Part shown: piece after piece, positions 1 through 64,000 of the stretch
Position numbering within the stretch: position 1 is the stretch's first letter
Layout: each line of letters opens with the position of its first letter
Origin: Ruegeria sp. 6PALISEP08
Lineage (GTDB): Bacteria > Pseudomonadota > Alphaproteobacteria > Rhodobacterales > Rhodobacteraceae
Assembly (NCBI RefSeq): GCF_001238295.1
Contig: NZ_LGXZ01000002.1
Location: 1 to 64,000, forward strand
Direction: 5' to 3'
Length of the DNA: 64,000 nucleotides
Notes under the pieces: model-generated
The model's database searches: none
The model's input: only the letters and a program-made list of their open reading frames with translations
Told to the model about the DNA's origin: nothing
Position numbers and translations under genes: made by a program

Positions 1-423
1 CTTGAGCCTAACAGCGTACTTTCAACCCATTCCCGAAGCTGTTTATGCTGCTGATCAATTTTAGCGCTAGCAGCAGTCAAACTGTCGATAGCAGCGCTAC
101 ATCCCTCGGTTTTTACAAGGTCATACTCGTTAATACAGATGTGAACTAGGAAGTTCCTTAAGGTCACTGGCGCTGACGGGGCCGTTGACGAGTGGTTCCG
201 GCGGCTGACGGGTGGTCGCTGGTGCTTGCGGGTGGGGCGCAGCGGACGTTCGAGCGGAGAGCAGCGAACGACCGTTGAGAGCCCATGGCAGGCATTGTTC
301 AATGTGTTCGACTACCTCGCGTTTTACGAAAGTGACAAGTCGCCACGTTAATACTAAGTTGAGACATAAATATTCAAATGTTTGACTGCCCAGTTTCTCA
401 GCTTCATCCAGCGCGAGTCTCAA
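1..423. other. Intergenic region upstream of the arginine deiminase operon
   Basis: No convincing gene is visible. A minus-strand frame stays open from a GTG at 167 to the left edge (about 55 codons), but it has no clear ribosome site and may be chance. Close to the operon start there is a short inverted repeat, TCAAA-TG-TTTGA at 374-385. It could be an operator for the arginine genes, though five-base arms are weak evidence. The stretch 165-300 is rich in GGCGG/GCTGACGGG-like sequence with no recognisable content. Confidence 0.4.
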
Positions 424-1911
424 ATGTCCAAGTTCAAATTTCCCACCGCCTTTACCATTCTGTTCATTCTGATTGCCGCCGTAGCTGCCCTTACCTGGGT
501 TATTCCGGCCGGCGAGTATGACCGTCAGATGAACGAAGCTCTGGGCAGCGAAGCACCTGTTCCGGGCACCTACCACGAAGTCGAGCCGAACCCTCAGGGA
601 CTTACGGCAGTTATCCTTGCCCCGATTGCCGGCATGTACGATCCCGGTCTTCTGGGAAGTTCGTCCAGCGCCGCAATTGATGTCGCTTTGTTTGTTTTGG
701 TCATTGGTGGTTTCCTGATGGTTGTCACCAAGACAGGAGCTATCGACGCCGGTATCGGTTGGTTGCTGCACAGGTTGGCCGGGCGGGAAATCCTGATGAT
801 CCCGATCCTGATGATCGCCTTTGCCTTCGGCGGGACAAGCTATGGTATGGCCGAAGAATCCCTCGCGTTCTACGCTCTGATTATTCCGGTCTTTATTCGG
901 GCAGGGTACGACTCCTTGACCGGGGTCGCGGTGATCATGCTTGGCGCAGGCATTGGGACCTTGGGCTCAACCTTCAACGCATTTGCGACAGTTGTTGCCT
1001 CGCAAGGTGCGGGTATTCCGTTCACGAACGGGATCGTTCTTAGGTTCATTATCCTTGTCCTTTGTCTTGCTGCAGGCATCGCATTCGTCATGCGATACGC
1101 ATCACGCGTGAAAGCCGACCCGTCATTGTCCGTGGTGGCCGATCAGGCTGAGGAAAACCGGGCGCATTTCCTAAAGGGTTCGGAAGGCAATGATACGTTC
1201 CCCGAGATGACCAAGACGCGTTCGATCATTCTGATTCTTTTCGGGATTACCTTCGCCATTATGATCTATGGTGTTGTCGCGCTGGGGTGGTGGATGGCGG
1301 AAATGTCCGGTCTCTTCATGGTGATGTCCATCATCGTTTGGTGGGTCGGGAAAACGGATGAAGGGTCCAGAATGGACGAAGGGACTTTTGTGGAAACTTT
1401 CGTCGATGGAGCGCGCGATTTGCTGGGCGTGGCCCTGATCATTGGCGTCGCGCGCGGCGTGGTCGTGATTATGGACGCGGGCAAAATCACCGACACAATC
1501 CTCGCCGGAGCCGAGGGGTTTGTCTCGGGGCTGAGCGAGTTTGCTTTTATCAACGCGATGTTTGGCATTCAGATCTTGATGTCATTCCTGGTGCCGTCCT
1601 CGTCTGGGCTGGCCACGCTTTCGATGCCGATCATGGCGCCACTGGCAGACTTTGCGGGCGTCGGTCGTGACCTTGTGGTTACAGCGTACCAGTCGGCAAA
1701 CGGATGGGTGAACCTGTTCAATCCGACATTTGCCGTCGTCATGGGTGGGCTAGCCATTGGCCGCGTGTCATACGACAGGTGGCTACGTTTTGTTTTCCCG
1801 CTGCTCGTAATTCTGGCCGTGATCATCTGCGCCGCACTTACCGTTGGGGCCATAACTGATCCGGGGATCGACGGGCCCACAACCGAGACTTCAGACACAA
1901 CATCGAACTGA
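424..1911 (+). CDS. YfcC family carrier, probable basic amino acid antiporter
   Basis: Integral membrane protein of about 495 residues with roughly 12 hydrophobic segments, resembling the YfcC/DcuC-like carriers (C4-dicarboxylate anaerobic carrier superfamily). Family members next to arginine deiminase genes usually exchange arginine for ornithine. The N-terminus has a first transmembrane segment followed by WVIPAGEYDR, a motif typical of YfcC proteins. ATG 424 is preferred over an upstream TTG at 382 because the protein then begins directly before the first membrane helix, as in relatives; no strong ribosome site distinguishes them. It is the first gene of the operon, 9 bases before the AdiC-like gene. 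Exact substrate is inferred from context. Confidence 0.85.
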   Translation: MSKFKFPTAFTILFILIAAVAALTWVIPAGEYDRQMNEALGSEAPVPGTYHEVEPNPQGLTAVILAPIAGMYDPGLLGSSSSAAIDVALFVLVIGGFLMVVTKTGAIDAGIGWLLHRLAGREILMIPILMIAFAFGGTSYGMAEESLAFYALIIPVFIRAGYDSLTGVAVIMLGAGIGTLGSTFNAFATVVASQGAGIPFTNGIVLRFIILVLCLAAGIAFVMRYASRVKADPSLSVVADQAEENRAHFLKGSEGNDTFPEMTKTRSIILILFGITFAIMIYGVVALGWWMAEMSGLFMVMSIIVWWVGKTDEGSRMDEGTFVETFVDGARDLLGVALIIGVARGVVVIMDAGKITDTILAGAEGFVSGLSEFAFINAMFGIQILMSFLVPSSSGLATLSMPIMAPLADFAGVGRDLVVTAYQSANGWVNLFNPTFAVVMGGLAIGRVSYDRWLRFVFPLLVILAVIICAALTVGAITDPGIDGPTTETSDTTSN

Positions 1912-1920
1912 GCCGTCGCA

Positions 1921-3300
1921 ATGACCGATCGCTCCGCTCCAGAGACGACTTCTACATCGGGTGCCCTAGGGCTGACGGCCTGTATCGCTTTGGTTGTTGG
2001 AAACATGATCGGGTCGGGAGTTTTCCTTCTACCAGCGTCACTTGCACCGTTTGGGCCAATCGCAATCGGCGGGTGGATTCTGACTTCGGCAGGGGCGCTT
2101 GTTCTTGCGATCATATTCGGAAGGCTGTCACGCGTCGTTGCGAAACCCGGTGGTCCCTATGCCTATTCGCAAGAAGCATTCGGGGACTTTGCAGGCTTCA
2201 TAATTGCCTGGGGGTACTGGATCGCACTTTGGACCGGGAACGCCGCAGTTGCTGTCGCGTTGGTGGGGTATCTGGGATTCCTGTTCCCGATTATCATCGA
2301 AGTGCCGATGTACGGCCTCTCGACTGCGTTGGTTGCAATCTGGACGCTCACCTTGGTTAACATCCGAGGGGTCGGAGGCGCTGGTTTGGTTCAGATCGTG
2401 ACTACCGTACTCAAACTCGCGCCGCTGATATTGATTGGCACATTGGGTATCTTCTGGATCAACACCGATAACTATGTTCCGGTCAATCAAAGCGGCACCA
2501 CGGCGTTTACGGCGATTTCTGCCGCGGCTGCTCTGACGCTTTGGGCCTACTTGGGCCTTGAATCTGCAACAGTTCCATCTGGCGATGTTATCGAGCCGGA
2601 AAAGACTATCCCGCGCGCCACCGTGATCGGCGTGATTATCGCGGCAAGCGTCTATATCTCGGTAACTGCCGTTTCGATGGGCGTCATTCCTGCCGAGCTG
2701 CTTGCTGTTTCCGCCGCACCTCTGGCAGCCGTCGGTGAGGTGATGTTTGGTCCCGTTGGCGGTGTCCTTGTTGCAGTGGGCGCGGTGATTTCGACCTTTG
2801 GCACTTTGAACGGCTTTACGCTGCTCAGTGGCCAGGTCCCTTACGGTGCCGCCTTGGATCGCGTCTTCCCGGCGGCCTTGGGCCAAAAATCCAAATTTGG
2901 AACGCCTGCTAATGCGTTAATCCTGTCGAACGCGTTAGCCTCGGTTCTGATCATCATGAACTATGCCCAAGGGCTGGTCGCCGCATTCAACTTTGTCATT
3001 CTGCTCGCCGTTGTCGCCAGTCTGTTACCCTATGCCATTTGCTCTGTGGCCGAGATTATGATCCGGCTGAAAGGCGGGCAGGTCCTGCATGGCCCGGAAC
3101 TGGCGAAGGTCATCGTACTGGGCGCGCTTGGGTTCATTTATTCGGTCTGGGCCTTCATCGGCTCAGGCGCTGACACCGTTTTGGTTGGCTCGGTCCTGCT
3201 GCTTATGGGCGTGCCTATCCATGTCTGGGTCCGCTGGAGCCAGGCCAATGACATTGAAGAGATTCAGAAAACGGATAGTTCGAAAGGAGAGTTGCAATGA
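1921..3300 (+). CDS. APC family arginine/agmatine-type antiporter (AdiC-like)
   Basis: About 459 residues, the usual size for the amino acid-polyamine-organocation superfamily, with 12 expected helices. The first helix region reads [19 protein letters not shown], which carries the GSG motif that binds the substrate carboxylate in AdiC, followed by [13 protein letters not shown] as in AdiC-like antiporters. It likely exchanges external arginine for ornithine or agmatine in the inner membrane. The gene lies between the YfcC carrier and arcA, and its TGA overlaps the arcA start by four bases, so the two are translationally coupled. Having two different transporters in one deiminase operon is unusual; one may handle ornithine or citrulline export. 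Confidence 0.88.
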
Positions 3301-4523
3301 AGCTCGGCGTTCATTCCGAGATCGGAAAGCTCAACAAGGTGATCGTCTCGCGCCCTTCACTGGCGCATGATCGGCTGACACCACGAAACTGCGAAGAGCT
3401 TTTGTTCGATGATGTGATCTGGGTCGAACAGGCCCGCAAGGACCACGCTGAATTCTGTTCCCTGATGCGTGAACGTGGGGTCGAGGTCTATGACATTCAG
3501 GATCTGCTGGCCCAAGCTATCGCGGACGACCCAGAGGCGCGGGCCTTCATGCTGGACCGCTTGATCACGCCAAACATGGTCGGTCTTGGCTTTTCAGTTG
3601 AAATGCGCGCCTGGCTGGATGAGATGGACGCCAAGACCTTGGCACGCCACATGCTGGGCGGAATCATCTTTGCCGATCTGCCCAAAGGTATGATCGACGA
3701 ACAATTTGGCGACTTGGTATCGCTGGGCGATTTCATCCTGCCCGCTGTTCCGAATGCGCAATTCCAGCGTGACCCGTCTTGTTGGATGTTCAATGGGGTC
3801 ACGACGAACCCGATGTTCTGGCCGGCTCGCAAGCCGGAAACACTGATTATGCGCACGGTGTATCGCTACCATAAGATGTTCAAGAACGCCGAATTCGAGT
3901 TCTGGTGGGGCGACAGCGACGACGATTTTGGCCTCGCCTCGGTCGAGGGTGGCGATGTGCAGCCGGTGGGCAACGGCACAGTGTTTATCGGCATGGGTGA
4001 GCGCACGACCCGGCAGGCTGTCGCACAGGTCGCAGAAGCGCTGTTCAGCAAGGGCGGCGCCGAGCGTGTTGTCGCCTGTGCGATGCCTAAGAGCCGCGCG
4101 GCTATGCATCTAGATACGGTTTTTACCTGCCTCGACCACGACAAGGTTACTGCATTCTCTGAAGTGGCAGACCAGATCACATGCATCTCGATCCGTCCGG
4201 GCGACCGTGGGGATTTGGATATCCACGTGGAAAAAGGGCACCTGTTTGACGTCTACAAGGAAGCCCTAGGATTGAATTCGCTCGAGGTGATTTCTACAGG
4301 TGGCAATGAATTCCAAGCCGAGCGCGAGCAATGGGATGACGGTAATAACGTCGTCGCCCTCTCGCCCGGTGTTGTCGTCGGCTATGCGCGAAATACGTTC
4401 ACGAACGGAAAGATGCGCGCAGCCGGTGTCGAGGTAATCGAAATCTCGGGTCAGGAGCTTGGGCGCGGCCGCGGTGGCGGCCATTGCATGACCTGCCCGA
4501 TCGACCGCGACCCCGCCTATTGA
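3297..4523 (+). CDS. arcA: Arginine deiminase
   Basis: Hydrolyses L-arginine to citrulline and ammonia, the first step of the cytoplasmic arginine deiminase pathway. The protein has 408 residues, the normal length. Catalytic residues known from the Pseudomonas enzyme are all present: Asp159 in FQRDPS, Glu217 in VEGGD, His271 and Asp273 in HLDTVF, and nucleophile Cys397 in the C-terminal [13 protein letters not shown] motif. The ATG overlaps the stop of the antiporter gene (ATGA) and is preceded by GAAAGGAGAGTTGCA, a strong ribosome site. A 54-base gap separates it from arcB. Confidence 0.97.
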
Positions 4524-4577
4524 ATTTACCACGGGTGCAGACCCTGCGCCCTCTGATTTTTGTTAGGGAGAGATAAA

Positions 4578-5576
4578 ATGGCATTCAATCTCAAAGGCCG
4601 TAGCTATCTGAAAATTGCTGATTTCAGCCAGCGTGAAATGCTGTACCTGCTGGATCTGGCGCGCGACCTAAAGCGCGCGAAATACGCCCGGGCCGAGCAG
4701 CAATCCTTGAAGGGCAAGAACATTTGCCTGATTTTCGAAAAAACCTCGACCCGGACCCGCTGTGCATTTGAAGTGGCAGCATACGATCAGGGCGCGAATA
4801 TCACTTATCTCGATCCGTCGGGCTCACAGATCGGCCATAAAGAGTCGATGAAAGACACCGCTCGCGTTCTGGGACGTATGTTCGATGGAATTGAATTCCG
4901 CGGCGCGGGTCAGGACATGGTCGAGACGTTGTCAGACTATGCCGGTGTCCCGGTCTACAACGGTCTGACGGATGATTGGCATCCCACCCAGATGCTCGCG
5001 GACATGCAAACCATGATCGAGCATGCCGACAAGCCCCGCAAGGACATCGTTTATGCTTACTCGGGCGATTGCCGGTCGAACATGGGCAACTCGCTTCTGA
5101 TGCTTGGCGCGATCATGGGCTGCGACGTCCGCATGATTTCGCCAAAAGAAACCCAGCCCCATGACGACGTGCGCGAGTTGGCGATGGAGCGGGCCAAAAG
5201 GACCGGTGCACGTGTGACCATCACGGACGATACGTCTGCCGTCGAAGGCGCGGATTTCATTCATACCGATGTCTGGGTATCAATGGGTGAACCGAAAGAG
5301 GTTTGGGCTGAGCGTATCAAACTGCTGAGTCCGTATCAGGTCAACATGGATCTGATGAAGAAAACGGGCAACCCGAGCGTCAAGTTCATGCACTGTCTGC
5401 CAGCCTTCCACAACTTGGAAACCAAAGTTGGTCAGGACATTCATGAACAGTTCGGCATCTCCGAGATGGAAGTGACCGATGAGGTTTTCGAAAGCGATAT
5501 GAACATTGCGTTCGAGCAAGCAGAAAACCGGATGCACACCATCAAGGCGATCCTCGTTGCCACACTGGGGAGCTGA
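4578..5576 (+). CDS. arcB: Ornithine carbamoyltransferase, catabolic
   Basis: Converts citrulline and phosphate to ornithine and carbamoyl phosphate in this context (the reverse of the biosynthetic direction). The 332-residue protein has the carbamoyl phosphate motif STRTRC at 57-62, HPTQ at 135-138, the ornithine-side SMG loop at 235-237 and HCLP at 272-275. ATG 4578 follows TTAGGGAGAGATAAA, a good ribosome site; an upstream TTG at 4560 would only add six residues lying over that site. The gene is three bases from arcC. The catabolic assignment comes from the position between arcA and arcC. Confidence 0.95.
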
Positions 5577-5579
5577 TTC

Positions 5580-6518
5580 ATGGGACGCGTTGTTGTAGCA
5601 CTCGGCGGCAACGCGCTTCTCAAACGGGGCGAGGAAATGACGGCGGACAATCAACGCAATAACGCGAAGATTGCCGCCGAAGCCCTCGCTCCGCTGTGCG
5701 AAGCGCATGAAACCGTCATTACACACGGCAATGGTCCGCAGGTCGGTATGCTGGCCCTGCAAGAGATCATGTACACCGATGTCGAAGAATACCCACTGGA
5801 CGTCCTCGTCGGCGAAACGATGGGCATGATCGGCTACATGATCGAGCAGGAGCTTGGAAATATCCTGCCCTTCGAGCATCACATCGCCACCCTGTTGACC
5901 ATGATCGAGGTCGACCCGAGCGACCCGGCCTTCGACAACCCGACCAAGTTCATCGGGCAGGTTTATTCCGAAGCGGACGCCAAGAAAGAGGCGACTGACA
6001 AGGGCTGGACGGTGAAACCGGATGGCGAATACTGGAGGCGCGTGGTGCCATCGCCCCGACCGAAACGAATCTTCCAGGTCGAACCGATCCGTTGGATCCT
6101 AGAAAAGGGCGCGACTGTGATCGCTGCTGGCGGAGGTGGCATACCGACAATGTACGAGGCAGGAGCTGAACGGAAACTGGTCGGTGTCGAGGCCGTCATC
6201 GATAAGGATTTCGCCTCGTGCCTTCTGGCGCAGAATATTGAGGCAGACTTCTTTGTCATTGCTACGGATGCAGAAGCCGTGTTCCTGAACTGGGGCACGC
6301 CTGAACAAACGGGTATTAGATCGATCACTCCGGATGCTTTGGATGAATATGATTTTCCCGCAGGATCAATGGGGCCAAAGGTGCAAGCCGCGCAAGACTT
6401 TGTGCGATCATCGGGCGGGCGCGCGATCATTTGCGCCCTCGCCGATGTTCCTGCTGCAGTTCGTGGTGAAAAAGGGACAACCGTTTCGGTGGAAGCGGGG
6501 GAACCACAGTTTCACTAG
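5580..6518 (+). CDS. arcC: Carbamate kinase
   Basis: Transfers the phosphate of carbamoyl phosphate to ADP, giving ATP, ammonia and carbon dioxide, the energy-yielding last step of the deiminase pathway. The 312-residue length and the start [15 protein letters not shown] (amino acid kinase superfamily nucleotide loop) fit the family, as do THGNGPQVG, the AAGGGGIPT glycine loop, and [10 protein letters not shown] near the C-terminus. It begins three bases after arcB and closes the operon. No regulator of the ArcR or ArgR type is seen adjacent to it. Confidence 0.96.
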
Positions 6519-6559
6519 GCTCGAAAAATAGGCCTTGTTCATTATGATGCTCTCTAAGG

Positions 6560-6591
6560 GACGCGCGGGACGACGCTGCACGCTGCGCGTC
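6560..6591 (+). terminator. Possible hairpin after arcC
   Basis: A perfect seven-base inverted repeat GACGCGC / GCGCGTC with an 18-base loop lies 41 bases after the arcC stop. There is no T-run behind it, so it may be a stability hairpin or a Rho-dependent end rather than an intrinsic terminator. Confidence 0.3.
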
Positions 6592-6763
6592 ACTAGATCG
6601 TGCGTATGGGTTATCAGGCCCTAAAATTTAACTTCCTCTAATTTCTTGTGGGCGGAATGCTGGCCAGGCACGATGCAGACCCTCTGCCAAGAAGTTGGCA
6701 CCGAATGGGTGCTTCAGGATGTCCATTCTAGCACCTTCAGTGCCGTTCTAAGCAAAGGTAGCG

Positions 6764-9502
6764 TCAGAGCCATTTCAGTCCGAACATTTCCTTCAGCGCA
6801 GACAACAGAAGCGTGGGCAGTGCGGCGATAAAGAACACTCCGAGCAAATGCAACAGAGGCAGGGAAACTGTTCCAAGCACGAAATGTCCAGCGCCAGTAT
6901 AAATGGCGAGAAGGGACAGCAATATGGAAATGCTCACCGCTCCAAGCAAGATGCGGTTGCCGAGCGGCGACTTTCGGTAGAGCGTGGAGGTCGTTCGGGC
7001 GTCGAAAATATGCCAGATCTGGGCAAAGATCAGTGTCATGAACGCTGCTGTCTGGGCGTGTTCCAAGGAGGCGCCTCGTTCGAGAAACTCCTGGAAGACA
7101 TAAAAGGTCAGCAGGCCGAGCAGCGTTCCCCGGATCAGGATCCGCTCCTTCATTCCGCCACCGAACAGATTATCGTCGCGCGGGCGCGGTGGGCGCTGCA
7201 TCAGGTCGGGTTCCGCTTTCTCGAAGCCGAGTGTCAGAGCCGGTAGCCCATCCGATACAAGATTCACCCAGAGGATCATCAACGGTGTGATCGGCAGGAG
7301 CGGGTCTGCCCCCATCAGAAGGAAGGCGAACAGGATCGTTGATACCTCGGCCACGTTGGCGGTGAGCGCCTGCCGAATGAATTTCAGCAGATTGTCGAAG
7401 ATGCGCCGGCCTTCGCGGACTGCCGTCACGATGGTGGAGAAATTGTCATCGAGCAGCACGAGGGCAGCGCTGTCCTTGGCGACCTGCGTGCCGGTGATGC
7501 CCATGGCGACACCAATATCCGCCGCTCGCAGAGCGGGCGCGTCGTTGACGCCATCCCCGGTCATTGCCGCCACCTCGCCATTCTCCTGCATGGCATTGAC
7601 GATGCGCAGCTTGTGCTCCGGCGTTACCCGGGCAAAGACGGCCGCGTGCTGCACCACCTCTTTCAAATCCTGATCGCTCATCTGGTCGAGCTCGACCCCG
7701 GTATGAACCGTCTGCGCGTCGCTGGTGCGAATGCCGATCTGTTCCGCAATCGCTTGGGCGGTCACGGCGTGGTCGCCGGTGATCATCACCGTTCGGATGC
7801 CGGCCCCGGTTGCCTCCGAAACGGCGATGGGTACTTCGCTGCGCGGCGGGTCCATGATGCCGTGAATGCCAAGCAGTACGATCCGCTGCTCGGGATCGGC
7901 ATGGTCCAGATCCTCTTCTGCCACCTCCCGATAAGCCACGGCGAGGGTCCGGAGCGCCTTCTCGCCGAAACTGTCGATCACCGCCTCGATCTCTTCCCGC
8001 AAGGCCGGGGAGATCTCAAGCGTTTCCCCGGCCATGCGAACATGGCTCGCCCTTGACAGGATCACATCCGGCGCCCCCTTGGCGCCGAGCACAGTGCGCC
8101 CATCCGGCAATCGAGCGAAGACAGACATCATCTTGCGCGTTGAATCGAAGGGGAATTGCTGAAGCGCCTCGACCCGCGCTTCTGTCAACTTCTCGCGGGA
8201 AATCCCGACCTTGGCCGCGGCCACGACCAGAGCGCCCTCAGTCGGGTTGCCCTGGATCGCCGGGCGCCTGTCAGCCTCGACCATACGCGCATCGTTGCAA
8301 TAGGCGGAGACGGACAACATCTGCCGAAGATCCGTTTCGGCCTCGATCTCGGCCACGCTGCCGTCTTCGGAACGGAACTCGCCATGCGGATCGAACCCCT
8401 CGCCGGTCACTTCCCAGTCCTTACCACCGGCCCAGCATTGCATCACCTGCATTTGGTTCTGCGTGAGCGTGCCGGTCTTGTCCGAACAGATCACAGAGGT
8501 CGCGCCGAGCGTTTCTACAGAGGAAAGCCGTCGCGCCAAGGCGTTGCTAGCAGCCATGTTTTGCGATCCGAGCGTCAGAACGATGGTGACCACTGTCGGC
8601 AGGCCCTCCGGGATCGCCGCGACCGACAGCGAGATTGCCGTGTTCAGCATCTCGGCCGCATCCATTCCATTGACCACGCCAATGCCGATCACGATGGCGA
8701 CCACGATCAGGGCCGCCATGATCAGCACCTTGGAAAGGCCCTCGATCTTGAGTTGCAGCGGGGTCTTTGGCTCTGTCGCCGAGGACATGAGGGCAGCGAT
8801 GTGACCGACCTCGGTCTCCATTCCGGTGCCCACGACAATGCCTTCACCAGCGCCGCCAGTGACCTGCGTGCTCATGAAGCCCATATTCAGACGATCGGCC
8901 AGAACGACGTCTTCGTCCTCGATCGGATCGGCATGTTTGTCGACCGGTTCGGATTCTCCCGTCAACGCGGCCTCGTCGACCTGCATCCGGCTGGCGGTGA
9001 CAAAGCGAATGTCGGCGGCCAGAATGTCACCGGCTTTTACTCGCAGAATATCGCCCGGCACGAGATCCGCCGCGGGTACCTCGACGATCTCGCCGCCGCG
9101 GCGCACGAAGGCCTGCGGTGCAGACATCTCCCGCAGGGCTGCCAAAGACTGCTCGGCCTTGTATTCCTGCCAGAAGGAGATGAAGGCGTTGAAGATGGCG
9201 ATCGCGAAGATCGCAATCGCATCAACCCAATGCCCCGTATAGGCCGAGACAAGAGCACCTGCTATCAGGATGATCAGCAGCGGGCTTGCGAATTGCCGCA
9301 GGAGCATCTTCCAGGGCGGCACTGTTGCAGTCTCTTCTAAGCGGTTTGGACCGGCTGTTGATTGCCGCTTGGCCACCTCGTCCGGATTCAATCCCGTCTC
9401 AGGGTTCACGCCGAGGTTTTCGGCGACCGCTCTACCGTCCAACACCCAAGGTGTGTTCCCGTTACCAAGTACCGATGGGGTTGTCTGCGCGAAACCTGAC
9501 AT
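6764..9502 (-). CDS. P-type cation-transporting ATPase, P2A (calcium pump-like)
   Basis: A 912-residue membrane pump. In order it shows an N-terminal cation-ATPase domain, the actuator motif TGES near residue 182, helix 4 with PEGLP near 300, the phosphorylated aspartate in SDKTGTLT at residue 341, and the hinge motif TGDGVNDAPAL. PEGLP in helix 4 and the ten-helix layout place it with SERCA/PMCA-like and Na/K-like P2 pumps rather than heavy-metal P1B pumps, so calcium is the best guess. ATG 9502 follows CGGAGTTGAGA, a good ribosome site; a TTG two codons upstream is rejected. It is convergent with the arginine operon and stands alone. It is not clearly connected to its neighbours. Confidence 0.9.
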   Translation of the reverse strand: MSGFAQTTPSVLGNGNTPWVLDGRAVAENLGVNPETGLNPDEVAKRQSTAGPNRLEETATVPPWKMLLRQFASPLLIILIAGALVSAYTGHWVDAIAIFAIAIFNAFISFWQEYKAEQSLAALREMSAPQAFVRRGGEIVEVPAADLVPGDILRVKAGDILAADIRFVTASRMQVDEAALTGESEPVDKHADPIEDEDVVLADRLNMGFMSTQVTGGAGEGIVVGTGMETEVGHIAALMSSATEPKTPLQLKIEGLSKVLIMAALIVVAIVIGIGVVNGMDAAEMLNTAISLSVAAIPEGLPTVVTIVLTLGSQNMAASNALARRLSSVETLGATSVICSDKTGTLTQNQMQVMQCWAGGKDWEVTGEGFDPHGEFRSEDGSVAEIEAETDLRQMLSVSAYCNDARMVEADRRPAIQGNPTEGALVVAAAKVGISREKLTEARVEALQQFPFDSTRKMMSVFARLPDGRTVLGAKGAPDVILSRASHVRMAGETLEISPALREEIEAVIDSFGEKALRTLAVAYREVAEEDLDHADPEQRIVLLGIHGIMDPPRSEVPIAVSEATGAGIRTVMITGDHAVTAQAIAEQIGIRTSDAQTVHTGVELDQMSDQDLKEVVQHAAVFARVTPEHKLRIVNAMQENGEVAAMTGDGVNDAPALRAADIGVAMGITGTQVAKDSAALVLLDDNFSTIVTAVREGRRIFDNLLKFIRQALTANVAEVSTILFAFLLMGADPLLPITPLMILWVNLVSDGLPALTLGFEKAEPDLMQRPPRPRDDNLFGGGMKERILIRGTLLGLLTFYVFQEFLERGASLEHAQTAAFMTLIFAQIWHIFDARTTSTLYRKSPLGNRILLGAVSISILLSLLAIYTGAGHFVLGTVSLPLLHLLGVFFIAALPTLLLSALKEMFGLKWL

Positions 9503-9838
9503 TCTCAACTCCGAATGAGCAATTGCGTGACCGGATAAGTCTTGGGGTGCCAGTGCCCATTCTCAGCCAATGAGCAAACTTGCGCAGTTCATTGACGGTT
9601 CTCCAATTTGTGATGCGCACGCCTTTATCCAGATACCAGCAGCGACGGAACTTTGTCATCTGCAAAATCGAGAAAGGTCAGAAAAGCAGATATCCGCCAT
9701 TGAATGGAATACGCCCAGCCTAGAGAGACCTCAGTTAGCCGACATTCGGGCTCTTCCTGTCAAGGGCAGCAATGTCCCGTCAGCCGTCCAGCCCTGTTTT
9801 TTGATGTTGGCTTTACCCACCACCGCTAAACTACGATC
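9503..9838. other. Intergenic region, no gene seen
   Basis: This stretch holds the promoter region of the P-type ATPase on the minus strand. A 91-codon plus-strand frame starting at 9570 is open, but its composition and poor start make it an unlikely gene. The segment around 9738-9760 contains GCCGACATTCGGGCTC, a motif type that recurs on the minus strand near 54080. Confidence 0.4.
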
Positions 9839-10309
9839 ATGCTAAGGTCAGCCGCCTTCAAAACCATCATGCTTGCGCTTGTCATCGCGCTCGTCCTCAT
9901 TGGAGTTTGGATCACGGTTCAAAGACAAAGCCTTCCCTGGAACTGGGTAGAGCTTCAAAACTTCCGTGAGAAGGATATACCCATGCCGTTGGCGGCCGCT
10001 TTCCGGGATGATGTCGGGTTTGTGTGCATAAACACACCCTACTCTGACCCAACACAGCTGCCGGAAGATAGCTCTGCGTCGCTGGTTGATCAGCTTGACA
10101 TCTCTTGGGTGCCGGAGAACGCCATTCGGTTCTCACTATTCAATCCCGAAATGAGGCTTCTTCATGAATACGACCAGCCTTTTGTTACCGACCAACTTGT
10201 TTTTTCCAACACTGGATTACGCGGCTTTTGTGGGCCAGCTGGTACGCTCAGGCTCAGAGTTCATGGCACGCCTGAGCGGCTATTAATCGAACTGTTGTAC
10301 CCTGACTAA
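9839..10309 (+). CDS. Hypothetical membrane-anchored protein
   Basis: A 156-residue protein with one hydrophobic N-terminal segment (about residues 7-27), probably an uncleaved anchor, followed by a soluble domain outside the membrane. The soluble part has cysteines near residues 61 and 131 that could pair in the periplasm. No family is recognised. The gene stands between the P-type ATPase and a patch of broken mobile DNA. The start ATG lacks a strong ribosome site but is placed just before the membrane segment. Composition looks coding. Confidence 0.55.
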   Translation: MLRSAAFKTIMLALVIALVLIGVWITVQRQSLPWNWVELQNFREKDIPMPLAAAFRDDVGFVCINTPYSDPTQLPEDSSASLVDQLDISWVPENAIRFSLFNPEMRLLHEYDQPFVTDQLVFSNTGLRGFCGPAGTLRLRVHGTPERLLIELLYPD

Positions 10310-10525
10310 CGGGCATCCGCTTCCGCGATTGGAAAAGCAGACCTTGGCGCAAGAGCAGCAAGCGGCAGAAAAGTCAGCAGAGCGGTCATTGCTGCACTGC
10401 GCAACGAATGACTACTTCGAGCCCGAAGGAGCGGTTTGGCCGGTCGTTTAATGCCAAAAATAAGGGCAGAAGTCATCGGCGGATCGCGTTGACGCGGGGC
10501 CACGCAAAGTGGACGTTGGAAGGGT

Positions 10526-10675
10526 CTATTGAAGCTCTGCTGATCGATCGTGACCCATAAAGTCCAGCACTGCTTGGCAGAACTCTTCTGGCCTCTGAAC
10601 GGGTAGTAGCAACTGCCGGGCACCTCTGATCACTTTCAACCCGCTTGAAGGGATCAGGGCATGCGCAGTATGAGC
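10526..10675 (-). pseudogene. C-terminal fragment of an alpha/beta hydrolase
   Basis: The minus strand encodes about 50 residues reading HALIPSSGLKVIRGARQLLL and then PVQRPEEFCQAVLDFM. This is the typical end of alpha/beta hydrolases, where the core is a strand, a GAGH motif carrying the catalytic histidine, and PE-F--A-L-FL. Here the expected GAGH reads GARQ, so the catalytic histidine is lost. Nothing upstream of it resembles the rest of a hydrolase; a transposase scrap lies there instead. It appears to be a decayed remnant. Confidence 0.55.
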
Positions 10676-10734
10676 TAAAAGTTTGTAGAAAGATCGGCTT
10701 TTCCGCGCCGACTTACCGTTTTTGTTTTCACACA

Positions 10735-10794
10735 TGCCTTTTGGACAGCTTGAGCAACGAATTCAGGCCCGTTGTCCGACCGGATGACGAAGCT
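10735..10794 (-). mobile_element. Remnant of an IS3-family transposase (DDE integrase core)
   Basis: The minus strand encodes SFVIRSDNGPEFVAQAVQKA, the block around the second catalytic aspartate of the IS3-family OrfB integrase core (consensus I-SDNG-EF-A). Flanking sequence in the same frame has a stop 15 codons upstream and no recognisable transposase beyond this block, so only a scrap remains. It abuts the hydrolase fragment and lies about 200 bases from the terminase-like gene. Confidence 0.6.
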
Positions 10795-11007
10795 CCTAGC
10801 GGGTCAGACCGTGGGCTTTATGTGGTTCAGACTTTCCTTGAGGAAAAGTTTCACTCGAAACGATCGCTGCCACCCGGTGATCATCCACTTTGGTCGAATT
10901 ATCCACGACCAATTCAATGTAACGAAAGTGCTTCGTCATCTTTATACCTCTGGCAATCTCCATGTAATATGTCTAATTTTTATTTACATATTATCAATAG
11001 GTTAAAC

Positions 11008-11523
11008 ATGAAACACACTCTTCCGACGGTCGAAGGACTGAACCAGAAAGACGCCCTTAGATTAGCTGGGATGCATGTAGATTCATTTAGAAAGCTGCTG
11101 ATTGGCGAACATCCGCGACCAAAAAACTCCCACGGGTATTATGAATTCGAAACGCTCGGTCAGTGGATTCGGGACAAAGCTTATCGGGACAAAGTTTTAC
11201 CGGTGCTGACGGCTGACTTAGACCAAGCCAAACTTGATCCGGCGCAGGAACGGGCACGCAAAGACCGCGCATTAGCCATTCGCACCGAAACCGAGAATAA
11301 GGTCCGGTCTGGTCAATTGATAGAATTGGACACTGTAACCGCAGCGGCGTTCGACGTGGTTTTTCGGGTGAAAGCCCGATTGCTCAGGATACCCGCAGTC
11401 ACTGCAAACCTGCTAACAGGCATCACCGACAGAGTGGACATTCAAGAAATTATCGAGCGTGAGATTCGAAATGCGCTTGAAGAAATGTCCACGGATTGGG
11501 CTGACACAAAGGTGGACAAATAG
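11008..11523 (+). CDS. Phage terminase small subunit (Nu1)-like protein
   Basis: A 171-residue protein. The N-terminal 60 residues look like a helix-turn-helix (LNQKDALRLAGMHVDSFRKL), followed by a charged helical linker and a C-terminal segment LLRIPAVTANLLTGITDR plus a helix with EIIEREIRNALEEM. The RIP-x5-L-G motif and final helix resemble the Nu1 small terminase subunits that recognise phage DNA for packaging. The reading frame continues upstream to 10645, but ATG 11008 is the first start that makes sense. No large terminase or other phage gene follows. It lies 62 bases from the 3' end of tRNA-Leu, so it is probably what is left of an integrated element. Family assignment is from memory of motifs. 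Confidence 0.6.
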   Translation: MKHTLPTVEGLNQKDALRLAGMHVDSFRKLLIGEHPRPKNSHGYYEFETLGQWIRDKAYRDKVLPVLTADLDQAKLDPAQERARKDRALAIRTETENKVRSGQLIELDTVTAAAFDVVFRVKARLLRIPAVTANLLTGITDRVDIQEIIEREIRNALEEMSTDWADTKVDK

Positions 11524-11585
11524 GTGGATACGATTCAGCCACTACGGACTAAAGCTTTGATTTTAATATAATTTTATGGAGATTA

Positions 11586-11672
11586 TGGTGCGGTCGAGAA
11601 GACTCGAACTTCCACGGGTGTTACCCCACAGCGACCTCAACGCTGCGCGTCTACCAATTCCGCCACGACCGC
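11586..11672 (-). tRNA. tRNA-Leu (anticodon GAG)
   Basis: The minus strand folds as a class II tRNA. The seven-base acceptor stem is GCGGTCG with CGACCGC, the discriminator is A, and a CCA end is encoded. The D arm contains TGGCGGAATTGGTAGACGC. The anticodon stem is CAGCG/CGCTG with loop TTGAGGT, giving anticodon GAG. A long variable arm (TGTGGGGTAACACCCGT) is present, as in tRNA-Leu, and the T arm carries GTTCGAGTC. It decodes CUC and CUU. Confidence 0.96.
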
Positions 11673-11696
11673 ACTGCTTGTGACTTGGTAGAGCGG

Positions 11697-11725
11697 CGTA
11701 TAGACGGTGGCGCGCGCGATGTGAA
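11697..11725 (-). promoter_or_regulatory. Probable promoter of tRNA-Leu
   Basis: On the minus strand TTCACA (one mismatch to the -35 consensus) is followed by 17 bases and TATACG, and the tRNA begins 25 bases further on. Spacing and position fit a sigma-70 type promoter. This is a sequence match only. Confidence 0.5.
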
Positions 11726-11813
11726 GAGGCAAAAACGCTCTGGTTTAAATTACTCTGCAGCAGACCTATCTAGCTGGATGATCACCACACATCCGATCTG
11801 ACAGGAGCCGCAA

Positions 11814-12473
11814 ATGACTTCAACCGAGAACCGCCCTATTGTTCAGATCGACATCGTCTCTGACGTGGTTTGTCCCTGGTGCATTGTTGGTTTCAAGCAA
11901 CTGGACACGGCCTTGCAGCAAATGGGTGTTCTGGCCCGGTTACGCTGGCATCCGTTCGAATTGAACCCGAATATGCCGCCAGAAGGTCAAAACCTGCGCG
12001 AGCACATCATGGAAAAATACGGCTCGACGGCAGAGCAGAGCCAGCAGGCGCGGGATCGGCTGACCTCGATGGGTGCTGAGTTGGGGTTTACCTTCAACTT
12101 CGACGATGACAGCAAGATGGTGAATACCTTTGCCGCACATCAGCTGCTGGATTGGGCGGAAGGACAAGGCCGTCAGCACCCGCTGAAACTGGCGCTTTTC
12201 GACGCCTATTTCACCCAGCAGAAGGATGTCTCAGACACTGAGGTCTTGCTGAACGCGGCTCGATCGGCTGGACTGGATGCGGAAGCCGCGCAACAAGCGC
12301 TTGAAAGCGGGGAACACAAAGCCGCAGTGCGCGAGAAGCAGCAATTCTGGACCAGCCAAGGCATTTCCGGTGTTCCGTCCATGGTGTTTGGCGGGAAATA
12401 CCTGCTGACCGGAGCACAGGGGAGCGAAACCTATGCGCAGGTATTGCAACGATGCCTGTCCGAGGCCGCCTGA
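11814..12473 (+). CDS. DsbA family (FrnE-like) oxidoreductase
   Basis: A 219-residue thioredoxin-fold protein with the active-site motif CPWC near residue 20 inside VSDVVCPWCIVGFKQL, and the cis-proline loop GVPSMVF near residue 185. There is no signal peptide, so it acts in the cytoplasm, as the FrnE/polyketide-biosynthesis type dithiol oxidoreductases do. Its partners are unknown. ATG 11814 follows ACAGGAGCCGCAA, a strong ribosome site. It is followed 39 bases later by lipB in the same direction, which may reflect co-transcription. Confidence 0.88.
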   Translation: MTSTENRPIVQIDIVSDVVCPWCIVGFKQLDTALQQMGVLARLRWHPFELNPNMPPEGQNLREHIMEKYGSTAEQSQQARDRLTSMGAELGFTFNFDDDSKMVNTFAAHQLLDWAEGQGRQHPLKLALFDAYFTQQKDVSDTEVLLNAARSAGLDAEAAQQALESGEHKAAVREKQQFWTSQGISGVPSMVFGGKYLLTGAQGSETYAQVLQRCLSEAA

Positions 12474-12512
12474 CCCCTTTCCCTGACGACTGTGGGCGGA
12501 TATGAGGCCGGC

Positions 12513-13169
12513 ATGGAATGGAAAATTACCGATGGTCTGACCAGCTATGACGACGCCGTAGCCTTCATGGAGGCCCGTGTTGCAGATATCGCACGTGGCG
12601 ACGCCGAGGAATGCGTCTGGCTGCTGGAACATCCGCCCCTGTATACCGCAGGCACGTCAGCCAAGATCGAGGATCTGACCGACCCGGATCGGTTTCCGGT
12701 CTATGAAAGCAAACGCGGTGGCGAATACACCTATCACGGGCCGGGTCAGCGCGTAGCTTATGTGATGCTTGATCTCAACAAGCGCGGACGCGATGTGCGT
12801 CAGTTTGTAAAGCAGCTGGAAACCTGGGTGATCTCAGCCCTGGCAGAATTCAATGTACATGGCGAGATTCGCGACGGGCGCGTGGGCGTTTGGGTCCGGC
12901 GGGACGACAAGCCCCTAACGGTGACGGGCAAACCGGCCGAAGACAAGATTGCAGCCATCGGCCTGCGCCTGCGCAAATGGGTCAGCTTTCACGGCATCTC
13001 GATCAACGTTGAACCAGATCTGGACCATTTTTCTGGCATCGTGCCCTGTGGAATCAGCGAATTCGGCGTAACCTCTTTGGTCGATTTGGGACTTCCAGTT
13101 ACCATGGCAGACCTTGATGCCGCGTTAGAGAAGACATTTGTGGATGTCTTCGGTTCGGCGGACGCCTGA
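12513..13169 (+). CDS. lipB: Octanoyl-[acyl-carrier-protein]:protein N-octanoyltransferase
   Basis: Transfers octanoyl groups from acyl carrier protein to lipoyl domains of 2-oxoacid dehydrogenases and the glycine cleavage H protein, the first step of lipoate synthesis. The 218-residue protein has [12 protein letters not shown], the acceptor-site lysine in [12 protein letters not shown], and the thioester-forming cysteine in [18 protein letters not shown] 12513 gives the usual MEW start; a GTG at 12492 in the same frame is less likely. A GAGG lies seven bases ahead. Confidence 0.95.
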
Positions 13170-13376
13170 AACACCCTGTATCGCCGCGAAACGAATCGGT
13201 GTTAGCGTGCAAGCCTTAAAACAATGCGCTCATGCGATTGGCTCTGTTTCCGAAGCCTGACGCAATTAACCGTGCTTACACCCGGTTTATCGGTTTCTTT
13301 AGACATTTTTTAACCCAATTAGATACAAAGGTGTCGTTAACGAGTAGTATGAATCTGCCAATCAAGAGTGAGTGGT

Positions 13377-13484
13377 ATGTTAACCGGTGATCCAGGGCTC
13401 GCCCTCGAAATCCGAGAAGTGTTTGGTTACGAGTCTGCCGTTCCGACCCCAAATCGGAACGGCAATTCACTTTCCTCTACCTGA
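13377..13484 (+). CDS. Possible small protein of 35 residues
   Basis: The 390-base gap between lipB and the HIT gene holds this short frame, starting at ATG 13377 after AAGAGTGAGTGGT. The peptide is mixed in composition (contains EIREVFGYESA and TPNRNGN) with no signal peptide or membrane segment. Inside it is a perfect ten-base inverted repeat with a seven-base loop, at 13437-13463 (GCCGTTCCGA / TCGGAACGGC). That repeat could instead be a terminator-like or regulatory hairpin, and then the peptide would be accidental. The rest of the gap holds nothing recognisable. Confidence 0.3.
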   Translation: MLTGDPGLALEIREVFGYESAVPTPNRNGNSLSST

Positions 13485-13560
13485 TACGCGCATGGACACT
13501 GCGCCCATTGATGGGGTGAAGGCCGAATACCCGTCGCAGGTGGGTAATTGAAACCCAGCT

Positions 13561-13977
13561 TCACAAAGCGGCTTTGATCTTTTCGGCATGCTGCGCGATC
13601 TGGTCGAAATCACCCATGTTTCCAGGCGGCCGCATAGACACGCCTTCGTGACGAGGCAGGACGTGAAAATGCAGGTGGAACACCTCCTGCCCGCCCGCGG
13701 CTTCGTTGAACTGTTGGATCGTCACGCCGTCCGCATCAAATGCCGATTTCGCGGCCTGCGCCATTTTCTGGACCGTATTCATCACGTTTGCCAGTTGTTC
13801 CGGCGTGGCATCCAGGACATTGCGGCATGGCGTTTTGGGAATCACAAGCAAATGACCGTCCGTTCGCGGCATGATATCCATGAAGGCCAACGTCTCATCA
13901 TCTTCAAACACACGAGTCGAGGGGATCTCGTTGCGCAGGATCTTGGCAAAGATGTTTTCGGGATCGTAATCAGCCAT
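13561..13977 (-). CDS. HIT family nucleotide-binding hydrolase
   Basis: A histidine triad protein of 138 residues from ATG 13977, close to the Hint branch. It carries FAKILRNEIPSTRVFEDD near the N-terminus and the nucleotide-binding triad HLHFHV near residue 95. Such enzymes hydrolyse nucleoside phosphoramidates or aminoacyl-adenylates in the cytoplasm. The start is fixed by CCGGAGACTTGAT directly before it; the frame extends 20 codons further upstream without a ribosome site. It is divergent from ctaD and convergent with lipB. Confidence 0.92.
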   Translation of the reverse strand: MADYDPENIFAKILRNEIPSTRVFEDDETLAFMDIMPRTDGHLLVIPKTPCRNVLDATPEQLANVMNTVQKMAQAAKSAFDADGVTIQQFNEAAGGQEVFHLHFHVLPRHEGVSMRPPGNMGDFDQIAQHAEKIKAAL

Positions 13978-14164
13978 ATCAAGTCTCCGGATTGCGGGTG
14001 CTGGCGTAGTTCTGAGACGCCTGCACATGACGGTCAAGGCGGAACTCTGCCGAAGGCCGTTTCAGGTTGTCTCCTATGGCTTGAAAACAGAGCGGACATC
14101 CCCAGATAAACCCCGTTCGAGGCACAAAAATCGCGCGGCGGCCCCCTGCCCGCGACAATTAATC

Positions 14165-14178
14165 TTGATCCAGATCAA
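14165..14178. promoter_or_regulatory. FNR/FnrL-type binding site upstream of ctaD
   Basis: TTGATCCAGATCAA is a perfect match to the FNR consensus TTGAT-N4-ATCAA. It lies 102 bases before the ctaD start and about 190 bases from the divergent HIT gene. In Rhodobacterales the oxygen-sensing regulator FnrL controls several terminal oxidase genes, so oxygen-dependent control of ctaD is likely. Whether it activates or represses cannot be read from the sequence. Confidence 0.7.
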
Positions 14179-14280
14179 ACTCGGCCATTGAAGGTCGCCC
14201 CCTCGCAATCTAAAACCAGCAGGAATCCCGCGCGTTGGAGAGGTCCGACAGCGCGGTGTAGTTGCAACAGGAGGCACCTA

Positions 14281-15939
14281 ATGGCAGACGCAGCCATTCA
14301 TGGTCACGATCATGAAGACGAGCGCAGCTTTTTCCAGCGCTGGTTCATGTCGACCAACCACAAGGACATCGGGATTCTGTACCTGATCGTCTCGGCCCTT
14401 GCCGGTCTGATCTCGGTTCTGATGACCGTCTATATGCGGCTCGAACTGATGCACCCCGGTGTTCAGTACATGTGCCTCGAAGGTTTCATGGCCGACCCAT
14501 GTACCCCCAACGGACATCTGTGGAACGTCATGATCACCTATCACGGTGTTCTGATGATGTTCTTCGTGGTCATCCCGGCGCTTTTCGGCGGATTTGGCAA
14601 CTATTTCATGCCGTTGCAGATTGGCGCGCCGGATATGGCGTTCCCGCGGATGAACAACCTGTCCTTCTGGCTGTACGTCGCCGGCACCTCGCTGGGCGTG
14701 GCCTCGCTGCTCAGCCCCGGTGGTAACGACCAGCTCGGTTCGGGCGTTGGCTGGGTTCTGTATCCGCCGCTGTCGACGACCGAGGGCGGCATGTCCATGG
14801 ACCTTGCGATCTTCGCCGTGCACGTATCTGGCGCCTCCTCGATCCTCGGCGCGATCAATATGATCACCACCTTCCTGAACATGCGTGCCCCGGGCATGAC
14901 CCTGTTCAAGGTGCCGCTGTTCAGCTGGTCGATCTTCGTCACTGCATGGCTGATTCTGCTGTCACTGCCGGTTCTGGCAGGCGCGATCACCATGTTGCTG
15001 ATGGACCGGAACTTTGGCTTCACCTTCTTTGATCCGGCCGGTGGCGGCGATCCGATCCTGTATCAGCACATCCTGTGGTTCTTTGGCCACCCGGAAGTGT
15101 ATATCGTGATCCTGCCCGGTTTCGGTATCATCAGCCACGTGATCGCCACTTTCTCGCGCAAGCCGATCTTCGGCTACCTGCCGATGGTCTGGGCGATCAT
15201 CGCGATTGGTGTTCTGGGCTTTGTCGTGTGGGCGCACCATATGTACACTGTTGGCCTGTCGTTGCGTCAGCAGGCGTATTTCATGCTGGCCACAATGGTC
15301 ATTGCGGTTCCAACAGGCGTTAAGGTCTTCTCATGGATCGCAACCATGTGGGGCGGCTCGATCGAGTTCAAAACTCCGATGCTGTTTGCCTTCGGCTTCC
15401 TGTTCCTGTTCACCGTTGGCGGTGTGACTGGTGTGGTTCTGTCGCAGGCTGGTGTCGACCGTGCCTATCACGACACCTATTACGTTGTTGCGCACTTCCA
15501 CTATGTGATGTCGCTTGGTGCCGTCTTCGCGATCTTCGCAGGTGTCTACTTCTATTTCTCGAAGATGACAGGTCGTCAGTATTCAGAGTTCTGGGGCAAG
15601 GTTCACTTCTGGCTGTTCTTCATTGGCGCCAACCTGACCTTCTTCCCGCAGCACTTCCTGGGCCGTCAGGGCATGCCGCGCCGCTACATCGACTACCCCG
15701 AAGCTTTCGCGCAGTGGAACTTCGTATCGTCGATTGGTGCGTTCATCTCTTTCGCCTCGTTCCTGCTGTTCTTCGGCATCGTGATCTACGCTTTGCTGCG
15801 TGGCGCTAAAGAGACACGTCCAAACCCTTGGAACGAATACGCGGACACGCTGGAATGGACCCTGCCCTCGCCGCCGCCGGAACACACGTTCGAGCAGCTG
15901 CCCAAGCAGGAAGACTGGGACAAAGGTCACGCGCACTGA
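14281..15939 (+). CDS. ctaD: Cytochrome c oxidase (aa3) subunit I
   Basis: Catalytic subunit of the inner-membrane aa3 oxidase, which reduces oxygen with electrons from cytochrome c and pumps protons. The 552-residue protein with 12 helices has the low-spin heme ligand in ITYHGV, the CuB ligand and cross-linked tyrosine in HPEVY, the HH pair in WAHHMY, and the heme a3/heme a ligands in HFHYV. ATG 14281 follows CAACAGGAGGCACCTA; the frame stays open upstream to 14188 but without a comparable site. It stands alone, away from ctaC and ctaE, as is common in this order, with a terminator behind and an FNR box in front. Confidence 0.97.
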
Positions 15940-15957
15940 TCGCGTCCTGATCCAAAG

Positions 15958-15983
15958 AAACCCCGCCCAAGTGGCGGGGTTTT
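15958..15983 (+). terminator. Intrinsic terminator of ctaD
   Basis: AAACCCCGCC, loop CAAGT, GGCGGGGTTT followed by TT: a ten-base perfect stem with a U-run, 18 bases after the ctaD stop. Confidence 0.9.
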
Positions 15984-16061
15984 CCTTTGCAGGGGCCTTA
16001 CGTTCGCCAATCGCTACAATATCGGGTATCATATGCAAGCAAGGTAGCCGGAGGGTCGTCT

Positions 16062-16661
16062 ATGCCTGAGATCGATTTTTGGTATTCTATCGGCAGCACC
16101 TACAGCTTCCTTACCGTGATGCGTCTGGACGAGTGGTGCGCCGAACACGACACGACTGTGAACTGGCGTCCTTTCAATGTGCGCACGGTTATGTCGTCGC
16201 AACAGAACATTCCCTTCGCGGGAAAGCCGGTGAAAGCAGCTTATATGTGGCGCGATATCGAACGCCGCAGTGCCAAGTACCACATTCATGCCAACCTGCC
16301 CGCGCCTTACCCGATTTCCGATCTGGCTCTGGCCAATCAGGTCGCTGTAATGGGCATGGCAGATGGATGGGGCAAATCATTCACCCAAGCCCTGTACCGC
16401 ATCTGGTTCGAGGAAGGTGTCGAAGCCGGAAGCGAAAGCGCCCTGTCCGAGGCTCTGCTTCGGTGCCAGCAAGACCCCCGGTTGGCGTTGGGACGGGCCC
16501 GCAGCGCTGAAGTCTCGGCAACGCTGGAATCGGAGACGGAAACAGCCATTAAACTGGGCGTATTCGGCGCACCGAGCTTTGTTGTCCGGCAAGAAGTGTT
16601 CTGGGGAGATGACCGATTGGACGACGCCCTATCCTGGGCTCGTGTCGGGCATGTCGTCTAA
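16062..16661 (+). CDS. 2-hydroxychromene-2-carboxylate isomerase-like (DsbA/GST-kappa fold)
   Basis: A 199-residue protein of the kappa-class GST/DsbA superfamily. It begins with IDFWYSIGSTYSFL, where a serine sits at the site that in isomerases and GST kappa binds glutathione, instead of the CxxC of oxidoreductases. GVFGAPSFVV near residue 170 is the cis-proline loop, and FWGDDRLDDAL follows as in the family. It likely catalyses a glutathione-dependent isomerisation of an aromatic breakdown product, but no aromatic genes lie nearby. ATG 16062 follows CCGGAGGGTCGTCT; the frame opens 25 codons earlier inside the ctaD terminator region. Confidence 0.85.
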   Translation: MPEIDFWYSIGSTYSFLTVMRLDEWCAEHDTTVNWRPFNVRTVMSSQQNIPFAGKPVKAAYMWRDIERRSAKYHIHANLPAPYPISDLALANQVAVMGMADGWGKSFTQALYRIWFEEGVEAGSESALSEALLRCQQDPRLALGRARSAEVSATLESETETAIKLGVFGAPSFVVRQEVFWGDDRLDDALSWARVGHVV

Positions 16662-16705
16662 GCAAAACCCATCGACACAAGACGGTCCTGCGCTATTTTC
16701 GCGAT

Positions 16706-17197
16706 ATGCCATACACATGGAATCAGACATCCGAAACGGAACATGAACTGCGTCTTTGGCCGCATAACTCGTTGCCACCGCGCGGAGCGATGATCACCAT
16801 ACTTTCGGTGTTCCTATTTGGCCTGATCCCGTTGCTGGCCATGCTGGGGTCAGTTGTTCTGTGGGGGCTATTGCCATTTCTTCTGATCACAGTGTTTGGC
16901 CTTTGGCTGGCCATCCAGACGAACTACCGCGCCCGAAGCGTTTTCGAGGTTTTGACACTGTCTGACACCCAGGCCCATCTGGTGCATCACACACCGGGCA
17001 AGGACCAACGGAAGTGGTCCTGCAACAGATATTGGGCGCGACCTGAAATGCACGAGAAAGGCGGCCCTGTGCCTCATTACGTCACCCTCGTCGGTGATGG
17101 GCGTGAGGTGGAGATCGGATCGTTTTTATCGGAAGATGAGCGGATATCGCTCTATGACGAACTGGTCAAAAGACTGCGCGAGCCGGCCGCGCAGTAG
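16706..17197 (+). CDS. DUF2244 integral membrane protein
   Basis: A 163-residue protein with two adjacent membrane helices near residues 28-70 and a cytoplasmic C-terminal domain. The layout (short N-terminal ELRLWPHNSL, helices, then a conserved tail with IGSFLSEDER) matches the DUF2244 family, which often lies near cytochrome oxidase genes in alphaproteobacteria. Function is unknown; a role linked to the oxidase is only suggested by position. It starts 44 bases after the isomerase gene without a strong ribosome site. Confidence 0.8.
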   Translation: MPYTWNQTSETEHELRLWPHNSLPPRGAMITILSVFLFGLIPLLAMLGSVVLWGLLPFLLITVFGLWLAIQTNYRARSVFEVLTLSDTQAHLVHHTPGKDQRKWSCNRYWARPEMHEKGGPVPHYVTLVGDGREVEIGSFLSEDERISLYDELVKRLREPAAQ

Positions 17198-17218
17198 CCA
17201 TTCGTTTCAGCGTACGCT

Positions 17219-17704
17219 TCAGCAGTTGCCGTTCGACGCGGCACAAAGATGATCCTTGACCATCGGCCCAACCTTGCCGAAATCCATCTGCCCGGTATAA
17301 CGGGATTTCAACTCGCCCATGACCTTGCCCATGTCACGAATAGACCCGGCCCCGGTGGCGGTGATCGCAGTCTGAATCGCCTTCGAAACTTCATCTTCAT
17401 CCAGCTGCTTGGGCAGGAACTCCTCGATAACGGCAACTTCCTGCATCTCGCGTTCGGCCAGATCCAAACGACCGCCTTCTTCATAGGCGCGGGCACTTTC
17501 TTTTCGTTGCTTGGTCATTTTACCAAGGATTTCAAGCACCTCAGCATCGCCGCAGCCTTTGGCCTCTTCATTGTCCGAGGCGCGCGCGGCGATATCACGG
17601 TCCTTGATGGCCGCGTTGATCAACCGCAACGTCGACAGACGCTCGGCTGCTTTGTCTTTCATTGCTTGCTTCAGGGCGGTGTTCACCCGTGATCGCATGT
17701 CCAT
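17219..17704 (-). CDS. GatB/YqeY domain protein
   Basis: A 161-residue helical protein of the YqeY family, which resembles the tail domain of the GatB amidotransferase subunit and probably binds tRNA. It begins with MDMRSRVNTALKQAMKDKA, and the centre has the characteristic RKESARAYEEGGR and FLPKQLDEDEV, ending with GKVMGELKSRYTGQMD. ATG 17704 is chosen because homologues begin here. It is divergent from carA, an arrangement common in Rhodobacterales. Confidence 0.9.
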   Translation of the reverse strand: MDMRSRVNTALKQAMKDKAAERLSTLRLINAAIKDRDIAARASDNEEAKGCGDAEVLEILGKMTKQRKESARAYEEGGRLDLAEREMQEVAVIEEFLPKQLDEDEVSKAIQTAITATGAGSIRDMGKVMGELKSRYTGQMDFGKVGPMVKDHLCAASNGNC

Positions 17705-17826
17705 TTGGTTTGTCCATCCCCATGACAACGGAACCCCGAACATATCTAAACAAAAAGCCTGATACAACAGGAAGCGAATACAGTTAAGTCTTTGAAAAAC
17801 AACAATAGCCGAAAAATTGAACAGGC

Positions 17827-17855
17827 TTGACCCAAGCGCCCAACCCCCTTAGGTA
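17827..17855 (+). promoter_or_regulatory. Possible promoter of carA
   Basis: TTGACC at 17827-17832, a 17-base spacer, then TAGGTA at 17850-17855, 32 bases before the carA start. The -10 match is moderate, so this is a candidate only. Confidence 0.4.
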
Positions 17856-17887
17856 TGCGCCGGTTTACCTTGCAGGAGAGTCGCGCC

Positions 17888-19054
17888 ATGGCCCAGAACG
17901 CCCCGTCCAAGCCCACCGCATGTCTGGCATTGGCCGATGGTACACTGTTTTACGGCATAGGCTTTGGAGCCACTGGACAGACAGTGGCCGAGCTGTGCTT
18001 TAACACCGCCATGACCGGCTACCAAGAGATCATGACAGATCCGTCCTACGCAGGTCAGATCGTGACGTTCACCTTTCCTCATATCGGCAATGTCGGCGTG
18101 AACCCCGAAGATGATGAAACCAACGATCCGGTTGCTGCGGGTATGGTTGTCAAATGGGACCCAACCGAGCCTTCGAACTGGCGTTCGGCCGAAGAGCTCA
18201 AAGGCTGGCTGGCCCGACGCGGACGGATCGCGATCGGCGGCGTCGACACCCGTCGCCTGACACGTGCCATCCGCCAGCAAGGCGCACCACATGTCGCGCT
18301 GGCCCATGACCCCGAAGGCAATTTCGACATCGAAGCGCTGGTTGCAGCCGCCCGTGGATTTGCCGGGCTGGAAGGCATGGATCTGGCCAAGGACGTGACC
18401 TGTGCTCAAAGCTATCGCTGGGACGAAATGCGTTGGGCCTGGCCCGAGGGGTATAAGCGACAGGAAGCCCCGGCGCACAAGGTCGTTGCCGTCGATTACG
18501 GTGCGAAACGCAACATCCTGCGCTGCCTTGCGTCAGCTGGATGTGATGTAACTGTTCTGCCCGCAACAGCCACCGCCGCCGAAGTTCTGGCCCACCAGCC
18601 CGACGGTGTGTTCCTGTCGAACGGCCCCGGCGATCCGGCAGCGACCGGAGAATACGCCGTACCGATGATCAAAGAGATTCTGGACACCACCGATCTGCCT
18701 GTTTTCGGCATCTGCCTTGGCCACCAAATGCTGGCGCTGGCCCTGGGCGGTCAGACAGTCAAGATGAACCACGGTCACCACGGTGCAAACCACCCGGTCA
18801 AGGATCTGGACACCGGCAAGGTCGAGATCACATCGATGAACCACGGTTTTGCGGTTGATGGTCAGTCTCTGCCAGAAGGCGTTGTGGAAACCCACCTGTC
18901 TTTGTTTGACGGTTCGAACTGCGGAATCCGCATGACCGATCGGCCTGTCTATTCGGTGCAATACCACCCGGAAGCATCCCCCGGACCTCAGGACAGTTTC
19001 TATCTGTTCGAGCGTTTCACCGATGCCATGGAAAAGAAAAAACAGAGCGCATAA
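17888..19054 (+). CDS. carA: Carbamoyl-phosphate synthase small subunit
   Basis: Glutaminase subunit that supplies ammonia to CarB for carbamoyl phosphate, used for arginine and pyrimidines. The 388-residue protein has an N-terminal CPSase domain (GFGATGQTVAELCFNTAMTG) and a class I glutamine amidotransferase domain with nucleophile cysteine in FGICLGHQ and the His/Glu pair in QYHPEASPGP. ATG 17888 follows TGCAGGAGAGTCGCGCC. carB is not in the window, so the two genes are apart. A hairpin terminator lies directly after the gene. Confidence 0.97.
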   Translation: MAQNAPSKPTACLALADGTLFYGIGFGATGQTVAELCFNTAMTGYQEIMTDPSYAGQIVTFTFPHIGNVGVNPEDDETNDPVAAGMVVKWDPTEPSNWRSAEELKGWLARRGRIAIGGVDTRRLTRAIRQQGAPHVALAHDPEGNFDIEALVAAARGFAGLEGMDLAKDVTCAQSYRWDEMRWAWPEGYKRQEAPAHKVVAVDYGAKRNILRCLASAGCDVTVLPATATAAEVLAHQPDGVFLSNGPGDPAATGEYAVPMIKEILDTTDLPVFGICLGHQMLALALGGQTVKMNHGHHGANHPVKDLDTGKVEITSMNHGFAVDGQSLPEGVVETHLSLFDGSNCGIRMTDRPVYSVQYHPEASPGPQDSFYLFERFTDAMEKKKQSA

Positions 19055-19099
19055 CGCTCAAACTGTGCAGTGTTAACGGCGCGTTAACCTTGATCAAAC

Positions 19100-19136
19100 A
19101 ACCCTGAGCGCAGGTAACTGTGCCAGGGTTCTTTTT
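19100..19136 (+). terminator. Terminator after carA, touching the next start codon
   Basis: The left arm is AACCCTG-A-GCGCAG, the loop GTAA, the right arm CTGTGC-CAGGGTT, then CTTTTT: 13 base pairs (one G-U) with one bulged A. It is a convincing intrinsic terminator 45 bases after carA. The T-run ends exactly at the ATG of the following glycosyltransferase gene, so it occupies that gene's normal ribosome-site region. Confidence 0.85.
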
Positions 19137-21014
19137 ATGGTTGAGCTTAACCTTCAAGATTTCACCACCGCTTCTCCTATCCCTGCCCCAGGAGTAAGAA
19201 AACCGCTGGGCAACTGTCTGGTAGAAGCCGGAACTCTGACACAGTGGCAACTGGACCACGCCTTGCGACTGCAATCCCGACAGAACGCGCCTTTGGGCGA
19301 AATTCTGGTGGGCGAAGGATTTGCCACTCGGCGCGATGTCCTAAACGCCCTGTCCACCCAATCCGGTTGGCAGATTGCGGACCTGGAGCAAATCCCGCCC
19401 ATGCCGGGGGTATGCGATCTCAAACCAGTTGACTTCTGGCTGGAACACAACGTCATTCCGTGGATGCGAATTGGTCCACTTCTGTTGGTTGCCACAGCGC
19501 GGCCGGATCGGTTTTCAGATGTCACGACCGAAATGCAGGACGGCGACTATACGATCGTTCCAGTTCTGGCCGCCTCTGATCAGATCGATCGCACCATTGC
19601 CCGGCAGTTTTCGCGCCCTTTGGCCGAGGCTGCTGAAACACGGGTCGATGGTGAACAGAGTTGCCGAAACTGGACGATCGGGTCGCGCATTGTACCCTGT
19701 GTATCAGCGTTTGGAATTATTGCCTTGTTTGCCACTTTCCCGTGGTTTGGGTTGGCGACTCTGCTCACCGCGGCCGTGGGAACCTTGTTTCTGTTCACCG
19801 TTTTGCGCGTCGCCGGGACTTTGGCCTATCTGCGCCATAGGTTCCAAAAGAAGCGTGAAGTTTCTGACGCGGCAATCCCTTTGCGGCAGCCCTGCGTCTC
19901 TATCATGGTTCCCCTATACAAAGAGCGCGAGATTGCGGATGCGCTTGTTCAACGGCTGAAACGCCTGACCTACCCCAAAGCACTGTTGGATGTCATCTTG
20001 GTGTTGGAAGAAAAAGACGAGGTTACGCGTACAACTCTGGCGCAAGTTGATCTGCCCGGTTGGATGCGGATTGTAGAGGTGCCCGAATTGCACGGGCTGA
20101 CCACCAAGCCGCGCGCCATGAATTATGCGTTGGATTTTTGCCGCGGCGACTATGTTGGCGTCTGGGACGCCGAAGACGCACCGCAGCCGGATCAGATCGA
20201 ACGGGTGGTCGCACATTTCACCCAGGCTCCGCCCGAAGTGGTGTGTCTTCAAGGCCGCCTGGATTATTATAATCCGCGCACAAACTGGCGCTCACGCTGC
20301 TTCACCATCGAATATAACAGCTGGTTTCGCATCATCCTTCCAGGCATTGCACGCTTGGGGCTTGTCGTCCCGCTGGGTGGGACAACGTTTTTCTTCCGTC
20401 GAGACAAGCTGTTGGAGTTGGGTGGCTGGGATGCCCATAATGTAACCGAAGATGCTGATCTTGGCGTGCGGCTGTGTCGGGCCCGATACCGGACAGAACT
20501 GGTGGACACCACGACTTATGAAGAGGCGAACTTTCGCGCCTGGCCCTGGGTGAAACAGCGCTCGCGCTGGCTCAAGGGTTTCATGGTGACGTATCTTGTG
20601 CACATGCGGTCTCCGCAAAAACTGCTGCGCGATCTGGGTGTTGCGCAGTTTTTAGGGTTTCAGGCATTCTTTCTGGGCACACTTGGGCAGTTCCTGCTGG
20701 CCCCTGTTCTTTGGATATTCTGGCTATTAACATTGGGGCTGGCAAATCCGCTGGCGCCCCTATTGCCGCCCCAACTCACCACGGCGCTGGTGCTTTTGTT
20801 TTTGGCGACCGAGGCGCTGAATTTCTGCGTTGGATGTCTTGCAGTCTCTGGTCGCGAGCGGCGTTTTTTGTTGCCCTGGGTTCCAACAATGGCCCTGTAC
20901 TACCCGCTTGGCGTGGTTGCTGCCTACAAAGCCCTGTGGGAGCTGGCTGCGAATCCATTCTTCTGGGACAAAACCCAACATGGGCAGGCCAGCGAAGATC
21001 AGCCGCTGACCTGA
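19137..21014 (+). CDS. Membrane glycosyltransferase family 2 with N-terminal MshEN-like domain
   Basis: A 625-residue protein. Residues 23-46 and 52-75 are two copies of the pattern LG--LV--G--T---L--AL--Q separated by five residues, the exact layout of the MshEN domain known to bind cyclic di-GMP; the first position of each copy is Pro rather than Arg/Lys. Two helices follow (about 177-225), then a GT2 domain: VPLYKEREIADAL, DAEDAPQPDQ (metal site), EDADLGVRL (catalytic base) and QRSRWLKG (QxxRW). More helices lie at the C-terminus. This is the architecture of processive polysaccharide synthases like cellulose synthase. The product is unknown. The ATG lies directly against the carA terminator and lacks a ribosome site, so the true start may be downstream or translation unusual. 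Confidence 0.85.
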   Translation: MVELNLQDFTTASPIPAPGVRKPLGNCLVEAGTLTQWQLDHALRLQSRQNAPLGEILVGEGFATRRDVLNALSTQSGWQIADLEQIPPMPGVCDLKPVDFWLEHNVIPWMRIGPLLLVATARPDRFSDVTTEMQDGDYTIVPVLAASDQIDRTIARQFSRPLAEAAETRVDGEQSCRNWTIGSRIVPCVSAFGIIALFATFPWFGLATLLTAAVGTLFLFTVLRVAGTLAYLRHRFQKKREVSDAAIPLRQPCVSIMVPLYKEREIADALVQRLKRLTYPKALLDVILVLEEKDEVTRTTLAQVDLPGWMRIVEVPELHGLTTKPRAMNYALDFCRGDYVGVWDAEDAPQPDQIERVVAHFTQAPPEVVCLQGRLDYYNPRTNWRSRCFTIEYNSWFRIILPGIARLGLVVPLGGTTFFFRRDKLLELGGWDAHNVTEDADLGVRLCRARYRTELVDTTTYEEANFRAWPWVKQRSRWLKGFMVTYLVHMRSPQKLLRDLGVAQFLGFQAFFLGTLGQFLLAPVLWIFWLLTLGLANPLAPLLPPQLTTALVLLFLATEALNFCVGCLAVSGRERRFLLPWVPTMALYYPLGVVAAYKALWELAANPFFWDKTQHGQASEDQPLT

Positions 21015-21017
21015 CAC

Positions 21018-21674
21018 TTATTTGTCACGCAGGCTTGCATCCTGTTTCAGGCGGGTCATGAACGCGATCGAGATATGGTCCTTCAACGCTCGTGCCGCGG
21101 CTTCTTCGTCCTTTGCGGCAATGGCTTCGACAATGCCCTTATGCTCACTTTGGGCAATTTCACTACGCCCATGCACGGCCAGCGAGGTGGTCGCCATCAG
21201 GGCCATTGTCCGGTGCACAAGACCAAGTTGCTGCACCAGGTAACGATTATGAGACGCCAGATGGATCTGCTCGTGAAAGCGCCGGTTTGCGCGCGACAGG
21301 GCCGACGGATCATCAATCAGCTTGTCATCTTCGACGACCATTTCTTGCAGAACCTTGACCTCTTCTTCAGTCGCATGTTTGGCCGCAAGGCTCGCGGCCA
21401 ACCCCTCCAGTTCCCGACGCACGATATATAGCTCAGCCATCTGATTGTGATCCAAAGACGCCACGATCAGCGACCGCCCGTCCCGTTCCAGAAGTGACTG
21501 TGTCTCAAGCCGCTGCAACGCTTCGCGGATCGGCGTGCGTGACACCCCGAAGCGTTCAGCCAGTTCACTTTCCACCAGGCGATCACCGGGCTTGTAGATA
21601 CCCACGTCGATGGCTTCGAGTATCAGGTTATAAGCATCCTTTGTTGGGGATCGGGTCTGGCTCATGGGGTTCAT
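21018..21674 (-). CDS. GntR family transcriptional regulator (FCD type)
   Basis: A 218-residue regulator with a winged helix-turn-helix at about 10-75 (ELAERFGVSRTPIREALQRL) and an all-helical FCD ligand domain at about 85-210 containing the metal/acid site residues spaced as in FadR-type proteins (RRFHEQIHLASHN, SEHKGIVEAI). Such proteins sense small organic acids and repress catabolic genes. It ends four bases from the convergent glycosyltransferase gene. Starts at 21674 and 21665 are both possible; an AGGAGA lies before the first. The target genes are not evident. Confidence 0.9.
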   Translation of the reverse strand: MNPMSQTRSPTKDAYNLILEAIDVGIYKPGDRLVESELAERFGVSRTPIREALQRLETQSLLERDGRSLIVASLDHNQMAELYIVRRELEGLAASLAAKHATEEEVKVLQEMVVEDDKLIDDPSALSRANRRFHEQIHLASHNRYLVQQLGLVHRTMALMATTSLAVHGRSEIAQSEHKGIVEAIAAKDEEAAARALKDHISIAFMTRLKQDASLRDK

Positions 21675-21765
21675 TATCTCCTCGTTCGGACCTGTCTATC
21701 CGTCCGAAGGGGTCACGATCAAGTAGAGCATTGAAAACACCGCGCCCGCGCCCTACACCCTGCTT

Positions 21766-22410
21766 ATGGTCAAACCAGCTTTTTCTCATGTCACCCAATG
21801 GGTGTTCGATCTGGACAACACCCTGTACCCGCCGCACATGCGTCTGTTCGATCAGATCGAGGTGCTCATGACCGATTATGTCATGCGGGCCATTGGTGTG
21901 GATCAGGCAGAAGCGGACCGTTTGCGGACGCATTACTGGTGCGAATACGGCACCACGCTTGCCGGTTTGATGGCCGAACATGGCCTGGACCCGGACCCGT
22001 ATCTGCACGCAGTCCATCAGGTAGACATGAGCCACATGGACCCGGATGCAGATCTAGCTGATCACATCCGCGCCCTGCCGGGGCGGCGTATTGTCTACAC
22101 TAACGGCAGTGCCCCATACGCCGAACGGGTACTGGAAGCGCGCGGCCTTTCGGGATTGTTCGATGCAATCTATGGCGTGGAACATGCAGGCTATCGGCCA
22201 AAACCCGAAAAAGCAGCCTTTGAGGCCATTTTTGAACAGGATGGGATTCAGGCTGAAAAAGCCGCCATGTTCGAGGATGACCCGCGCAATCTGGAGGCTC
22301 CGCACGAGATGGGAATGCGCACCGTGCACGTAGCACCTGACCCACATGATGCGGATCACATCCATCATCACACGGACGATCTGACGGCGTTTCTGGCCCG
22401 CCTGCGATAG
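21766..22410 (+). CDS. Pyrimidine 5'-nucleotidase-like HAD hydrolase
   Basis: A 214-residue HAD-superfamily phosphatase. Motif I is FDLDNTLYPP with the nucleophile and acid aspartates near residue 15, motif II is YTNGSAPYAERV, the motif III lysine sits in YRPKPEKAAF, and motif IV is MFEDDPRNLEAP. DLDNTLYP with a small helical cap is typical of the SDT1-like pyrimidine 5'-nucleotidases that dephosphorylate UMP and CMP. It is divergent from the GntR regulator and probably cytoplasmic. Confidence 0.88.
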   Translation: MVKPAFSHVTQWVFDLDNTLYPPHMRLFDQIEVLMTDYVMRAIGVDQAEADRLRTHYWCEYGTTLAGLMAEHGLDPDPYLHAVHQVDMSHMDPDADLADHIRALPGRRIVYTNGSAPYAERVLEARGLSGLFDAIYGVEHAGYRPKPEKAAFEAIFEQDGIQAEKAAMFEDDPRNLEAPHEMGMRTVHVAPDPHDADHIHHHTDDLTAFLARLR

Positions 22411-22496
22411 CCTGTCACACTGCGACGATCGCGCTCATCCTGCACCTGCATCTGCATCCCTATATGCGCTGCATCGACGAACAGATGGAGACCCCA

Positions 22497-22745
22497 ATGA
22501 GCGCGATCGAAATGCCGATGCGCCTGCCGATATGGCAGCGCCTTTTCTTTGCAATTCCGGTTTTCGGCTGGCTGGCCCGAGACGCGGCCAACGCCGAGGC
22601 AGAAGACCTGTTTTATACCATCGGTGCGGTTTTCAGCATGTGGGGCTGTTCCATCATGTTGTTTGGTCTTCCCGGGCTCTACATCCCTGCCCTGATGATG
22701 GTGCCGGTGATGTTTTTGATCCTCATCCTGATTTCAAGGGGCTGA
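22497..22745 (+). CDS. Small conserved-type membrane protein, unknown function
   Basis: An 82-residue protein with a short amphipathic start and two membrane helices (about 35-55 and 58-80). No family is recognised by name. ATG 22497 follows AGATGGAGACCCCA; frames open at 22464 but that start lacks a site. The gene sits between the nucleotidase and the UbiH-type gene in the same direction with short gaps, so it may belong to one transcript. Confidence 0.65.
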   Translation: MSAIEMPMRLPIWQRLFFAIPVFGWLARDAANAEAEDLFYTIGAVFSMWGCSIMLFGLPGLYIPALMMVPVMFLILILISRG

Positions 22746-22819
22746 GAAACGGGACAGGATGTCACTTGGCGCTTGGGATGGAACCGAACTAGGTTCTGCC
22801 CAAATCGATGAGAGGCGCC

Positions 22820-24016
22820 ATGACTGACAGCTGTGACATCCTGATTTCCGGCGGCGGAATTGCCGGTCTGACCGCAGCAGCGGTGTTCGGAACAGCCGGG
22901 TTTGACGTGATCTGCGTCGATCCGACCCCTCCGATTACCGAGCGGGATGTGGATGGATCAGACCTGCGCACCACCGCTTTTCTACAGCCCGCCCTTAGTC
23001 TGATGGAGCAATGCGGGCTTTGGACGCGTCTGGGCGCCCACGCTGCACCATTGCAAATCATGCGCATCGTTGACGCCGGTGGCGACGAGCCCGAACCGCG
23101 CGTTGTGCGCGATTTCAATGCCGCCGACATTTCCGATCAACCCTTTGGCTGGAACCTGCCCAACTGGCTGCTGCGCCGGGAAATGGTGGCGCGATTGGCC
23201 GAGTTACCCAATGTCGATTTCCACCCCGGCACCGGGACGACCAGCCTGTTCACCCGAACCGCCGAAGCGCGTGTGGGGCTAAGTGACGGCAGCCGCGTCC
23301 GGTGTAAACTGGTGCTGGCCGCCGATGGCCGCTCGTCCCCCATGCGTGAGGCCGCCGGCATATCGGTTCACACAACGCGGTATGGTCAGAAAGCGCTGGC
23401 ATTTGCGGTCACCCACCCTATTCCGCATGAAAACGTCTCGACCGAGATTCACAGATCGGGCGGGCCCTTCACGCTGGTCCCCTTGCCGGATTGGCAAGGG
23501 CAGCCTTCGTCAGCCATTGTCTGGATGGAGCGTGGCCCGCAGGCCATCGACCTTCTGAACCTCGAGCCTGAAGCCTTTGAAGCCGCAATGACCGAGCGGT
23601 CCTGCGGATTGTTCGGCCCCTTGAAGCTGGCGTCGCGCCGGACGATCTGGCCTATCATCAGCCAGTCTGCCGAGCGGCTGGCCGGTGAACGAATTGCTTT
23701 GATGGCAGAAGCCGCACACGTGGTGCCGCCGATTGGCGCTCAGGGGTTGAACATGTCTTTGGGCGATTTGCGCTGTCTGCTGGATTTGGCGCAGACCCGC
23801 CCCGATGGTCTGGGTGACGCCCAGATGCTGGACGCCTATCACAAAGCCCGCCACACCGAGGTTGAGATGCGGGTCAAGGGCATCGACCTGTTGAATCGCG
23901 CCTCGATGATCGAGGCGCGTCCGTTGCGCGACGTGCGGGCCATGGGGTTGAGCGCGCTTTATTCCCTGCCGCCTGTTCGTAAAACGCTGATGCAGATGGG
24001 CCTCGGCGTCCGCTAA
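22820..24016 (+). CDS. UbiH/UbiF/VisC family FAD-dependent hydroxylase
   Basis: A 398-residue flavoprotein monooxygenase. It shows the FAD-binding GGGIAGLTAAAVFG at about 12-25, the central motif DGRSSPMREAAGI with the DG signature, and AEAAHVVPPIGAQGLNMSLGD for FAD ribityl contact. This family hydroxylates the ubiquinone ring at the inner membrane. It is likely one of the ubiquinone hydroxylases, but UbiH, UbiF and UbiL cannot be told apart here. ATG 22820 gives the usual MTD start; ATG 22808 would add four residues. Confidence 0.9.
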   Translation: MTDSCDILISGGGIAGLTAAAVFGTAGFDVICVDPTPPITERDVDGSDLRTTAFLQPALSLMEQCGLWTRLGAHAAPLQIMRIVDAGGDEPEPRVVRDFNAADISDQPFGWNLPNWLLRREMVARLAELPNVDFHPGTGTTSLFTRTAEARVGLSDGSRVRCKLVLAADGRSSPMREAAGISVHTTRYGQKALAFAVTHPIPHENVSTEIHRSGGPFTLVPLPDWQGQPSSAIVWMERGPQAIDLLNLEPEAFEAAMTERSCGLFGPLKLASRRTIWPIISQSAERLAGERIALMAEAAHVVPPIGAQGLNMSLGDLRCLLDLAQTRPDGLGDAQMLDAYHKARHTEVEMRVKGIDLLNRASMIEARPLRDVRAMGLSALYSLPPVRKTLMQMGLGVR

Positions 24017-24028
24017 GGCCCGGTCAGT

Positions 24029-25156
24029 TTACAGAACCTGGTCCAATACACGTTTCAGGCGCGCAATAGTGCCATCCACATCATAAAGCTTGTCGAGCCC
24101 GAACAGACCCAAACGGAAGGTGCAGAACCCTTCGGGCTCATCACATTGAAGGGGCACACCGGCAGCAATCTGCATCCCTAGCGCCGCAAATTTCTTGCCG
24201 TTCTGGATTTCGGGATCCGACGTATAGCTGACGACAACGCCAGGTGCTCCGAAACCATCCGCTGCGACCGAAACGATACCTTTGTCCTTCAACATCGCCC
24301 GCACACCGTCACCCAACGCCCATTGCGCTGTACGCAGTTTTTCAAACCCGTAGTCCCGCGTCTCTGTCATGGTATCGCGGAAGGCCAGCAACGCGTCGGT
24401 CGGCATGGTTGCGTGATAGGCATGACCGCCATTTTCATAAGCCTGCATGATCTGACGCCATTTTTTCAGATCAACCGCAAAGCTGTCTGACTCAGTCTCT
24501 TGCAACCGGGCCTCGCCCCGTTCGGACAGCATCACCAGACCAGCACATGGTGACGCGCTCCACCCCTTCTGCGGGGCAGAAATCAAGACATCGACGCCCA
24601 TTGCCTTCATATCCACCCAAGCGCAGCCGGATGCGATGCAATCCAGCACCATCAGCGCACCGACCTCATGCGCGGCTTCTGCCAGTGCAGTAACATAATC
24701 ATCCGGCAGAATAACACCCGCCGCGGTTTCGACATGAGGCGCAAAAACGACTCCCGGTTTCTGTTCACGAATCGCGGCGACAACCTCTTCAATCGGAGCA
24801 GGCGCAAAAGGTGATGGGCTGGCATTGCCTGTCTCCCGCGCCTTCATGACGGTCACCGAATTTGTCAGAGCACCGCTTTCGATAATCTGGCTCCAGCGAT
24901 ACGAGAACCACCCGTTTCGAACCACCAGCACATCTGCTCCACGCGCAAACTGCCGGGCCACCGCTTCCATGGCATAGGTTCCGCCCCCGGGAATGATCGC
25001 GACGCCGTCAGCCTTGTACACGTTCTTTAACATGTCCGAGATGTCGCGCATCACTTGCTGAAACTTCTGCGACATGTGATTTAGCGAACGATCGGTGAAG
25101 ACGACCGAAAATTCTTCAAGCCCGTTCGGGTCCACGGCTTCCAACAAGGCTGGCAT
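24029..25156 (-). CDS. Class V aminotransferase (serine/alanine-glyoxylate type)
   Basis: A 375-residue PLP enzyme of fold type I. The PLP lysine is in ISAPQKGWSASPC, the cofactor aspartate in LDCIASGCAWVD, and GGGTYAMEAVARQF forms the phosphate-binding turn. Similarity is to serine-glyoxylate and alanine-glyoxylate aminotransferases; the substrate is not certain. ATG 25156 follows GAGAGGAAATGTA. It is divergent from a GntR/UTRA regulator with a shared 220-base control region, so that regulator probably controls it. A phosphonate (AEP) aminotransferase was considered, but the N-terminus does not match PhnW. Confidence 0.85.
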   Translation of the reverse strand: MPALLEAVDPNGLEEFSVVFTDRSLNHMSQKFQQVMRDISDMLKNVYKADGVAIIPGGGTYAMEAVARQFARGADVLVVRNGWFSYRWSQIIESGALTNSVTVMKARETGNASPSPFAPAPIEEVVAAIREQKPGVVFAPHVETAAGVILPDDYVTALAEAAHEVGALMVLDCIASGCAWVDMKAMGVDVLISAPQKGWSASPCAGLVMLSERGEARLQETESDSFAVDLKKWRQIMQAYENGGHAYHATMPTDALLAFRDTMTETRDYGFEKLRTAQWALGDGVRAMLKDKGIVSVAADGFGAPGVVVSYTSDPEIQNGKKFAALGMQIAAGVPLQCDEPEGFCTFRLGLFGLDKLYDVDGTIARLKRVLDQVL

Positions 25157-25376
25157 TACATTTCCTCTCAATAACATCCTCAGAAGTTTGGTCTCATTAG
25201 CTTTGCGCGTAAAGTGCTAACGTCGCAAAAATTGACGTAAGGGAAATTAGGCTATCTCTGTGAAAAATATGCCATATTACGTAAAATGACGCCAACCAGT
25301 GTCACCTTCCCCTTTACACTTCTGCTTGCTTCTGAACAGATGCATACACTTTATACTTGAAGGGATAATTCTACCC
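25157..25376. promoter_or_regulatory. Divergent control region between aminotransferase and GntR gene
   Basis: AT-rich for this genome. It contains the perfect palindrome TTACGTAA at 25277-25284 and a related TTGACGTAAG about 45 bases to the left, which could be operator half-sites for the adjacent regulator. No clear -35/-10 pair could be assigned. Confidence 0.35.
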
Positions 25377-26078
25377 GTGACTATACAAAAGCGGATCAGC
25401 TTCCAGTCCGTTCGAGACGAAGTTAAACGACGTATTGAAAGTCGTGTCTGGCCACAAGGATCGCTTTTGCCAACCGAAACGCAGCTGGCAGAAGAATTCA
25501 ATTGCGCGCGTGCCACGGTCAACCGGGCCCTAAGGGAGTTGGCAGAACAAGGCTTTGTCGAACGCAAACGCAAGAGCGGCACACGTGTCAAGAAAGAGCC
25601 GAGCAAACATGCCAAGCTAGAATTTTCGCTGGCCCGGCAAGTGGTCGAAAGCCAGAACGCAAACTATCGCTACGCGCTGGTCGAACGGAACGTGGCGGAA
25701 AGCCCCGGCTGGTTGTCGTCACAGCTGGATTTGCCCCCTGATGGGCGCGTATTGCATGTCACTTGTATGCACTACGCAGACAACAGACCATTTCAGCTGG
25801 AAGAGCGCTGGATCAATATCGACGCGGTCCCGGATGTGGAAAATGCGGACCTCAGCCAACATGGGCCACATGAATGGCTACTAAACGCAGCCCCTTTTAC
25901 CAAGGCCGAGATCGCGTTTTGCGCCATTTCCGCGGACGGCAAACTGGCTGAATACATGGGCACCACAACGGGCACATCGATGATTCAGATGGAACGTACC
26001 ACGTGGAAAGAAGACAAACCGCTGACATTCGCCCGCATGACGCACCATCCCGGGTTCTGTATCCGCACCAAATACTGA
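25377..26078 (+). CDS. GntR family transcriptional regulator (HutC/UTRA type)
   Basis: A 233-residue regulator with an N-terminal winged helix (VRDEVKRRIES, then LAEEFNCARATVNRALREL) and a C-terminal UTRA ligand domain ending in THHPGFCIR. UTRA regulators sense small metabolites such as urocanate, sugars or phosphonates and repress adjacent catabolic genes. GTG 25377 gives a normal start (VTIQKRISFQSV); the frame is open to 25299 but that part is not protein-like. GAAGGG lies 12 bases upstream, a long spacing. The likely target is the divergent aminotransferase and itself. Confidence 0.85.
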   Translation: MTIQKRISFQSVRDEVKRRIESRVWPQGSLLPTETQLAEEFNCARATVNRALRELAEQGFVERKRKSGTRVKKEPSKHAKLEFSLARQVVESQNANYRYALVERNVAESPGWLSSQLDLPPDGRVLHVTCMHYADNRPFQLEERWINIDAVPDVENADLSQHGPHEWLLNAAPFTKAEIAFCAISADGKLAEYMGTTTGTSMIQMERTTWKEDKPLTFARMTHHPGFCIRTKY

Positions 26079-26085
26079 GTTTTAT

Positions 26086-26544
26086 TCAACCCAAAGGTCC
26101 AGGCATACGTTCTTCGCTCAGCAAAACGTTTGCCTCGACATCGCCTGCACCGGGCAAAGTCATGATCCGTCGTCGCAACACGCGTTCGAAATCGGACAAG
26201 TCCCGCGCCACGACACGCAGGCGATAGTCATACAATCCCAGAACATGTTCCACAGTCTGCACCTCGGGAATGGCGCTTACGGCGCGCTCGAAATCCTCTA
26301 GACTGATCTGCCCCTTGCGTCCGAGTTTTACCCCCAAAAAAACTGTCACACCAAACCCAAGCGCCTCTGCGTTCAAACGCAGCCGCCGTCCCGTGATGAT
26401 CCCTGTCTCTTCCAGCCGCCGAATCCGCCGCCAAGTGGCAGGTTGGGACAATCCAAACCTGCGCCCCAGGGCACCTGCACTTTGGGTTGCGTCCTGCTGA
26501 AGGGCACGTAGCAGACGGCGGTCAATTTCGTCCAACTCAATCAT
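26086..26544 (-). CDS. Lrp/AsnC family transcriptional regulator (second of a pair)
   Basis: A 152-residue protein with an N-terminal helix-turn-helix (LGRRFGLSQPATWRRIRRLE) and a C-terminal RAM/AsnC ligand-binding domain. Such regulators respond to amino acids as octamers. It begins inside the last bases of the preceding Lrp gene (four-base overlap), so the two are co-translated and may act together. The two are clearly paralogous in layout but not close in sequence. Target unknown; ilvC lies divergent from the pair. Confidence 0.9.
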   Translation of the reverse strand: MIELDEIDRRLLRALQQDATQSAGALGRRFGLSQPATWRRIRRLEETGIITGRRLRLNAEALGFGVTVFLGVKLGRKGQISLEDFERAVSAIPEVQTVEHVLGLYDYRLRVVARDLSDFERVLRRRIMTLPGAGDVEANVLLSEERMPGPLG

Positions 26545-26996
26545 ACCGGCAACACCTCATCCCGTTTGACCCGCGCGATGTGCATCAGCGCTTCGATATC
26601 GGCGATATGGGGCAAGGTCAGAATACGGTCGCGATACAGCTGCTGGTAATGGTTCATATCCTTGGCAATGACCGACAGCCGCACGTCGACCCGACCCAGA
26701 AAAGTCTGGATCTCGACCACCTCAGCCACGCCTCGTGCGGCCTCGGTAAACTCGTCAAAGGCGCGCGCCTGTGTCTTGTCCAGCGTGATCCGAAGCGAGA
26801 CTTCGACCGCATAACCCATGGCGGTCCAGTCAATCACGGCCTCTTGCCCTTCGATAATCCCGGCCGCCTGCATCTTTTCGATCCGCCGCCAACAGACCCC
26901 AGCGCTGATCCGGCACAGATCGGCTAGTTCCGCAGTGGTCAGGCTTGGGGCAGCCTGGAAATGGCGCAGGATGCGACGGTCAATGTCATCAAGCAT
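26541..26996 (-). CDS. Lrp/AsnC family transcriptional regulator (first of a pair)
   Basis: A 151-residue protein starting MLDDIDRRILRHFQ, with the helix-turn-helix LADLCRISAGVCWRRIEKM and an AsnC/RAM ligand domain. It is divergent from ilvC, with 131 bases between the starts, and overlaps the second Lrp gene. Control of branched-chain amino acid synthesis is a reasonable guess from this placement but not shown by the sequence. Confidence 0.9.
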   Translation of the reverse strand: MLDDIDRRILRHFQAAPSLTTAELADLCRISAGVCWRRIEKMQAAGIIEGQEAVIDWTAMGYAVEVSLRITLDKTQARAFDEFTEAARGVAEVVEIQTFLGRVDVRLSVIAKDMNHYQQLYRDRILTLPHIADIEALMHIARVKRDEVLPV

Positions 26997-27109
26997 TAAT
27001 TTTTCACATTCGTTGGTTTTAAAGAATTATTCTTCACCTTTTTTACAAATACTCAAGCCTAACCCTATCGCCATTACGCAATTGAGCCGGTAAAACCACC
27101 GCAATCTAA

Positions 27110-28150
<1,041 letters not shown>

Positions 28151-28170
28151 GTCTGACCTCTGTCAGCATA

Positions 28171-28197
28171 AGGGCGGCCTCAGTGGCCGCCCTTTTT
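28171..28197 (+). terminator. Intrinsic terminator of ilvC
   Basis: AGGGCGGCC, loop TCAG, TGGCCGCCCT followed by TTTTC: at least nine perfect pairs with a U-run, 20 bases after the ilvC stop. Confidence 0.92.
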
Positions 28198-28284
28198 CGT
28201 TTGCACAATAAAGCAGTGCGGAACATAAACACTCGGTCAGATTTATCTTTTTCGCGCATTCCCGTGGCCCCGACAGGAAAACCA

Positions 28285-29187
28285 ATGGTGCATCAGCCAA
28301 CGAAACAGGATTGGAGCGGCGTCTTCACGCTGGGCTTGATCTGGGGCGCGACCTTCATGGTCGTCGCCATGGCGCTTGAAGGCTACGGCCCGATTACGGT
28401 TGCGACGTCACGGACGACGCTGGGCGCTGTGACCTTGCTTCTGATGATGTGGGTAACCGGTCGCAAGCTGCCGGTTCTGACGCCTGCGCTCAGTATTTCG
28501 ATTGTCCTCATCGGCGTGTTGTCTACCGCCGTGCCTTTCATGCTGCTGAGTTGGGGTCAGCAATTTGTGCCCTCGGCCTTCGCGGGGCTGTCTATGGCGG
28601 CGATCCCGCTGATGGTTTTGCCGCTTGCCCATTTCTTCTCGGACGAGCCCCTGAACCTGCGCCGTTTTCTAGGAGTTTGCCTGGGGTTTTCGGGTGCTCT
28701 GGTATTGATCGGCCCGGGCCTTGCACAATTGGGCCAAGGGACAGAACCCATCGCGCAACTGGCCTGCATCACAGCAGCCCTGTGTTACGCAAGCTCATCT
28801 GTGCTGACGCGACGCTGCCCGCCGGTTGACCCTTTGGTGTTGGCTGCCCTGACACTGGTTGTTGGGGCCGTACTTTTGCTGCCCATAATGCTGGTCACCG
28901 AAGGTCTGCCAACATGGCAAGGGCCACGCCCGACGATTGCTCTGATTGTGTTGGGATTGCTTCCAACCGCTTTCGCCACCCTCTTGCGTGTTTCGATCAC
29001 CCGCAGCGCCGGTTCGGTTTTCTTGACACTGGTGAACTACCAAGTGCCGATCTGGTCGATGGTGTTTGGCGCTTGGATCCTGTCCGAGGCCCTGCCCCTA
29101 CGCTTTTACATCGCACTGACCCTGATCCTGACCGGCATGGCCATCAGCCAGTGGTTCAGCCTGCGCAAGGTTCTGTTCGGGCACTAG
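28285..29187 (+). CDS. EamA/DMT family transporter
   Basis: A 300-residue membrane protein with ten predicted helices arranged as two EamA repeats, the drug/metabolite transporter family; it starts with [18 protein letters not shown], the typical first helix with GxxWGxxF. These carriers often export amino acids or metabolites. ATG 28285 follows GACAGGAAAACCA. Its last four bases overlap the end of glmM on the other strand. The substrate is unknown. Confidence 0.87.
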
Positions 29188-30527
29188 CCCGCTGCAGCCT
29201 CGACCTCGGCCACGATACTGTCGACAACTTGGGTCAGCAGCCCATCGTCTTCACATTCAGCCATCACCCGGATCAACGGCTCGGTCCCGGATTTGCGGAT
29301 CAGTAACCGGCCCTGCCCGTTCAGCCGCGCTTCGGCATCTGCGATAGCGGCCTGAACGCTCTGAACCTCCAACGGGGCTTGCCCACTGGTATAACGCACG
29401 TTCTTGAGAAGCTGAGGCACCGTTTCGAACTGTTTCGACAGATCCGACGCCTTGCGCCCCGAAAGAACCATTTCCGCCAGAAAGTGCAGGCCCGCCATCA
29501 ATCCGTCACCGGTGGTGGCATAATCGCTCATCACGATATGGCCGGATTGTTCGCCGCCAAGGTTGAACCCGCCTTCGCGCATCCGCTCGACCACATAGCG
29601 GTCCCCGACCGAGGTGCGCTCCAGACGCAACCCCTGCTGTGTCAGGTGACGTTCGAGACCCAGATTGGACATCACCGTCGCCACAAGGGCGTCGCCTTTC
29701 AGCTGATCCGATTTTTTCCATGCCGTCGCCAACAGAGCCATAAGCTGATCGCCATCGGCCACCTGACCGGTTTCGTCGACCACAACAACCCGGTCTGCAT
29801 CACCGTCCAGACAAATGCCGACATCTGCGCCATGGGCCACAACCGTTTCTGCGGCCAGTTGCGGCTTTGTCGATCCGCAATTGAGGTTGATGTTCTTGCC
29901 GTTGGGCGCAACGCCAACCGGAATGACATCAGCGCCCAGTTCCCACAAAACCTCGGGTGCAGTGCGGTGGGCCGCGCCGTTTGCGCAATCGATGACCACT
30001 TTCAGACCATCCAAACTCACGTCACGCGGCAACGATGATTTCACACGTTCACCATAGCGAAACCGTGCATCATCGACACGACGCGCCCGACCGATATTTT
30101 GGGCTTGAGCGGGCCGGACGCCTTCGTCGATCAGTTTTTCGATCTCGATCTCGGCCTGATCAGACAGTTTGTAGCCATCCGGCCCGAAAAATTTGATCCC
30201 GTTGTCTTCCGCCGGGTTGTGGCTGGCCGAGATCATGACCCCAAGATCAGCGCGCATAGATCGCGTCATAAGACCAACCGCCGGTGTCGGCACGGGGCCT
30301 AGCAGCAATACGTTCATACCCGTCGAGGTCAGACCGGCCGTCAGCGCATTTTCGAGCATGTAACCGGACAGACGTGTATCCTTGCCAATGACAACCCGGT
30401 GCACACCTGTCGTGTCACGGCGAAAGTAACGCCCGACCGCAGCGCCGATGCGCAAGGCCATTTCTGCCGTCATCGGATGCGTGTTGGCGGTGCCCCGCAC
30501 CCCGTCGGTTCCGAACAGCTTGCGCAT
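29184..30527 (-). CDS. glmM: Phosphoglucosamine mutase
   Basis: Converts glucosamine-6-phosphate to glucosamine-1-phosphate for UDP-GlcNAc, needed for peptidoglycan and lipopolysaccharide. The 447-residue protein starts [11 protein letters not shown], has the phosphoserine in [13 protein letters not shown], the magnesium loop DGDADR and the C-terminal phosphate-binding [17 protein letters not shown] 30527 follows CACGGAGTGACACGT. It ends the folB-folP-glmM operon, 33 bases after folP, as in many Rhodobacterales. Confidence 0.97.
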
Positions 30528-30560
30528 ACGTGTCACTCCGTGATTTGTCGTGAGACCGGA

Positions 30561-31559
30561 TTACCGGACAGCAGCCCATAGGCGCAAGGCCTGAGAGGTC
30601 TCGGCCACGTCATGAACACGGATGATTTGCACGCCCTGAGACAATCCTGCCAGAGCAACAGCAATTGATCCCGGCGCACGCGCTGTCTTGCGAGGCTCTT
30701 GCCCGATGGAACCGATGAATCCTTTGCGCGACGCGCCCAGCAGGATCGGGCAGCCCAAACCGTGGAACAGGCTGAGATTGCGCAGCAAGGTCAGATTGTG
30801 ATCCTCGGTCTTGCCGAACCCGATTCCCGGATCAACGATGATCAGATCCCGACTGAGGCCCGACCTCTCTAGCAGTGCAATCTGGTTGTCCAGAAAGTCA
30901 TACACATCCAGCAAGACATTGTCGTAATGCGGATTGTCCTGCATCGTGGTGGGATCGCCCTGCATGTGCATGACACAAACAGGTGCGCCCTGCGCCGCGC
31001 AGAACGGTGCCAGATCAGGGTCATAGGTAAAACCCGAGACATCGTTCACAAGCCCCGCTCCGGCCTCATACGCGGCGCGGGCGACGCTGGCCTTGCGCGT
31101 GTCGATCGAGATCAGAGCGTCCGTTTCCGCCCGGATCGCCTCGATCACCGGTCGCGTACGGGCGATTTCTTTGTCTGCAGGTACAAAATCCGCACCCGGA
31201 CGGGTCGATTCGCCACCGATATCCAGAATGCCGGCCCCCTGCACGACCATATCAACCGCCGCCGCGCGGGCGGTCTCAGCCGAGCTATGAACGCCGCCGT
31301 CCGAGAAACTGTCCGGCGTGGCATTCAGAATACCCATGATATGCGGCACCTGCATATCCAAACCCGCGATGTCAGCCCGCGCTTGGGTCAGTCGACTCAG
31401 ATGGTCCGACGGAACGTCCGAAGCCACTACGATCACGGGTTCAGCCCCACGCCGCAGAGCTTCAACATGGGTGAACCAAAGCGGTTGACCCGCCAGCGGT
31501 TGGGCACCGGAAGGGCGGGTCGAGCCATGTTGAACCAGTGGCTTGAAATAAACGCTCAC
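30561..31559 (-). CDS. folP: Dihydropteroate synthase
   Basis: Condenses p-aminobenzoate with dihydropterin pyrophosphate, the sulfonamide target of folate synthesis. The TIM-barrel core begins near residue 70 with HIMGILNATPDSFSDGG, and contains DIGGESTRPGA, NDVSGF and LLGASRKGFIG. An N-terminal extension of about 70 residues of unknown role precedes the core, as in other Rhodobacterales. The start is GTG at 31559, overlapping the folB stop (GTGA). The enzyme should be cytoplasmic. Confidence 0.95.
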   Translation of the reverse strand: MSVYFKPLVQHGSTRPSGAQPLAGQPLWFTHVEALRRGAEPVIVVASDVPSDHLSRLTQARADIAGLDMQVPHIMGILNATPDSFSDGGVHSSAETARAAAVDMVVQGAGILDIGGESTRPGADFVPADKEIARTRPVIEAIRAETDALISIDTRKASVARAAYEAGAGLVNDVSGFTYDPDLAPFCAAQGAPVCVMHMQGDPTTMQDNPHYDNVLLDVYDFLDNQIALLERSGLSRDLIIVDPGIGFGKTEDHNLTLLRNLSLFHGLGCPILLGASRKGFIGSIGQEPRKTARAPGSIAVALAGLSQGVQIIRVHDVAETSQALRLWAAVR

Positions 31560-32476
31560 AGCTGGGCTTGATCCACGGCCACTGCGCGCAGCGGCGTTTT
31601 GGGCTCTTTCGGCAATGCGCCGCCGATCACCATCATTTCGCTGGCTTCAAAGGTCGCCGCGAACCAAGCAGCGAGGGCCACAGCATTCGATGGTGCGGCA
31701 GATGGACCGTCCACGGCATCCAACACGATCTTGGACGGGGCCCAGACGCAGATTTGGCCATTCTTCATGGCCCAATCCAGTTCCGTCCGGGTCGAGACAA
31801 CGACACAACGGTGATCCCGTGCCGCCAGAACCCAAGCATTCTGTTCAATGGTCAGTAGATCAATCCGTCTCTGCGTCATCGCGTGGCCGGTCTGCGGAGC
31901 GGCGAGGTCCGCCGCCCCAACACACAGGATCAACGGGCGTTGACGGTTTTCCAACTGATCGATCCATCCCGTCAGATTGTCCGAGGCAATCGCTTCGTTC
32001 GACAGATAAACCAAGCGCGGGTGTGGACGTTCTTCCTCGACCATTTCATGATGAATCGAGTCCTTTCCACGTACAATTTCAACACCTAGCGCGCCCGGAC
32101 CACGGTCCAGTTTTTCGATGCGAACAAAGACCCTTACGGCTTGATGCTCAAGTAAGATACGCTCGGCGACACGGTCGGCCAGCGTCTCAAGCAGATTCAG
32201 ACGTTCCGCCGCCAGCTCAAAGGCAATCGCTTCGGTGACGCGATCATAGGACAGGATACGATCCACGTCGTCGTCAATATCAGCGGTCAGCGGACGCACC
32301 TCGACCACGATGTTAAAGCAAATACGTTGGGTCGTTCCCCGCTCGGCCTGGAAGGCGCCGATCTCGACTTCGACAATGTGATCGCGCAGCGAAATGCGAT
32401 CCAGCGGACCTCGGGGTGAGGTTGCCTCGGATCTTTCGGACGGGTGTGCGAATGCCAGGCGGATTTCAGAACTCAT
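31556..32476 (-). CDS. folB: Dihydroneopterin aldolase fused to a C-terminal domain of unknown role
   Basis: Residues 26-140 are a FolB domain (RISLRDHIVEVEIGAF, the SYDRVTEAI helix, LLETLADRVAERILL, then RIEKLDRGPGALGVEI), which cleaves dihydroneopterin in folate synthesis. Typical FolB has 120 residues; this protein has 306. The last 160 residues include PLILCVGAAD, NAWVLAARDHRCVVV and AVALAAWFAATFEASEMMVIG, which loosely resembles the end of amino-acid-kinase-fold proteins with the kinase glycine loops missing. It may be a degenerate kinase-like domain. It lies directly upstream of folP with a four-base overlap. FolB confidence is high, the tail assignment low. Confidence 0.88.
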   Translation of the reverse strand: MSSEIRLAFAHPSERSEATSPRGPLDRISLRDHIVEVEIGAFQAERGTTQRICFNIVVEVRPLTADIDDDVDRILSYDRVTEAIAFELAAERLNLLETLADRVAERILLEHQAVRVFVRIEKLDRGPGALGVEIVRGKDSIHHEMVEEERPHPRLVYLSNEAIASDNLTGWIDQLENRQRPLILCVGAADLAAPQTGHAMTQRRIDLLTIEQNAWVLAARDHRCVVVSTRTELDWAMKNGQICVWAPSKIVLDAVDGPSAAPSNAVALAAWFAATFEASEMMVIGGALPKEPKTPLRAVAVDQAQL

Positions 32477-32577
32477 GGGACAGGCCTCTTTGGGCTCGTT
32501 GCGTAGATTGCCTACTATAGGCTTTGCCGGGGCCTATAACACTCATACAAGCGCCATTCCAACCGCCGATTGCGGCG

Positions 32578-33951
32578 TTAGGCGACCCGAAACCAGCTCA
32601 TCATCCCAGATGCGGCATGTCCCAGCATATGGCAATGCAACAGCCAGTCGCCCGGATTGTCCGCGATCAACGCAATCTGGCGGGTCTGGCCCCGCCCAAC
32701 CAGAACAGTGTCGCGCCAGGGGCCTAGGGACCCATCGTCCAAAATCAGTCGGAAATGATGGCCATGCAAATGCATTGCATGTGGAAAGGCTGTTTCATTC
32801 ACGAACTCTACCCTGTGCGGACTGCCGATTTCGGCTTTCAGGAACGGATCATCGGGGCGTTCGGCATAACCGTTCAGCGCCCAGAACCGACCCAACTGTG
32901 CCAACTCGCGGCCCGACAATTCGGTTTCTCCTATCCGAGCGCTTTCCAGCCAACGCATCGCGCCGCCCTGCAGAACCATCTTATGCAAAGGCGTGCTTTC
33001 AAGATTCTTGATTTCTGGCAGAGGATTAGGTGGCAATGTAGACACACCCTGCCTTTGCACCTTGGCGGCATTGCCTGCGACGTCGAAACGCGTCAGACCA
33101 AAGGCCCCGTCTCTTTCGATACTAACCAGGCTTGCCGTATCGCCTTCGGTGATGACGTCGACAATCAGGTCCGCGCGCTGCGCAGGTGCCAGTGGAAACG
33201 ACCCAGACAACTCAAACGGAGTTTCCAGCGGCATCCCATCCAAGGCAACGATCCATCCCGACAGGCCGTCGAGTTTCAGATCATAAATCCGAGCGTTGGA
33301 GGCATTGATCAATCGCAGTCGAAGGCGATCATGTCTTTGCACAGAAAACGCAGGATCAAACGATCCGTTAACAGTGACGAGGTTTCCAAGCCGGCCAGCG
33401 TGGCTCAGGTCATGGCCATTGTCGAAATCGTCTGTAATCTCTGCGGTTTCTGGATCGAGCCGCCAATCATCCAACATCAAAATCAGGTCCTGATCGATAT
33501 CTGGCGCTCGGGCCTCTTCGACGATCAGTGGCCCGTAAAGGCCGCGCGCAACCTGCTCCATTGACCTGTTATGCGCATGATACCAATACGTGCCTGCATC
33601 ACGAGCAACGAAGTCGTAATCAAACGAGCTCCCCGTTTCGACTGCGCCTTGTGTGAGTCCGGGCACGCCATCCATGGCATTGTCTATGCGGATTCCGTGC
33701 CAATGGACCGAGGTCGGCTGAGGGAGTTGATTCACAAGCCTGCGCTGAACACGCGCACCTTGCCCGACCCTTATGGTCGCTCCAGGGACAGAGCCATTGA
33801 AACTCCAAACCGTCGTTTCAGGAAACCCATCGGGCGCCACAAGTTGCTTGGTCTCGCGCGCTTCGAGCAACGGATACGCGGCCCGGGCCGAAAGCGGCAG
33901 CAACGAAGCTGCGGCAGCAGTTTTCAGAACGTGTCTTCGGGTGAAAAGCAT
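32578..33951 (-). CDS. Multicopper oxidase (Tat-exported, CopA/CueO-like)
   Basis: A periplasmic oxidase of 457 residues with all copper ligand motifs: HWHGIRID, YWYHAHN, HAMHLHGHHF and HCHMLGHAASGM, the last giving the type 1 Cys, His and axial Met. The N-terminus FTRRHVLKTAAAASLLPLSARA is a twin-arginine signal, consistent with export of folded copper protein. It probably oxidises Cu(I) or phenolic compounds and protects against copper. ATG 33951 follows AGGAGGCCCGTA. A longer frame to 33999 exists. The ribosome site lies inside a perfect hairpin (33950-33973), which may control translation. No copper regulator gene is adjacent. Confidence 0.92.
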   Translation of the reverse strand: MLFTRRHVLKTAAAASLLPLSARAAYPLLEARETKQLVAPDGFPETTVWSFNGSVPGATIRVGQGARVQRRLVNQLPQPTSVHWHGIRIDNAMDGVPGLTQGAVETGSSFDYDFVARDAGTYWYHAHNRSMEQVARGLYGPLIVEEARAPDIDQDLILMLDDWRLDPETAEITDDFDNGHDLSHAGRLGNLVTVNGSFDPAFSVQRHDRLRLRLINASNARIYDLKLDGLSGWIVALDGMPLETPFELSGSFPLAPAQRADLIVDVITEGDTASLVSIERDGAFGLTRFDVAGNAAKVQRQGVSTLPPNPLPEIKNLESTPLHKMVLQGGAMRWLESARIGETELSGRELAQLGRFWALNGYAERPDDPFLKAEIGSPHRVEFVNETAFPHAMHLHGHHFRLILDDGSLGPWRDTVLVGRGQTRQIALIADNPGDWLLHCHMLGHAASGMMSWFRVA

Positions 33952-33973
33952 TACGGGCCTCCTGGCCCGTAAT
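33950..33973 (-). promoter_or_regulatory. Perfect inverted repeat enclosing the multicopper oxidase ribosome site
   Basis: Read on the minus strand: ATTACGGGCC, loop AGGA, GGCCCGTAAT. The arms are ten perfect pairs. The AGGAGG ribosome site starts in the loop, and the start codon overlaps the end of the right arm. In mRNA this would hide the start; in DNA it is also a 24-base palindrome that a dimeric regulator could bind. Confidence 0.65.
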
Positions 33974-34024
33974 ATAGACTGCAACTTGTTTCGCGCCATC
34001 AAGCTTCCAGCGCGGGTGCGTCAA

Positions 34025-34666
34025 TCAGTTGCTCGCTGTCCGATAGTTGTGGCGATAGAAGATGTGCACACCAATCCGCGCAGTCTGTTTGTAAACTCGC
34101 GACCAGGATGGGCGCACTGCGGTGGTGTGATAATGGGTCGCCCCTTCGGTCAGCTCTTTCGCCGCACCGTCCATAGAAGCACGGGCCACTTTCGACACGC
34201 GCTCATAGGCTTTCTTCTCATGGATAACTTCCTTGCGGCCATCGCATGTGTATGTGAACTGGCACTGATATTTTTTGCCGGTGCCTTGACGGATTACACC
34301 GCACAGTGAGTCTGGGAAACGACCGCTTTTGACCCGGTTCAAGATGACCTCGGCCACAGCGAACTGTCCACGCACGCTTTCACCACGTGCCTCAAAATAC
34401 AGCGCCTCGGAAAGGCACTTCCAGTTTTCGTCACCGGTTGCTTTTGGCTGTTGGTCAAGCCAGTCTTTGGAATAGGTGACTACGACCGGCTCCGCGGATT
34501 TGCGTGGCTGGAACAGCTTAAAGTAGTCACGGAAGCTCTGCCCCGGCAATTCATTCCGGGCCACAAGCTCGTTCTTGGCAGTTTCGGTTGCTTCCCTCTC
34601 GGCGAAGGACGCACTTGGCAGCATGGTTGCCGCCAATGTGGCAGCAGCCAGTATATAACGTAGCAT
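34025..34666 (-). CDS. SleB-type cell wall hydrolase
   Basis: A 213-residue exported protein with a signal peptide (LRYILAAATLAATMLPSASFA). The C-terminal half is a Hydrolase_2/SleB domain starting CLSEALYFEARGESVRGQFAVAEVILNRV-like; the glutamate in EARGE is the likely catalytic acid. Such enzymes cleave peptidoglycan glycan chains. ATG 34666 follows GCGAGGTTATCTG; the frame is open 27 codons more, but no signal peptide would result. It is tail to head with the multicopper oxidase. A role in envelope remodelling is likely. Confidence 0.88.
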   Translation of the reverse strand: MLRYILAAATLAATMLPSASFAEREATETAKNELVARNELPGQSFRDYFKLFQPRKSAEPVVVTYSKDWLDQQPKATGDENWKCLSEALYFEARGESVRGQFAVAEVILNRVKSGRFPDSLCGVIRQGTGKKYQCQFTYTCDGRKEVIHEKKAYERVSKVARASMDGAAKELTEGATHYHTTAVRPSWSRVYKQTARIGVHIFYRHNYRTASN

Positions 34667-34853
34667 CAGATAACCTCGCACAGGCACTTCACGCGCCATA
34701 CCCTCCCCCGGCGGGCGCGACGAGGCATCTAACGCAACCAGACGCAAACGTCCAGCCTTTTGAAAAAAGCAAGTGGAAAATCGCCCGTCGTGAAGAATTA
34801 CTTCACCTACGAGTGGCCAGATACCCCACTAATCCTTGGGATACAGGCCCCTG

Positions 34854-37394
34854 TCAACCCCCAAGTCTGGACGAAATCGCCAGTTGAGCGGCAGCCAGCC
34901 GAGCGACCGGAACCCGGAACGGAGAGCAGGATACATAATCAAACCCCAAATCCCGGCAAATCGCGATTGATTCGGGGTTACCGCCATGTTCGCCGCATAC
35001 CGACAGGGTCACGTCAGGTTTTGCGGAACGTCCACGTTCGGCACCCAGTTTCAGCAATTCGCCCACACCGTCCGGATCAAGGACGTGAAATGGATCTTCG
35101 CTAAAGACACCCTGCCGAACATAGTCTGACATGAAACGACCCGCATCATCGCGCGACAAGCCATAGGTCATCTGGGTCAGGTCGTTTGTTCCGAAACTCA
35201 TAAACGCCGTCTGTGGGGCAATCTCTTCGGCCCGCAAACAAGCACGCGGGGTCTCAACCATAACACCCAGTCGGTAGTCGAATTCCTGCCCCTGCTCGGA
35301 CGCAACCGCAGCCGCCACCGTGTCGATGCGGGATTTGACCAGCTCGACTTCGCGCTTTGCCGAAACCAGAGGGATCATCACCTCGGGCACGACCGCAGCA
35401 CCGTTTTGCCGGGCCTCCAGCGTGGCTTCGAAAATCGCGCGCGCCTGCATGTCGTAGATTTCCGGCACGGTCACTCCCAGACGCACCCCGCGCAGACCCA
35501 GCATCGGATTGTATTCGCTCATGGCAGCGACACGGCGTTCAACATCTGAAACAGGCAGGTCAAGCGCTTCGGCCAGTTCGCGTTGGCCAGTTCTGGTGGT
35601 GGGCAGAAACTCGTGCAGTGGCGGATCGAAGAGGCGAATGCAGACCGGCTTGCCCTCCATGATCCGGAAAAGTTGCACAAAGTCTTCTCGTTGCATCGGC
35701 AGCAGACGTTCCAGCACCGCCGCCCGACCGGATGACGTTTGCGCAAAGATCATTTCGCGCATCACGATCAAACGACCGGGATCAAAGAACATATGTTCGG
35801 TCCGGCACAGACCGATCCCCTGCGCCTCGAAATTCCGGGCTGTCTGCGCATCGGCAGGCGTATCGGCATTGGCCCGGATATCAATGTCGCGCTCGGAATC
35901 CGCCCAGGCCATCAGCGTCTGAAAACAATCGTCCAGCGCAGCCTCGAGCATTGCAGGTTGCCCCGCCAGCACCTGGCCCGAGCTGCCATCGATGGTCAGA
36001 ACATCACCAGTTTTAAAGACACGCCCATCCGGAGCCGTCAGCATCTTTTTCTTTGTTTGAAACCGAATGCCGGACGCGCCAACGATACAGGGCAACCCAA
36101 GCCCGCGCCCGATAACTGCCGCATGGCTGGTCATCCCGCCTTTTTCGGTCAAAACCGCAACAGCCGCGTGCATCCCACGTACATCTTCGGGCGAAGTTTC
36201 GCGACGCACAAGAACACAGGCTTCCCCCCGCGCAGCGCTTGCCTGAGCCTCAGCCGAAGTGAATACGATCTTACCTGTCGAGGCACCCGGGCTGGCCCCG
36301 ATAGCCGTAGTTAAAACGTCACGCCGCGCATCTGGATGCACCTGACGGTGCAAAAGCTCGTTCAGCGCATGCGGGTCCACGCGCATGACCGCCTCTTGCT
36401 GGGGTATGGTCCCGTCTTCGGCCAAACGAACCGCGATCCGCATGGCCGCACGAGCGCTGCGCTGCACCCGCACGCCGTCCAGGATATGCACATTTCCGTT
36501 TTGAATGACGAATTCGACCTGCATCTCTTCACGCAGTTTTTCACGCATCAAGGCGGCTTGTTCCTTGAGTTCGGCAAAGGCTTTGGGCGCAACTTCCTCA
36601 AGCGATGGACCGCGCGGGTCCTTTTCAAGAAACAGCGCGGCAACATCTTCGCCCAGCGCATCCCGGCCCTGGCTCTGGCTCAGGTAACGACCGGTGATCT
36701 GCTGCATTCCGGTTGTGGAATCGACCAGTTGCAGGACACCAGAACCACATTCCCCCTGCCCGACACCGGGGATCATTTCTTGAATGACCAACCCAAGTCC
36801 GGCATCCGCCGGAGCACCCTTGGCCTGCCGCAACAGGCGTGCGGATGTTCCATCCCAGGCACGGGCCATCGAACGTAGAACGCCGATCAACTGCTCGCCC
36901 CTGTCTTGGGGAAAGGCCTCGTCCGTTTCATCTTCATAGGCGCGCAGCGAATGGCCCAGCCCCTCGCTGCCATCCATATCGATATCATCGAAGACATCCG
37001 CGTCCAGCCGCGCAACGTGGATAGCATAGCTTTGAACGAATCTCAGGTACAACGCCGCAGCAGCCTCTGCGCCCATCGTATCGGACAGGTCCACGTAACG
37101 CGCATCATTCATCCCGATATTCAGAACTGCGCCAGGCCCACCCCAGTCAGGGTCCTCAGAGCTTGGTCGGACGCAAAGCAATGAGGCGGGATCAAATTGT
37201 TCAAGGATCGCCGCCAGGTTCGGAACTTCGCCTTCCGCAATTTGATGGACGGCATCAAACGACAGCGCCACTGTCCGGGGTACCGGCAGGTCCAGACGAA
37301 CAAGCCGTTGCAGGCACTTGGCCCGCCCACCATGAGTATTGGCCGTGACCGGCGCGTCGGTCGTTATGAGCGTGGTATGCGGATTATTCTGCAC
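34854..37394 (-). CDS. ppdK: Pyruvate, phosphate dikinase
   Basis: An 846-residue enzyme that interconverts pyruvate, ATP and phosphate with phosphoenolpyruvate, AMP and pyrophosphate. The N-terminal ATP-grasp domain is shorter and more diverged than in usual 880-900-residue PPDKs. The swivelling phosphohistidine is in GGMTSHAAVIGRGLGLPCIVG-like sequence near residue 430, and the C-terminal PEP-utilising barrel has GIGLCRTEHMFF, LGLRGVRLG and the metal/catalytic site FGTNDLTQMTYG, with a catalytic cysteine in SVCGEHGG. It follows glyS by 90 bases on the same strand. Similar to PPDK-like enzymes in alphaproteobacteria. Confidence 0.9.
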   Translation of the reverse strand: MQNNPHTTLITTDAPVTANTHGGRAKCLQRLVRLDLPVPRTVALSFDAVHQIAEGEVPNLAAILEQFDPASLLCVRPSSEDPDWGGPGAVLNIGMNDARYVDLSDTMGAEAAAALYLRFVQSYAIHVARLDADVFDDIDMDGSEGLGHSLRAYEDETDEAFPQDRGEQLIGVLRSMARAWDGTSARLLRQAKGAPADAGLGLVIQEMIPGVGQGECGSGVLQLVDSTTGMQQITGRYLSQSQGRDALGEDVAALFLEKDPRGPSLEEVAPKAFAELKEQAALMREKLREEMQVEFVIQNGNVHILDGVRVQRSARAAMRIAVRLAEDGTIPQQEAVMRVDPHALNELLHRQVHPDARRDVLTTAIGASPGASTGKIVFTSAEAQASAARGEACVLVRRETSPEDVRGMHAAVAVLTEKGGMTSHAAVIGRGLGLPCIVGASGIRFQTKKKMLTAPDGRVFKTGDVLTIDGSSGQVLAGQPAMLEAALDDCFQTLMAWADSERDIDIRANADTPADAQTARNFEAQGIGLCRTEHMFFDPGRLIVMREMIFAQTSSGRAAVLERLLPMQREDFVQLFRIMEGKPVCIRLFDPPLHEFLPTTRTGQRELAEALDLPVSDVERRVAAMSEYNPMLGLRGVRLGVTVPEIYDMQARAIFEATLEARQNGAAVVPEVMIPLVSAKREVELVKSRIDTVAAAVASEQGQEFDYRLGVMVETPRACLRAEEIAPQTAFMSFGTNDLTQMTYGLSRDDAGRFMSDYVRQGVFSEDPFHVLDPDGVGELLKLGAERGRSAKPDVTLSVCGEHGGNPESIAICRDLGFDYVSCSPFRVPVARLAAAQLAISSRLGG

Positions 37395-37484
37395 TGCAGC
37401 ACCTTTTGGTTTGCGTGCAGCATAAGCGCTTGCGCCCTTCGCGCAAGGGCGTTCTGGGCGCGCAATGGCCGCGCGCCCGGAGAT

Positions 37485-39704
37485 TTACCCTTCGATACGG
37501 GTCAGATCGGCGACACTGGAACAGACCGTCCGGATCTGGCTGAGCAGGTTCAGGCGGTTGCGGCGTAGAATGTCATTGTCGGTATTGACCTGCACATCCT
37601 CAAAGAACGCGTCCACTGGCCCGCGCAAGGCGGCCATGGCGGCCATGGCGGTCGGGAAATCTTCGGCCTTGAGCGCCGGATCGATCTGCGCCTGCGCCTG
37701 ATCCAAAGCTGCAAACAGCGCCTTTTCGCTGTCCGTCTCGGCAAATTTCACATCCGCGCCATAGGAGTACTCAACCCCGTCCTTCTCCTCGGCCTGAGTC
37801 AGGATGTTGTTGGCACGCTTGAATCCCTGCACGAGGTTTTCGCCATCCTCGGTCGCGATCACCGCATTCAGAGCACGGGCGCGTTTGACCAGCAGGTTAA
37901 GGTCGTCATTGCCATCCATCGCGATACAGGCGTCGATGATGTCGTGACGGATACCCTCGTCGCGGAGGAAGACCTTCAGGCGATCGTGGAAGAAGGAGAG
38001 GAGGTCATCGGATGCGTCAGGAACCTTTTTCTCTAACTCAAGAAATGCCGCCGCAGGCAATCCGCCAATTCTTTCTTTGACAGCCTGAAAAGCCCCGCCA
38101 AATACACCGTGATCCGCAATCTCCTCCAGAAGGTCGCGGACATTTGCGTCCGGCAGCGCCTCACTGATGGCGCTCTCTGCCCGCACTAACTGGCTATCAA
38201 AGAAGCGGTCCAAACTGACACGCAGATTGTTATCCAAAACCAGCCGAATAATCCCCAACGCCGCACGGCGCAGCGCAAACGGGTCTTTCGAGCCGGTCGG
38301 TTTCTCATCGATTGCCCAGAACCCGGTCAGCGTGTCCAGCTTGTCGGCCAGCGCCACGGTCACCGAGAGCGGCGCGGTTGGCACATCATCCGACGGACCC
38401 AGCGGTGAGTAATGTTCCTGCGCCACGGCGGCGACGGCGGTGTCCTCGCCTGCGGCCTCGATGTAATACCGACCCATAAGCCCCTGAAGTTCGGGGAATT
38501 CATAGACCATCTCGGAACTCAGATCAGCCTTGGCCAGCCGCGCGGCTTTCTCGGCCTGATCGGCATCCGCACCCGTTACCGGGGCCAGTTCGCGGGCCAG
38601 CGCGGCAATGCGATCAATCCGTTCGGCCTGTGTGCCCAGTTTGTTGTGGAAGGTCACGTTCTCCAACGCTCGGGTCCATTGGGCGATGTCCGACTTGGCG
38701 ACACGCAGGTCATTCTCCCAGAAGAATTTCGCATCCGCCAGACGGGCTGAAAGCACCTTCTGGTTGCCCGCCAGAATGGTCGCGCCATTGTCGGCGGTTT
38801 CGCGGTTGGCCACGGTGATGAAGCGTTCGATCCGGCCTGTTTTAGGGTTCTTTACGGAAAAGAACTTCTGGTGTTCCTTCATCGAGGTTTGCAGCACCTC
38901 GGGCGGCAGATCGAGGAATTCGTCGTCGATCTTTCCCATCAGCACCACGGGCCATTCCACCAGCCCGGCGACCTCTGCCAGCAGACCCCTGTCTTCAACC
39001 ACGTCCAGATCGGCGGCAAAGGCCATGTTCTGTGCGTCGTTCCAAATATGCTCGGCCCGTTCCTCGGGCAACAGCACGACGAACGCAGTTTTCAGCTTGG
39101 CGGCATAATCTTCAAACGATGTAACAGCAAAACGGTTGGGTGCCATGAAACGGTGCCCTTCCGTGATATCGCCGGATGTGATGCCTTCAACCTCGACCGG
39201 TACGACCTGAGACCCGGCCTCATCACTCAGGATACACAGGATCGAATGCAGCGGACGGACCCAGCGTAAAGTCCCACTGCCCCAGCGCATGGACTTTGGC
39301 CAGGGGAAGTTGCGGATGGTGGCTTCCAACACTTCCGCCACAATGTCAGCCGCAGGACGTCCTGCTTTTTCGATGGTTGCAAAGTAAATTGCGCCTTTGG
39401 GTGTGTCGCGTTCTTCCAGCTGATCGCGGGTCAGGCCAGCGCCTCGCAGAAACCCCTCGACGGCTTTGTCCGGCGCGCCAACCTTGGGGCCTTTGCGTTC
39501 CTCGCGAATGGTGGGGCTTTCCGCCAACAGCCCTTCGACTGCCAGCGTCAAACGACGCGGCGTGGTCAGGGCGGCAGCCCCGGCATAGGTCAAACCGGCC
39601 TCGACCAAACCGTCGGTAATCCGCTTTTTCAGGTCCTCACCGGCGCGGGTCTGCATACGCGCGGGAATCTCCTCGGAAAACAGTTCGATCAGCAGGTCAG
39701 GCAT
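37485..39704 (-). CDS. glyS: Glycine-tRNA ligase beta subunit
   Basis: Beta subunit of the tetrameric bacterial glycyl-tRNA synthetase, which binds tRNA-Gly. The 739-residue protein starts LLIELFSEEIPARMQTRAGE, typical of GlyS, with PRRLTLAVEGL, the SMRWGSGTLRWVRPLHSI core and a C-terminal anticodon-binding helical domain. It begins nine bases after gltS with AAGGACCGACA as ribosome site. The alpha subunit gene glyQ is 2.5 kb upstream on the same strand, interrupted by gltS, a small gene and marC. Confidence 0.96.
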   Translation of the reverse strand: MPDLLIELFSEEIPARMQTRAGEDLKKRITDGLVEAGLTYAGAAALTTPRRLTLAVEGLLAESPTIREERKGPKVGAPDKAVEGFLRGAGLTRDQLEERDTPKGAIYFATIEKAGRPAADIVAEVLEATIRNFPWPKSMRWGSGTLRWVRPLHSILCILSDEAGSQVVPVEVEGITSGDITEGHRFMAPNRFAVTSFEDYAAKLKTAFVVLLPEERAEHIWNDAQNMAFAADLDVVEDRGLLAEVAGLVEWPVVLMGKIDDEFLDLPPEVLQTSMKEHQKFFSVKNPKTGRIERFITVANRETADNGATILAGNQKVLSARLADAKFFWENDLRVAKSDIAQWTRALENVTFHNKLGTQAERIDRIAALARELAPVTGADADQAEKAARLAKADLSSEMVYEFPELQGLMGRYYIEAAGEDTAVAAVAQEHYSPLGPSDDVPTAPLSVTVALADKLDTLTGFWAIDEKPTGSKDPFALRRAALGIIRLVLDNNLRVSLDRFFDSQLVRAESAISEALPDANVRDLLEEIADHGVFGGAFQAVKERIGGLPAAAFLELEKKVPDASDDLLSFFHDRLKVFLRDEGIRHDIIDACIAMDGNDDLNLLVKRARALNAVIATEDGENLVQGFKRANNILTQAEEKDGVEYSYGADVKFAETDSEKALFAALDQAQAQIDPALKAEDFPTAMAAMAALRGPVDAFFEDVQVNTDNDILRRNRLNLLSQIRTVCSSVADLTRIEG

Positions 39705-39713
39705 TGTCGGTCC

Positions 39714-40922
39714 TTAGAAATTGACGATCGTCTGGATGACGATGGCATTTGCGATATCCACAAAGAAGGCGGATACAAGGGGGAGCACAATAAAGGCAAT
39801 AGGCGATGGGCCATATCGCTTGGTCACGGCAGTCATATTTGCAATGGCGGTGGGTGTGGCCCCCAATGCAAAGCCCCCGAAACCCGCTGCCAGAACCGCC
39901 CCGCGGTAGTTTGAACCCATGAGCGGAAACAGCACCCAGATCACAAAGGCAACTGTAAACAACGTCTGCGCCGACATGATCACCACAATCGCCATTCCCA
40001 ATTCGGCAATTGTCCAAAGCTGAAGGCTCATAAGGGACATAGCCAGAAACGCGCCCAGTGCAAACTCCGAGATCAGGGCCAGCGAGGGCGTGCGCGCAAC
40101 GGGTGGGGCGGACGGCGCCAAAGCCGTCCGCAGGTTGGAAATCACGATACCCATCAGAAGGCACGGCACGAACAACGGCAATTTCAATCCAGCTGCGGAA
40201 ATCGCCTCGCCCAGTATATAGCCGAAGATGATCGCAAGGTTCAGATGCAGCAGGACTCGCATGATTGACATATGGTCTATGCCCGAGGCCCCAGGCTCGT
40301 CGTCGGGCAGCCCCACCGTATGTTCCTCATCGGGTCGATCAGGGGTCAGGTTGCGGGATTCGACCAACAGGCGCGCGATTGGGCCACCGACCAAAGCTGC
40401 CAGAACCAGGCCCAGCGTGGCCACCGCAACGCCAAGTTCGGTTGCGCCATCCAATCCGGTCGCGCGCGCAACTTCGGGTGCCCAGGCAATTGCCGTTCCA
40501 TGTCCGCCGATCAGTGCGGCGGATCCGAACAAAACCCCGGCTTGCGCCGGATAGCCAAACAAAGACGCCCCCGCCGCCCCGATCACGTTCTGCGCGATGA
40601 TCGTCAAAAGCGTCAAAACCAGAAGAATTAGCAAAGGCTTACCCCCTGCTATCAAATCAGAAAACCGGGCATTCAGACCGATTCCCGCAAAAAACAGAAC
40701 CAGAAGAGAATCTCGGGTGTTCAGTTCGAAGGACAGTTCGAGGTTGAACAAAAGATATAGGGCCAGAACGACAAGTGATGCCAAAAGCCCACCGGTGACG
40801 GGCTCGGGAATATTGAACTGTCGCAGCACCACGACCTTGCTGTTGATCCGCGCGCCCAGCAGGTAGACTGCAAAGCCCAGAGTTGCGGTGATGAAATCCG
40901 GGATTGTTACAGCGTCGGCCAA
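39714..40922 (-). CDS. gltS: Sodium/glutamate symporter
   Basis: A 402-residue membrane carrier with about ten helices in two inverted halves. Conserved segments are FNIPEPVTGGLLAS, GGHGTAIAWAPEVA and GFALGATPTAIANM, all typical of GltS. It imports glutamate with sodium. The start is TTG at 40922, chosen because GAGGAG lies six bases upstream and overlaps the preceding gene's stop, and because the first helix follows directly; the ATG-type starts upstream lie inside the neighbour. It is ten bases after the small gene and nine bases before glyS. Confidence 0.9.
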   Translation of the reverse strand: MADAVTIPDFITATLGFAVYLLGARINSKVVVLRQFNIPEPVTGGLLASLVVLALYLLFNLELSFELNTRDSLLVLFFAGIGLNARFSDLIAGGKPLLILLVLTLLTIIAQNVIGAAGASLFGYPAQAGVLFGSAALIGGHGTAIAWAPEVARATGLDGATELGVAVATLGLVLAALVGGPIARLLVESRNLTPDRPDEEHTVGLPDDEPGASGIDHMSIMRVLLHLNLAIIFGYILGEAISAAGLKLPLFVPCLLMGIVISNLRTALAPSAPPVARTPSLALISEFALGAFLAMSLMSLQLWTIAELGMAIVVIMSAQTLFTVAFVIWVLFPLMGSNYRGAVLAAGFGGFALGATPTAIANMTAVTKRYGPSPIAFIVLPLVSAFFVDIANAIVIQTIVNF

Positions 40923-40932
40923 GGCGATCTCC

Positions 40933-41457
40933 TCAGTATTCAGGGCGCGGGGGGCACTCCTCTCCGACGACCGTACCGTCATAAGCCTTTTCACCGCAAT
41001 TGTTCAGAACGTGCCAGATAAAGCCCCGGCCGTCTTCGGTAACCGCCACGATGCGATCAACACCGTAATGCACGTTTTTTTGGCCGATGAATGCCTGCGC
41101 CTTACCGGACTTCAAGTTCTCGGCCAGGGCCGCGGCATCGTAGCAGTCAAACCAGCCCGGTGCGGTCAGTGGCGTTGTCTCGTCTGCTTGAAGGTAGGTG
41201 GCCTGCAGTTCTTCCAGCGCGACATCGGTTTCAAAACACGCGCGGAACCGGATCGGAGAGCTGTCTGCGTCAATGGCCTGAAACGAAGAATAGGAAATGG
41301 CCACCGGCGCCTGAGTTGCATCAACGGACAGAACTACATCCCTGCCTGGAGTGGGCTCAACATCATAGTAATAGCCGTAGACCTGCAGATAATACATGCC
41401 AACGCCTGCAATAGCTGCAGACATGAGCAGGATGAGTGCCAGAATTTTTCCAGTCAT
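40933..41457 (-). CDS. Small membrane-anchored protein, probable DUF6446-type
   Basis: A 174-residue protein with one N-terminal helix (ILALILLMSAAIAGVGMYYL) and a periplasmic domain. Conserved-looking pieces are FQAIDADSSPIRFRACF and FIWHVLNNCGEKAYDGT, with three or four cysteines that could pair. I recall this pattern from a Rhodobacterales-only family, sometimes mis-named histidine kinase in annotations, though it has no kinase features. It is ten bases upstream of gltS, in the same transcript. The function is unknown. Confidence 0.65.
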   Translation of the reverse strand: MTGKILALILLMSAAIAGVGMYYLQVYGYYYDVEPTPGRDVVLSVDATQAPVAISYSSFQAIDADSSPIRFRACFETDVALEELQATYLQADETTPLTAPGWFDCYDAAALAENLKSGKAQAFIGQKNVHYGVDRIVAVTEDGRGFIWHVLNNCGEKAYDGTVVGEECPPRPEY

Positions 41458-41548
41458 CTTTCGATGCTTCCCTTTATGCAGGTACTTCCAAGTGCTTCAG
41501 AAATAGGCCACGTTTCACCGCAGAACAGAACGACCCGAGGTGAACCGT

Positions 41549-42181
41549 ATGGATACCACTCTTGCCGTTGGATTTTTCGGCGCGCTTTTTGCCATTATGA
41601 ACCCGGTGACGAACCTGCCCGTTTTTCTGAGCGTGACGCAGAGTCTTTCGGCAACCGACCAACGCAAGGTTGCGATCAAGACGTCCCTCTACTGTCTTAT
41701 CCTTGGCGGAGCGTTTGCAGCCGTCGGCAGTCAGGCGCTTGGCTTGTTTGGCATAACCGTCGATCACCTGAGAGTTGCCGGCGGTCTGGTCGTCCTTATG
41801 ATCGGTTTGAACATGCTGAACGGCAACGAAAGCAGTTCGCACCACGGAACGGATGATGAGAAAGAAGAATACCTCGCGGCTGAGACAGTTGCCTTTTACC
41901 CTCTGGCCTTTCCCATACTTGTCGGCCCCGGAACCATCACGACCTTGATCCTGTATGCGCATCACGTGAAAAATCCCATTGAAGCAGTTGTTTTCGCGGG
42001 CGTTTTCTTGTCGGTCGTTGCCCTTTTGTTGATCACGTTCTGGAATGCGGCATGGCTGGCCGAACGCCTTTCGGGCAACGCGCGCGTGATTATGAGCCGC
42101 TTTATGGGCATGATCTTGTCGGCCATCGCGATCGGCATGATCGCGGACGGCCTGAAAACACTGTTGCCGGGGCTGGCCTGA
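41549..42181 (+). CDS. MarC family integral membrane protein
   Basis: A 210-residue protein with six helices: the first contains GFFGALFAIMNPVTNLPVFL, and the second half contains AFPILVGPGTITTLILYA. Both motifs mark the MarC/UPF0056 family, whose function is not known. ATG 41549 follows CGAGGTGAACCGT; a GTG three codons earlier is also in frame. It is on the plus strand and sits inside the glyQ-glyS region, which is otherwise on the minus strand. Confidence 0.92.
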   Translation: MDTTLAVGFFGALFAIMNPVTNLPVFLSVTQSLSATDQRKVAIKTSLYCLILGGAFAAVGSQALGLFGITVDHLRVAGGLVVLMIGLNMLNGNESSSHHGTDDEKEEYLAAETVAFYPLAFPILVGPGTITTLILYAHHVKNPIEAVVFAGVFLSVVALLLITFWNAAWLAERLSGNARVIMSRFMGMILSAIAIGMIADGLKTLLPGLA

Positions 42182-42189
42182 TTGGCCCA

Positions 42190-43119
42190 TCAGGCTTGGA
42201 ACCCGGCCGCCTCGGTCTGAACAAACGCATCCGCGCATTGCTTTGCTAGCGCCCGCACGCGGCCGATATAGGCCTGTCGCTCGGTCACCGAGATCACCCC
42301 CCGCGCGTCCAGCAAGTTGAAGATGTGGCTGGCCTTGATGCACTGATCATAAGCCGGGTGCGCCATGATGATGCGCTTGCCGGTTTTTGGATCGACGTGC
42401 TCTTGTGCCAGAATGGCGGCGCACTCGACCTCGGCCTCTTCGAAATGACGCAGCAGAACTTCGGTGTTGGCAACATCAAAGTTCCAGCGGGCGTATTCCT
42501 CTTCGGTTTGTTTGAAGATGTCACCGTATTTCAACGGGCTGGGCGATTGCGGGTCATTAAACGGCATGTCCATCACGTGATCGACGCCCAGCACATACAT
42601 GGCCAGACGCTCCAGACCATAGGTCAGCTCACCCGAGACGGGTGCACAATCATGGCCACCCACCTGTTGGAAATAGGTGAACTGGCTGACTTCCATACCG
42701 TCACACCAGACTTCCCAGCCCAGACCCCAGGCGCCTAGCGTGGGGCTTTCCCAGTCATCCTCGACAAACCGGATATCATGCAGTTCCATGTCGATGCCGA
42801 TAGCCTCAAGGCTGCCCAGGTACAGTTCCTGCAGATCGGGCGGGCTTGGTTTGATCAGCACCTGATACTGATAGTAATGCTGCAACCGGTTTGGATTCTC
42901 GCCATAACGACCATCCGTCGGACGGCGCGAGGGCTGAACATAGGCTGCGGCCCAAGCCTTGGATCCCAGCGCACGAAGAGTGGTCGCGGGATGGAACGTC
43001 CCTGCCCCGACTTCCATGTCATATGGCTGCAGAATCGCGCAACCTTTCGAGGCCCAATAGGTCTGAAGCCGCAGGATAATCTCCTGAAATGAACGCGGTG
43101 CGCTGTTCGGTTCGGTCAT
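42190..43119 (-). CDS. glyQ: Glycine-tRNA ligase alpha subunit
   Basis: Catalytic alpha subunit that activates glycine and charges tRNA-Gly together with GlyS. The 309-residue protein contains [18 protein letters not shown] (motif 2 region), [18 protein letters not shown] and the C-terminal helical part. ATG 43119 follows AGAGGGAATGCC; the frame extends six codons further upstream. It is convergent with marC by eight bases. Confidence 0.96.
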
Positions 43120-43326
43120 GGCATTCCCTCTGGGCACCCTTGCGCCCGGTTCCGGTCGGTTTGGCCCTTCCTATGCAAGGGGCAAAGGGGCGTCAACGGG
43201 GCTTTGGCCCACGGCTGTATCTGCGCGGCCACACCGCAAATTCCCCGTATTCGCGGCATGGCAATTGACACCTGAAATCGCGTACTCTGCGCCAAAGCAC
43301 AAACACTGCAAATAAACGGGCAGATT

Positions 43327-45066
43327 ATGAAACGCGTATTCACAGCAATTCTATTGTTTCTATTGGTCGGGCTGCGCGCCGCGTCCGCTCAACAAGACCA
43401 AGGCGTCTGGGTGCAGGTCGAGGCGCAACCGTCCTTGCGCGAAGCACAGGATCGCGCGCAAGCCTACGCCGGTGCTCTGCCCGACGTGAACGGCTTTCGC
43501 CTGAACAGCGGCTGGTACGCAATCGTCATCGGCCCCTATGCGCGCCAGGACGCCGAACAGGTGCTGCGGGTGTATCGATCCGAAGGTCAGATTCCCCGCG
43601 ACAGCTTCATCGCCTTTTCCGGCGGGCTCGGGCAACAGTTCTGGCCTATCGGTGCAAATGTGCTGAACCGTGGCACTGTCGCGGCACCCGTTGCGCCGGT
43701 TGCTGAGGCCGAAGACACTCTGACAATCGCACCCACTCAGGACGCGGATGAAACCCGCGCACAGGCTCTGCAATCCGAACGCCTGCTGACCGCGCAGGAC
43801 CGCAAGGATCTGCAAACGGCGTTGCAGGCGGCCGGGTTTTACAACTCTACCATCGACGGGGCCTTTGGTCAGGGAACGCGCCGTTCAATGGGTGATTGGC
43901 AACGATTTAACGGGTTTGAAGCAACCGGCGTGCTAACCACGTCGCAGCGCAAAGCCTTGATGGACGACTATAACGCGCCGCTGACCAGCGTTGGGATGGC
44001 CCGATATTCCGATGACGCGGCTGGGATCACGATGGACCTGCCTTTGGATGCTGTCCGCTTTGATCGCTATGAAGCTCCGTTTGCCCACTTCAACAGCGCA
44101 TCCGAGCTGAATGCCAAAGCCCTCTTGATCAGCCAGGACGGTGACAAGCGCACCCTGCGCGCCCTGTATGAAGTCATGCAGTCGCTGGAAATCGTTCCGC
44201 TGAACGGCCCGCGTGAGCTGCGAGGAGACCGCTTCACCCTTGAAGGGCGTGGAAATGGCGTGGTGTCCTTTACACAGGCGCGCCTGACAGACGGCAAAAT
44301 CAAAGGGTATTCACTGATCTGGCCCGAAGGCGACGAGGCACGCCGCGTGCGAGTTCTTTCGGCTATGGCCTCCAGTTTTACCACCACCGACGCGGTGCTC
44401 GATGCCGCCGCAGGTGCAGATGCCGCGCAAAACATCGATCTGGTGTCCGGCTTGCAAATCCGCAAACCGCGCCTGTCCCGCTCGGGTTTCTTTGCCGATG
44501 AGAAGGGAACCGTTTTGACAGTTTCGGAAGCCGTCGAGAACTGCACCCGGATCACTCTGGACGGGGATCAGGAGGTGCAGCTTGCCATGGCCGATGACGA
44601 AGTAGGAGTCGCGGTTCTGCGCCCATCCAATGCACTGGCCCCCATGAGCGTGGCCGCTTTCAGCCCGGCACTGCCGCGTCTTCAATCTGACGTTGCGGTC
44701 TCAGGTTTTTCTTATCAGGGTGCCCTGGGTGCCCCGACACTGACATTCGGACAAGTTGCCGATGTGCGTGGCCTGAATGGCGAGACAGGTGTTAAACGCC
44801 TGGCCCTGAACGCGCAGCCCGGCGATGCGGGCGGCCCGGTTTTCAATGACAGCGGCAACGTTGTCGGGATGCTGTTGCCCACACCGTCTGAAGGGCGCAG
44901 CCTGCCTGCTTCGGTCAGTTTGGCGGCCACTGGTGAGCGGTTGACGGAAATCCTGGCGAAGGCTGGCGTGTCCGGTCAGTCAAGCGAAGAAACCACGCAA
45001 ATCTCACCCAACGAACTGAACCGTCGCGCGACAGGCATGACGGTTCTGGTGCACTGCTGGGATTGA
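43327..45066 (+). CDS. Exported SPOR / peptidoglycan-binding / inactive trypsin-like protein
   Basis: A 579-residue protein with a signal peptide (about 1-21). Residues 25-95 look like a SPOR domain, which binds denuded septal glycan, then a Pro/Ala linker, then a PG_binding_1 domain at 155-215 (LLTAQDRKDLQTALQAAGFY, DGAFGQGTRRSM). The last 200 residues follow a trypsin-like peptidase: the histidine position in VLTVSEAVENC is Glu401, the aspartate position in DDEVGVAVLR is Gly427, and the serine motif reads GDAGGP with Ala501. All three catalytic residues are therefore replaced, so it is probably a peptide-binding pseudoprotease in the periplasm or at the division site. Confidence 0.8.
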   Translation: MKRVFTAILLFLLVGLRAASAQQDQGVWVQVEAQPSLREAQDRAQAYAGALPDVNGFRLNSGWYAIVIGPYARQDAEQVLRVYRSEGQIPRDSFIAFSGGLGQQFWPIGANVLNRGTVAAPVAPVAEAEDTLTIAPTQDADETRAQALQSERLLTAQDRKDLQTALQAAGFYNSTIDGAFGQGTRRSMGDWQRFNGFEATGVLTTSQRKALMDDYNAPLTSVGMARYSDDAAGITMDLPLDAVRFDRYEAPFAHFNSASELNAKALLISQDGDKRTLRALYEVMQSLEIVPLNGPRELRGDRFTLEGRGNGVVSFTQARLTDGKIKGYSLIWPEGDEARRVRVLSAMASSFTTTDAVLDAAAGADAAQNIDLVSGLQIRKPRLSRSGFFADEKGTVLTVSEAVENCTRITLDGDQEVQLAMADDEVGVAVLRPSNALAPMSVAAFSPALPRLQSDVAVSGFSYQGALGAPTLTFGQVADVRGLNGETGVKRLALNAQPGDAGGPVFNDSGNVVGMLLPTPSEGRSLPASVSLAATGERLTEILAKAGVSGQSSEETTQISPNELNRRATGMTVLVHCWD

Positions 45067-45088
45067 TCCGCTCCTACTTGAGAAACCC

Positions 45089-45119
45089 AAAGCGCCGCAC
45101 ATCCACGCGGCGCTTTTTT
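45089..45119. terminator. Intrinsic terminator, probably bidirectional
   Basis: AAAGCGCCGC, loop ACATCCAC, GCGGCGCTTT followed by TTT: ten perfect pairs. It lies 22 bases after the SPOR gene stop and next to the stop of the convergent ThDP enzyme gene. On the minus strand the AAA flank is short, so it serves mainly the plus strand. Confidence 0.85.
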
Positions 45120-45120
45120 G

Positions 45121-46695
45121 TTACAGAATATCTGGCGTCACGTGGATCAGAGTTGGGCCCGGCGCGTCAAAAGCCGCACGAGCTGCGCCCTGCATCTCAT
45201 CCAATGTCTCAGGTGCCACGGAACGCGCACCAAAGGCCTCGGCGAGCTTACAGAAATCCGGGTTTCGAGCCACCACGGCATTAGGCGCGATCTGGCTGCG
45301 CACCATGCTGTCTTCAATCTCTTTCAGCTTGCCGTTGTCCCACAAGATGATCGGCAGAGACAGACCCAGCTCAACCGCGACACCCAATTCCTGCATCGTG
45401 TAGTGAAACCCATAATCCCCGGCGATAACTGCCGTTGGTTTTCCACGCCGTGCAACTGCCCCGCCTATTCCGGCAGGCAACCCGTAACCAAGTGTGCCAA
45501 ACCCCGTTGGATGATGCCAATGATGAGGATAGGCCACATCCCAGACCTCTTTCGCGACATAGGCGAACTGGGTCATATCAGAATAAATCATGGTGTCGGC
45601 CGGCATCGCTTCACGCAATGCGTCCGCGATCGGCACGATTCCGGGTCGTTCCGCGTCCACCTCGGCGCGCCAGCGTGCGCGCGCCTCGGCCACTTCGTCT
45701 GGCGACCAGCCTGTCGCTGGCTTCATGTTCTCGGTCGCCTGCCACAAGGCGCGGGCAAAGCTCTGACTGTCCGTCTGAAGCTTGATTGCGGCACGGTGGC
45801 GGTCAGACAGAACCTCAGGGTCCAGATCCACACGGATCAGCGTCGCCTTGTGCCCCAGCTCATGCCGCCACAAATCGACCTCTCCAAGCTCTGCGCCCAC
45901 GGCAATTACAAGATCTGCCGAGGCAATGACCTCGGCGCTTCCGGGGCGTGGCAACATGGGCCCGAAATCCAGCGGATAGTTCACACCCGTCAACCCACGC
46001 CCGGCATAAGTGGTAAAGCAGGCAGCCCCCAGCTGCGTCAAAATCTGTCGCCAGTCGTTGGATTTGCACCCCCCACCCAAGATGAACAAGGGCTTGCGTG
46101 ACAGGTTCAGCATCGAGACAACCGACGACACGTCAGGCGGCAACGCCCTGGTGCGCAGCGCAGGCTGGTTGGGGAATGGCGCCGGTTCGGCATCAGCCTC
46201 TAACTGTGCAATCGGCACCTGAATGTGTTTGGGCCGCGGTCGCGACAGCTCGAATTCTTCAAAGGCACGTTCTACCAGACTGTATGCTGCTGCGGCAGTG
46301 TCCGCCTGCACCGACCAATCTGCAACCGTCCCGGCCGCAGCGCGCTGATCTTTCATCTGGTGCAGCTGACCGCGCATAGCTTGCTTTTCGTCAAGACACG
46401 AAGACAACACCAACATCGGGACGGAATCGCTATAGGCCTGACCGATCGGTGTCATGATGTTGCACAGGCCAGGGCCGGTGATGACATAGGCGACACCGGG
46501 CTTGCCGGTTGCCCGCGCGTAGCCATCGGCCATGAACCCGGCCCCTTGCTCGTGTCGAGCCAGAACATGGGTAATACCGGCCTCTTCGATGCCACGATAC
46601 ATTTCCTGATTATGGACGCCGGGAATGCCGAAAATAACATCCACGCCACGATCCTTGAGCATATGCGACAACTGTGCGCCAAGGGGTCTTTGCAT
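45121..46695 (-). CDS. ThDP-dependent enzyme of the acetolactate synthase family (AruI-like)
   Basis: A 524-residue three-domain ThDP enzyme. The N-terminal catalytic glutamate is in LARHEQGAGFMADGYARATG, the central FAD-type domain has ILGGGCKSNDWR, and the ThDP motif is GDYGFHYTMQELGVAVE...WDN, slightly altered from the usual GDG...NN. It differs from IlvB in lacking its typical N-terminal length. Such proteins include the 5-guanidino-2-oxopentanoate decarboxylase AruI of arginine breakdown, acetolactate synthases and others. With an arginine deiminase operon in the same window AruI is attractive but unproven. It overlaps the upstream trkH stop (TGATG). Confidence 0.75.
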   Translation of the reverse strand: MQRPLGAQLSHMLKDRGVDVIFGIPGVHNQEMYRGIEEAGITHVLARHEQGAGFMADGYARATGKPGVAYVITGPGLCNIMTPIGQAYSDSVPMLVLSSCLDEKQAMRGQLHQMKDQRAAAGTVADWSVQADTAAAAYSLVERAFEEFELSRPRPKHIQVPIAQLEADAEPAPFPNQPALRTRALPPDVSSVVSMLNLSRKPLFILGGGCKSNDWRQILTQLGAACFTTYAGRGLTGVNYPLDFGPMLPRPGSAEVIASADLVIAVGAELGEVDLWRHELGHKATLIRVDLDPEVLSDRHRAAIKLQTDSQSFARALWQATENMKPATGWSPDEVAEARARWRAEVDAERPGIVPIADALREAMPADTMIYSDMTQFAYVAKEVWDVAYPHHWHHPTGFGTLGYGLPAGIGGAVARRGKPTAVIAGDYGFHYTMQELGVAVELGLSLPIILWDNGKLKEIEDSMVRSQIAPNAVVARNPDFCKLAEAFGARSVAPETLDEMQGAARAAFDAPGPTLIHVTPDIL

Positions 46696-48143
46696 CAGTT
46701 TCTCCAGAATTGAGTTGTAAAGATTGCGTAAACGGCCAGAAGTTCAAGCCGCCCAACCAGCATTCCGATTGTCAGCAGCCATTTGGCCGTATCGTTGAGA
46801 CCTGCGAAATTACCTGCCGGTCCGATCTGGCTGCCCAGGCCGGGGCCGACATTGGCCAAAGCGGTCGCTGCCCCGGACACGGACGTGATGAAATCAAGAC
46901 CAGTCAGTGCCAAAGCCCAGGACAAAACGCCCATCGACAGAACGAAGAACATGAAAAAGCTCATCACCGAGGTCAGAACATCGCGCCCCACGGGTCGTCC
47001 GTCATAAAGCGGCACAAAAACCCCATGCGGGGACCTGATCCGCTTGATCTGAGTTTTGATCGACGCCAGCAACAGTTGGTAACGGAAGATCTTGATCGAA
47101 CATGCCGTGGATCCGGCGCAGCCGCCAATCAACCCGATTAGGAAAAACAACATGACTGGAAAACTGCCCCACCCCATATAGTCGACGCTGGCATATCCGG
47201 TCCCCGAGATGATCGAGGTGATGTTGAACAAGGATTCGCGAAACGCCTGTTCCCAGTGCCGCGGGAAAACCGATGTCAGAAAGACGGTCATGATCAAGAC
47301 CAGCACCAGAACAGTCGCCAGAAAGACGCGGATCTGGCTGTCCTCCCACAAAGAACTGGTGTGGCCATTGGCAAGCTGAACATATCGCACGAAGGGCAGT
47401 GCCGCCAAAACCATGAACACCGCGGCCGCATATTCCACTGGCCCCGAGAAGGTTGCGAATGACGCGTCGTAGTTGGCAAACCCACCTGTCGCGATGGTGG
47501 TCATCGAATGGACGGTGGCATCAAAAAAGCCCATCCCGAGCCCGGCGTAGACCAACGCGCACACAACGGTCAGGAACACGTAAATCAGGGATATCTGACC
47601 GGCGATCTCTTGCGCGCGTGGAAGGATTTTCCCCATGGTTTCAAATCCTTCCGAGCGGAAGATTTGCATGCCACCCACCCGCAATTCTGGCAGGAACACC
47701 ATCGCAACCACGATTATGCCAATGCCCCCCAACCATTGCAGAATACCGCGCCACAACAAAAGCCCCCGTGGCAGCGAGTCGAGCCCGGTTATGACGGTCG
47801 AGCCGGTTGTTGTAAGCCCCGACATCGCCTCGAAATAGGCATCGACAAAGCGCAGTTCGGTTTCACCAAACAGGAATGGGATTGCACCAAATACCGGCAG
47901 CGCGACCCATACGCCGGTTGTCAGCAAAAAGGTCTGCCGGATGGTCAGCCCCTCGCCCACGCCGTTGGAGCAGCTCATTGCCAGAACTGACCCGGTCAGC
48001 ATCGTGATGATTGCGCTTTCCAGGAACACATGCCATTCCCCCCGCCCCTCGATCATGTCGGCGAGCATAGGAAACAGCATGGTCGCCCCAAGAATGGCGA
48101 CCAGCAAGCCAATCACATATCCGACCGGGCGAAGATCCATCAT
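46695..48143 (-). CDS. trkH: Trk system potassium uptake protein TrkH
   Basis: A 482-residue membrane channel with four M1-P-M2 repeats. Filter-type loops are seen at GLTTTGSTV, ATGGF, SGTGY and ANVGPGLG, the glycine-containing filters typical of TrkH. It takes up potassium with the cytoplasmic TrkA, which is not in the window. ATG 48143 is close after the Lys/Ala-rich protein gene region on the same strand. The TrkH stop overlaps the ThDP enzyme start by one base. Confidence 0.93.
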   Translation of the reverse strand: MMDLRPVGYVIGLLVAILGATMLFPMLADMIEGRGEWHVFLESAIITMLTGSVLAMSCSNGVGEGLTIRQTFLLTTGVWVALPVFGAIPFLFGETELRFVDAYFEAMSGLTTTGSTVITGLDSLPRGLLLWRGILQWLGGIGIIVVAMVFLPELRVGGMQIFRSEGFETMGKILPRAQEIAGQISLIYVFLTVVCALVYAGLGMGFFDATVHSMTTIATGGFANYDASFATFSGPVEYAAAVFMVLAALPFVRYVQLANGHTSSLWEDSQIRVFLATVLVLVLIMTVFLTSVFPRHWEQAFRESLFNITSIISGTGYASVDYMGWGSFPVMLFFLIGLIGGCAGSTACSIKIFRYQLLLASIKTQIKRIRSPHGVFVPLYDGRPVGRDVLTSVMSFFMFFVLSMGVLSWALALTGLDFITSVSGAATALANVGPGLGSQIGPAGNFAGLNDTAKWLLTIGMLVGRLELLAVYAIFTTQFWRN

Positions 48144-48194
48144 GACGCGCAGCGTTGGCGCGCCAACCCGACCGTGTCAAGCAGATGATCCGAG

Positions 48195-48971
48195 TTACGC
48201 GTCCGATTTCGTACCTGCCCCGGGCATCGCGGGGGGGTTAGACGGCGCACGGGTTCTGCGCGTCTGCGGATTGGGCTGCTCGACCGCCGGTGCCGGTTTT
48301 GACTGAGCGACAGAAGGCGCAGGTTTCGTCGGTGCGGCCTTGCGCGTGCGGGGCGCTGGTTTCGCCCGGGTCGACACCGCTTTTTCTACAGGTGTAACGG
48401 TTTTGGGCTGAGCTTCGAGCGCCTTGGCAGCGGGCTCAACGGGCTGGGCCGGGGTTTGTTTGGATGGGGCCGCCTTGACGGTGGAAGCCGCGCGGGGGGC
48501 GGGCTTTCGTGCAACCTTTTTTGCGGGTGTTGCAACGGTTGCAGCTGATTTTGCGACCGGCTTGGGCTGAGCGGCCGGTTTTGGCGCGGGTGCAGGTTTG
48601 GTTTTCACAGCAGGCTCGGCCTTTGCCGAGGCCGTAGCACGCGGCTTGGCAGAAAACTCTACCGGTTTGGGCTCGGGTGTAGTTGCAACAGTCTTCTTTA
48701 CAGGTTTTTTCGCAGCCACAGCCTTTTTTGCCACCGGTTTTTGCACACGCGGCGCAACTGGTTTTGCCTTGACCGTCGGTTTCTTAACCGGCTTCTCAGC
48801 AACGGATGCCGGAGCAGACGCGGCCAGGTGCAGCGCATGAACAGGGGCCATCGGCAGCTCGATTGCGGACCGGGTCACGATCTGCATGATCTTCATCTGG
48901 TTGGCCATCGCGTAGCCTGCCACTCGGAACGCCGCAGCCTGAAGCTCCAGCGAATGGGTAATCGGATTCAT
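48195..48971 (-). CDS. Phasin-like protein with long Lys/Ala/Pro-rich tail
   Basis: A 258-residue protein. The first 50 residues (NPITHSLELQAAAFRVAGYA, then MANQMKIMQIVTRSAIELP) form an amphipathic helical pattern like the start of phasins, the proteins on polyhydroxyalkanoate granules. The rest is low-complexity, with KPVKK, AKKPVKK and PAPK-like repeats resembling histone H1 and the DNA-binding tail of PhaF, so it may tie granules to the nucleoid. ATG 48971 follows ACAGGAGAAACATGTA. The frame is open 83 codons further upstream, but without phasin features. A TGC-rich palindrome lies 193 bases upstream. Phasin identity is inferred, not certain. Confidence 0.6.
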   Translation of the reverse strand: MNPITHSLELQAAAFRVAGYAMANQMKIMQIVTRSAIELPMAPVHALHLAASAPASVAEKPVKKPTVKAKPVAPRVQKPVAKKAVAAKKPVKKTVATTPEPKPVEFSAKPRATASAKAEPAVKTKPAPAPKPAAQPKPVAKSAATVATPAKKVARKPAPRAASTVKAAPSKQTPAQPVEPAAKALEAQPKTVTPVEKAVSTRAKPAPRTRKAAPTKPAPSVAQSKPAPAVEQPNPQTRRTRAPSNPPAMPGAGTKSDA

Positions 48972-49163
48972 TACATGTTTCTCCTGTAAAAACGATGCAG
49001 CCCGAATTTTTGGGGTAAGGTACCCCGCCCGCGCAGATTTGCCGCGCGGTGGTCGGGGTCTTGCAGTCCAAGGCGTGTCACGTCTCGGTATCCTTTCGGG
49101 GACGCACACCTTCCCGAAGGCAGGCGTACGTCTGCTGCATTCTCTTCGAGTATACAGGAAAAC

Positions 49164-49198
49164 AATGCGCAAGTGCAGCATTTTTGCTGCATTGCGGC
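49164..49198. promoter_or_regulatory. TGC-rich palindrome, candidate PhaR operator
   Basis: GCAA-G-TGCAGC, spacer ATTTTT, GCTGCA-TTGC at 49169-49195, a near-perfect inverted repeat. PhaR, the polyhydroxyalkanoate-responsive repressor of Paracoccus and Rhodobacter, binds TGC-rich sites ahead of phasin genes. Its place upstream of the phasin-like gene supports that reading. It lies between that gene and folE2, both transcribed leftwards. Confidence 0.5.
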
Positions 49199-49256
49199 GA
49201 AAGAACGCTGATCGATGCAATCCCTGATTAAATTCTAACCGCTTACGTGGGGGAAC

Positions 49257-50360
49257 TCATCCAACATGAAACAGGGTTGTGAACAATCGAGGGTCAAGGC
49301 TGGGCGTTTCAAATGTTGGGCCCTCGGTCAGAATCGACACGGCGTCATGGCTGTGCAAACTCTCCTGGTGGCTGGCAACGACACGGAAATCGCCCACGTG
49401 GTGATCCGCCAACAGCTCGGCACAGAACAGGCGCGCGGCGTCTTCGACGAAAATCGGGTTGGCGGCGTTCAGCTCGGCAAATGCCTGTTCGTCTTCGCGT
49501 TTGACCATGACCTGCGTTTCGGTCGGAACGGCCCGACGACATAGCGCAATCAGGTCTTCAAACCACAGGCAATCAGCATCGCAATCCACCACAACCGAAA
49601 TACGCGCCACCGAGCGCTGTGAATGCGGCGTTGCAAGTTGCCCGCGCATAGAACGGGCGTGTTCGCTTAGTTCCAGCGAGCATGGACAGGTCGAGGAGTA
49701 CACATAATCCAGATGCATGATCTTCTGACGCACACCGTTTTGTTCGACCAGTTCCAACGCAATGTCGTAGTACTGATAGCCCTCCAGACCCGAGCGCAGG
49801 CTCTTTACCTTGTCCGGATAGGAAAACCGCATCTGAATGCGGGCATCAAAGCTGTCCAGATCGGTCATGTAGTCGTCAAGCGCTGCTTCCATAACCTCGA
49901 AGCTGAAGGTGCGTTCCGCATGTTTGTAGAAAGACCGCATGATCCGGGACATGTTGATGCCCTTCTTCTCGGCCTCCAGACTGACGGTACCTGTGATCGA
50001 TGTCTCAAGCGACAGATCATCACCCTCTTTCCGGTGAAAACGGATCGGCAGGCGGAAATTCGAAATGCCCACATGCTGGATTTGCTGCTTGGCCCCGCGG
50101 ATCAGGCTGGATGGACCATTCTGCAAGTCCGGCAACGACGCCCGATAAGCGGCATCTACTGCGAAATCCTCTGGATACTCGCGCGAGAGCGAAGGATAAT
50201 TCACCGCATCCAACCCCGGCACCAGACGCGCGATCGCCGGATCCAATTGGCTGATCTCGGACGCAGACGCCGTTTTTGCCCACTGCCGCAGCACTTTCAG
50301 GGCCTCGGCAGCCTTTTCGCGGTCAGGTGTCTCATCAATGTCGCGCGGGTGAACGTTCAT
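49257..50360 (-). CDS. folE2: GTP cyclohydrolase FolE2 (type IB)
   Basis: Converts GTP to dihydroneopterin triphosphate, the first step of folate synthesis, and is the FolE2 form that tolerates zinc shortage. The 367-residue protein has VGISNFRLPI, the metal-site segment YVYSSTCPCSLELSEHARS with conserved cysteine and glutamate/histidine, and ATPHSQRS. ATG 50360 (NVHPRDIDETPD) is chosen because homologues begin here; the frame extends 60 codons upstream without support. FolE2 genes are often Zur-controlled, but no Zur box was recognised between 50361 and 50560. Confidence 0.93.
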   Translation of the reverse strand: MNVHPRDIDETPDREKAAEALKVLRQWAKTASASEISQLDPAIARLVPGLDAVNYPSLSREYPEDFAVDAAYRASLPDLQNGPSSLIRGAKQQIQHVGISNFRLPIRFHRKEGDDLSLETSITGTVSLEAEKKGINMSRIMRSFYKHAERTFSFEVMEAALDDYMTDLDSFDARIQMRFSYPDKVKSLRSGLEGYQYYDIALELVEQNGVRQKIMHLDYVYSSTCPCSLELSEHARSMRGQLATPHSQRSVARISVVVDCDADCLWFEDLIALCRRAVPTETQVMVKREDEQAFAELNAANPIFVEDAARLFCAELLADHHVGDFRVVASHQESLHSHDAVSILTEGPTFETPSLDPRLFTTLFHVG

Positions 50361-50612
50361 CGGATGCGGTTCCTCGATTGATCGTCGGACTATATACGAC
50401 TGAAGTTCCTTTTCCAGTCTATCCCGATACGTTTGCAATAGCAGTCCGGATCGAAAAAAGCGGCGCCAAACCGTCAATTTGCAACAGTTTGCGCCCTTTT
50501 TTGGTTCTATCAGCGGGATGCGGCCCAAGAAGCAACCCATTCGGATAGATTTTCAAGCGGCACTCCGATGTCAGGTAACAGCCCGACAAAAAGGTGCGCG
50601 CGCTAATACGGG

Positions 50613-51803
50613 TTATTTCTGTGAGACTTCCAAAGCCTGCTGAATATCGGCCAACAGGTCATTGACGTCTTCCAGACCAACAGAAAAACGAACCAGTCCT
50701 GGCGCAATGCCCAACTCGCCTTTCTGCTCATCGCTCAGACGTTGGTGCGTCGTTGTGGCCGGGTGCGTTGCGATGGATTTGGCATCGCCCAAATTGTTGG
50801 AAATCACAGGGATTGTCATCGCGTTCAAAAAGGCAAAGGCCGCGTCCTTGCCGCCTTTGATGTCCAGCGACAGAACCGTGCCGCCCTTGCCGCCAAGCTG
50901 CGTCCGCACCAATGCATTCTGTGCATGGGTTTTCAGGCCGGGATACAGGGTACGCTCCAGCGCTGGGTTCCCTTCCAGGGCCTCAGCGATCTTTTGCGCG
51001 CTTTCAGCCTGCGCATTTACGCGCAGAGCCATGGTTTCCAGACCTTTCAGCATGACCCAGGCGTTGAACGGGCTAAGCGCACCACCGGTATGCTTCAGGT
51101 ACGGCTCGACCGTACCGCGGATGAAATCCCGGGTGCCGATGATCACTCCGCCCAGCGCGCGGCCCTGACCGTCAATGTGTTTGGTCGCCGAATAGATGAC
51201 AACATCTGCACCCTGTTCGATCGCGCGCGAAAAGACTGGTGTCGAGAAGACGTTGTCCACCACGACAAGGGCGCCAACGGCATGGGCCAGCTTTGCCACC
51301 GACGCGATATCGATCACTTCCAGTGTCGGGTTCGACATGGATTCGAAGAACACCGCCTTGGTGTTGGGCCGGATCGCTGCTTTCCATTGCTCAAGATCAG
51401 TACCGTCAACAAAGGTCACATCAACGCCAAATCGGGTCAGGATGTTTTCGACAATGTACAGGCAGGACCCAAACAAGGCTTTGGCGGACACAATATGGTC
51501 GCCAGCTTTCAGCATTGAGGTCAACGCACCGTTGACAGCCGCCATGCCCGATGCCGTCGCAAAGGCGTCTTCGGCCCCTTCCAGCGCCGCGATGCGCTGT
51601 TCGAACATCGACACGGTGGGGTTGCCATAACGGGCATAGATGAACTCATCGGGGCCGCATTCCAGAAACCGGGCCTCGGCCTGTTCAGCATTTTCGTAAA
51701 CGAAGCCCTGCGTCAGGAAAATCGCCTCGCTCACCTCGTTATACTGACTGCGGCGGATGCCGCCATGGACGGCTTGGGTGCGTTTGTTCCAGTTCTCGCT
51801 CAT
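50613..51803 (-). CDS. metZ: O-succinylhomoserine sulfhydrylase
   Basis: Makes homocysteine from O-succinylhomoserine and sulfide by direct sulfhydrylation, in methionine synthesis. The 396-residue PLP enzyme of the Cys/Met metabolism family has YARYGNPTVSMFEQRIAALEG, the PLP lysine in YSATKHIDGQGR, and the C-terminal GLVRFSVGLEDVNDL. ATG 51803 follows GAAAGGAAAGAG. The leader contains a SAM-II riboswitch and an intrinsic terminator, which agrees with control by S-adenosylmethionine. Confidence 0.94.
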   Translation of the reverse strand: MSENWNKRTQAVHGGIRRSQYNEVSEAIFLTQGFVYENAEQAEARFLECGPDEFIYARYGNPTVSMFEQRIAALEGAEDAFATASGMAAVNGALTSMLKAGDHIVSAKALFGSCLYIVENILTRFGVDVTFVDGTDLEQWKAAIRPNTKAVFFESMSNPTLEVIDIASVAKLAHAVGALVVVDNVFSTPVFSRAIEQGADVVIYSATKHIDGQGRALGGVIIGTRDFIRGTVEPYLKHTGGALSPFNAWVMLKGLETMALRVNAQAESAQKIAEALEGNPALERTLYPGLKTHAQNALVRTQLGGKGGTVLSLDIKGGKDAAFAFLNAMTIPVISNNLGDAKSIATHPATTTHQRLSDEQKGELGIAPGLVRFSVGLEDVNDLLADIQQALEVSQK

Positions 51804-51835
51804 CTCTTTCCTTTCAGCCTCCGGCGGAGGCAAAC

Positions 51836-51868
51836 AAAAAACCCCAGACGCGGCCAAGCGAAAGGGGT
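51836..51868 (-). terminator. Terminator in the metZ leader
   Basis: On the minus strand ACCCC / GGGGT with an inner CGC / GCG stem is followed by TTTTT. It lies between the SAM-II aptamer and the metZ start and is the likely expression platform. A second short hairpin GCCTCC-GCC-GGAGGC follows next to the start. Confidence 0.65.
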
Positions 51869-51880
51869 CTTTCATCCTGA

Positions 51881-51938
51881 CCTTTTAGCGGTGTTGTTTA
51901 GCGTGGCCCGCAATCCGGTAACAAATCGCCACGTGGTC
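51881..51938 (-). promoter_or_regulatory. SAM-II riboswitch upstream of metZ
   Basis: The minus strand reads CCACGTGGCGATTTGTTACC, then GGATTGCGGGCCACG, then CTAAACAACACCGCTAAAAGG. This matches the SAM-II (metA leader) consensus of alphaproteobacteria: a GTGG-CGATTTG stem-loop pairing with GCCACG and the pseudoknot strand TAAACAA...CCGCTAAA. It binds S-adenosylmethionine and would turn down metZ when methionine is plentiful. About 77 bases separate it from the start codon. Confidence 0.93.
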
Positions 51939-52079
51939 TGTGATGTTGCCCTTACGCCGCACTCGCAAATTCGTCAACCCCGGCAGGCGCATCGTCACGG
52001 TTCTGTAACCAAGCATTCACCAAAACGTCATAGCGTTATGACAGATCGGTACCACAACATCTTGTGTGAGGCAGAGCCA

Positions 52080-52990
52080 ATGCCAATTATCAGGATCAAT
52101 GCTGTAGACGATCAGGCCCATCTGTACGGTAGGTCCCGTCCCGTGATGGAGGTTCTGCGACGAGCCAGCGGTACAGACGGCCCGGTTGTCATCATGACCC
52201 ACGGCTACAAATACCGACCCGACGATGTGAACGCCTGCCCTCACCGGCATATTCTGTCTTTGCAACCCGGGGCCGCACCCTGGTACAGCCCAAGCTGGCC
52301 GTAACAACTGGGCTTTGGGGCCGGGTTCGAAGACGAAGGTCTGGCCATCGCGTTCGGGTGGCACATCGCCGTGCCATTGAGGCCGGGCACGTACTGGCTG
52401 AAACCATAACCGAACTGCACCGCCTGAACCCAAGTCGCCCTATCCATTTCCTGGGCCACTCCATGGGTACGGAACCGGTGCTCGAGGCGAAGCAACACAT
52501 TCCTCCCAAAGCGCTGAGCCGAATCATTTCGATAACCGGTGCTTCGTATCACAGCCGAACCATTTAGGCCCTGGCCACCGCTGCGGGGCAACACGTCGAA
52601 TTCATCAATGTCATAAGCCGCGAGAACGACCTGTTCGACGCGTTATACGAGTTGCTGATTCAACCACCCCAAAAAGGGGATCGCAGCATTGGCGATGGTC
52701 TTGAAGCGGCAAACGCGGTCATCTTGCAGATCGATTGCCCGGCAACGCTGTATCATCTGTCCAAACTGATCTTTCCGATCACTGCTCCGGAACGCCGCGT
52801 ATGCCATTGGTCCAGCTATACCCGCCCGGGTATTCTGCAGGTCTACAACGCCTTGTTACGAGATCCGAATGCCCTCAGCCTGACTTCATTGAGCGTTGGT
52901 GTCCCACCCCGTCCCCATCGCCGCTGGTCACGGCTTTTTGCTCTTCCTCGGCCTCAAGCCCTCTTGCCGTTTGCCCAGAAAGCCTCATGA
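52080..52990 (+). pseudogene. Broken alpha/beta hydrolase gene
   Basis: The reading starts at ATG 52080 (PIIRINAVDDQAHLYG, then VIMTHGYKYRPDD) and has a premature TAA at 52302. It continues in the same frame to AFGW near 52350, then a frameshift moves it to a second frame with HRRAIEAGHVLAETI and the nucleophile elbow in FLGHSMGTEP. A TAG at 52565 interrupts that frame, after which it goes on with FINVISRENDLFDALYELL, HWSSYTRPGILQVYN and DPNALSL. In all there are two stop codons and one frameshift. The family is the lipase-like hydrolases of Roseobacters. It lies between metZ and a GST gene. Confidence 0.8.
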
Positions 52991-53013
52991 TCTCTGCAAC
53001 CTGAGGAGATACC

Positions 53014-53703
53014 ATGATCGACCTGTATTTCTGGCCCACGCCAAACGGCTGGAAAGTTTCCATCGCACTGGAAGAGATGGAACTGCCTTACACCACTCAC
53101 CTGATCAATATCGGCAAGGGCGATCAATTCGACCCAGAGTTTCTGAAGATCGCCCCCAACAACCGGATGCCTGCCATCGTCGATCCCGATGGTCCTGATG
53201 GTGCGCCCGTTTCCGTGTTCGAAAGCGGTGCGATCCTGATGTATCTGGCCCGCAAGACCGGGCGGTTTTATGGCAAGACCGAACGTGAACGGATTGCGGT
53301 CGAGGAATGGCTGATGTGGCAGATGGGCGGCGTCGGCCCCATGGCCGGTCAGGCGCATCACTTTCTTAAATATGCCCCTCAGCTGGACCCACCACAGGAC
53401 CTGCCTTATGCCAAGGACCGCTACCGCACCGAGGTCGCCCGTCTATACGGCGTGTTGGATCGCCGATTGGCTGAGAACGAGTACGTCGCGGGCGATTTTT
53501 ACTCCATCGCCGACATGTCCATCTGGGGCTGGGCCAGCCTGTGGGAAGGGCAGCAGCATGTACTTGAAAACACGCCTCATTTCGCCCGCTGGCTTGAAAC
53601 CGTCAGCGCCCGCCCCGGCGTCCAGGCTGGCCGTGCATTGCACGCTGACCTGCGTGGGGATCACCGGGACAAGCAATCGCAAGGGGTTTTGTTCAAGCGT
53701 TGA
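53014..53703 (+). CDS. Glutathione S-transferase (Nu-class/YfcG-like)
   Basis: A 229-residue cytoplasmic protein with an N-terminal thioredoxin domain (YFWPTPNGWKVSIALEEMEL) and a helical C-terminal domain (MSIWGWASLWEG). The TPN motif instead of a cysteine or tyrosine near residue 10 marks the YfcG/Ure2p group, which binds glutathione or its disulfide and has disulfide reductase activity. ESGAILMYLA is the glutathione gamma-glutamyl site. It follows the broken hydrolase gene. Confidence 0.92.
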   Translation: MIDLYFWPTPNGWKVSIALEEMELPYTTHLINIGKGDQFDPEFLKIAPNNRMPAIVDPDGPDGAPVSVFESGAILMYLARKTGRFYGKTERERIAVEEWLMWQMGGVGPMAGQAHHFLKYAPQLDPPQDLPYAKDRYRTEVARLYGVLDRRLAENEYVAGDFYSIADMSIWGWASLWEGQQHVLENTPHFARWLETVSARPGVQAGRALHADLRGDHRDKQSQGVLFKR

Positions 53704-54019
53704 ATGCGAGTAGAAATCGGCAACGATCCGTGTGAAATGAACGTGCCAACCGCAGGCTTTGATACAGCGCTTCAGGACAGAAGTACTTTTGCACACTTAC
53801 GCGCCATCGTGTGATGGGACATCGCCGACACGCACGAAGATATTTACATGGCCTCATGTTCTGAACGCAGGCGCATTCCCCGAAAAGCCATATTGGCCTG
53901 CATCGGCCCTGATGCTTTCATAACCACGCCATAGCAGATTTGATCCTGCTCTACAGCGAAACTTCCCTACCTTAGAACACGATGAAGCCCATTCAAGGCT
54001 TTGAGCGCGGCGCAGTTTG
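53704..54019. other. Intergenic region, nothing recognised
   Basis: No gene, RNA or strong hairpin was recognised here. Base composition is lower in G+C than the flanks, and no frame is convincing. Confidence 0.4.
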
Positions 54020-54511
54020 TCAACGAAACTGGAATTCAGGCTCCGCAGGAAAGCGCATCGGTTTGCCTGTCCAATGTCCGCTGCGCAACTTTGTTTTGTT
54101 CCTGCCGTCAACACGCATCCCGGTCGTCAAGACAAGTGCTGATTGTTTTGACGTTGTCTTCCGCACCGGGTCGACTGATGTGCTGGTGGCATCGAAGGGG
54201 AAACTATCCGGCAGTCTGGAGCGCCTCGAACAGAAATTCGGAACCCCACGCTGTTTCCCGTCCGTGTCCCCTATCGACCGTGAAAATTCCGTGCCCTTCA
54301 GATGCTGCAACTCTGAACGGTATTCTTCAGCGACCCCAAGGTGTTTACACTCGAAGACGTATGCGCTTAACGCCTCTTCGATCATTCTGGCGGTGTGTAT
54401 ACACCCCTTTGACCGCGTGAGTTTTACGAGTTCAGCAAGGCTGTTACGGAGGTGGTTTTCCTCTAGATCGGTGGTTTCATCGAGCGATTTATGTTGTGTT
54501 ACGTTAGTCAT
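54020..54511 (-). CDS. Doubtful hypothetical protein
   Basis: A 164-codon frame on the minus strand. The first 80 residues (HLRNSLAELVKLTRSKGCIH, then RMIEEALSAYVFECKHLGV) look like a real helical protein, whereas the rest reads like non-coding sequence, with GRNKTKLRSGHWTGKPMRF. The gene may be truncated or frameshifted near 54250. No ribosome site is visible before ATG 54511. The surrounding DNA differs in composition from neighbours. Confidence 0.3.
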   Translation of the reverse strand: MTNVTQHKSLDETTDLEENHLRNSLAELVKLTRSKGCIHTARMIEEALSAYVFECKHLGVAEEYRSELQHLKGTEFSRSIGDTDGKQRGVPNFCSRRSRLPDSFPFDATSTSVDPVRKTTSKQSALVLTTGMRVDGRNKTKLRSGHWTGKPMRFPAEPEFQFR

Positions 54512-54773
54512 CCTGACTGACTCTGAGAAGATGTTGAGTATTGCATGATCGAACCTAATCCCGGACACAGGCCGACGCGCAAAGACGCATTCAGATACCT
54601 GCCCTACTTCTGAGAGTCGACCAATGGACGCCAGATTGGCGGAAAAGCGCTTTAAGCACTTAGGTGGGTTAAAAATGAGTATTTCTTCCTGCCTGAACGG
54701 AAATTTTCGCATGGGTGCAAGCGATTGAAAATCAACTGATCCATCGCCGGTCCCCTTTCAACTTCGAAGGGGA

Positions 54774-55802
54774 TCACCAGCCGCCGAAAACCGACCCGAG
54801 TATCACCCAAGAACTCAGAACTATCCATGTTCCGGTGATCAGCCAAAACATCAAAGGTCGAGTCGCGCGGTCAATTGGTTCAACAAAGTCGGCGCGCCCG
54901 GATTTTAGCGCCAGACATGCCCAGATCAAAAACAGGACACCCCAGAACACCTGTAAATCCATGATCACGGCCAGCCAGACACAAGCCAATGCGACCAGCG
55001 ACTTCCAGGCTATTCCATCGGTCGTATTTCTTTCGGTCACATGCGGGGTTTCACCGACCGCAGCGGCATTCTGACCCGCATTCTGGATCATGAAATGAGC
55101 CCCTTGCCGGTCTGACACCAAAACGCGCCCCTCTGGCAAGCCATTGTGATGATGCCCATCCCGTGCCTCGATTTGCCGAAGGGTATCGCCAACCGACCTG
55201 ACACCAAAACACGGCATCCAATAGCGAAACTTTCCACGGATGGCCTCGGGCACCTCTTCGGCCTGTGCGATAACTGCTCCGTTGGGATGGCGTATTTCAT
55301 AGCATGGCCATGGGCTTACTGAGCTTTTCTCAAAGCGCCACCCAAACAGGTCCGCATAAAACGGTGCGATCAGCATGATGTCAGGAACGTGGTGGAATCG
55401 GCTTATGACCTTGCCAGCACCCGGCGCTCCGGTCTGGATGTCCGGCCCTTCATACATCGTAAAGCCTGCGCCAGATGGATCCCGAACCAGCGCGATACGC
55501 GCTGCGTCGCCGAAGGGTTGAGGTTCTACCTCGATGATGACGCCCTCATGTGTCCGGGCGCTTTCAACTTTCGCGTCCAGATCATCGACATGGACATAAG
55601 ACACCCAAAAAGACGGCATGTTCATTTTCGCCAAGCGATCCGGCATCGGGAAAACCGCCGCGACTTCCTGCCCGCCGATGGTGGCAAAGTCATAGGTATC
55701 TTCTTTGTCAAATGACCAATCGAATAACTCGGCATAGTCCGCTCTGGCAGCACGCATGTCGTAGGTGGACAGGTCCGTCCACAGAAAATGTCCGTTTGCC
55801 AT
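54774..55802 (-). CDS. Two-domain VOC (glyoxalase-fold) protein with C-terminal membrane tail
   Basis: A 342-residue protein. Two glyoxalase/VOC domains are at about 6-118 (HFLWTDLSTYDMRAARADYA, then WVSYVHVDDLD and DPSGAGFTMYEG) and 135-245 (HHVPDIMLIAPFYADLFGW, then GRVLVSDRQGAHFMI). The tail of about 80 residues has three helices (LVALACVWLAVIMDLQVF, GVLFLIWACLAL, and FWLITGTWIVLSSWVILG). VOC proteins of this type bind metal or small substrates but are normally soluble; a membrane anchor is unusual. Substrate unknown. Confidence 0.75.
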   Translation of the reverse strand: MANGHFLWTDLSTYDMRAARADYAELFDWSFDKEDTYDFATIGGQEVAAVFPMPDRLAKMNMPSFWVSYVHVDDLDAKVESARTHEGVIIEVEPQPFGDAARIALVRDPSGAGFTMYEGPDIQTGAPGAGKVISRFHHVPDIMLIAPFYADLFGWRFEKSSVSPWPCYEIRHPNGAVIAQAEEVPEAIRGKFRYWMPCFGVRSVGDTLRQIEARDGHHHNGLPEGRVLVSDRQGAHFMIQNAGQNAAAVGETPHVTERNTTDGIAWKSLVALACVWLAVIMDLQVFWGVLFLIWACLALKSGRADFVEPIDRATRPLMFWLITGTWIVLSSWVILGSVFGGW

Positions 55803-55887
55803 CGCACCCTCTTATCCGCTTCGATACCTGTCCGGGCTATGACCAACAAAGCGCCCTGTCCAGAGGCCTGACTATACGCAGATTGCT

Positions 55888-56178
55888 TTAATGCCCCTCA
55901 CCCCGCACCAGCACATCCAGCATGCCCGAGATATCTTCGATCTCTTCCGCAATCACATGAGTCACCGAATGCGCCCGCTGCATCCGGCCCGTCACCTTCA
56001 GCAACCGCCCTGAAATCACCGCGCGGCGGAATTGCTCGTAAATTTTGCGCCACACCACCACATTCACGATCCCGGTCTCATCCTCGAGCGTCAGAAAGAT
56101 CACCCCCTTGGCCGTCCCCGGCCTCTGCCGCAGGATAACCAGCCCGGCCACGGCCACGCGCGCGCCTTCGGGCGGTGC
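55888..56178 (-). pseudogene. dnaE2: C-terminal remnant of error-prone DNA polymerase DnaE2
   Basis: The minus strand encodes RVAVAGLVILRQRPGTAKGV, then IFLTLEDETGIVNVVVWRKI and VTGRMQRAHSVTHVIAEE. This is the OB-fold end of the alpha-subunit-like polymerase DnaE2, with its signature RQRPGTAKGVIF-TLEDETG. Upstream of this the frame turns into unrelated sequence without the polymerase, PHP or HhH domains. So only about 95 residues of a 1000-residue protein remain. The intact imuA-imuB-dnaE2 SOS cassette, if any, must be elsewhere. Confidence 0.8.
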
Positions 56179-56323
56179 AGTCAACTGGTTTGACGGCAAA
56201 CAAGATGGCGGACGTGGCCAGTTCTGGTTGGAAACCACAGGATGAAAAGAGGTAACAAGCATGAGAACAAAAATAGAACAAACGCCAAGAAAGTCCAGAC
56301 ACGGCCTCAGGAGTCGCAAATGA

Positions 56324-56712
<389 letters not shown>

Positions 56713-56713
<1 letters not shown>

Positions 56714-57474
56714 TGATCTCCAAAGCGCCGCGCCTGTCCGCCCGCCTGTGGCGAACCCGGGCACGCGGCGCACTGACAGCTCTGTGCCTTTGGGCATCGG
56801 CCTTTGGCACAGCAACAGCTGCCGATCAAATTAAAGCGGCCAAATTTACAGAACCAACCACACGCTATGCGCATGGGGTCTTGGGCGACAATGTTGAATA
56901 TGGTGCATTGGAACTCCGTGTTCAAAATACCGATTCAAACCTAAAGACCGTAACCATTCGCCTATCCGAAGATCGCGTTTTTGAAGATCTCGCACCACGG
57001 CTTTTGGACATTGGTGCGGACGGCACGCCCGAGGCGATTGTCGTCGAATCTCAGGACCAACTTGGCGCACAGCTCTCCATCTACGACGCAAGCGGCAAGA
57101 AAGTCGCCGCCACGCCCCATATCGGTACCCGTTTCCGCTGGCTCGCCCCAATCGGCGCCGCCGATCTGGATGGCGATGGCCATGTCGAAATCGCTTACAT
57201 CGACCGTCCGCACCTCGCCAAAACACTGCGCATCTGGCGCTTCAAAGACGGCGGCCTGACCGAAATCGCTGCTCTGCCCGGTTTGACCAATCACAAGATC
57301 GGTGAGGACTTCATTTCCGGCGGGCTACGCATATGCGACGACCATCCCGAACTGATCGTCGCCAGCGCGGACTGGGCACGGATCATTAGTGTTTCCTATA
57401 AGGATGGCTGGCACGTGACCGACCTTGGCCCGCTCAAACGTCGGGATAACCTCTCATCAGCCCTGAATTGCTGA
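56713..57474 (+). CDS. Exported FG-GAP/VCBS repeat protein
   Basis: A 253-residue protein with a signal peptide (RGALTALCLWASAFGTATAA). It has VCBS/FG-GAP beta-propeller type repeats with the calcium-binding loops DIGADGTPEAIV and DLDGDGHVEIAY. Repeat count is small, so it may form only part of a propeller. It begins within the stop of the ferredoxin gene and so is translationally coupled to it, a link without an obvious reason. Periplasmic location is expected. Function unknown. Confidence 0.7.
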
Positions 57475-57890
57475 TCCGCTCTTCATCTGGCCCAAAATAT
57501 CCTGGGGGTGAGGCCGCAAGGCCGAGGGGGCAGCGCCCTTTGCCCGTTCGAAAGTAGCACTTTTAAATGTGGTCAAGAAGTGATCAATGCTGATTGCGGT
57601 CTTTCTGAAACATTGCCTCAAGCGCGAACGTCAAAACCTGACCCAAAGCTGTGGTTCTCAATCGATTAGCGATGCGGCGCATGCACCCTGCATCGCCGCC
57701 AATCCAAAAATGTTAAGGTTAGCATCTCCACCACAGTGGCATGTCGCTCAAGTTTGTAATAAGTGGAATTTCTACGTCGCCGACGGAGCACAAAGCGACC
57801 AAATCCGGGTAATCCCTTGACGTGACGCGGGGGCACTTCGTAAAACATTTAAGTTACCGCGCGCCATCTTTTTCGTCATCAGGTGTAAAA
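57475..57890. other. Intergenic region with GC-rich repeat-like segment
   Basis: No gene is seen. At 57489-57541 there is a segment CCAAAATATCCTGGGGGTGA, GGCCGCAAGGCCGAGGGGG, CAGCGCCC, resembling a mobile-looking intergenic sequence common between Rhodobacterales genes. The rest, AT-richer, precedes the LacI regulator gene. No promoter could be set. Confidence 0.4.
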
Positions 57891-58922
57891 ATGAGATACT
57901 CGAAAATTCGCAATATGGAAGAATTTGCTGCAGTAAGCGGCATCTCGCGGCCTACTGTGTCGAAGTATTTCAATGATCCCGGCAGTGTGCGCGCTTCTAC
58001 ACGTGCAAGGATCGAGGCCTCGTTGAAGAAGTACGATTACCAGCCTAACGTCTTTGCAATGAATCAAAACCGGCGCACGACAAAGAACATCGGCATTGTG
58101 GTCCCGAACCTTGCAGACCCATTTTTCTCCGAGATCGCCAGGCGGGTCGAACTTGCGTGTATAGACGCTGGCTACAGCCCAATTTTGGCAAGTTCTCATG
58201 GTAGCCCCGAGATGGAACGAGAAAACTTGCTGTCTTTGCGGTCCTTGAAGCCAGCTGGTGTGTTGCTTGCCCCCTTTGGCCGGATGTCCGACGAGGACGC
58301 GGTTAAAGACATCAGCCATGATTTCCCCTTAGTTCTTTTTGACGCGAATATAGGCGACGTCGGTCAGGCATTTGTTGGGACGGACAATGCGCAAAGTGTG
58401 GATATGATGGTTGAGTATCTGTGTCGCAGTGGCGAGCCGCCCTGCTTTTTTGAAATGAAATCCCCCTCGAATCCAAACGCCAACAAGCGCCGTCAGGCTT
58501 ATCTCGACAGCATGCAAAGGCACGGACGTGAACCGTCTATTTTTCAGGCTGATGGTGAGGGTTGGCATTTCGAGGAAATCGGGAAAACCGAAGGCGGTCG
58601 GCTGCTATCTTCCAAAGCATTCAGCACCAACACTGTGTTATGCAGCAATGACCGTTTGGCAATTGGCATGCTGTCCGCAGCTTACGGCCTTGGGCTACGC
58701 GTGGGTCACACTGAGGGTTGCGACATAAGGGTGGCTGGCCATGACGACCACCCCTTCTCCAAATTCACCTGTCCTCCGTTGACCACAATCGCGCAGGACT
58801 ATGAAGCCATCGCGAATCGTGCATTCAACGATCTTTTCGAGATGCTTGAGCAAGGTGAGCGCCTTTCAGAACGTACGGAAACCACCTTTGAGGGACGATT
58901 AGTCATGAGGGATTCCGCCTAA
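57891..58922 (+). CDS. LacI family transcriptional regulator of the polyol operon
   Basis: A 343-residue repressor with an N-terminal helix-turn-helix at about 7-27 (EEFAAVSGISRPTVSKYFN, the hinge YQPN later) and a periplasmic-binding-protein-like sugar domain. It lies immediately before the smoEFGKS genes in the same direction with a 116-base gap, so it most likely represses them and is released by a sugar alcohol. ATG 57891 follows TCAGGTGTAAAA. A palindrome with a central CG lies downstream (58955-58970). Confidence 0.9.
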   Translation: MRYSKIRNMEEFAAVSGISRPTVSKYFNDPGSVRASTRARIEASLKKYDYQPNVFAMNQNRRTTKNIGIVVPNLADPFFSEIARRVELACIDAGYSPILASSHGSPEMERENLLSLRSLKPAGVLLAPFGRMSDEDAVKDISHDFPLVLFDANIGDVGQAFVGTDNAQSVDMMVEYLCRSGEPPCFFEMKSPSNPNANKRRQAYLDSMQRHGREPSIFQADGEGWHFEEIGKTEGGRLLSSKAFSTNTVLCSNDRLAIGMLSAAYGLGLRVGHTEGCDIRVAGHDDHPFSKFTCPPLTTIAQDYEAIANRAFNDLFEMLEQGERLSERTETTFEGRLVMRDSA

Positions 58923-58954
58923 GCAATTTATTAAAATAAATAAATTACCTAAAT

Positions 58955-58970
58955 ATTTACGCGCGCAAAT
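58955..58970. promoter_or_regulatory. Candidate LacI-type operator before smoE
   Basis: ATTTACGC GCGCAAAT: a 16-base inverted repeat with one mismatch per arm and a central CG, as in LacI-family sites. It lies just upstream of the -35 element of the smoE promoter, a position where a repressor could block polymerase. Confidence 0.5.
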
Positions 58971-58976
58971 TTTTAA

Positions 58977-59006
58977 TTGACTTCGCGTTGCGACACCCGG
59001 TATCGT
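58977..59006 (+). promoter_or_regulatory. Promoter candidate of the smo operon
   Basis: TTGACT at 58977-58982, an 18-base spacer, then TATCGT at 59001-59006, 33 bases before the smoE start. The -35 is strong, the -10 moderate. Confidence 0.5.
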
Positions 59007-59038
59007 CCTGTTTATCACCCAAGGAGGAGGAAATTGGG

Positions 59039-60331
59039 ATGTCCATCAAGAAAGCACTACTCTCTGCCACGGCGGTGTCACTTTTTGCAGTCAGCGGCGC
59101 ACTTGCCGACGGTCACGCCAAAGAACTGACAATCGCGATCGTGAACAACGGTCACATGATCAACATGCAGAAAGTTGCAGAAGCCTACACAGAAGAAACC
59201 GGTGTAAAACTCAATTGGGTTTCTCTCGAAGAAGGCGTTCTGCGTGAGCAAGTCACGTCCGATACCGCAACCGGAGGCGGTCAGTACGATGTCATTAACA
59301 TCGGCATGCAGGAAGCGCCCATCTGGGGTGCAGCTGGTTGGATCGAGGCCCTGGACTTCGGTGCCGATTATGACGCTGACGACATCCTGCCCGCAATTCG
59401 CGCTGGTCTGTCCCACGAGGGCACTATGTATGCGGCACCGTTCTACGGCGAAAGCTCCATGGTTATGTATCGTAAAGACCTGACCGACGCTGCAGGTGTA
59501 ACCATCGCTGACAACGACAGCTGGGACAATATCAAAGCGGCGGCGGCAGCAATGCATGACCCTGACAACGGCATTTACGGTGCGTGTCTGCGCGGCAAGC
59601 CGGGTTGGGGCGACAATATGGCCTTCGTCACCACTATGGTAAATTCTTTCGGTGGTGCCTGGTTCGACGCGGATTTCAAACCGACCATCGATTCAGACGA
59701 ATGGAAAGCAGCAATCAACTTCTACGTTGACCTCTTGGGCAACTATGGCCCTCCTGGATCGGAAGGAAACTCCTTCAACGAAATCCTCGCTCTCTACAAC
59801 GAAGGCAAGTGCGGCATGTGGATCGACGCTACGATCGCAGCTTCCTTCTTGACCGTTGACGGTGTTGAATACGCGCAGTCGCCAAACGCTGGTAACCCAG
59901 TTGGCGCGAACTGGCTGTGGGCGTGGGCAATGGCTGTTCCTGCCGGAACACCTAATGCGGAAGAAGCAAAAGCCTTCATCGAGTGGGCTACTTCCAAAGA
60001 TTATGTGCAGGCCGTTGGGAACCACCCTGAGTTCGGCTGGGCGAAAGTCCCTACTGGTCAGCGTGCATCAACGTACGCTCTGCCCGAATTCCAAGCTGTT
60101 GCAGGTTTCGCGGCAGCTGAGATGGCAGCGATTGAGTCAGCCGCGCCTGAAGCGACAGACCTGAAACCATACGTTGGTGTTCAGTTCGCAGCGATACCTG
60201 AGTTCCCAGAGGTGGGTTCCGCTGTTGCGCAGGAAATCGCGGCTGCTCTGTCTGGCGCCAAATCTGTCGATGACGCTTTGGCGGCTTCACAGGCTGCTGC
60301 TGCATCCATCATGGAAGAAGCAGGCTACTAA
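59039..60331 (+). CDS. smoE: Polyol (sorbitol/mannitol) ABC transporter substrate-binding protein
   Basis: A 430-residue periplasmic binding protein of the sugar type with a signal peptide ending near ALADGHA. It resembles SmoE of Rhodobacter sphaeroides: AKELTIAIVNNGHM, then EEGVLREQV, YDVINIGMQEAPIWG and APFYGESSMVMYRKDL. It binds sorbitol or mannitol and delivers it to the SmoFG-K transporter. ATG 59039 follows the very strong AAGGAGGAGGAAATTGGG. A hairpin follows and probably limits read-through. Confidence 0.93.
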   Translation: MSIKKALLSATAVSLFAVSGALADGHAKELTIAIVNNGHMINMQKVAEAYTEETGVKLNWVSLEEGVLREQVTSDTATGGGQYDVINIGMQEAPIWGAAGWIEALDFGADYDADDILPAIRAGLSHEGTMYAAPFYGESSMVMYRKDLTDAAGVTIADNDSWDNIKAAAAAMHDPDNGIYGACLRGKPGWGDNMAFVTTMVNSFGGAWFDADFKPTIDSDEWKAAINFYVDLLGNYGPPGSEGNSFNEILALYNEGKCGMWIDATIAASFLTVDGVEYAQSPNAGNPVGANWLWAWAMAVPAGTPNAEEAKAFIEWATSKDYVQAVGNHPEFGWAKVPTGQRASTYALPEFQAVAGFAAAEMAAIESAAPEATDLKPYVGVQFAAIPEFPEVGSAVAQEIAAALSGAKSVDDALAASQAAAASIMEEAGY

Positions 60332-60355
60332 GCTACGACTTTGAATAACATGGAT

Positions 60356-60374
60356 GGTCCGGTTCATCCGGGCC
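60356..60374 (+). other. Hairpin after smoE
   Basis: GGTCCGG, loop TTCAT, CCGGGCC (one G-U pair) in the 173-base gap between smoE and smoF. Such hairpins usually stabilise the binding-protein mRNA and raise its level over the permease genes. There is no T-run. Confidence 0.5.
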
Positions 60375-60504
60375 CTCTCCAATACTATTCGCGCTGAGAG
60401 ACCAGCGGTTTACAGAAGTCCTGTTCTCCAGCAACCTGACCACCGATCACTTACGAAATTATTGATATCATTGCGAGCAATTTGCTTCGCGGGGGTCCTT
60501 AGCC

Positions 60505-61443
60505 ATGTCTAATAGAAAACTTCCACGCATGCTTCAATCACCAGCGGTCATCTTACTGCTGATCTGGATGCTAGTGCCGTTGTCGATGACGCTCTACTTC
60601 TCGTTTATCCGCTACGTCTTGAACAACCTGCGTCGACCTGAGTGGACAACTCCATCTATAAGCAACTGGCGCGGTTTAGGTAACTACGAGTTTGTTTTGA
60701 AGTCCAAGGACTTCCTGTTCGCAATCCAGAATAGCCTTCTCATTGTATGCAGCATTCTCTTCCTGACCGTTGTTCTGGGAGTATTGATTGCCGTGTTGAT
60801 CAACAAGTCCTTCCCAGGCCAGGGAATCGTTCGCGTGTTGCTGATTTCGCCCTTCTTTGTGATGCCCGCCGTGAACGCGGTGTTGTGGATCAACATGATC
60901 CTTGACCCTGTTCTGGGCCTGCAGGGCATCGCGGTCGCAGGAATAAACGAGACGGTTGCCGGGCTTCGAAACACACCGTTGATCGGAGGATTCTTCTCCT
61001 TATGGCCGGAGTTTAATCCAATTTCTTTCCGCGCCACACAGACATCCGCCTACGCTGTGATCATGATGGTCACGTGGCAATGGACTCCATTTGCGGTTCT
61101 AATCTTTATGACGTCGTTACAGTCAGAGGATCAGCAGCAAAAAGAGGCGGCAATTCTGGATGGGGCCAGCGCGTGGTCGCAGTTCCGCTTTCTGACTCTG
61201 CCTCACCTTGGTCGGCCTATCGCGATCGTAGTGATGATCCAAGCGATCTTCCATCTCTCACTCTATGCCGAGATTGAGATTGTCAGCCGGGGCAACGGCA
61301 ACAAAAACCTGCCTTACTTGATCGGCGAATTCGCCAACAACAACATCGGCGCGGCCTCTGCTACGGGGATATTCGCCGTAATCCTTGCCAACATCGTTGC
61401 GATCTTCTTGCTGCGGATGGTCGGCAAGACATTGATGGAGTAA
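60505..61443 (+). CDS. smoF: Polyol ABC transporter permease SmoF
   Basis: A 312-residue permease of the MalF/UgpA type with six helices and the EAA-like loop in EAAILDGASAWSQFRFLTLPHL, which docks the ATPase. The N-terminus IWMLVPLSMTLYFSFIRYVL matches sugar permeases. ATG 60505 starts 173 bases after smoE; GGGGGTCCTTAGCC precedes it. Second gene of the operon, seven bases from smoG. Confidence 0.93.
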   Translation: MSNRKLPRMLQSPAVILLLIWMLVPLSMTLYFSFIRYVLNNLRRPEWTTPSISNWRGLGNYEFVLKSKDFLFAIQNSLLIVCSILFLTVVLGVLIAVLINKSFPGQGIVRVLLISPFFVMPAVNAVLWINMILDPVLGLQGIAVAGINETVAGLRNTPLIGGFFSLWPEFNPISFRATQTSAYAVIMMVTWQWTPFAVLIFMTSLQSEDQQQKEAAILDGASAWSQFRFLTLPHLGRPIAIVVMIQAIFHLSLYAEIEIVSRGNGNKNLPYLIGEFANNNIGAASATGIFAVILANIVAIFLLRMVGKTLME

Positions 61444-61450
61444 CAGACCT

Positions 61451-62284
61451 ATGGCCATTGTTGCACAATCCTCGAAATACGGAGATATCGGCCGCGCTAT
61501 ATTGGCTTGGGCAGTGGGACTTCTGTTCTTCTTTCCAATCTTCTGGCTGGTTCTGACGAGCTTCAAGACGGACGCTGATGCGGTGAAACCTGAGTTCCTA
61601 TTCTTCTTCACACCTACGTTGGAGAATTACCTAAACATGACCGAAAACTACGACTACTGGCGCTTCGCGACCAATTCGGTCATCACTTCTGTCTTCGCCA
61701 CGGTTTTCGCACTCGCAGTGGGTATTCCATGCGCCTACGCCATGGCATTCAAGCCGACACGCGCGACCAAGGACGTATTGATGTGGATGCTCTCCACGAA
61801 AATGCTGCCTGCAGCGGCGGTGTTGTACCCGATGACCTTTCTGACAAAGAGTCTTGGTCTGTTTGACACCCATTTTATGGTCATTGTGGTGTTGATGTTG
61901 ATCAACCTGCCCATCGTGATTTGGATGCTTTTCACCTACTTTAAGGAGATCCCGAAAGAGATTATCGAAGCGGGGCAGATGGATGGCGTGAATACCTGGG
62001 GAGAGATCCGAGAAATCCTCATTCCGCTGGCCTGGGGCGGCATCGCCTCAACCGCGCTATTGTGCTTTATCTTCTGTTGGAACGAGGCCTATTGGACCGT
62101 CCGGCTCACAACTACCGAGGCGGCAACACTCTCCAAGCTCATCGAAGGTAACCGTGCGCCGGAAGGTCTGTTCTTTGGGCGTCTCTCCGCTGTCTCTGCT
62201 GCTGCAGTCGGCCCCATCATTGTGTTGGGCTGGTTCTGTCAAAAACAATTGGTCCAAGGTCTCACCTTTGGCGCCGTGAAATAG
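61451..62284 (+). CDS. smoG: Polyol ABC transporter permease SmoG
   Basis: A 277-residue permease of the MalG/UgpE type, six helices, with the loop EIIEAGQMDGVNTWGEIREI (EAA motif, G at the conserved position). FWLVLTSFKTDADAV and the conserved C-terminus LVQGLTFGAVK are typical. It forms the membrane channel together with SmoF. It is nine bases before smoK, so one transcript is certain. Confidence 0.94.
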   Translation: MAIVAQSSKYGDIGRAILAWAVGLLFFFPIFWLVLTSFKTDADAVKPEFLFFFTPTLENYLNMTENYDYWRFATNSVITSVFATVFALAVGIPCAYAMAFKPTRATKDVLMWMLSTKMLPAAAVLYPMTFLTKSLGLFDTHFMVIVVLMLINLPIVIWMLFTYFKEIPKEIIEAGQMDGVNTWGEIREILIPLAWGGIASTALLCFIFCWNEAYWTVRLTTTEAATLSKLIEGNRAPEGLFFGRLSAVSAAAVGPIIVLGWFCQKQLVQGLTFGAVK

Positions 62285-62293
62285 GAAAAGATC

Positions 62294-63298
62294 ATGGGAC
62301 GTATTGTACTTGAAAACGTAACCAAAAGCTTTGGCTCGACAGAAGTCATCCCGCCGTTGAACTTAACTATCGAAGACGGCGAGTTCGCTGTGTTTGTCGG
62401 ACCATCAGGCTGCGGTAAATCCACCCTATTGCGTGTAATCGCGGGTTTAGAGGACGCAACGTCTGGTAAAGTGCTCATCGATGATGAGGACGTGACAGAG
62501 ATCTCCCCTTCCAAACGCGGACTTGCCATGGTGTTCCAGACCTATGCGCTTTATCCGCACATGAGCGTTCGCAAAAATATTGCTTTTCCAATGCGGATGG
62601 CAGGCATGAGCGAGGAGGAGCAAGAAAAACGCATAACAGCGGCGGCAAATTCGTTGAACCTGACCGACTATTTGGACCGTAAACCAGGCCAATTGTCCGG
62701 TGGTCAACGTCAGCGTGTAGCCATTGGCCGTGCCATTGTCCGTGACCCATCTGCGTTCCTTTTCGACGAACCTTTATCGAACCTTGATGCAGCTTTGCGG
62801 GTCGGAATGCGGCTCGAGATCACCGAAATGCATGAACGTATGAAGACTACGATGATCTATGTGACCCACGATCAGGTTGAAGCCATGACGATGGCCAACA
62901 AGATAGTCGTGTTGCAAGCCGGTGTAATCGAACAGGTCGGCTCTCCGCTGGAACTTTACCACCGTCCGCGCAACAAGTTCGTGGCGGGCTTTATCGGCAG
63001 CCCTAAGATGAATCTGATTGAAGGTGCGTTGGCTGAGGAACATGCTGCCCATACCATTGGCATCCGCCCTGAGCATTTAAGCGTCTCGGACAAGGAAGGT
63101 TTGTGGCAGGGGACAGTCGGTGTTGCAGAGCACTTGGGATCTGACACATTCATCCACATACATGGCATTGAAGGTTGTGATCCTATGACCATGCGTGCCG
63201 CAGGTGATGTTTCGTTCAAACACGGTGATCGGGTCTACCTGACACCGGATGCAACGCAAATTCACAAGTTTGATGCGCAAGGTCTTAGGATCGAGTGA
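62294..63298 (+). CDS. smoK: Polyol ABC transporter ATP-binding protein SmoK
   Basis: A 334-residue ATPase of the MalK/UgpC group. Walker A is [16 protein letters not shown] near residue 36, the signature is [19 protein letters not shown], Walker B is [16 protein letters not shown] and the switch histidine is in [13 protein letters not shown]. The C-terminal TOBE domain (GIRPEHL) contacts regulators. It energises SmoEFG and ends at TGATG shared with the next gene. Confidence 0.95.
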
Positions 63299-64000
63299 TG
63301 CAACTGGCGCGAAAGACAGCTCTTATTACAGGAGCCGCCCGCGGAATCGGGCGGGCCATTGCAGCCGCTTATATCCGCGAAGGCGCTCAGGTTGCGGTTG
63401 CAGACATTGACGCGCGCAGCATCGCCTTAACGGCCAATGAACTCGGAGAACAGGCTTGGTCTCTGCCCATGGACGTAACCGATCAGGTCAGTATTGATGA
63501 AGGGGTAAATCGCACGATCGATCACTTTGGGCAGATCGATATCCTAATCAATAATGCGGCACTTTTCACGGCGGCACCCCTGGTTGAGATCAATCGCACA
63601 GATTATTCTCGCGTGTTTGATGTGAACGTCTCCGGCACACTCTTCATGACGCAGGCCGTTGCCCGCCACATGATCGCACGCGGTAAAGGCGGAAAAATCA
63701 TAAACATGGCCTCTCAAGCAGGCCGGCGCGGAGAACCCCTTGTCGCCGTTTACTGCGCCACCAAAGCGGCAGTGATCAGCCTGACCCAATCTACCGGGCT
63801 AGACTTGATCAAGCACGGAATCAACGTCAATGCGATCTCCCCCGGTGTTGTGGACGGTGAACACTGGGACGTCGTTGATGCCTTCTTTGCCAAATATGAG
63901 AACAAAGAATTGGGTCAAAAAAAGCGGGAAGTTGGGGCCGCTGTCCCCTTTGGGCGCATGGGCACCCAAGAAGACCTCACAGGTATGGCCGTCTTTCTGG
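63298..64000 (+). CDS. smoS: Sorbitol dehydrogenase SmoS, truncated by the window edge
   Basis: The first 234 codons of a short-chain dehydrogenase/reductase. It starts [20 protein letters not shown] with the glycine-rich NAD loop, then NNAA, the catalytic serine in INMASQAGRRG and YCATK (Tyr-x3-Lys). GINVNAISPGVVDGEHWD is nearly the same as in the L-iditol/sorbitol 2-dehydrogenase SmoS of R. sphaeroides. It oxidises sorbitol to fructose after uptake. It overlaps the smoK stop by one base (TGATG); the C-terminus is beyond base 64000. Confidence 0.93.
   Translation, partial: MQLARKTALITGAARGIGRAIAAAYIREGAQVAVADIDARSIALTANELGEQAWSLPMDVTDQVSIDEGVNRTIDHFGQIDILINNAALFTAAPLVEINRTDYSRVFDVNVSGTLFMTQAVARHMIARGKGGKIINMASQAGRRGEPLVAVYCATKAAVISLTQSTGLDLIKHGINVNAISPGVVDGEHWDVVDAFFAKYENKELGQKKREVGAAVPFGRMGTQEDLTGMAVFL

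Follow-up and report, generated by a model that had tools for sequence, protein, structure and literature searches.

What can a protein with wall-binding modules do with a trypsin domain that has lost all three catalytic residues? This question is raised by a gene on the forward strand at 43327..45066 (ATG start, stop codon included in the coordinates) of the analyzed window, a stretch of 64,000 nucleotides from Ruegeria sp. 6PALISEP08. Its 579-residue product combines a SPOR domain, a PG_binding_1 domain, a PsbP/Mog1-like domain and a trypsin-like pseudoprotease domain. A sequence-only reading had already described SPOR, peptidoglycan-binding and triple-dead trypsin domains, and this anatomy was borne out by Pfam and by alignment, the residue numbers given for it being correct. 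The fourth domain, a C-terminal Cys-Trp tail and the clade-wide extent of the triad loss are additions of the present analysis.

Domain architecture of the protein

All features of the protein lie on the + strand. Residues 1-21 (43327..43389) form an apparent signal peptide of the Sec type, judged by eye, with cleavage between ASA and QQ and without a lipobox. The SPOR domain (residues 25-110, 43399..43656) was assigned from Pfam, predicted secondary structure and invariant residues. By sequence score the assignment is borderline: residues 25-78 reached 19.5 bits in the Pfam search of the protein (cut-off 21) and 23.2 bits in a six-frame search of the genome, and SPOR was matched at E <= 0.01 in 24 of 45 aligned orthologues. 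The order of strands and helices predicted for residues 27-97 agrees with SPOR, whereas the SPOR part by itself found no match when searched by sequence in the PDB. Q30 and W63 are invariant in all 45 orthologues, and Q30 corresponds to the Gln position of the SPOR profile, provided that the alignment is ungapped there. SPOR domains recognize denuded glycan at septa, where a conserved Gln, Q270 in RlpA and Q251 in FtsN, touches the sugar (PMC6895207). The invariance of Q30 and W63 is, as far as sequence goes, consistent with denuded-glycan binding and septal localization. A septal place is suggested by the SPOR domain alone. We infer that the protein binds peptidoglycan; its PG_binding_1 domain (PGB; residues 156-211, 43792..43959) scored 49.2 bits in Pfam (cut-off 23) and was matched in 45/45 orthologues.

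The region between PGB and the trypsin domain (MID; residues 219-355, 43981..44391) has no Pfam match and was recognized by AlphaFold2 and structure comparison. Folded alone, residues 219-362 gave a pLDDT of 95.6, and the structural matches comprised PsbP (2vu4; Z 11.9, rmsd 3.4, 130 of 144 residues), CyanoP (2xb3; Foldseek E 1.0e-5), Mog1 and DcrB. The model thus places MID, as a predicted alpha-beta sandwich, in the PsbP/Mog1/DcrB superfamily, a likeness of fold that does not imply a shared function.

The trypsin-like pseudoprotease domain occupies residues 379-548 (44461..44970), with a Pfam Trypsin_2 match of 54.7 bits at 386-515 (cut-off 27.6). An AlphaFold2 model of the full-length protein, built on the 45-row alignment, had a mean pLDDT of 86.1 and a pTM of 0.41, so that the individual domains are reliable but not their relative arrangement. 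Model residues 371-548, to which the list of PDB structures is confined (the absence of other families from it carries no information), matched DegS (2qf0; Z 20.1, rmsd 2.3 over 162 residues), HtrA1 (3tjn; Z 19.9, rmsd 2.9 over 162 residues) and other Deg proteases (Z about 19-20), with a best Foldseek E of 1.7e-10; the trypsin-like fold proposed earlier is therefore the predicted one. Among Pfam matches up to E 10, there was no PDZ domain.

The protein ends in a tail (residues 563-579, 45013..45063) closing with Cys577-Trp578-Asp579. Cys577 and Cys406 (44542..44544) are its only two cysteines. Both were found in all 197 orthologous dead domains described below, where Trp578 is kept in 192; among 60 active-type relatives, Cys406 occurs in 60 and Cys577 in 58, the other two having gaps at the domain ends. 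A disulfide between Cys406 and Cys577, which would link the tail with the loop next to the former His position, is probable.

Loss of the catalytic triad in a single clade

Domains were assigned to the dead or active class by profile score and not by their triad, the smallest gap being 22 bits for dead and 87 bits for active domains. The 208 dead domains found reduce to 197 distinct sequences, of which 159 come from whole-genome loci and 38 from named contigs, some being near copies or one organism represented twice; for middle-score genomes, the residues were read in the best 150 rows of the family list. Domains with <140 model positions or <40 bits were excluded, including L153, which has Arg, Asp and Gly at the three triad places, as were trypsin-less loci and L312 and L313, which have lost the nucleophile loop. 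The active-type class (n=60) consists of 25 sequences from other alphaproteobacterial families and 35 from Rhodobacteraceae.

The columns of Glu401 (44527..44529), Gly427 (44605..44607) and Ala501 hold the catalytic His, Asp and Ser, respectively, in 60/60 active-type relatives. The triad was never complete in the first 71 sequences, and it is complete in 0/197 of the full set, which has Gly at position 427 in 179 domains and His at position 401 in none; the protein thus deserves the name of pseudoprotease that it had been given. A single triad residue is kept in eight of the 197, being Asp427 in L077, L112, L144 and L148 and Ser501 in L132, L136, L146 and L311. It had been argued beforehand that homologues with an intact triad would make the loss a local one. 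Such homologues do exist, namely the 60 active-type sequences, but they lie on other branches and the loss is clade-wide; with 0/197 orthologous domains intact, a local loss was rejected.

Other positions changed as well. Around the nucleophile, the window's protein reads QPGDAGGP, residue 498 being Pro, and Asp500-Ala501 (44824..44829) replace the Asn-Ser of GNSGGP. Position 500 is Asn in 59/60 active forms and acidic in 195/197 dead ones (Asp 190, Glu 5, Asn 2), with Ala in 140 and Ser in 4 at position 501. Together with this switch, Gln491 (54/60 active) gave way to a clade-specific Arg491 (44797..44799; 186/197 dead), and Arg491 with Asp500 may represent a rebuilt dead site. A compensating Asp at position 423 was considered and rejected, since active forms align an Asp there besides Asp427.

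When the catalytic columns were masked, a 115-row tree, to which a long-branch warning attaches, placed the 63 dead rows behind one branch (100/99) that was present in 200/200 bootstrap trees. In a 77-row tree rooted on seven DegP-like rows, all with intact catalytic motifs, the dead clade (99) grouped with 15 active Rhodobacteraceae rows (95) within the active forms; this tree came from a quick search without bootstrap and omits five long dead rows. The dead forms hence make up one clade, and its nesting among active forms implies that the loss of catalysis is derived and probably single.

Active-type rows were found in 39/390 Rhodobacterales genomes (E <= 1.5e-43, the list showing a gap beneath these rows; of the 40 rows, 30 were retrieved), a sporadic occurrence. 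SPOR, PGB and trypsin matches occur together in six active copies of the family (L149, L154, L162, L178, L179 and L181). The MID profile matched no active copy at E <= 1, and a single profile-profile comparison related MID to the stretch between PGB and trypsin domain in active copies with a probability of 60% (E 8.4e-5); the full-length model also matched L149 over model positions 141-353. These six copies and the MID-related stretch suggest that the ancestor probably had the same layout with an active protease. Inspection by eye of the neighbors of six active copies gave no evident conserved partner.

Some further features of active relatives were recorded. In other alphaproteobacterial families (L082-L106), the active trypsin domain and Cys tail follow N-termini that look Sel1-like, MORN-like or PG-binding by eye, only PGB having scored in the profile search. 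L090 contains two adjoining same-strand genes, both of which encode PGB along with an active trypsin domain. An active copy in the window's own genus (L206:4942-8323, genome G958) lies near a resolvase-like ORF, judged by eye, perhaps within a mobile region.

Occurrence at the glyQ locus and purifying selection

A search with the single sequence gave a match at E <= 1e-10 in 256/295 genomes of the family. Five of them are weak or partial (G017, G023, G030, G130 and G162), and the remaining 251 are at E <= 7.2e-42. Named relatives with the protein belong to Ruegeria and other Rhodobacterales, and the window's genome has a single full-length copy. The divergent neighbor in the window is glyQ (42190..43137, - strand), which adjoins the gene on the opposite strand at 107/112 loci. 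Of the five misses, four have just 1-112 bases upstream before the contig stops, and L011 alone has a 1500-base flank without glyQ.

Several observations concern the surroundings of the gene. In the intergenic stretch between glyQ and the gene (43138-43326), blocks around CTGCGCGGCCACAC and ATCGCGTA look conserved among Ruegeria loci. A 174-residue protein is encoded at 40933-41457 beside glyS/glyQ, and in relatives it is often found with glyQ and the dead protease. Cell-cycle control by CtrA was rejected: TTAAN7TTAA, which we take as the CtrA site, is absent from 62 upstream stretches (the window's own gene being included twice), and GANTC, the motif scanned alongside, is present in 13 of the 62.

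Genomes without the gene were also inspected; the empty-locus search covered 23 genomes, four of them without a glyQ match, and 20 of the 39 no-match genomes were usable. Where a good match was lacking, 19 glyQ loci were inspected, and none of the longest ORFs past glyQ gave a SPOR, PGB, MID or trypsin profile match. In L188, L193 and L203 the next ORF is TrkH-like by eye, as in an empty site, and seven genomes of g120 gave no match at E <= 1e-15. In genus g24, the orthologous ORF is without the trypsin domain in 25/25 genomes searched, with SPOR-PGB-MID remaining. Lack of the trypsin domain goes with a second SPOR domain in 24 of these 25 (L315-L338 and L151), and glyQ likewise adjoins the gene in 24/25, the exception in both respects being L333, at a contig end. 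G289 has SPOR-PGB-MID only, and G817 and G915 of the same genus retain a remnant of the trypsin domain that lacks the nucleophile loop. Some lineages have thus dispensed with the trypsin domain and others do not have the gene at all, so that neither is essential everywhere.

Where present, the protein is under purifying selection. Among 153 Ruegeria pairs, 40 had synonymous sites short of saturation (though dS was near 1), and these gave omega estimates of 0.079 (SPOR), 0.057 (PGB), 0.170 (MID), 0.153 (trypsin domain) and 0.049 (residues 563-579), the last being the lowest of all segments. Mean identity was also lowest in the trypsin domain (0.56, with 0.59-0.66 in the other domains). The dead domain is thus constrained about as MID is, and the wall-binding modules and tail are constrained more strongly. 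A pseudogene was rejected, the frame being open and omega about 0.13 over the whole protein.

Possible roles and known systems

We consider it somewhat better than an even bet that the protein is a periplasmic, peptidoglycan-bound, non-catalytic scaffold in which an ancestral protease domain was turned into a binding or structural part. In such a mechanism, SPOR and PG_binding_1 would tether the protein to the wall, probably at sites that SPOR domains target, i.e., peptide-stripped glycan as found at septa, and MID together with the former trypsin domain would serve some other component of the envelope as a folded platform, for binding or for structure. An active protease of the same kind of layout would be the ancestor of the trypsin domain, with catalysis lost once near the base of the clade. 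After this loss the fold would have been retained, the dead site rebuilt (Arg491 with Asp500) and the tail anchored by the probable Cys406-Cys577 disulfide. Support for this scaffold role comes from the absence of complete triads in a single clade nested among active forms, the want of any highly conserved His, Lys, Ser or Tyr in the dead domain, an omega of about 0.15 in the trypsin domain and 0.05 in the tail, the constancy of the glyQ locus and the persistence of SPOR-PGB-MID in the trypsin-less genomes, and it is weakened by the borderline SPOR score, the pTM of 0.41, the losses of domain and gene and an omega drawn from 40/153 pairs. More tentatively, as one possibility that we hold less probable, the protein could be an unnamed and widespread wall-bound factor of Rhodobacteraceae, with the dead trypsin domain rebuilt, through Arg491-Asp500 and a disulfide-tied tail, into a binding module that works where SPOR binds, for example at the septum, in an evolutionary series from active protease through pseudoprotease to deletion.

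The main rival reading is that SPOR-PGB-MID is the working unit and that the trypsin domain is a vestige without an interaction of its own, kept mainly since its removal destabilizes the protein. We regard this as rather unlikely, even though the unit persists beside glyQ in the trypsin-less genomes of g24 and G289, the nucleophile loop is gone from L312 and L313, the triad positions drift freely, and the trypsin domain has both the lowest identity and an omega two to three times that of SPOR and PGB. Against it, the domain is constrained equally to MID, clade-specific R491, D500 and W578 have become fixed in it, Cys406 and Cys577 are invariant, and the full domain is present in most genera sampled.

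A peptide sensor, the second idea of the sequence-only reading, in which the cleft would still hold peptides or unfolded chains but leave them uncut, is improbable. The trypsin fold is predicted, Gly499 of the oxyanion loop is kept in 185/197 dead domains and GGP is retained, yet Q528, N529 and N531 of Q528-N529-x-N531, which we take by analogy with S1 proteases to be the substrate-holding strand, are present in only 12, 15 and 15 of the 197 dead forms, compared with 55, 60 and 59 of the 60 active ones, and a PDZ domain was not found by Pfam. The apparent degradation of this strand speaks against a canonical peptide sensor. Taken as a whole, then, the earlier interpretation stands as to a pseudoprotease of unnamed layout with peptidoglycan-binding modules, and peptide sensing in the trypsin cleft is not supported.

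An equally small chance is left to a regulator of an active protease, either an active paralogue or a DegP-like enzyme, after the example of MamO, which activates MamE in magnetotactic Alphaproteobacteria (PMC4794232). Dead and active copies do coexist in five genomes (G177, G134, G052, G173 and G124), and pairing with a Do-type protease may occur. However, the active type is found in 39/390 Rhodobacterales genomes versus the dead copy in 251/295 family genomes, and the window's genome has no active-type row at E <= 1.5e-43 (best 4.0e-30). Hidden catalysis through other residues is most improbable of all: position 401 is acidic in 143/197 dead domains and position 500 in 195/197, but position 401 is not fixed and a conserved nucleophile or base is missing, no His, Lys, Ser or Tyr being conserved in >90% of the 197 dead domains.

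A scaffold of the favored kind can be set beside several known systems. FtsN, DamX and RlpA resemble the Ruegeria protein in the order of the SPOR fold, and Q30 fits the glycan-contacting Gln of RlpA and FtsN; unlike them, the Ruegeria protein is, by reading, soluble and secreted, with neither an N-terminal transmembrane anchor nor a lipobox, and carries, besides SPOR, another domain for wall binding and the dead protease domain. A paper on vesicles of Dinoroseobacter shibae lists a SPOR lipoprotein, Dshi_0924 (PMC7901474), whose lipoprotein label is at odds with the lipobox-free protein described here. The HtrA/Deg proteases (DegS, DegP and HtrA1) share the protease-domain fold, with Z about 20, whereas the dead protein has no triad or PDZ match and carries wall-binding modules and the C-terminal Cys-Trp tail. 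The active Trypsin_2 proteins (L082-L106 and L149-L186) have the same Cys406/Cys577 pair, and the active paralogues within the family additionally have PGB and, in six cases, a SPOR match; they differ in their triad (60/60), in Asn500 and Gln491, and in being sporadic where the dead form is widespread.

A literature search, mostly outside subscription papers, gave no description of this SPOR-PGB-pseudotrypsin family, in line with the earlier impression of an unnamed layout. Bacterial pseudoproteases of the trypsin fold with a studied role are few, MamO being the one met in the literature and the nearest described bacterial case. MamO likewise has a Trypsin_2/HtrA-like fold, a degenerate site, an active ancestry and non-catalytic roles, and has as features of its own a residue other than Gly at 193, a bulky Trp within loop L1, His that binds metal and a membrane domain of TauE type (PMC4794232). 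In contrast, the Ruegeria-type protein keeps Gly499, which in the window's protein follows Pro498 (QPGDAGGP) with no bulky Trp, has SPOR, PGB and MID instead of TauE and, in a comparison made without aligning the exact MamO positions, shows no His conserved above 90% that would answer to the di-His motif. In Rhodobacteraceae, a dead protease holds a fixed locus in most genera sampled of one large family, with intact relatives within the same family, which suggests that a machinery that long ago stopped cutting was kept for a binding or structural role. The case draws attention to a still unstudied wall-binding protein of Ruegeria and its relatives, and its natural series of active, dead and deleted forms bears on what a protease fold does after catalysis ends.
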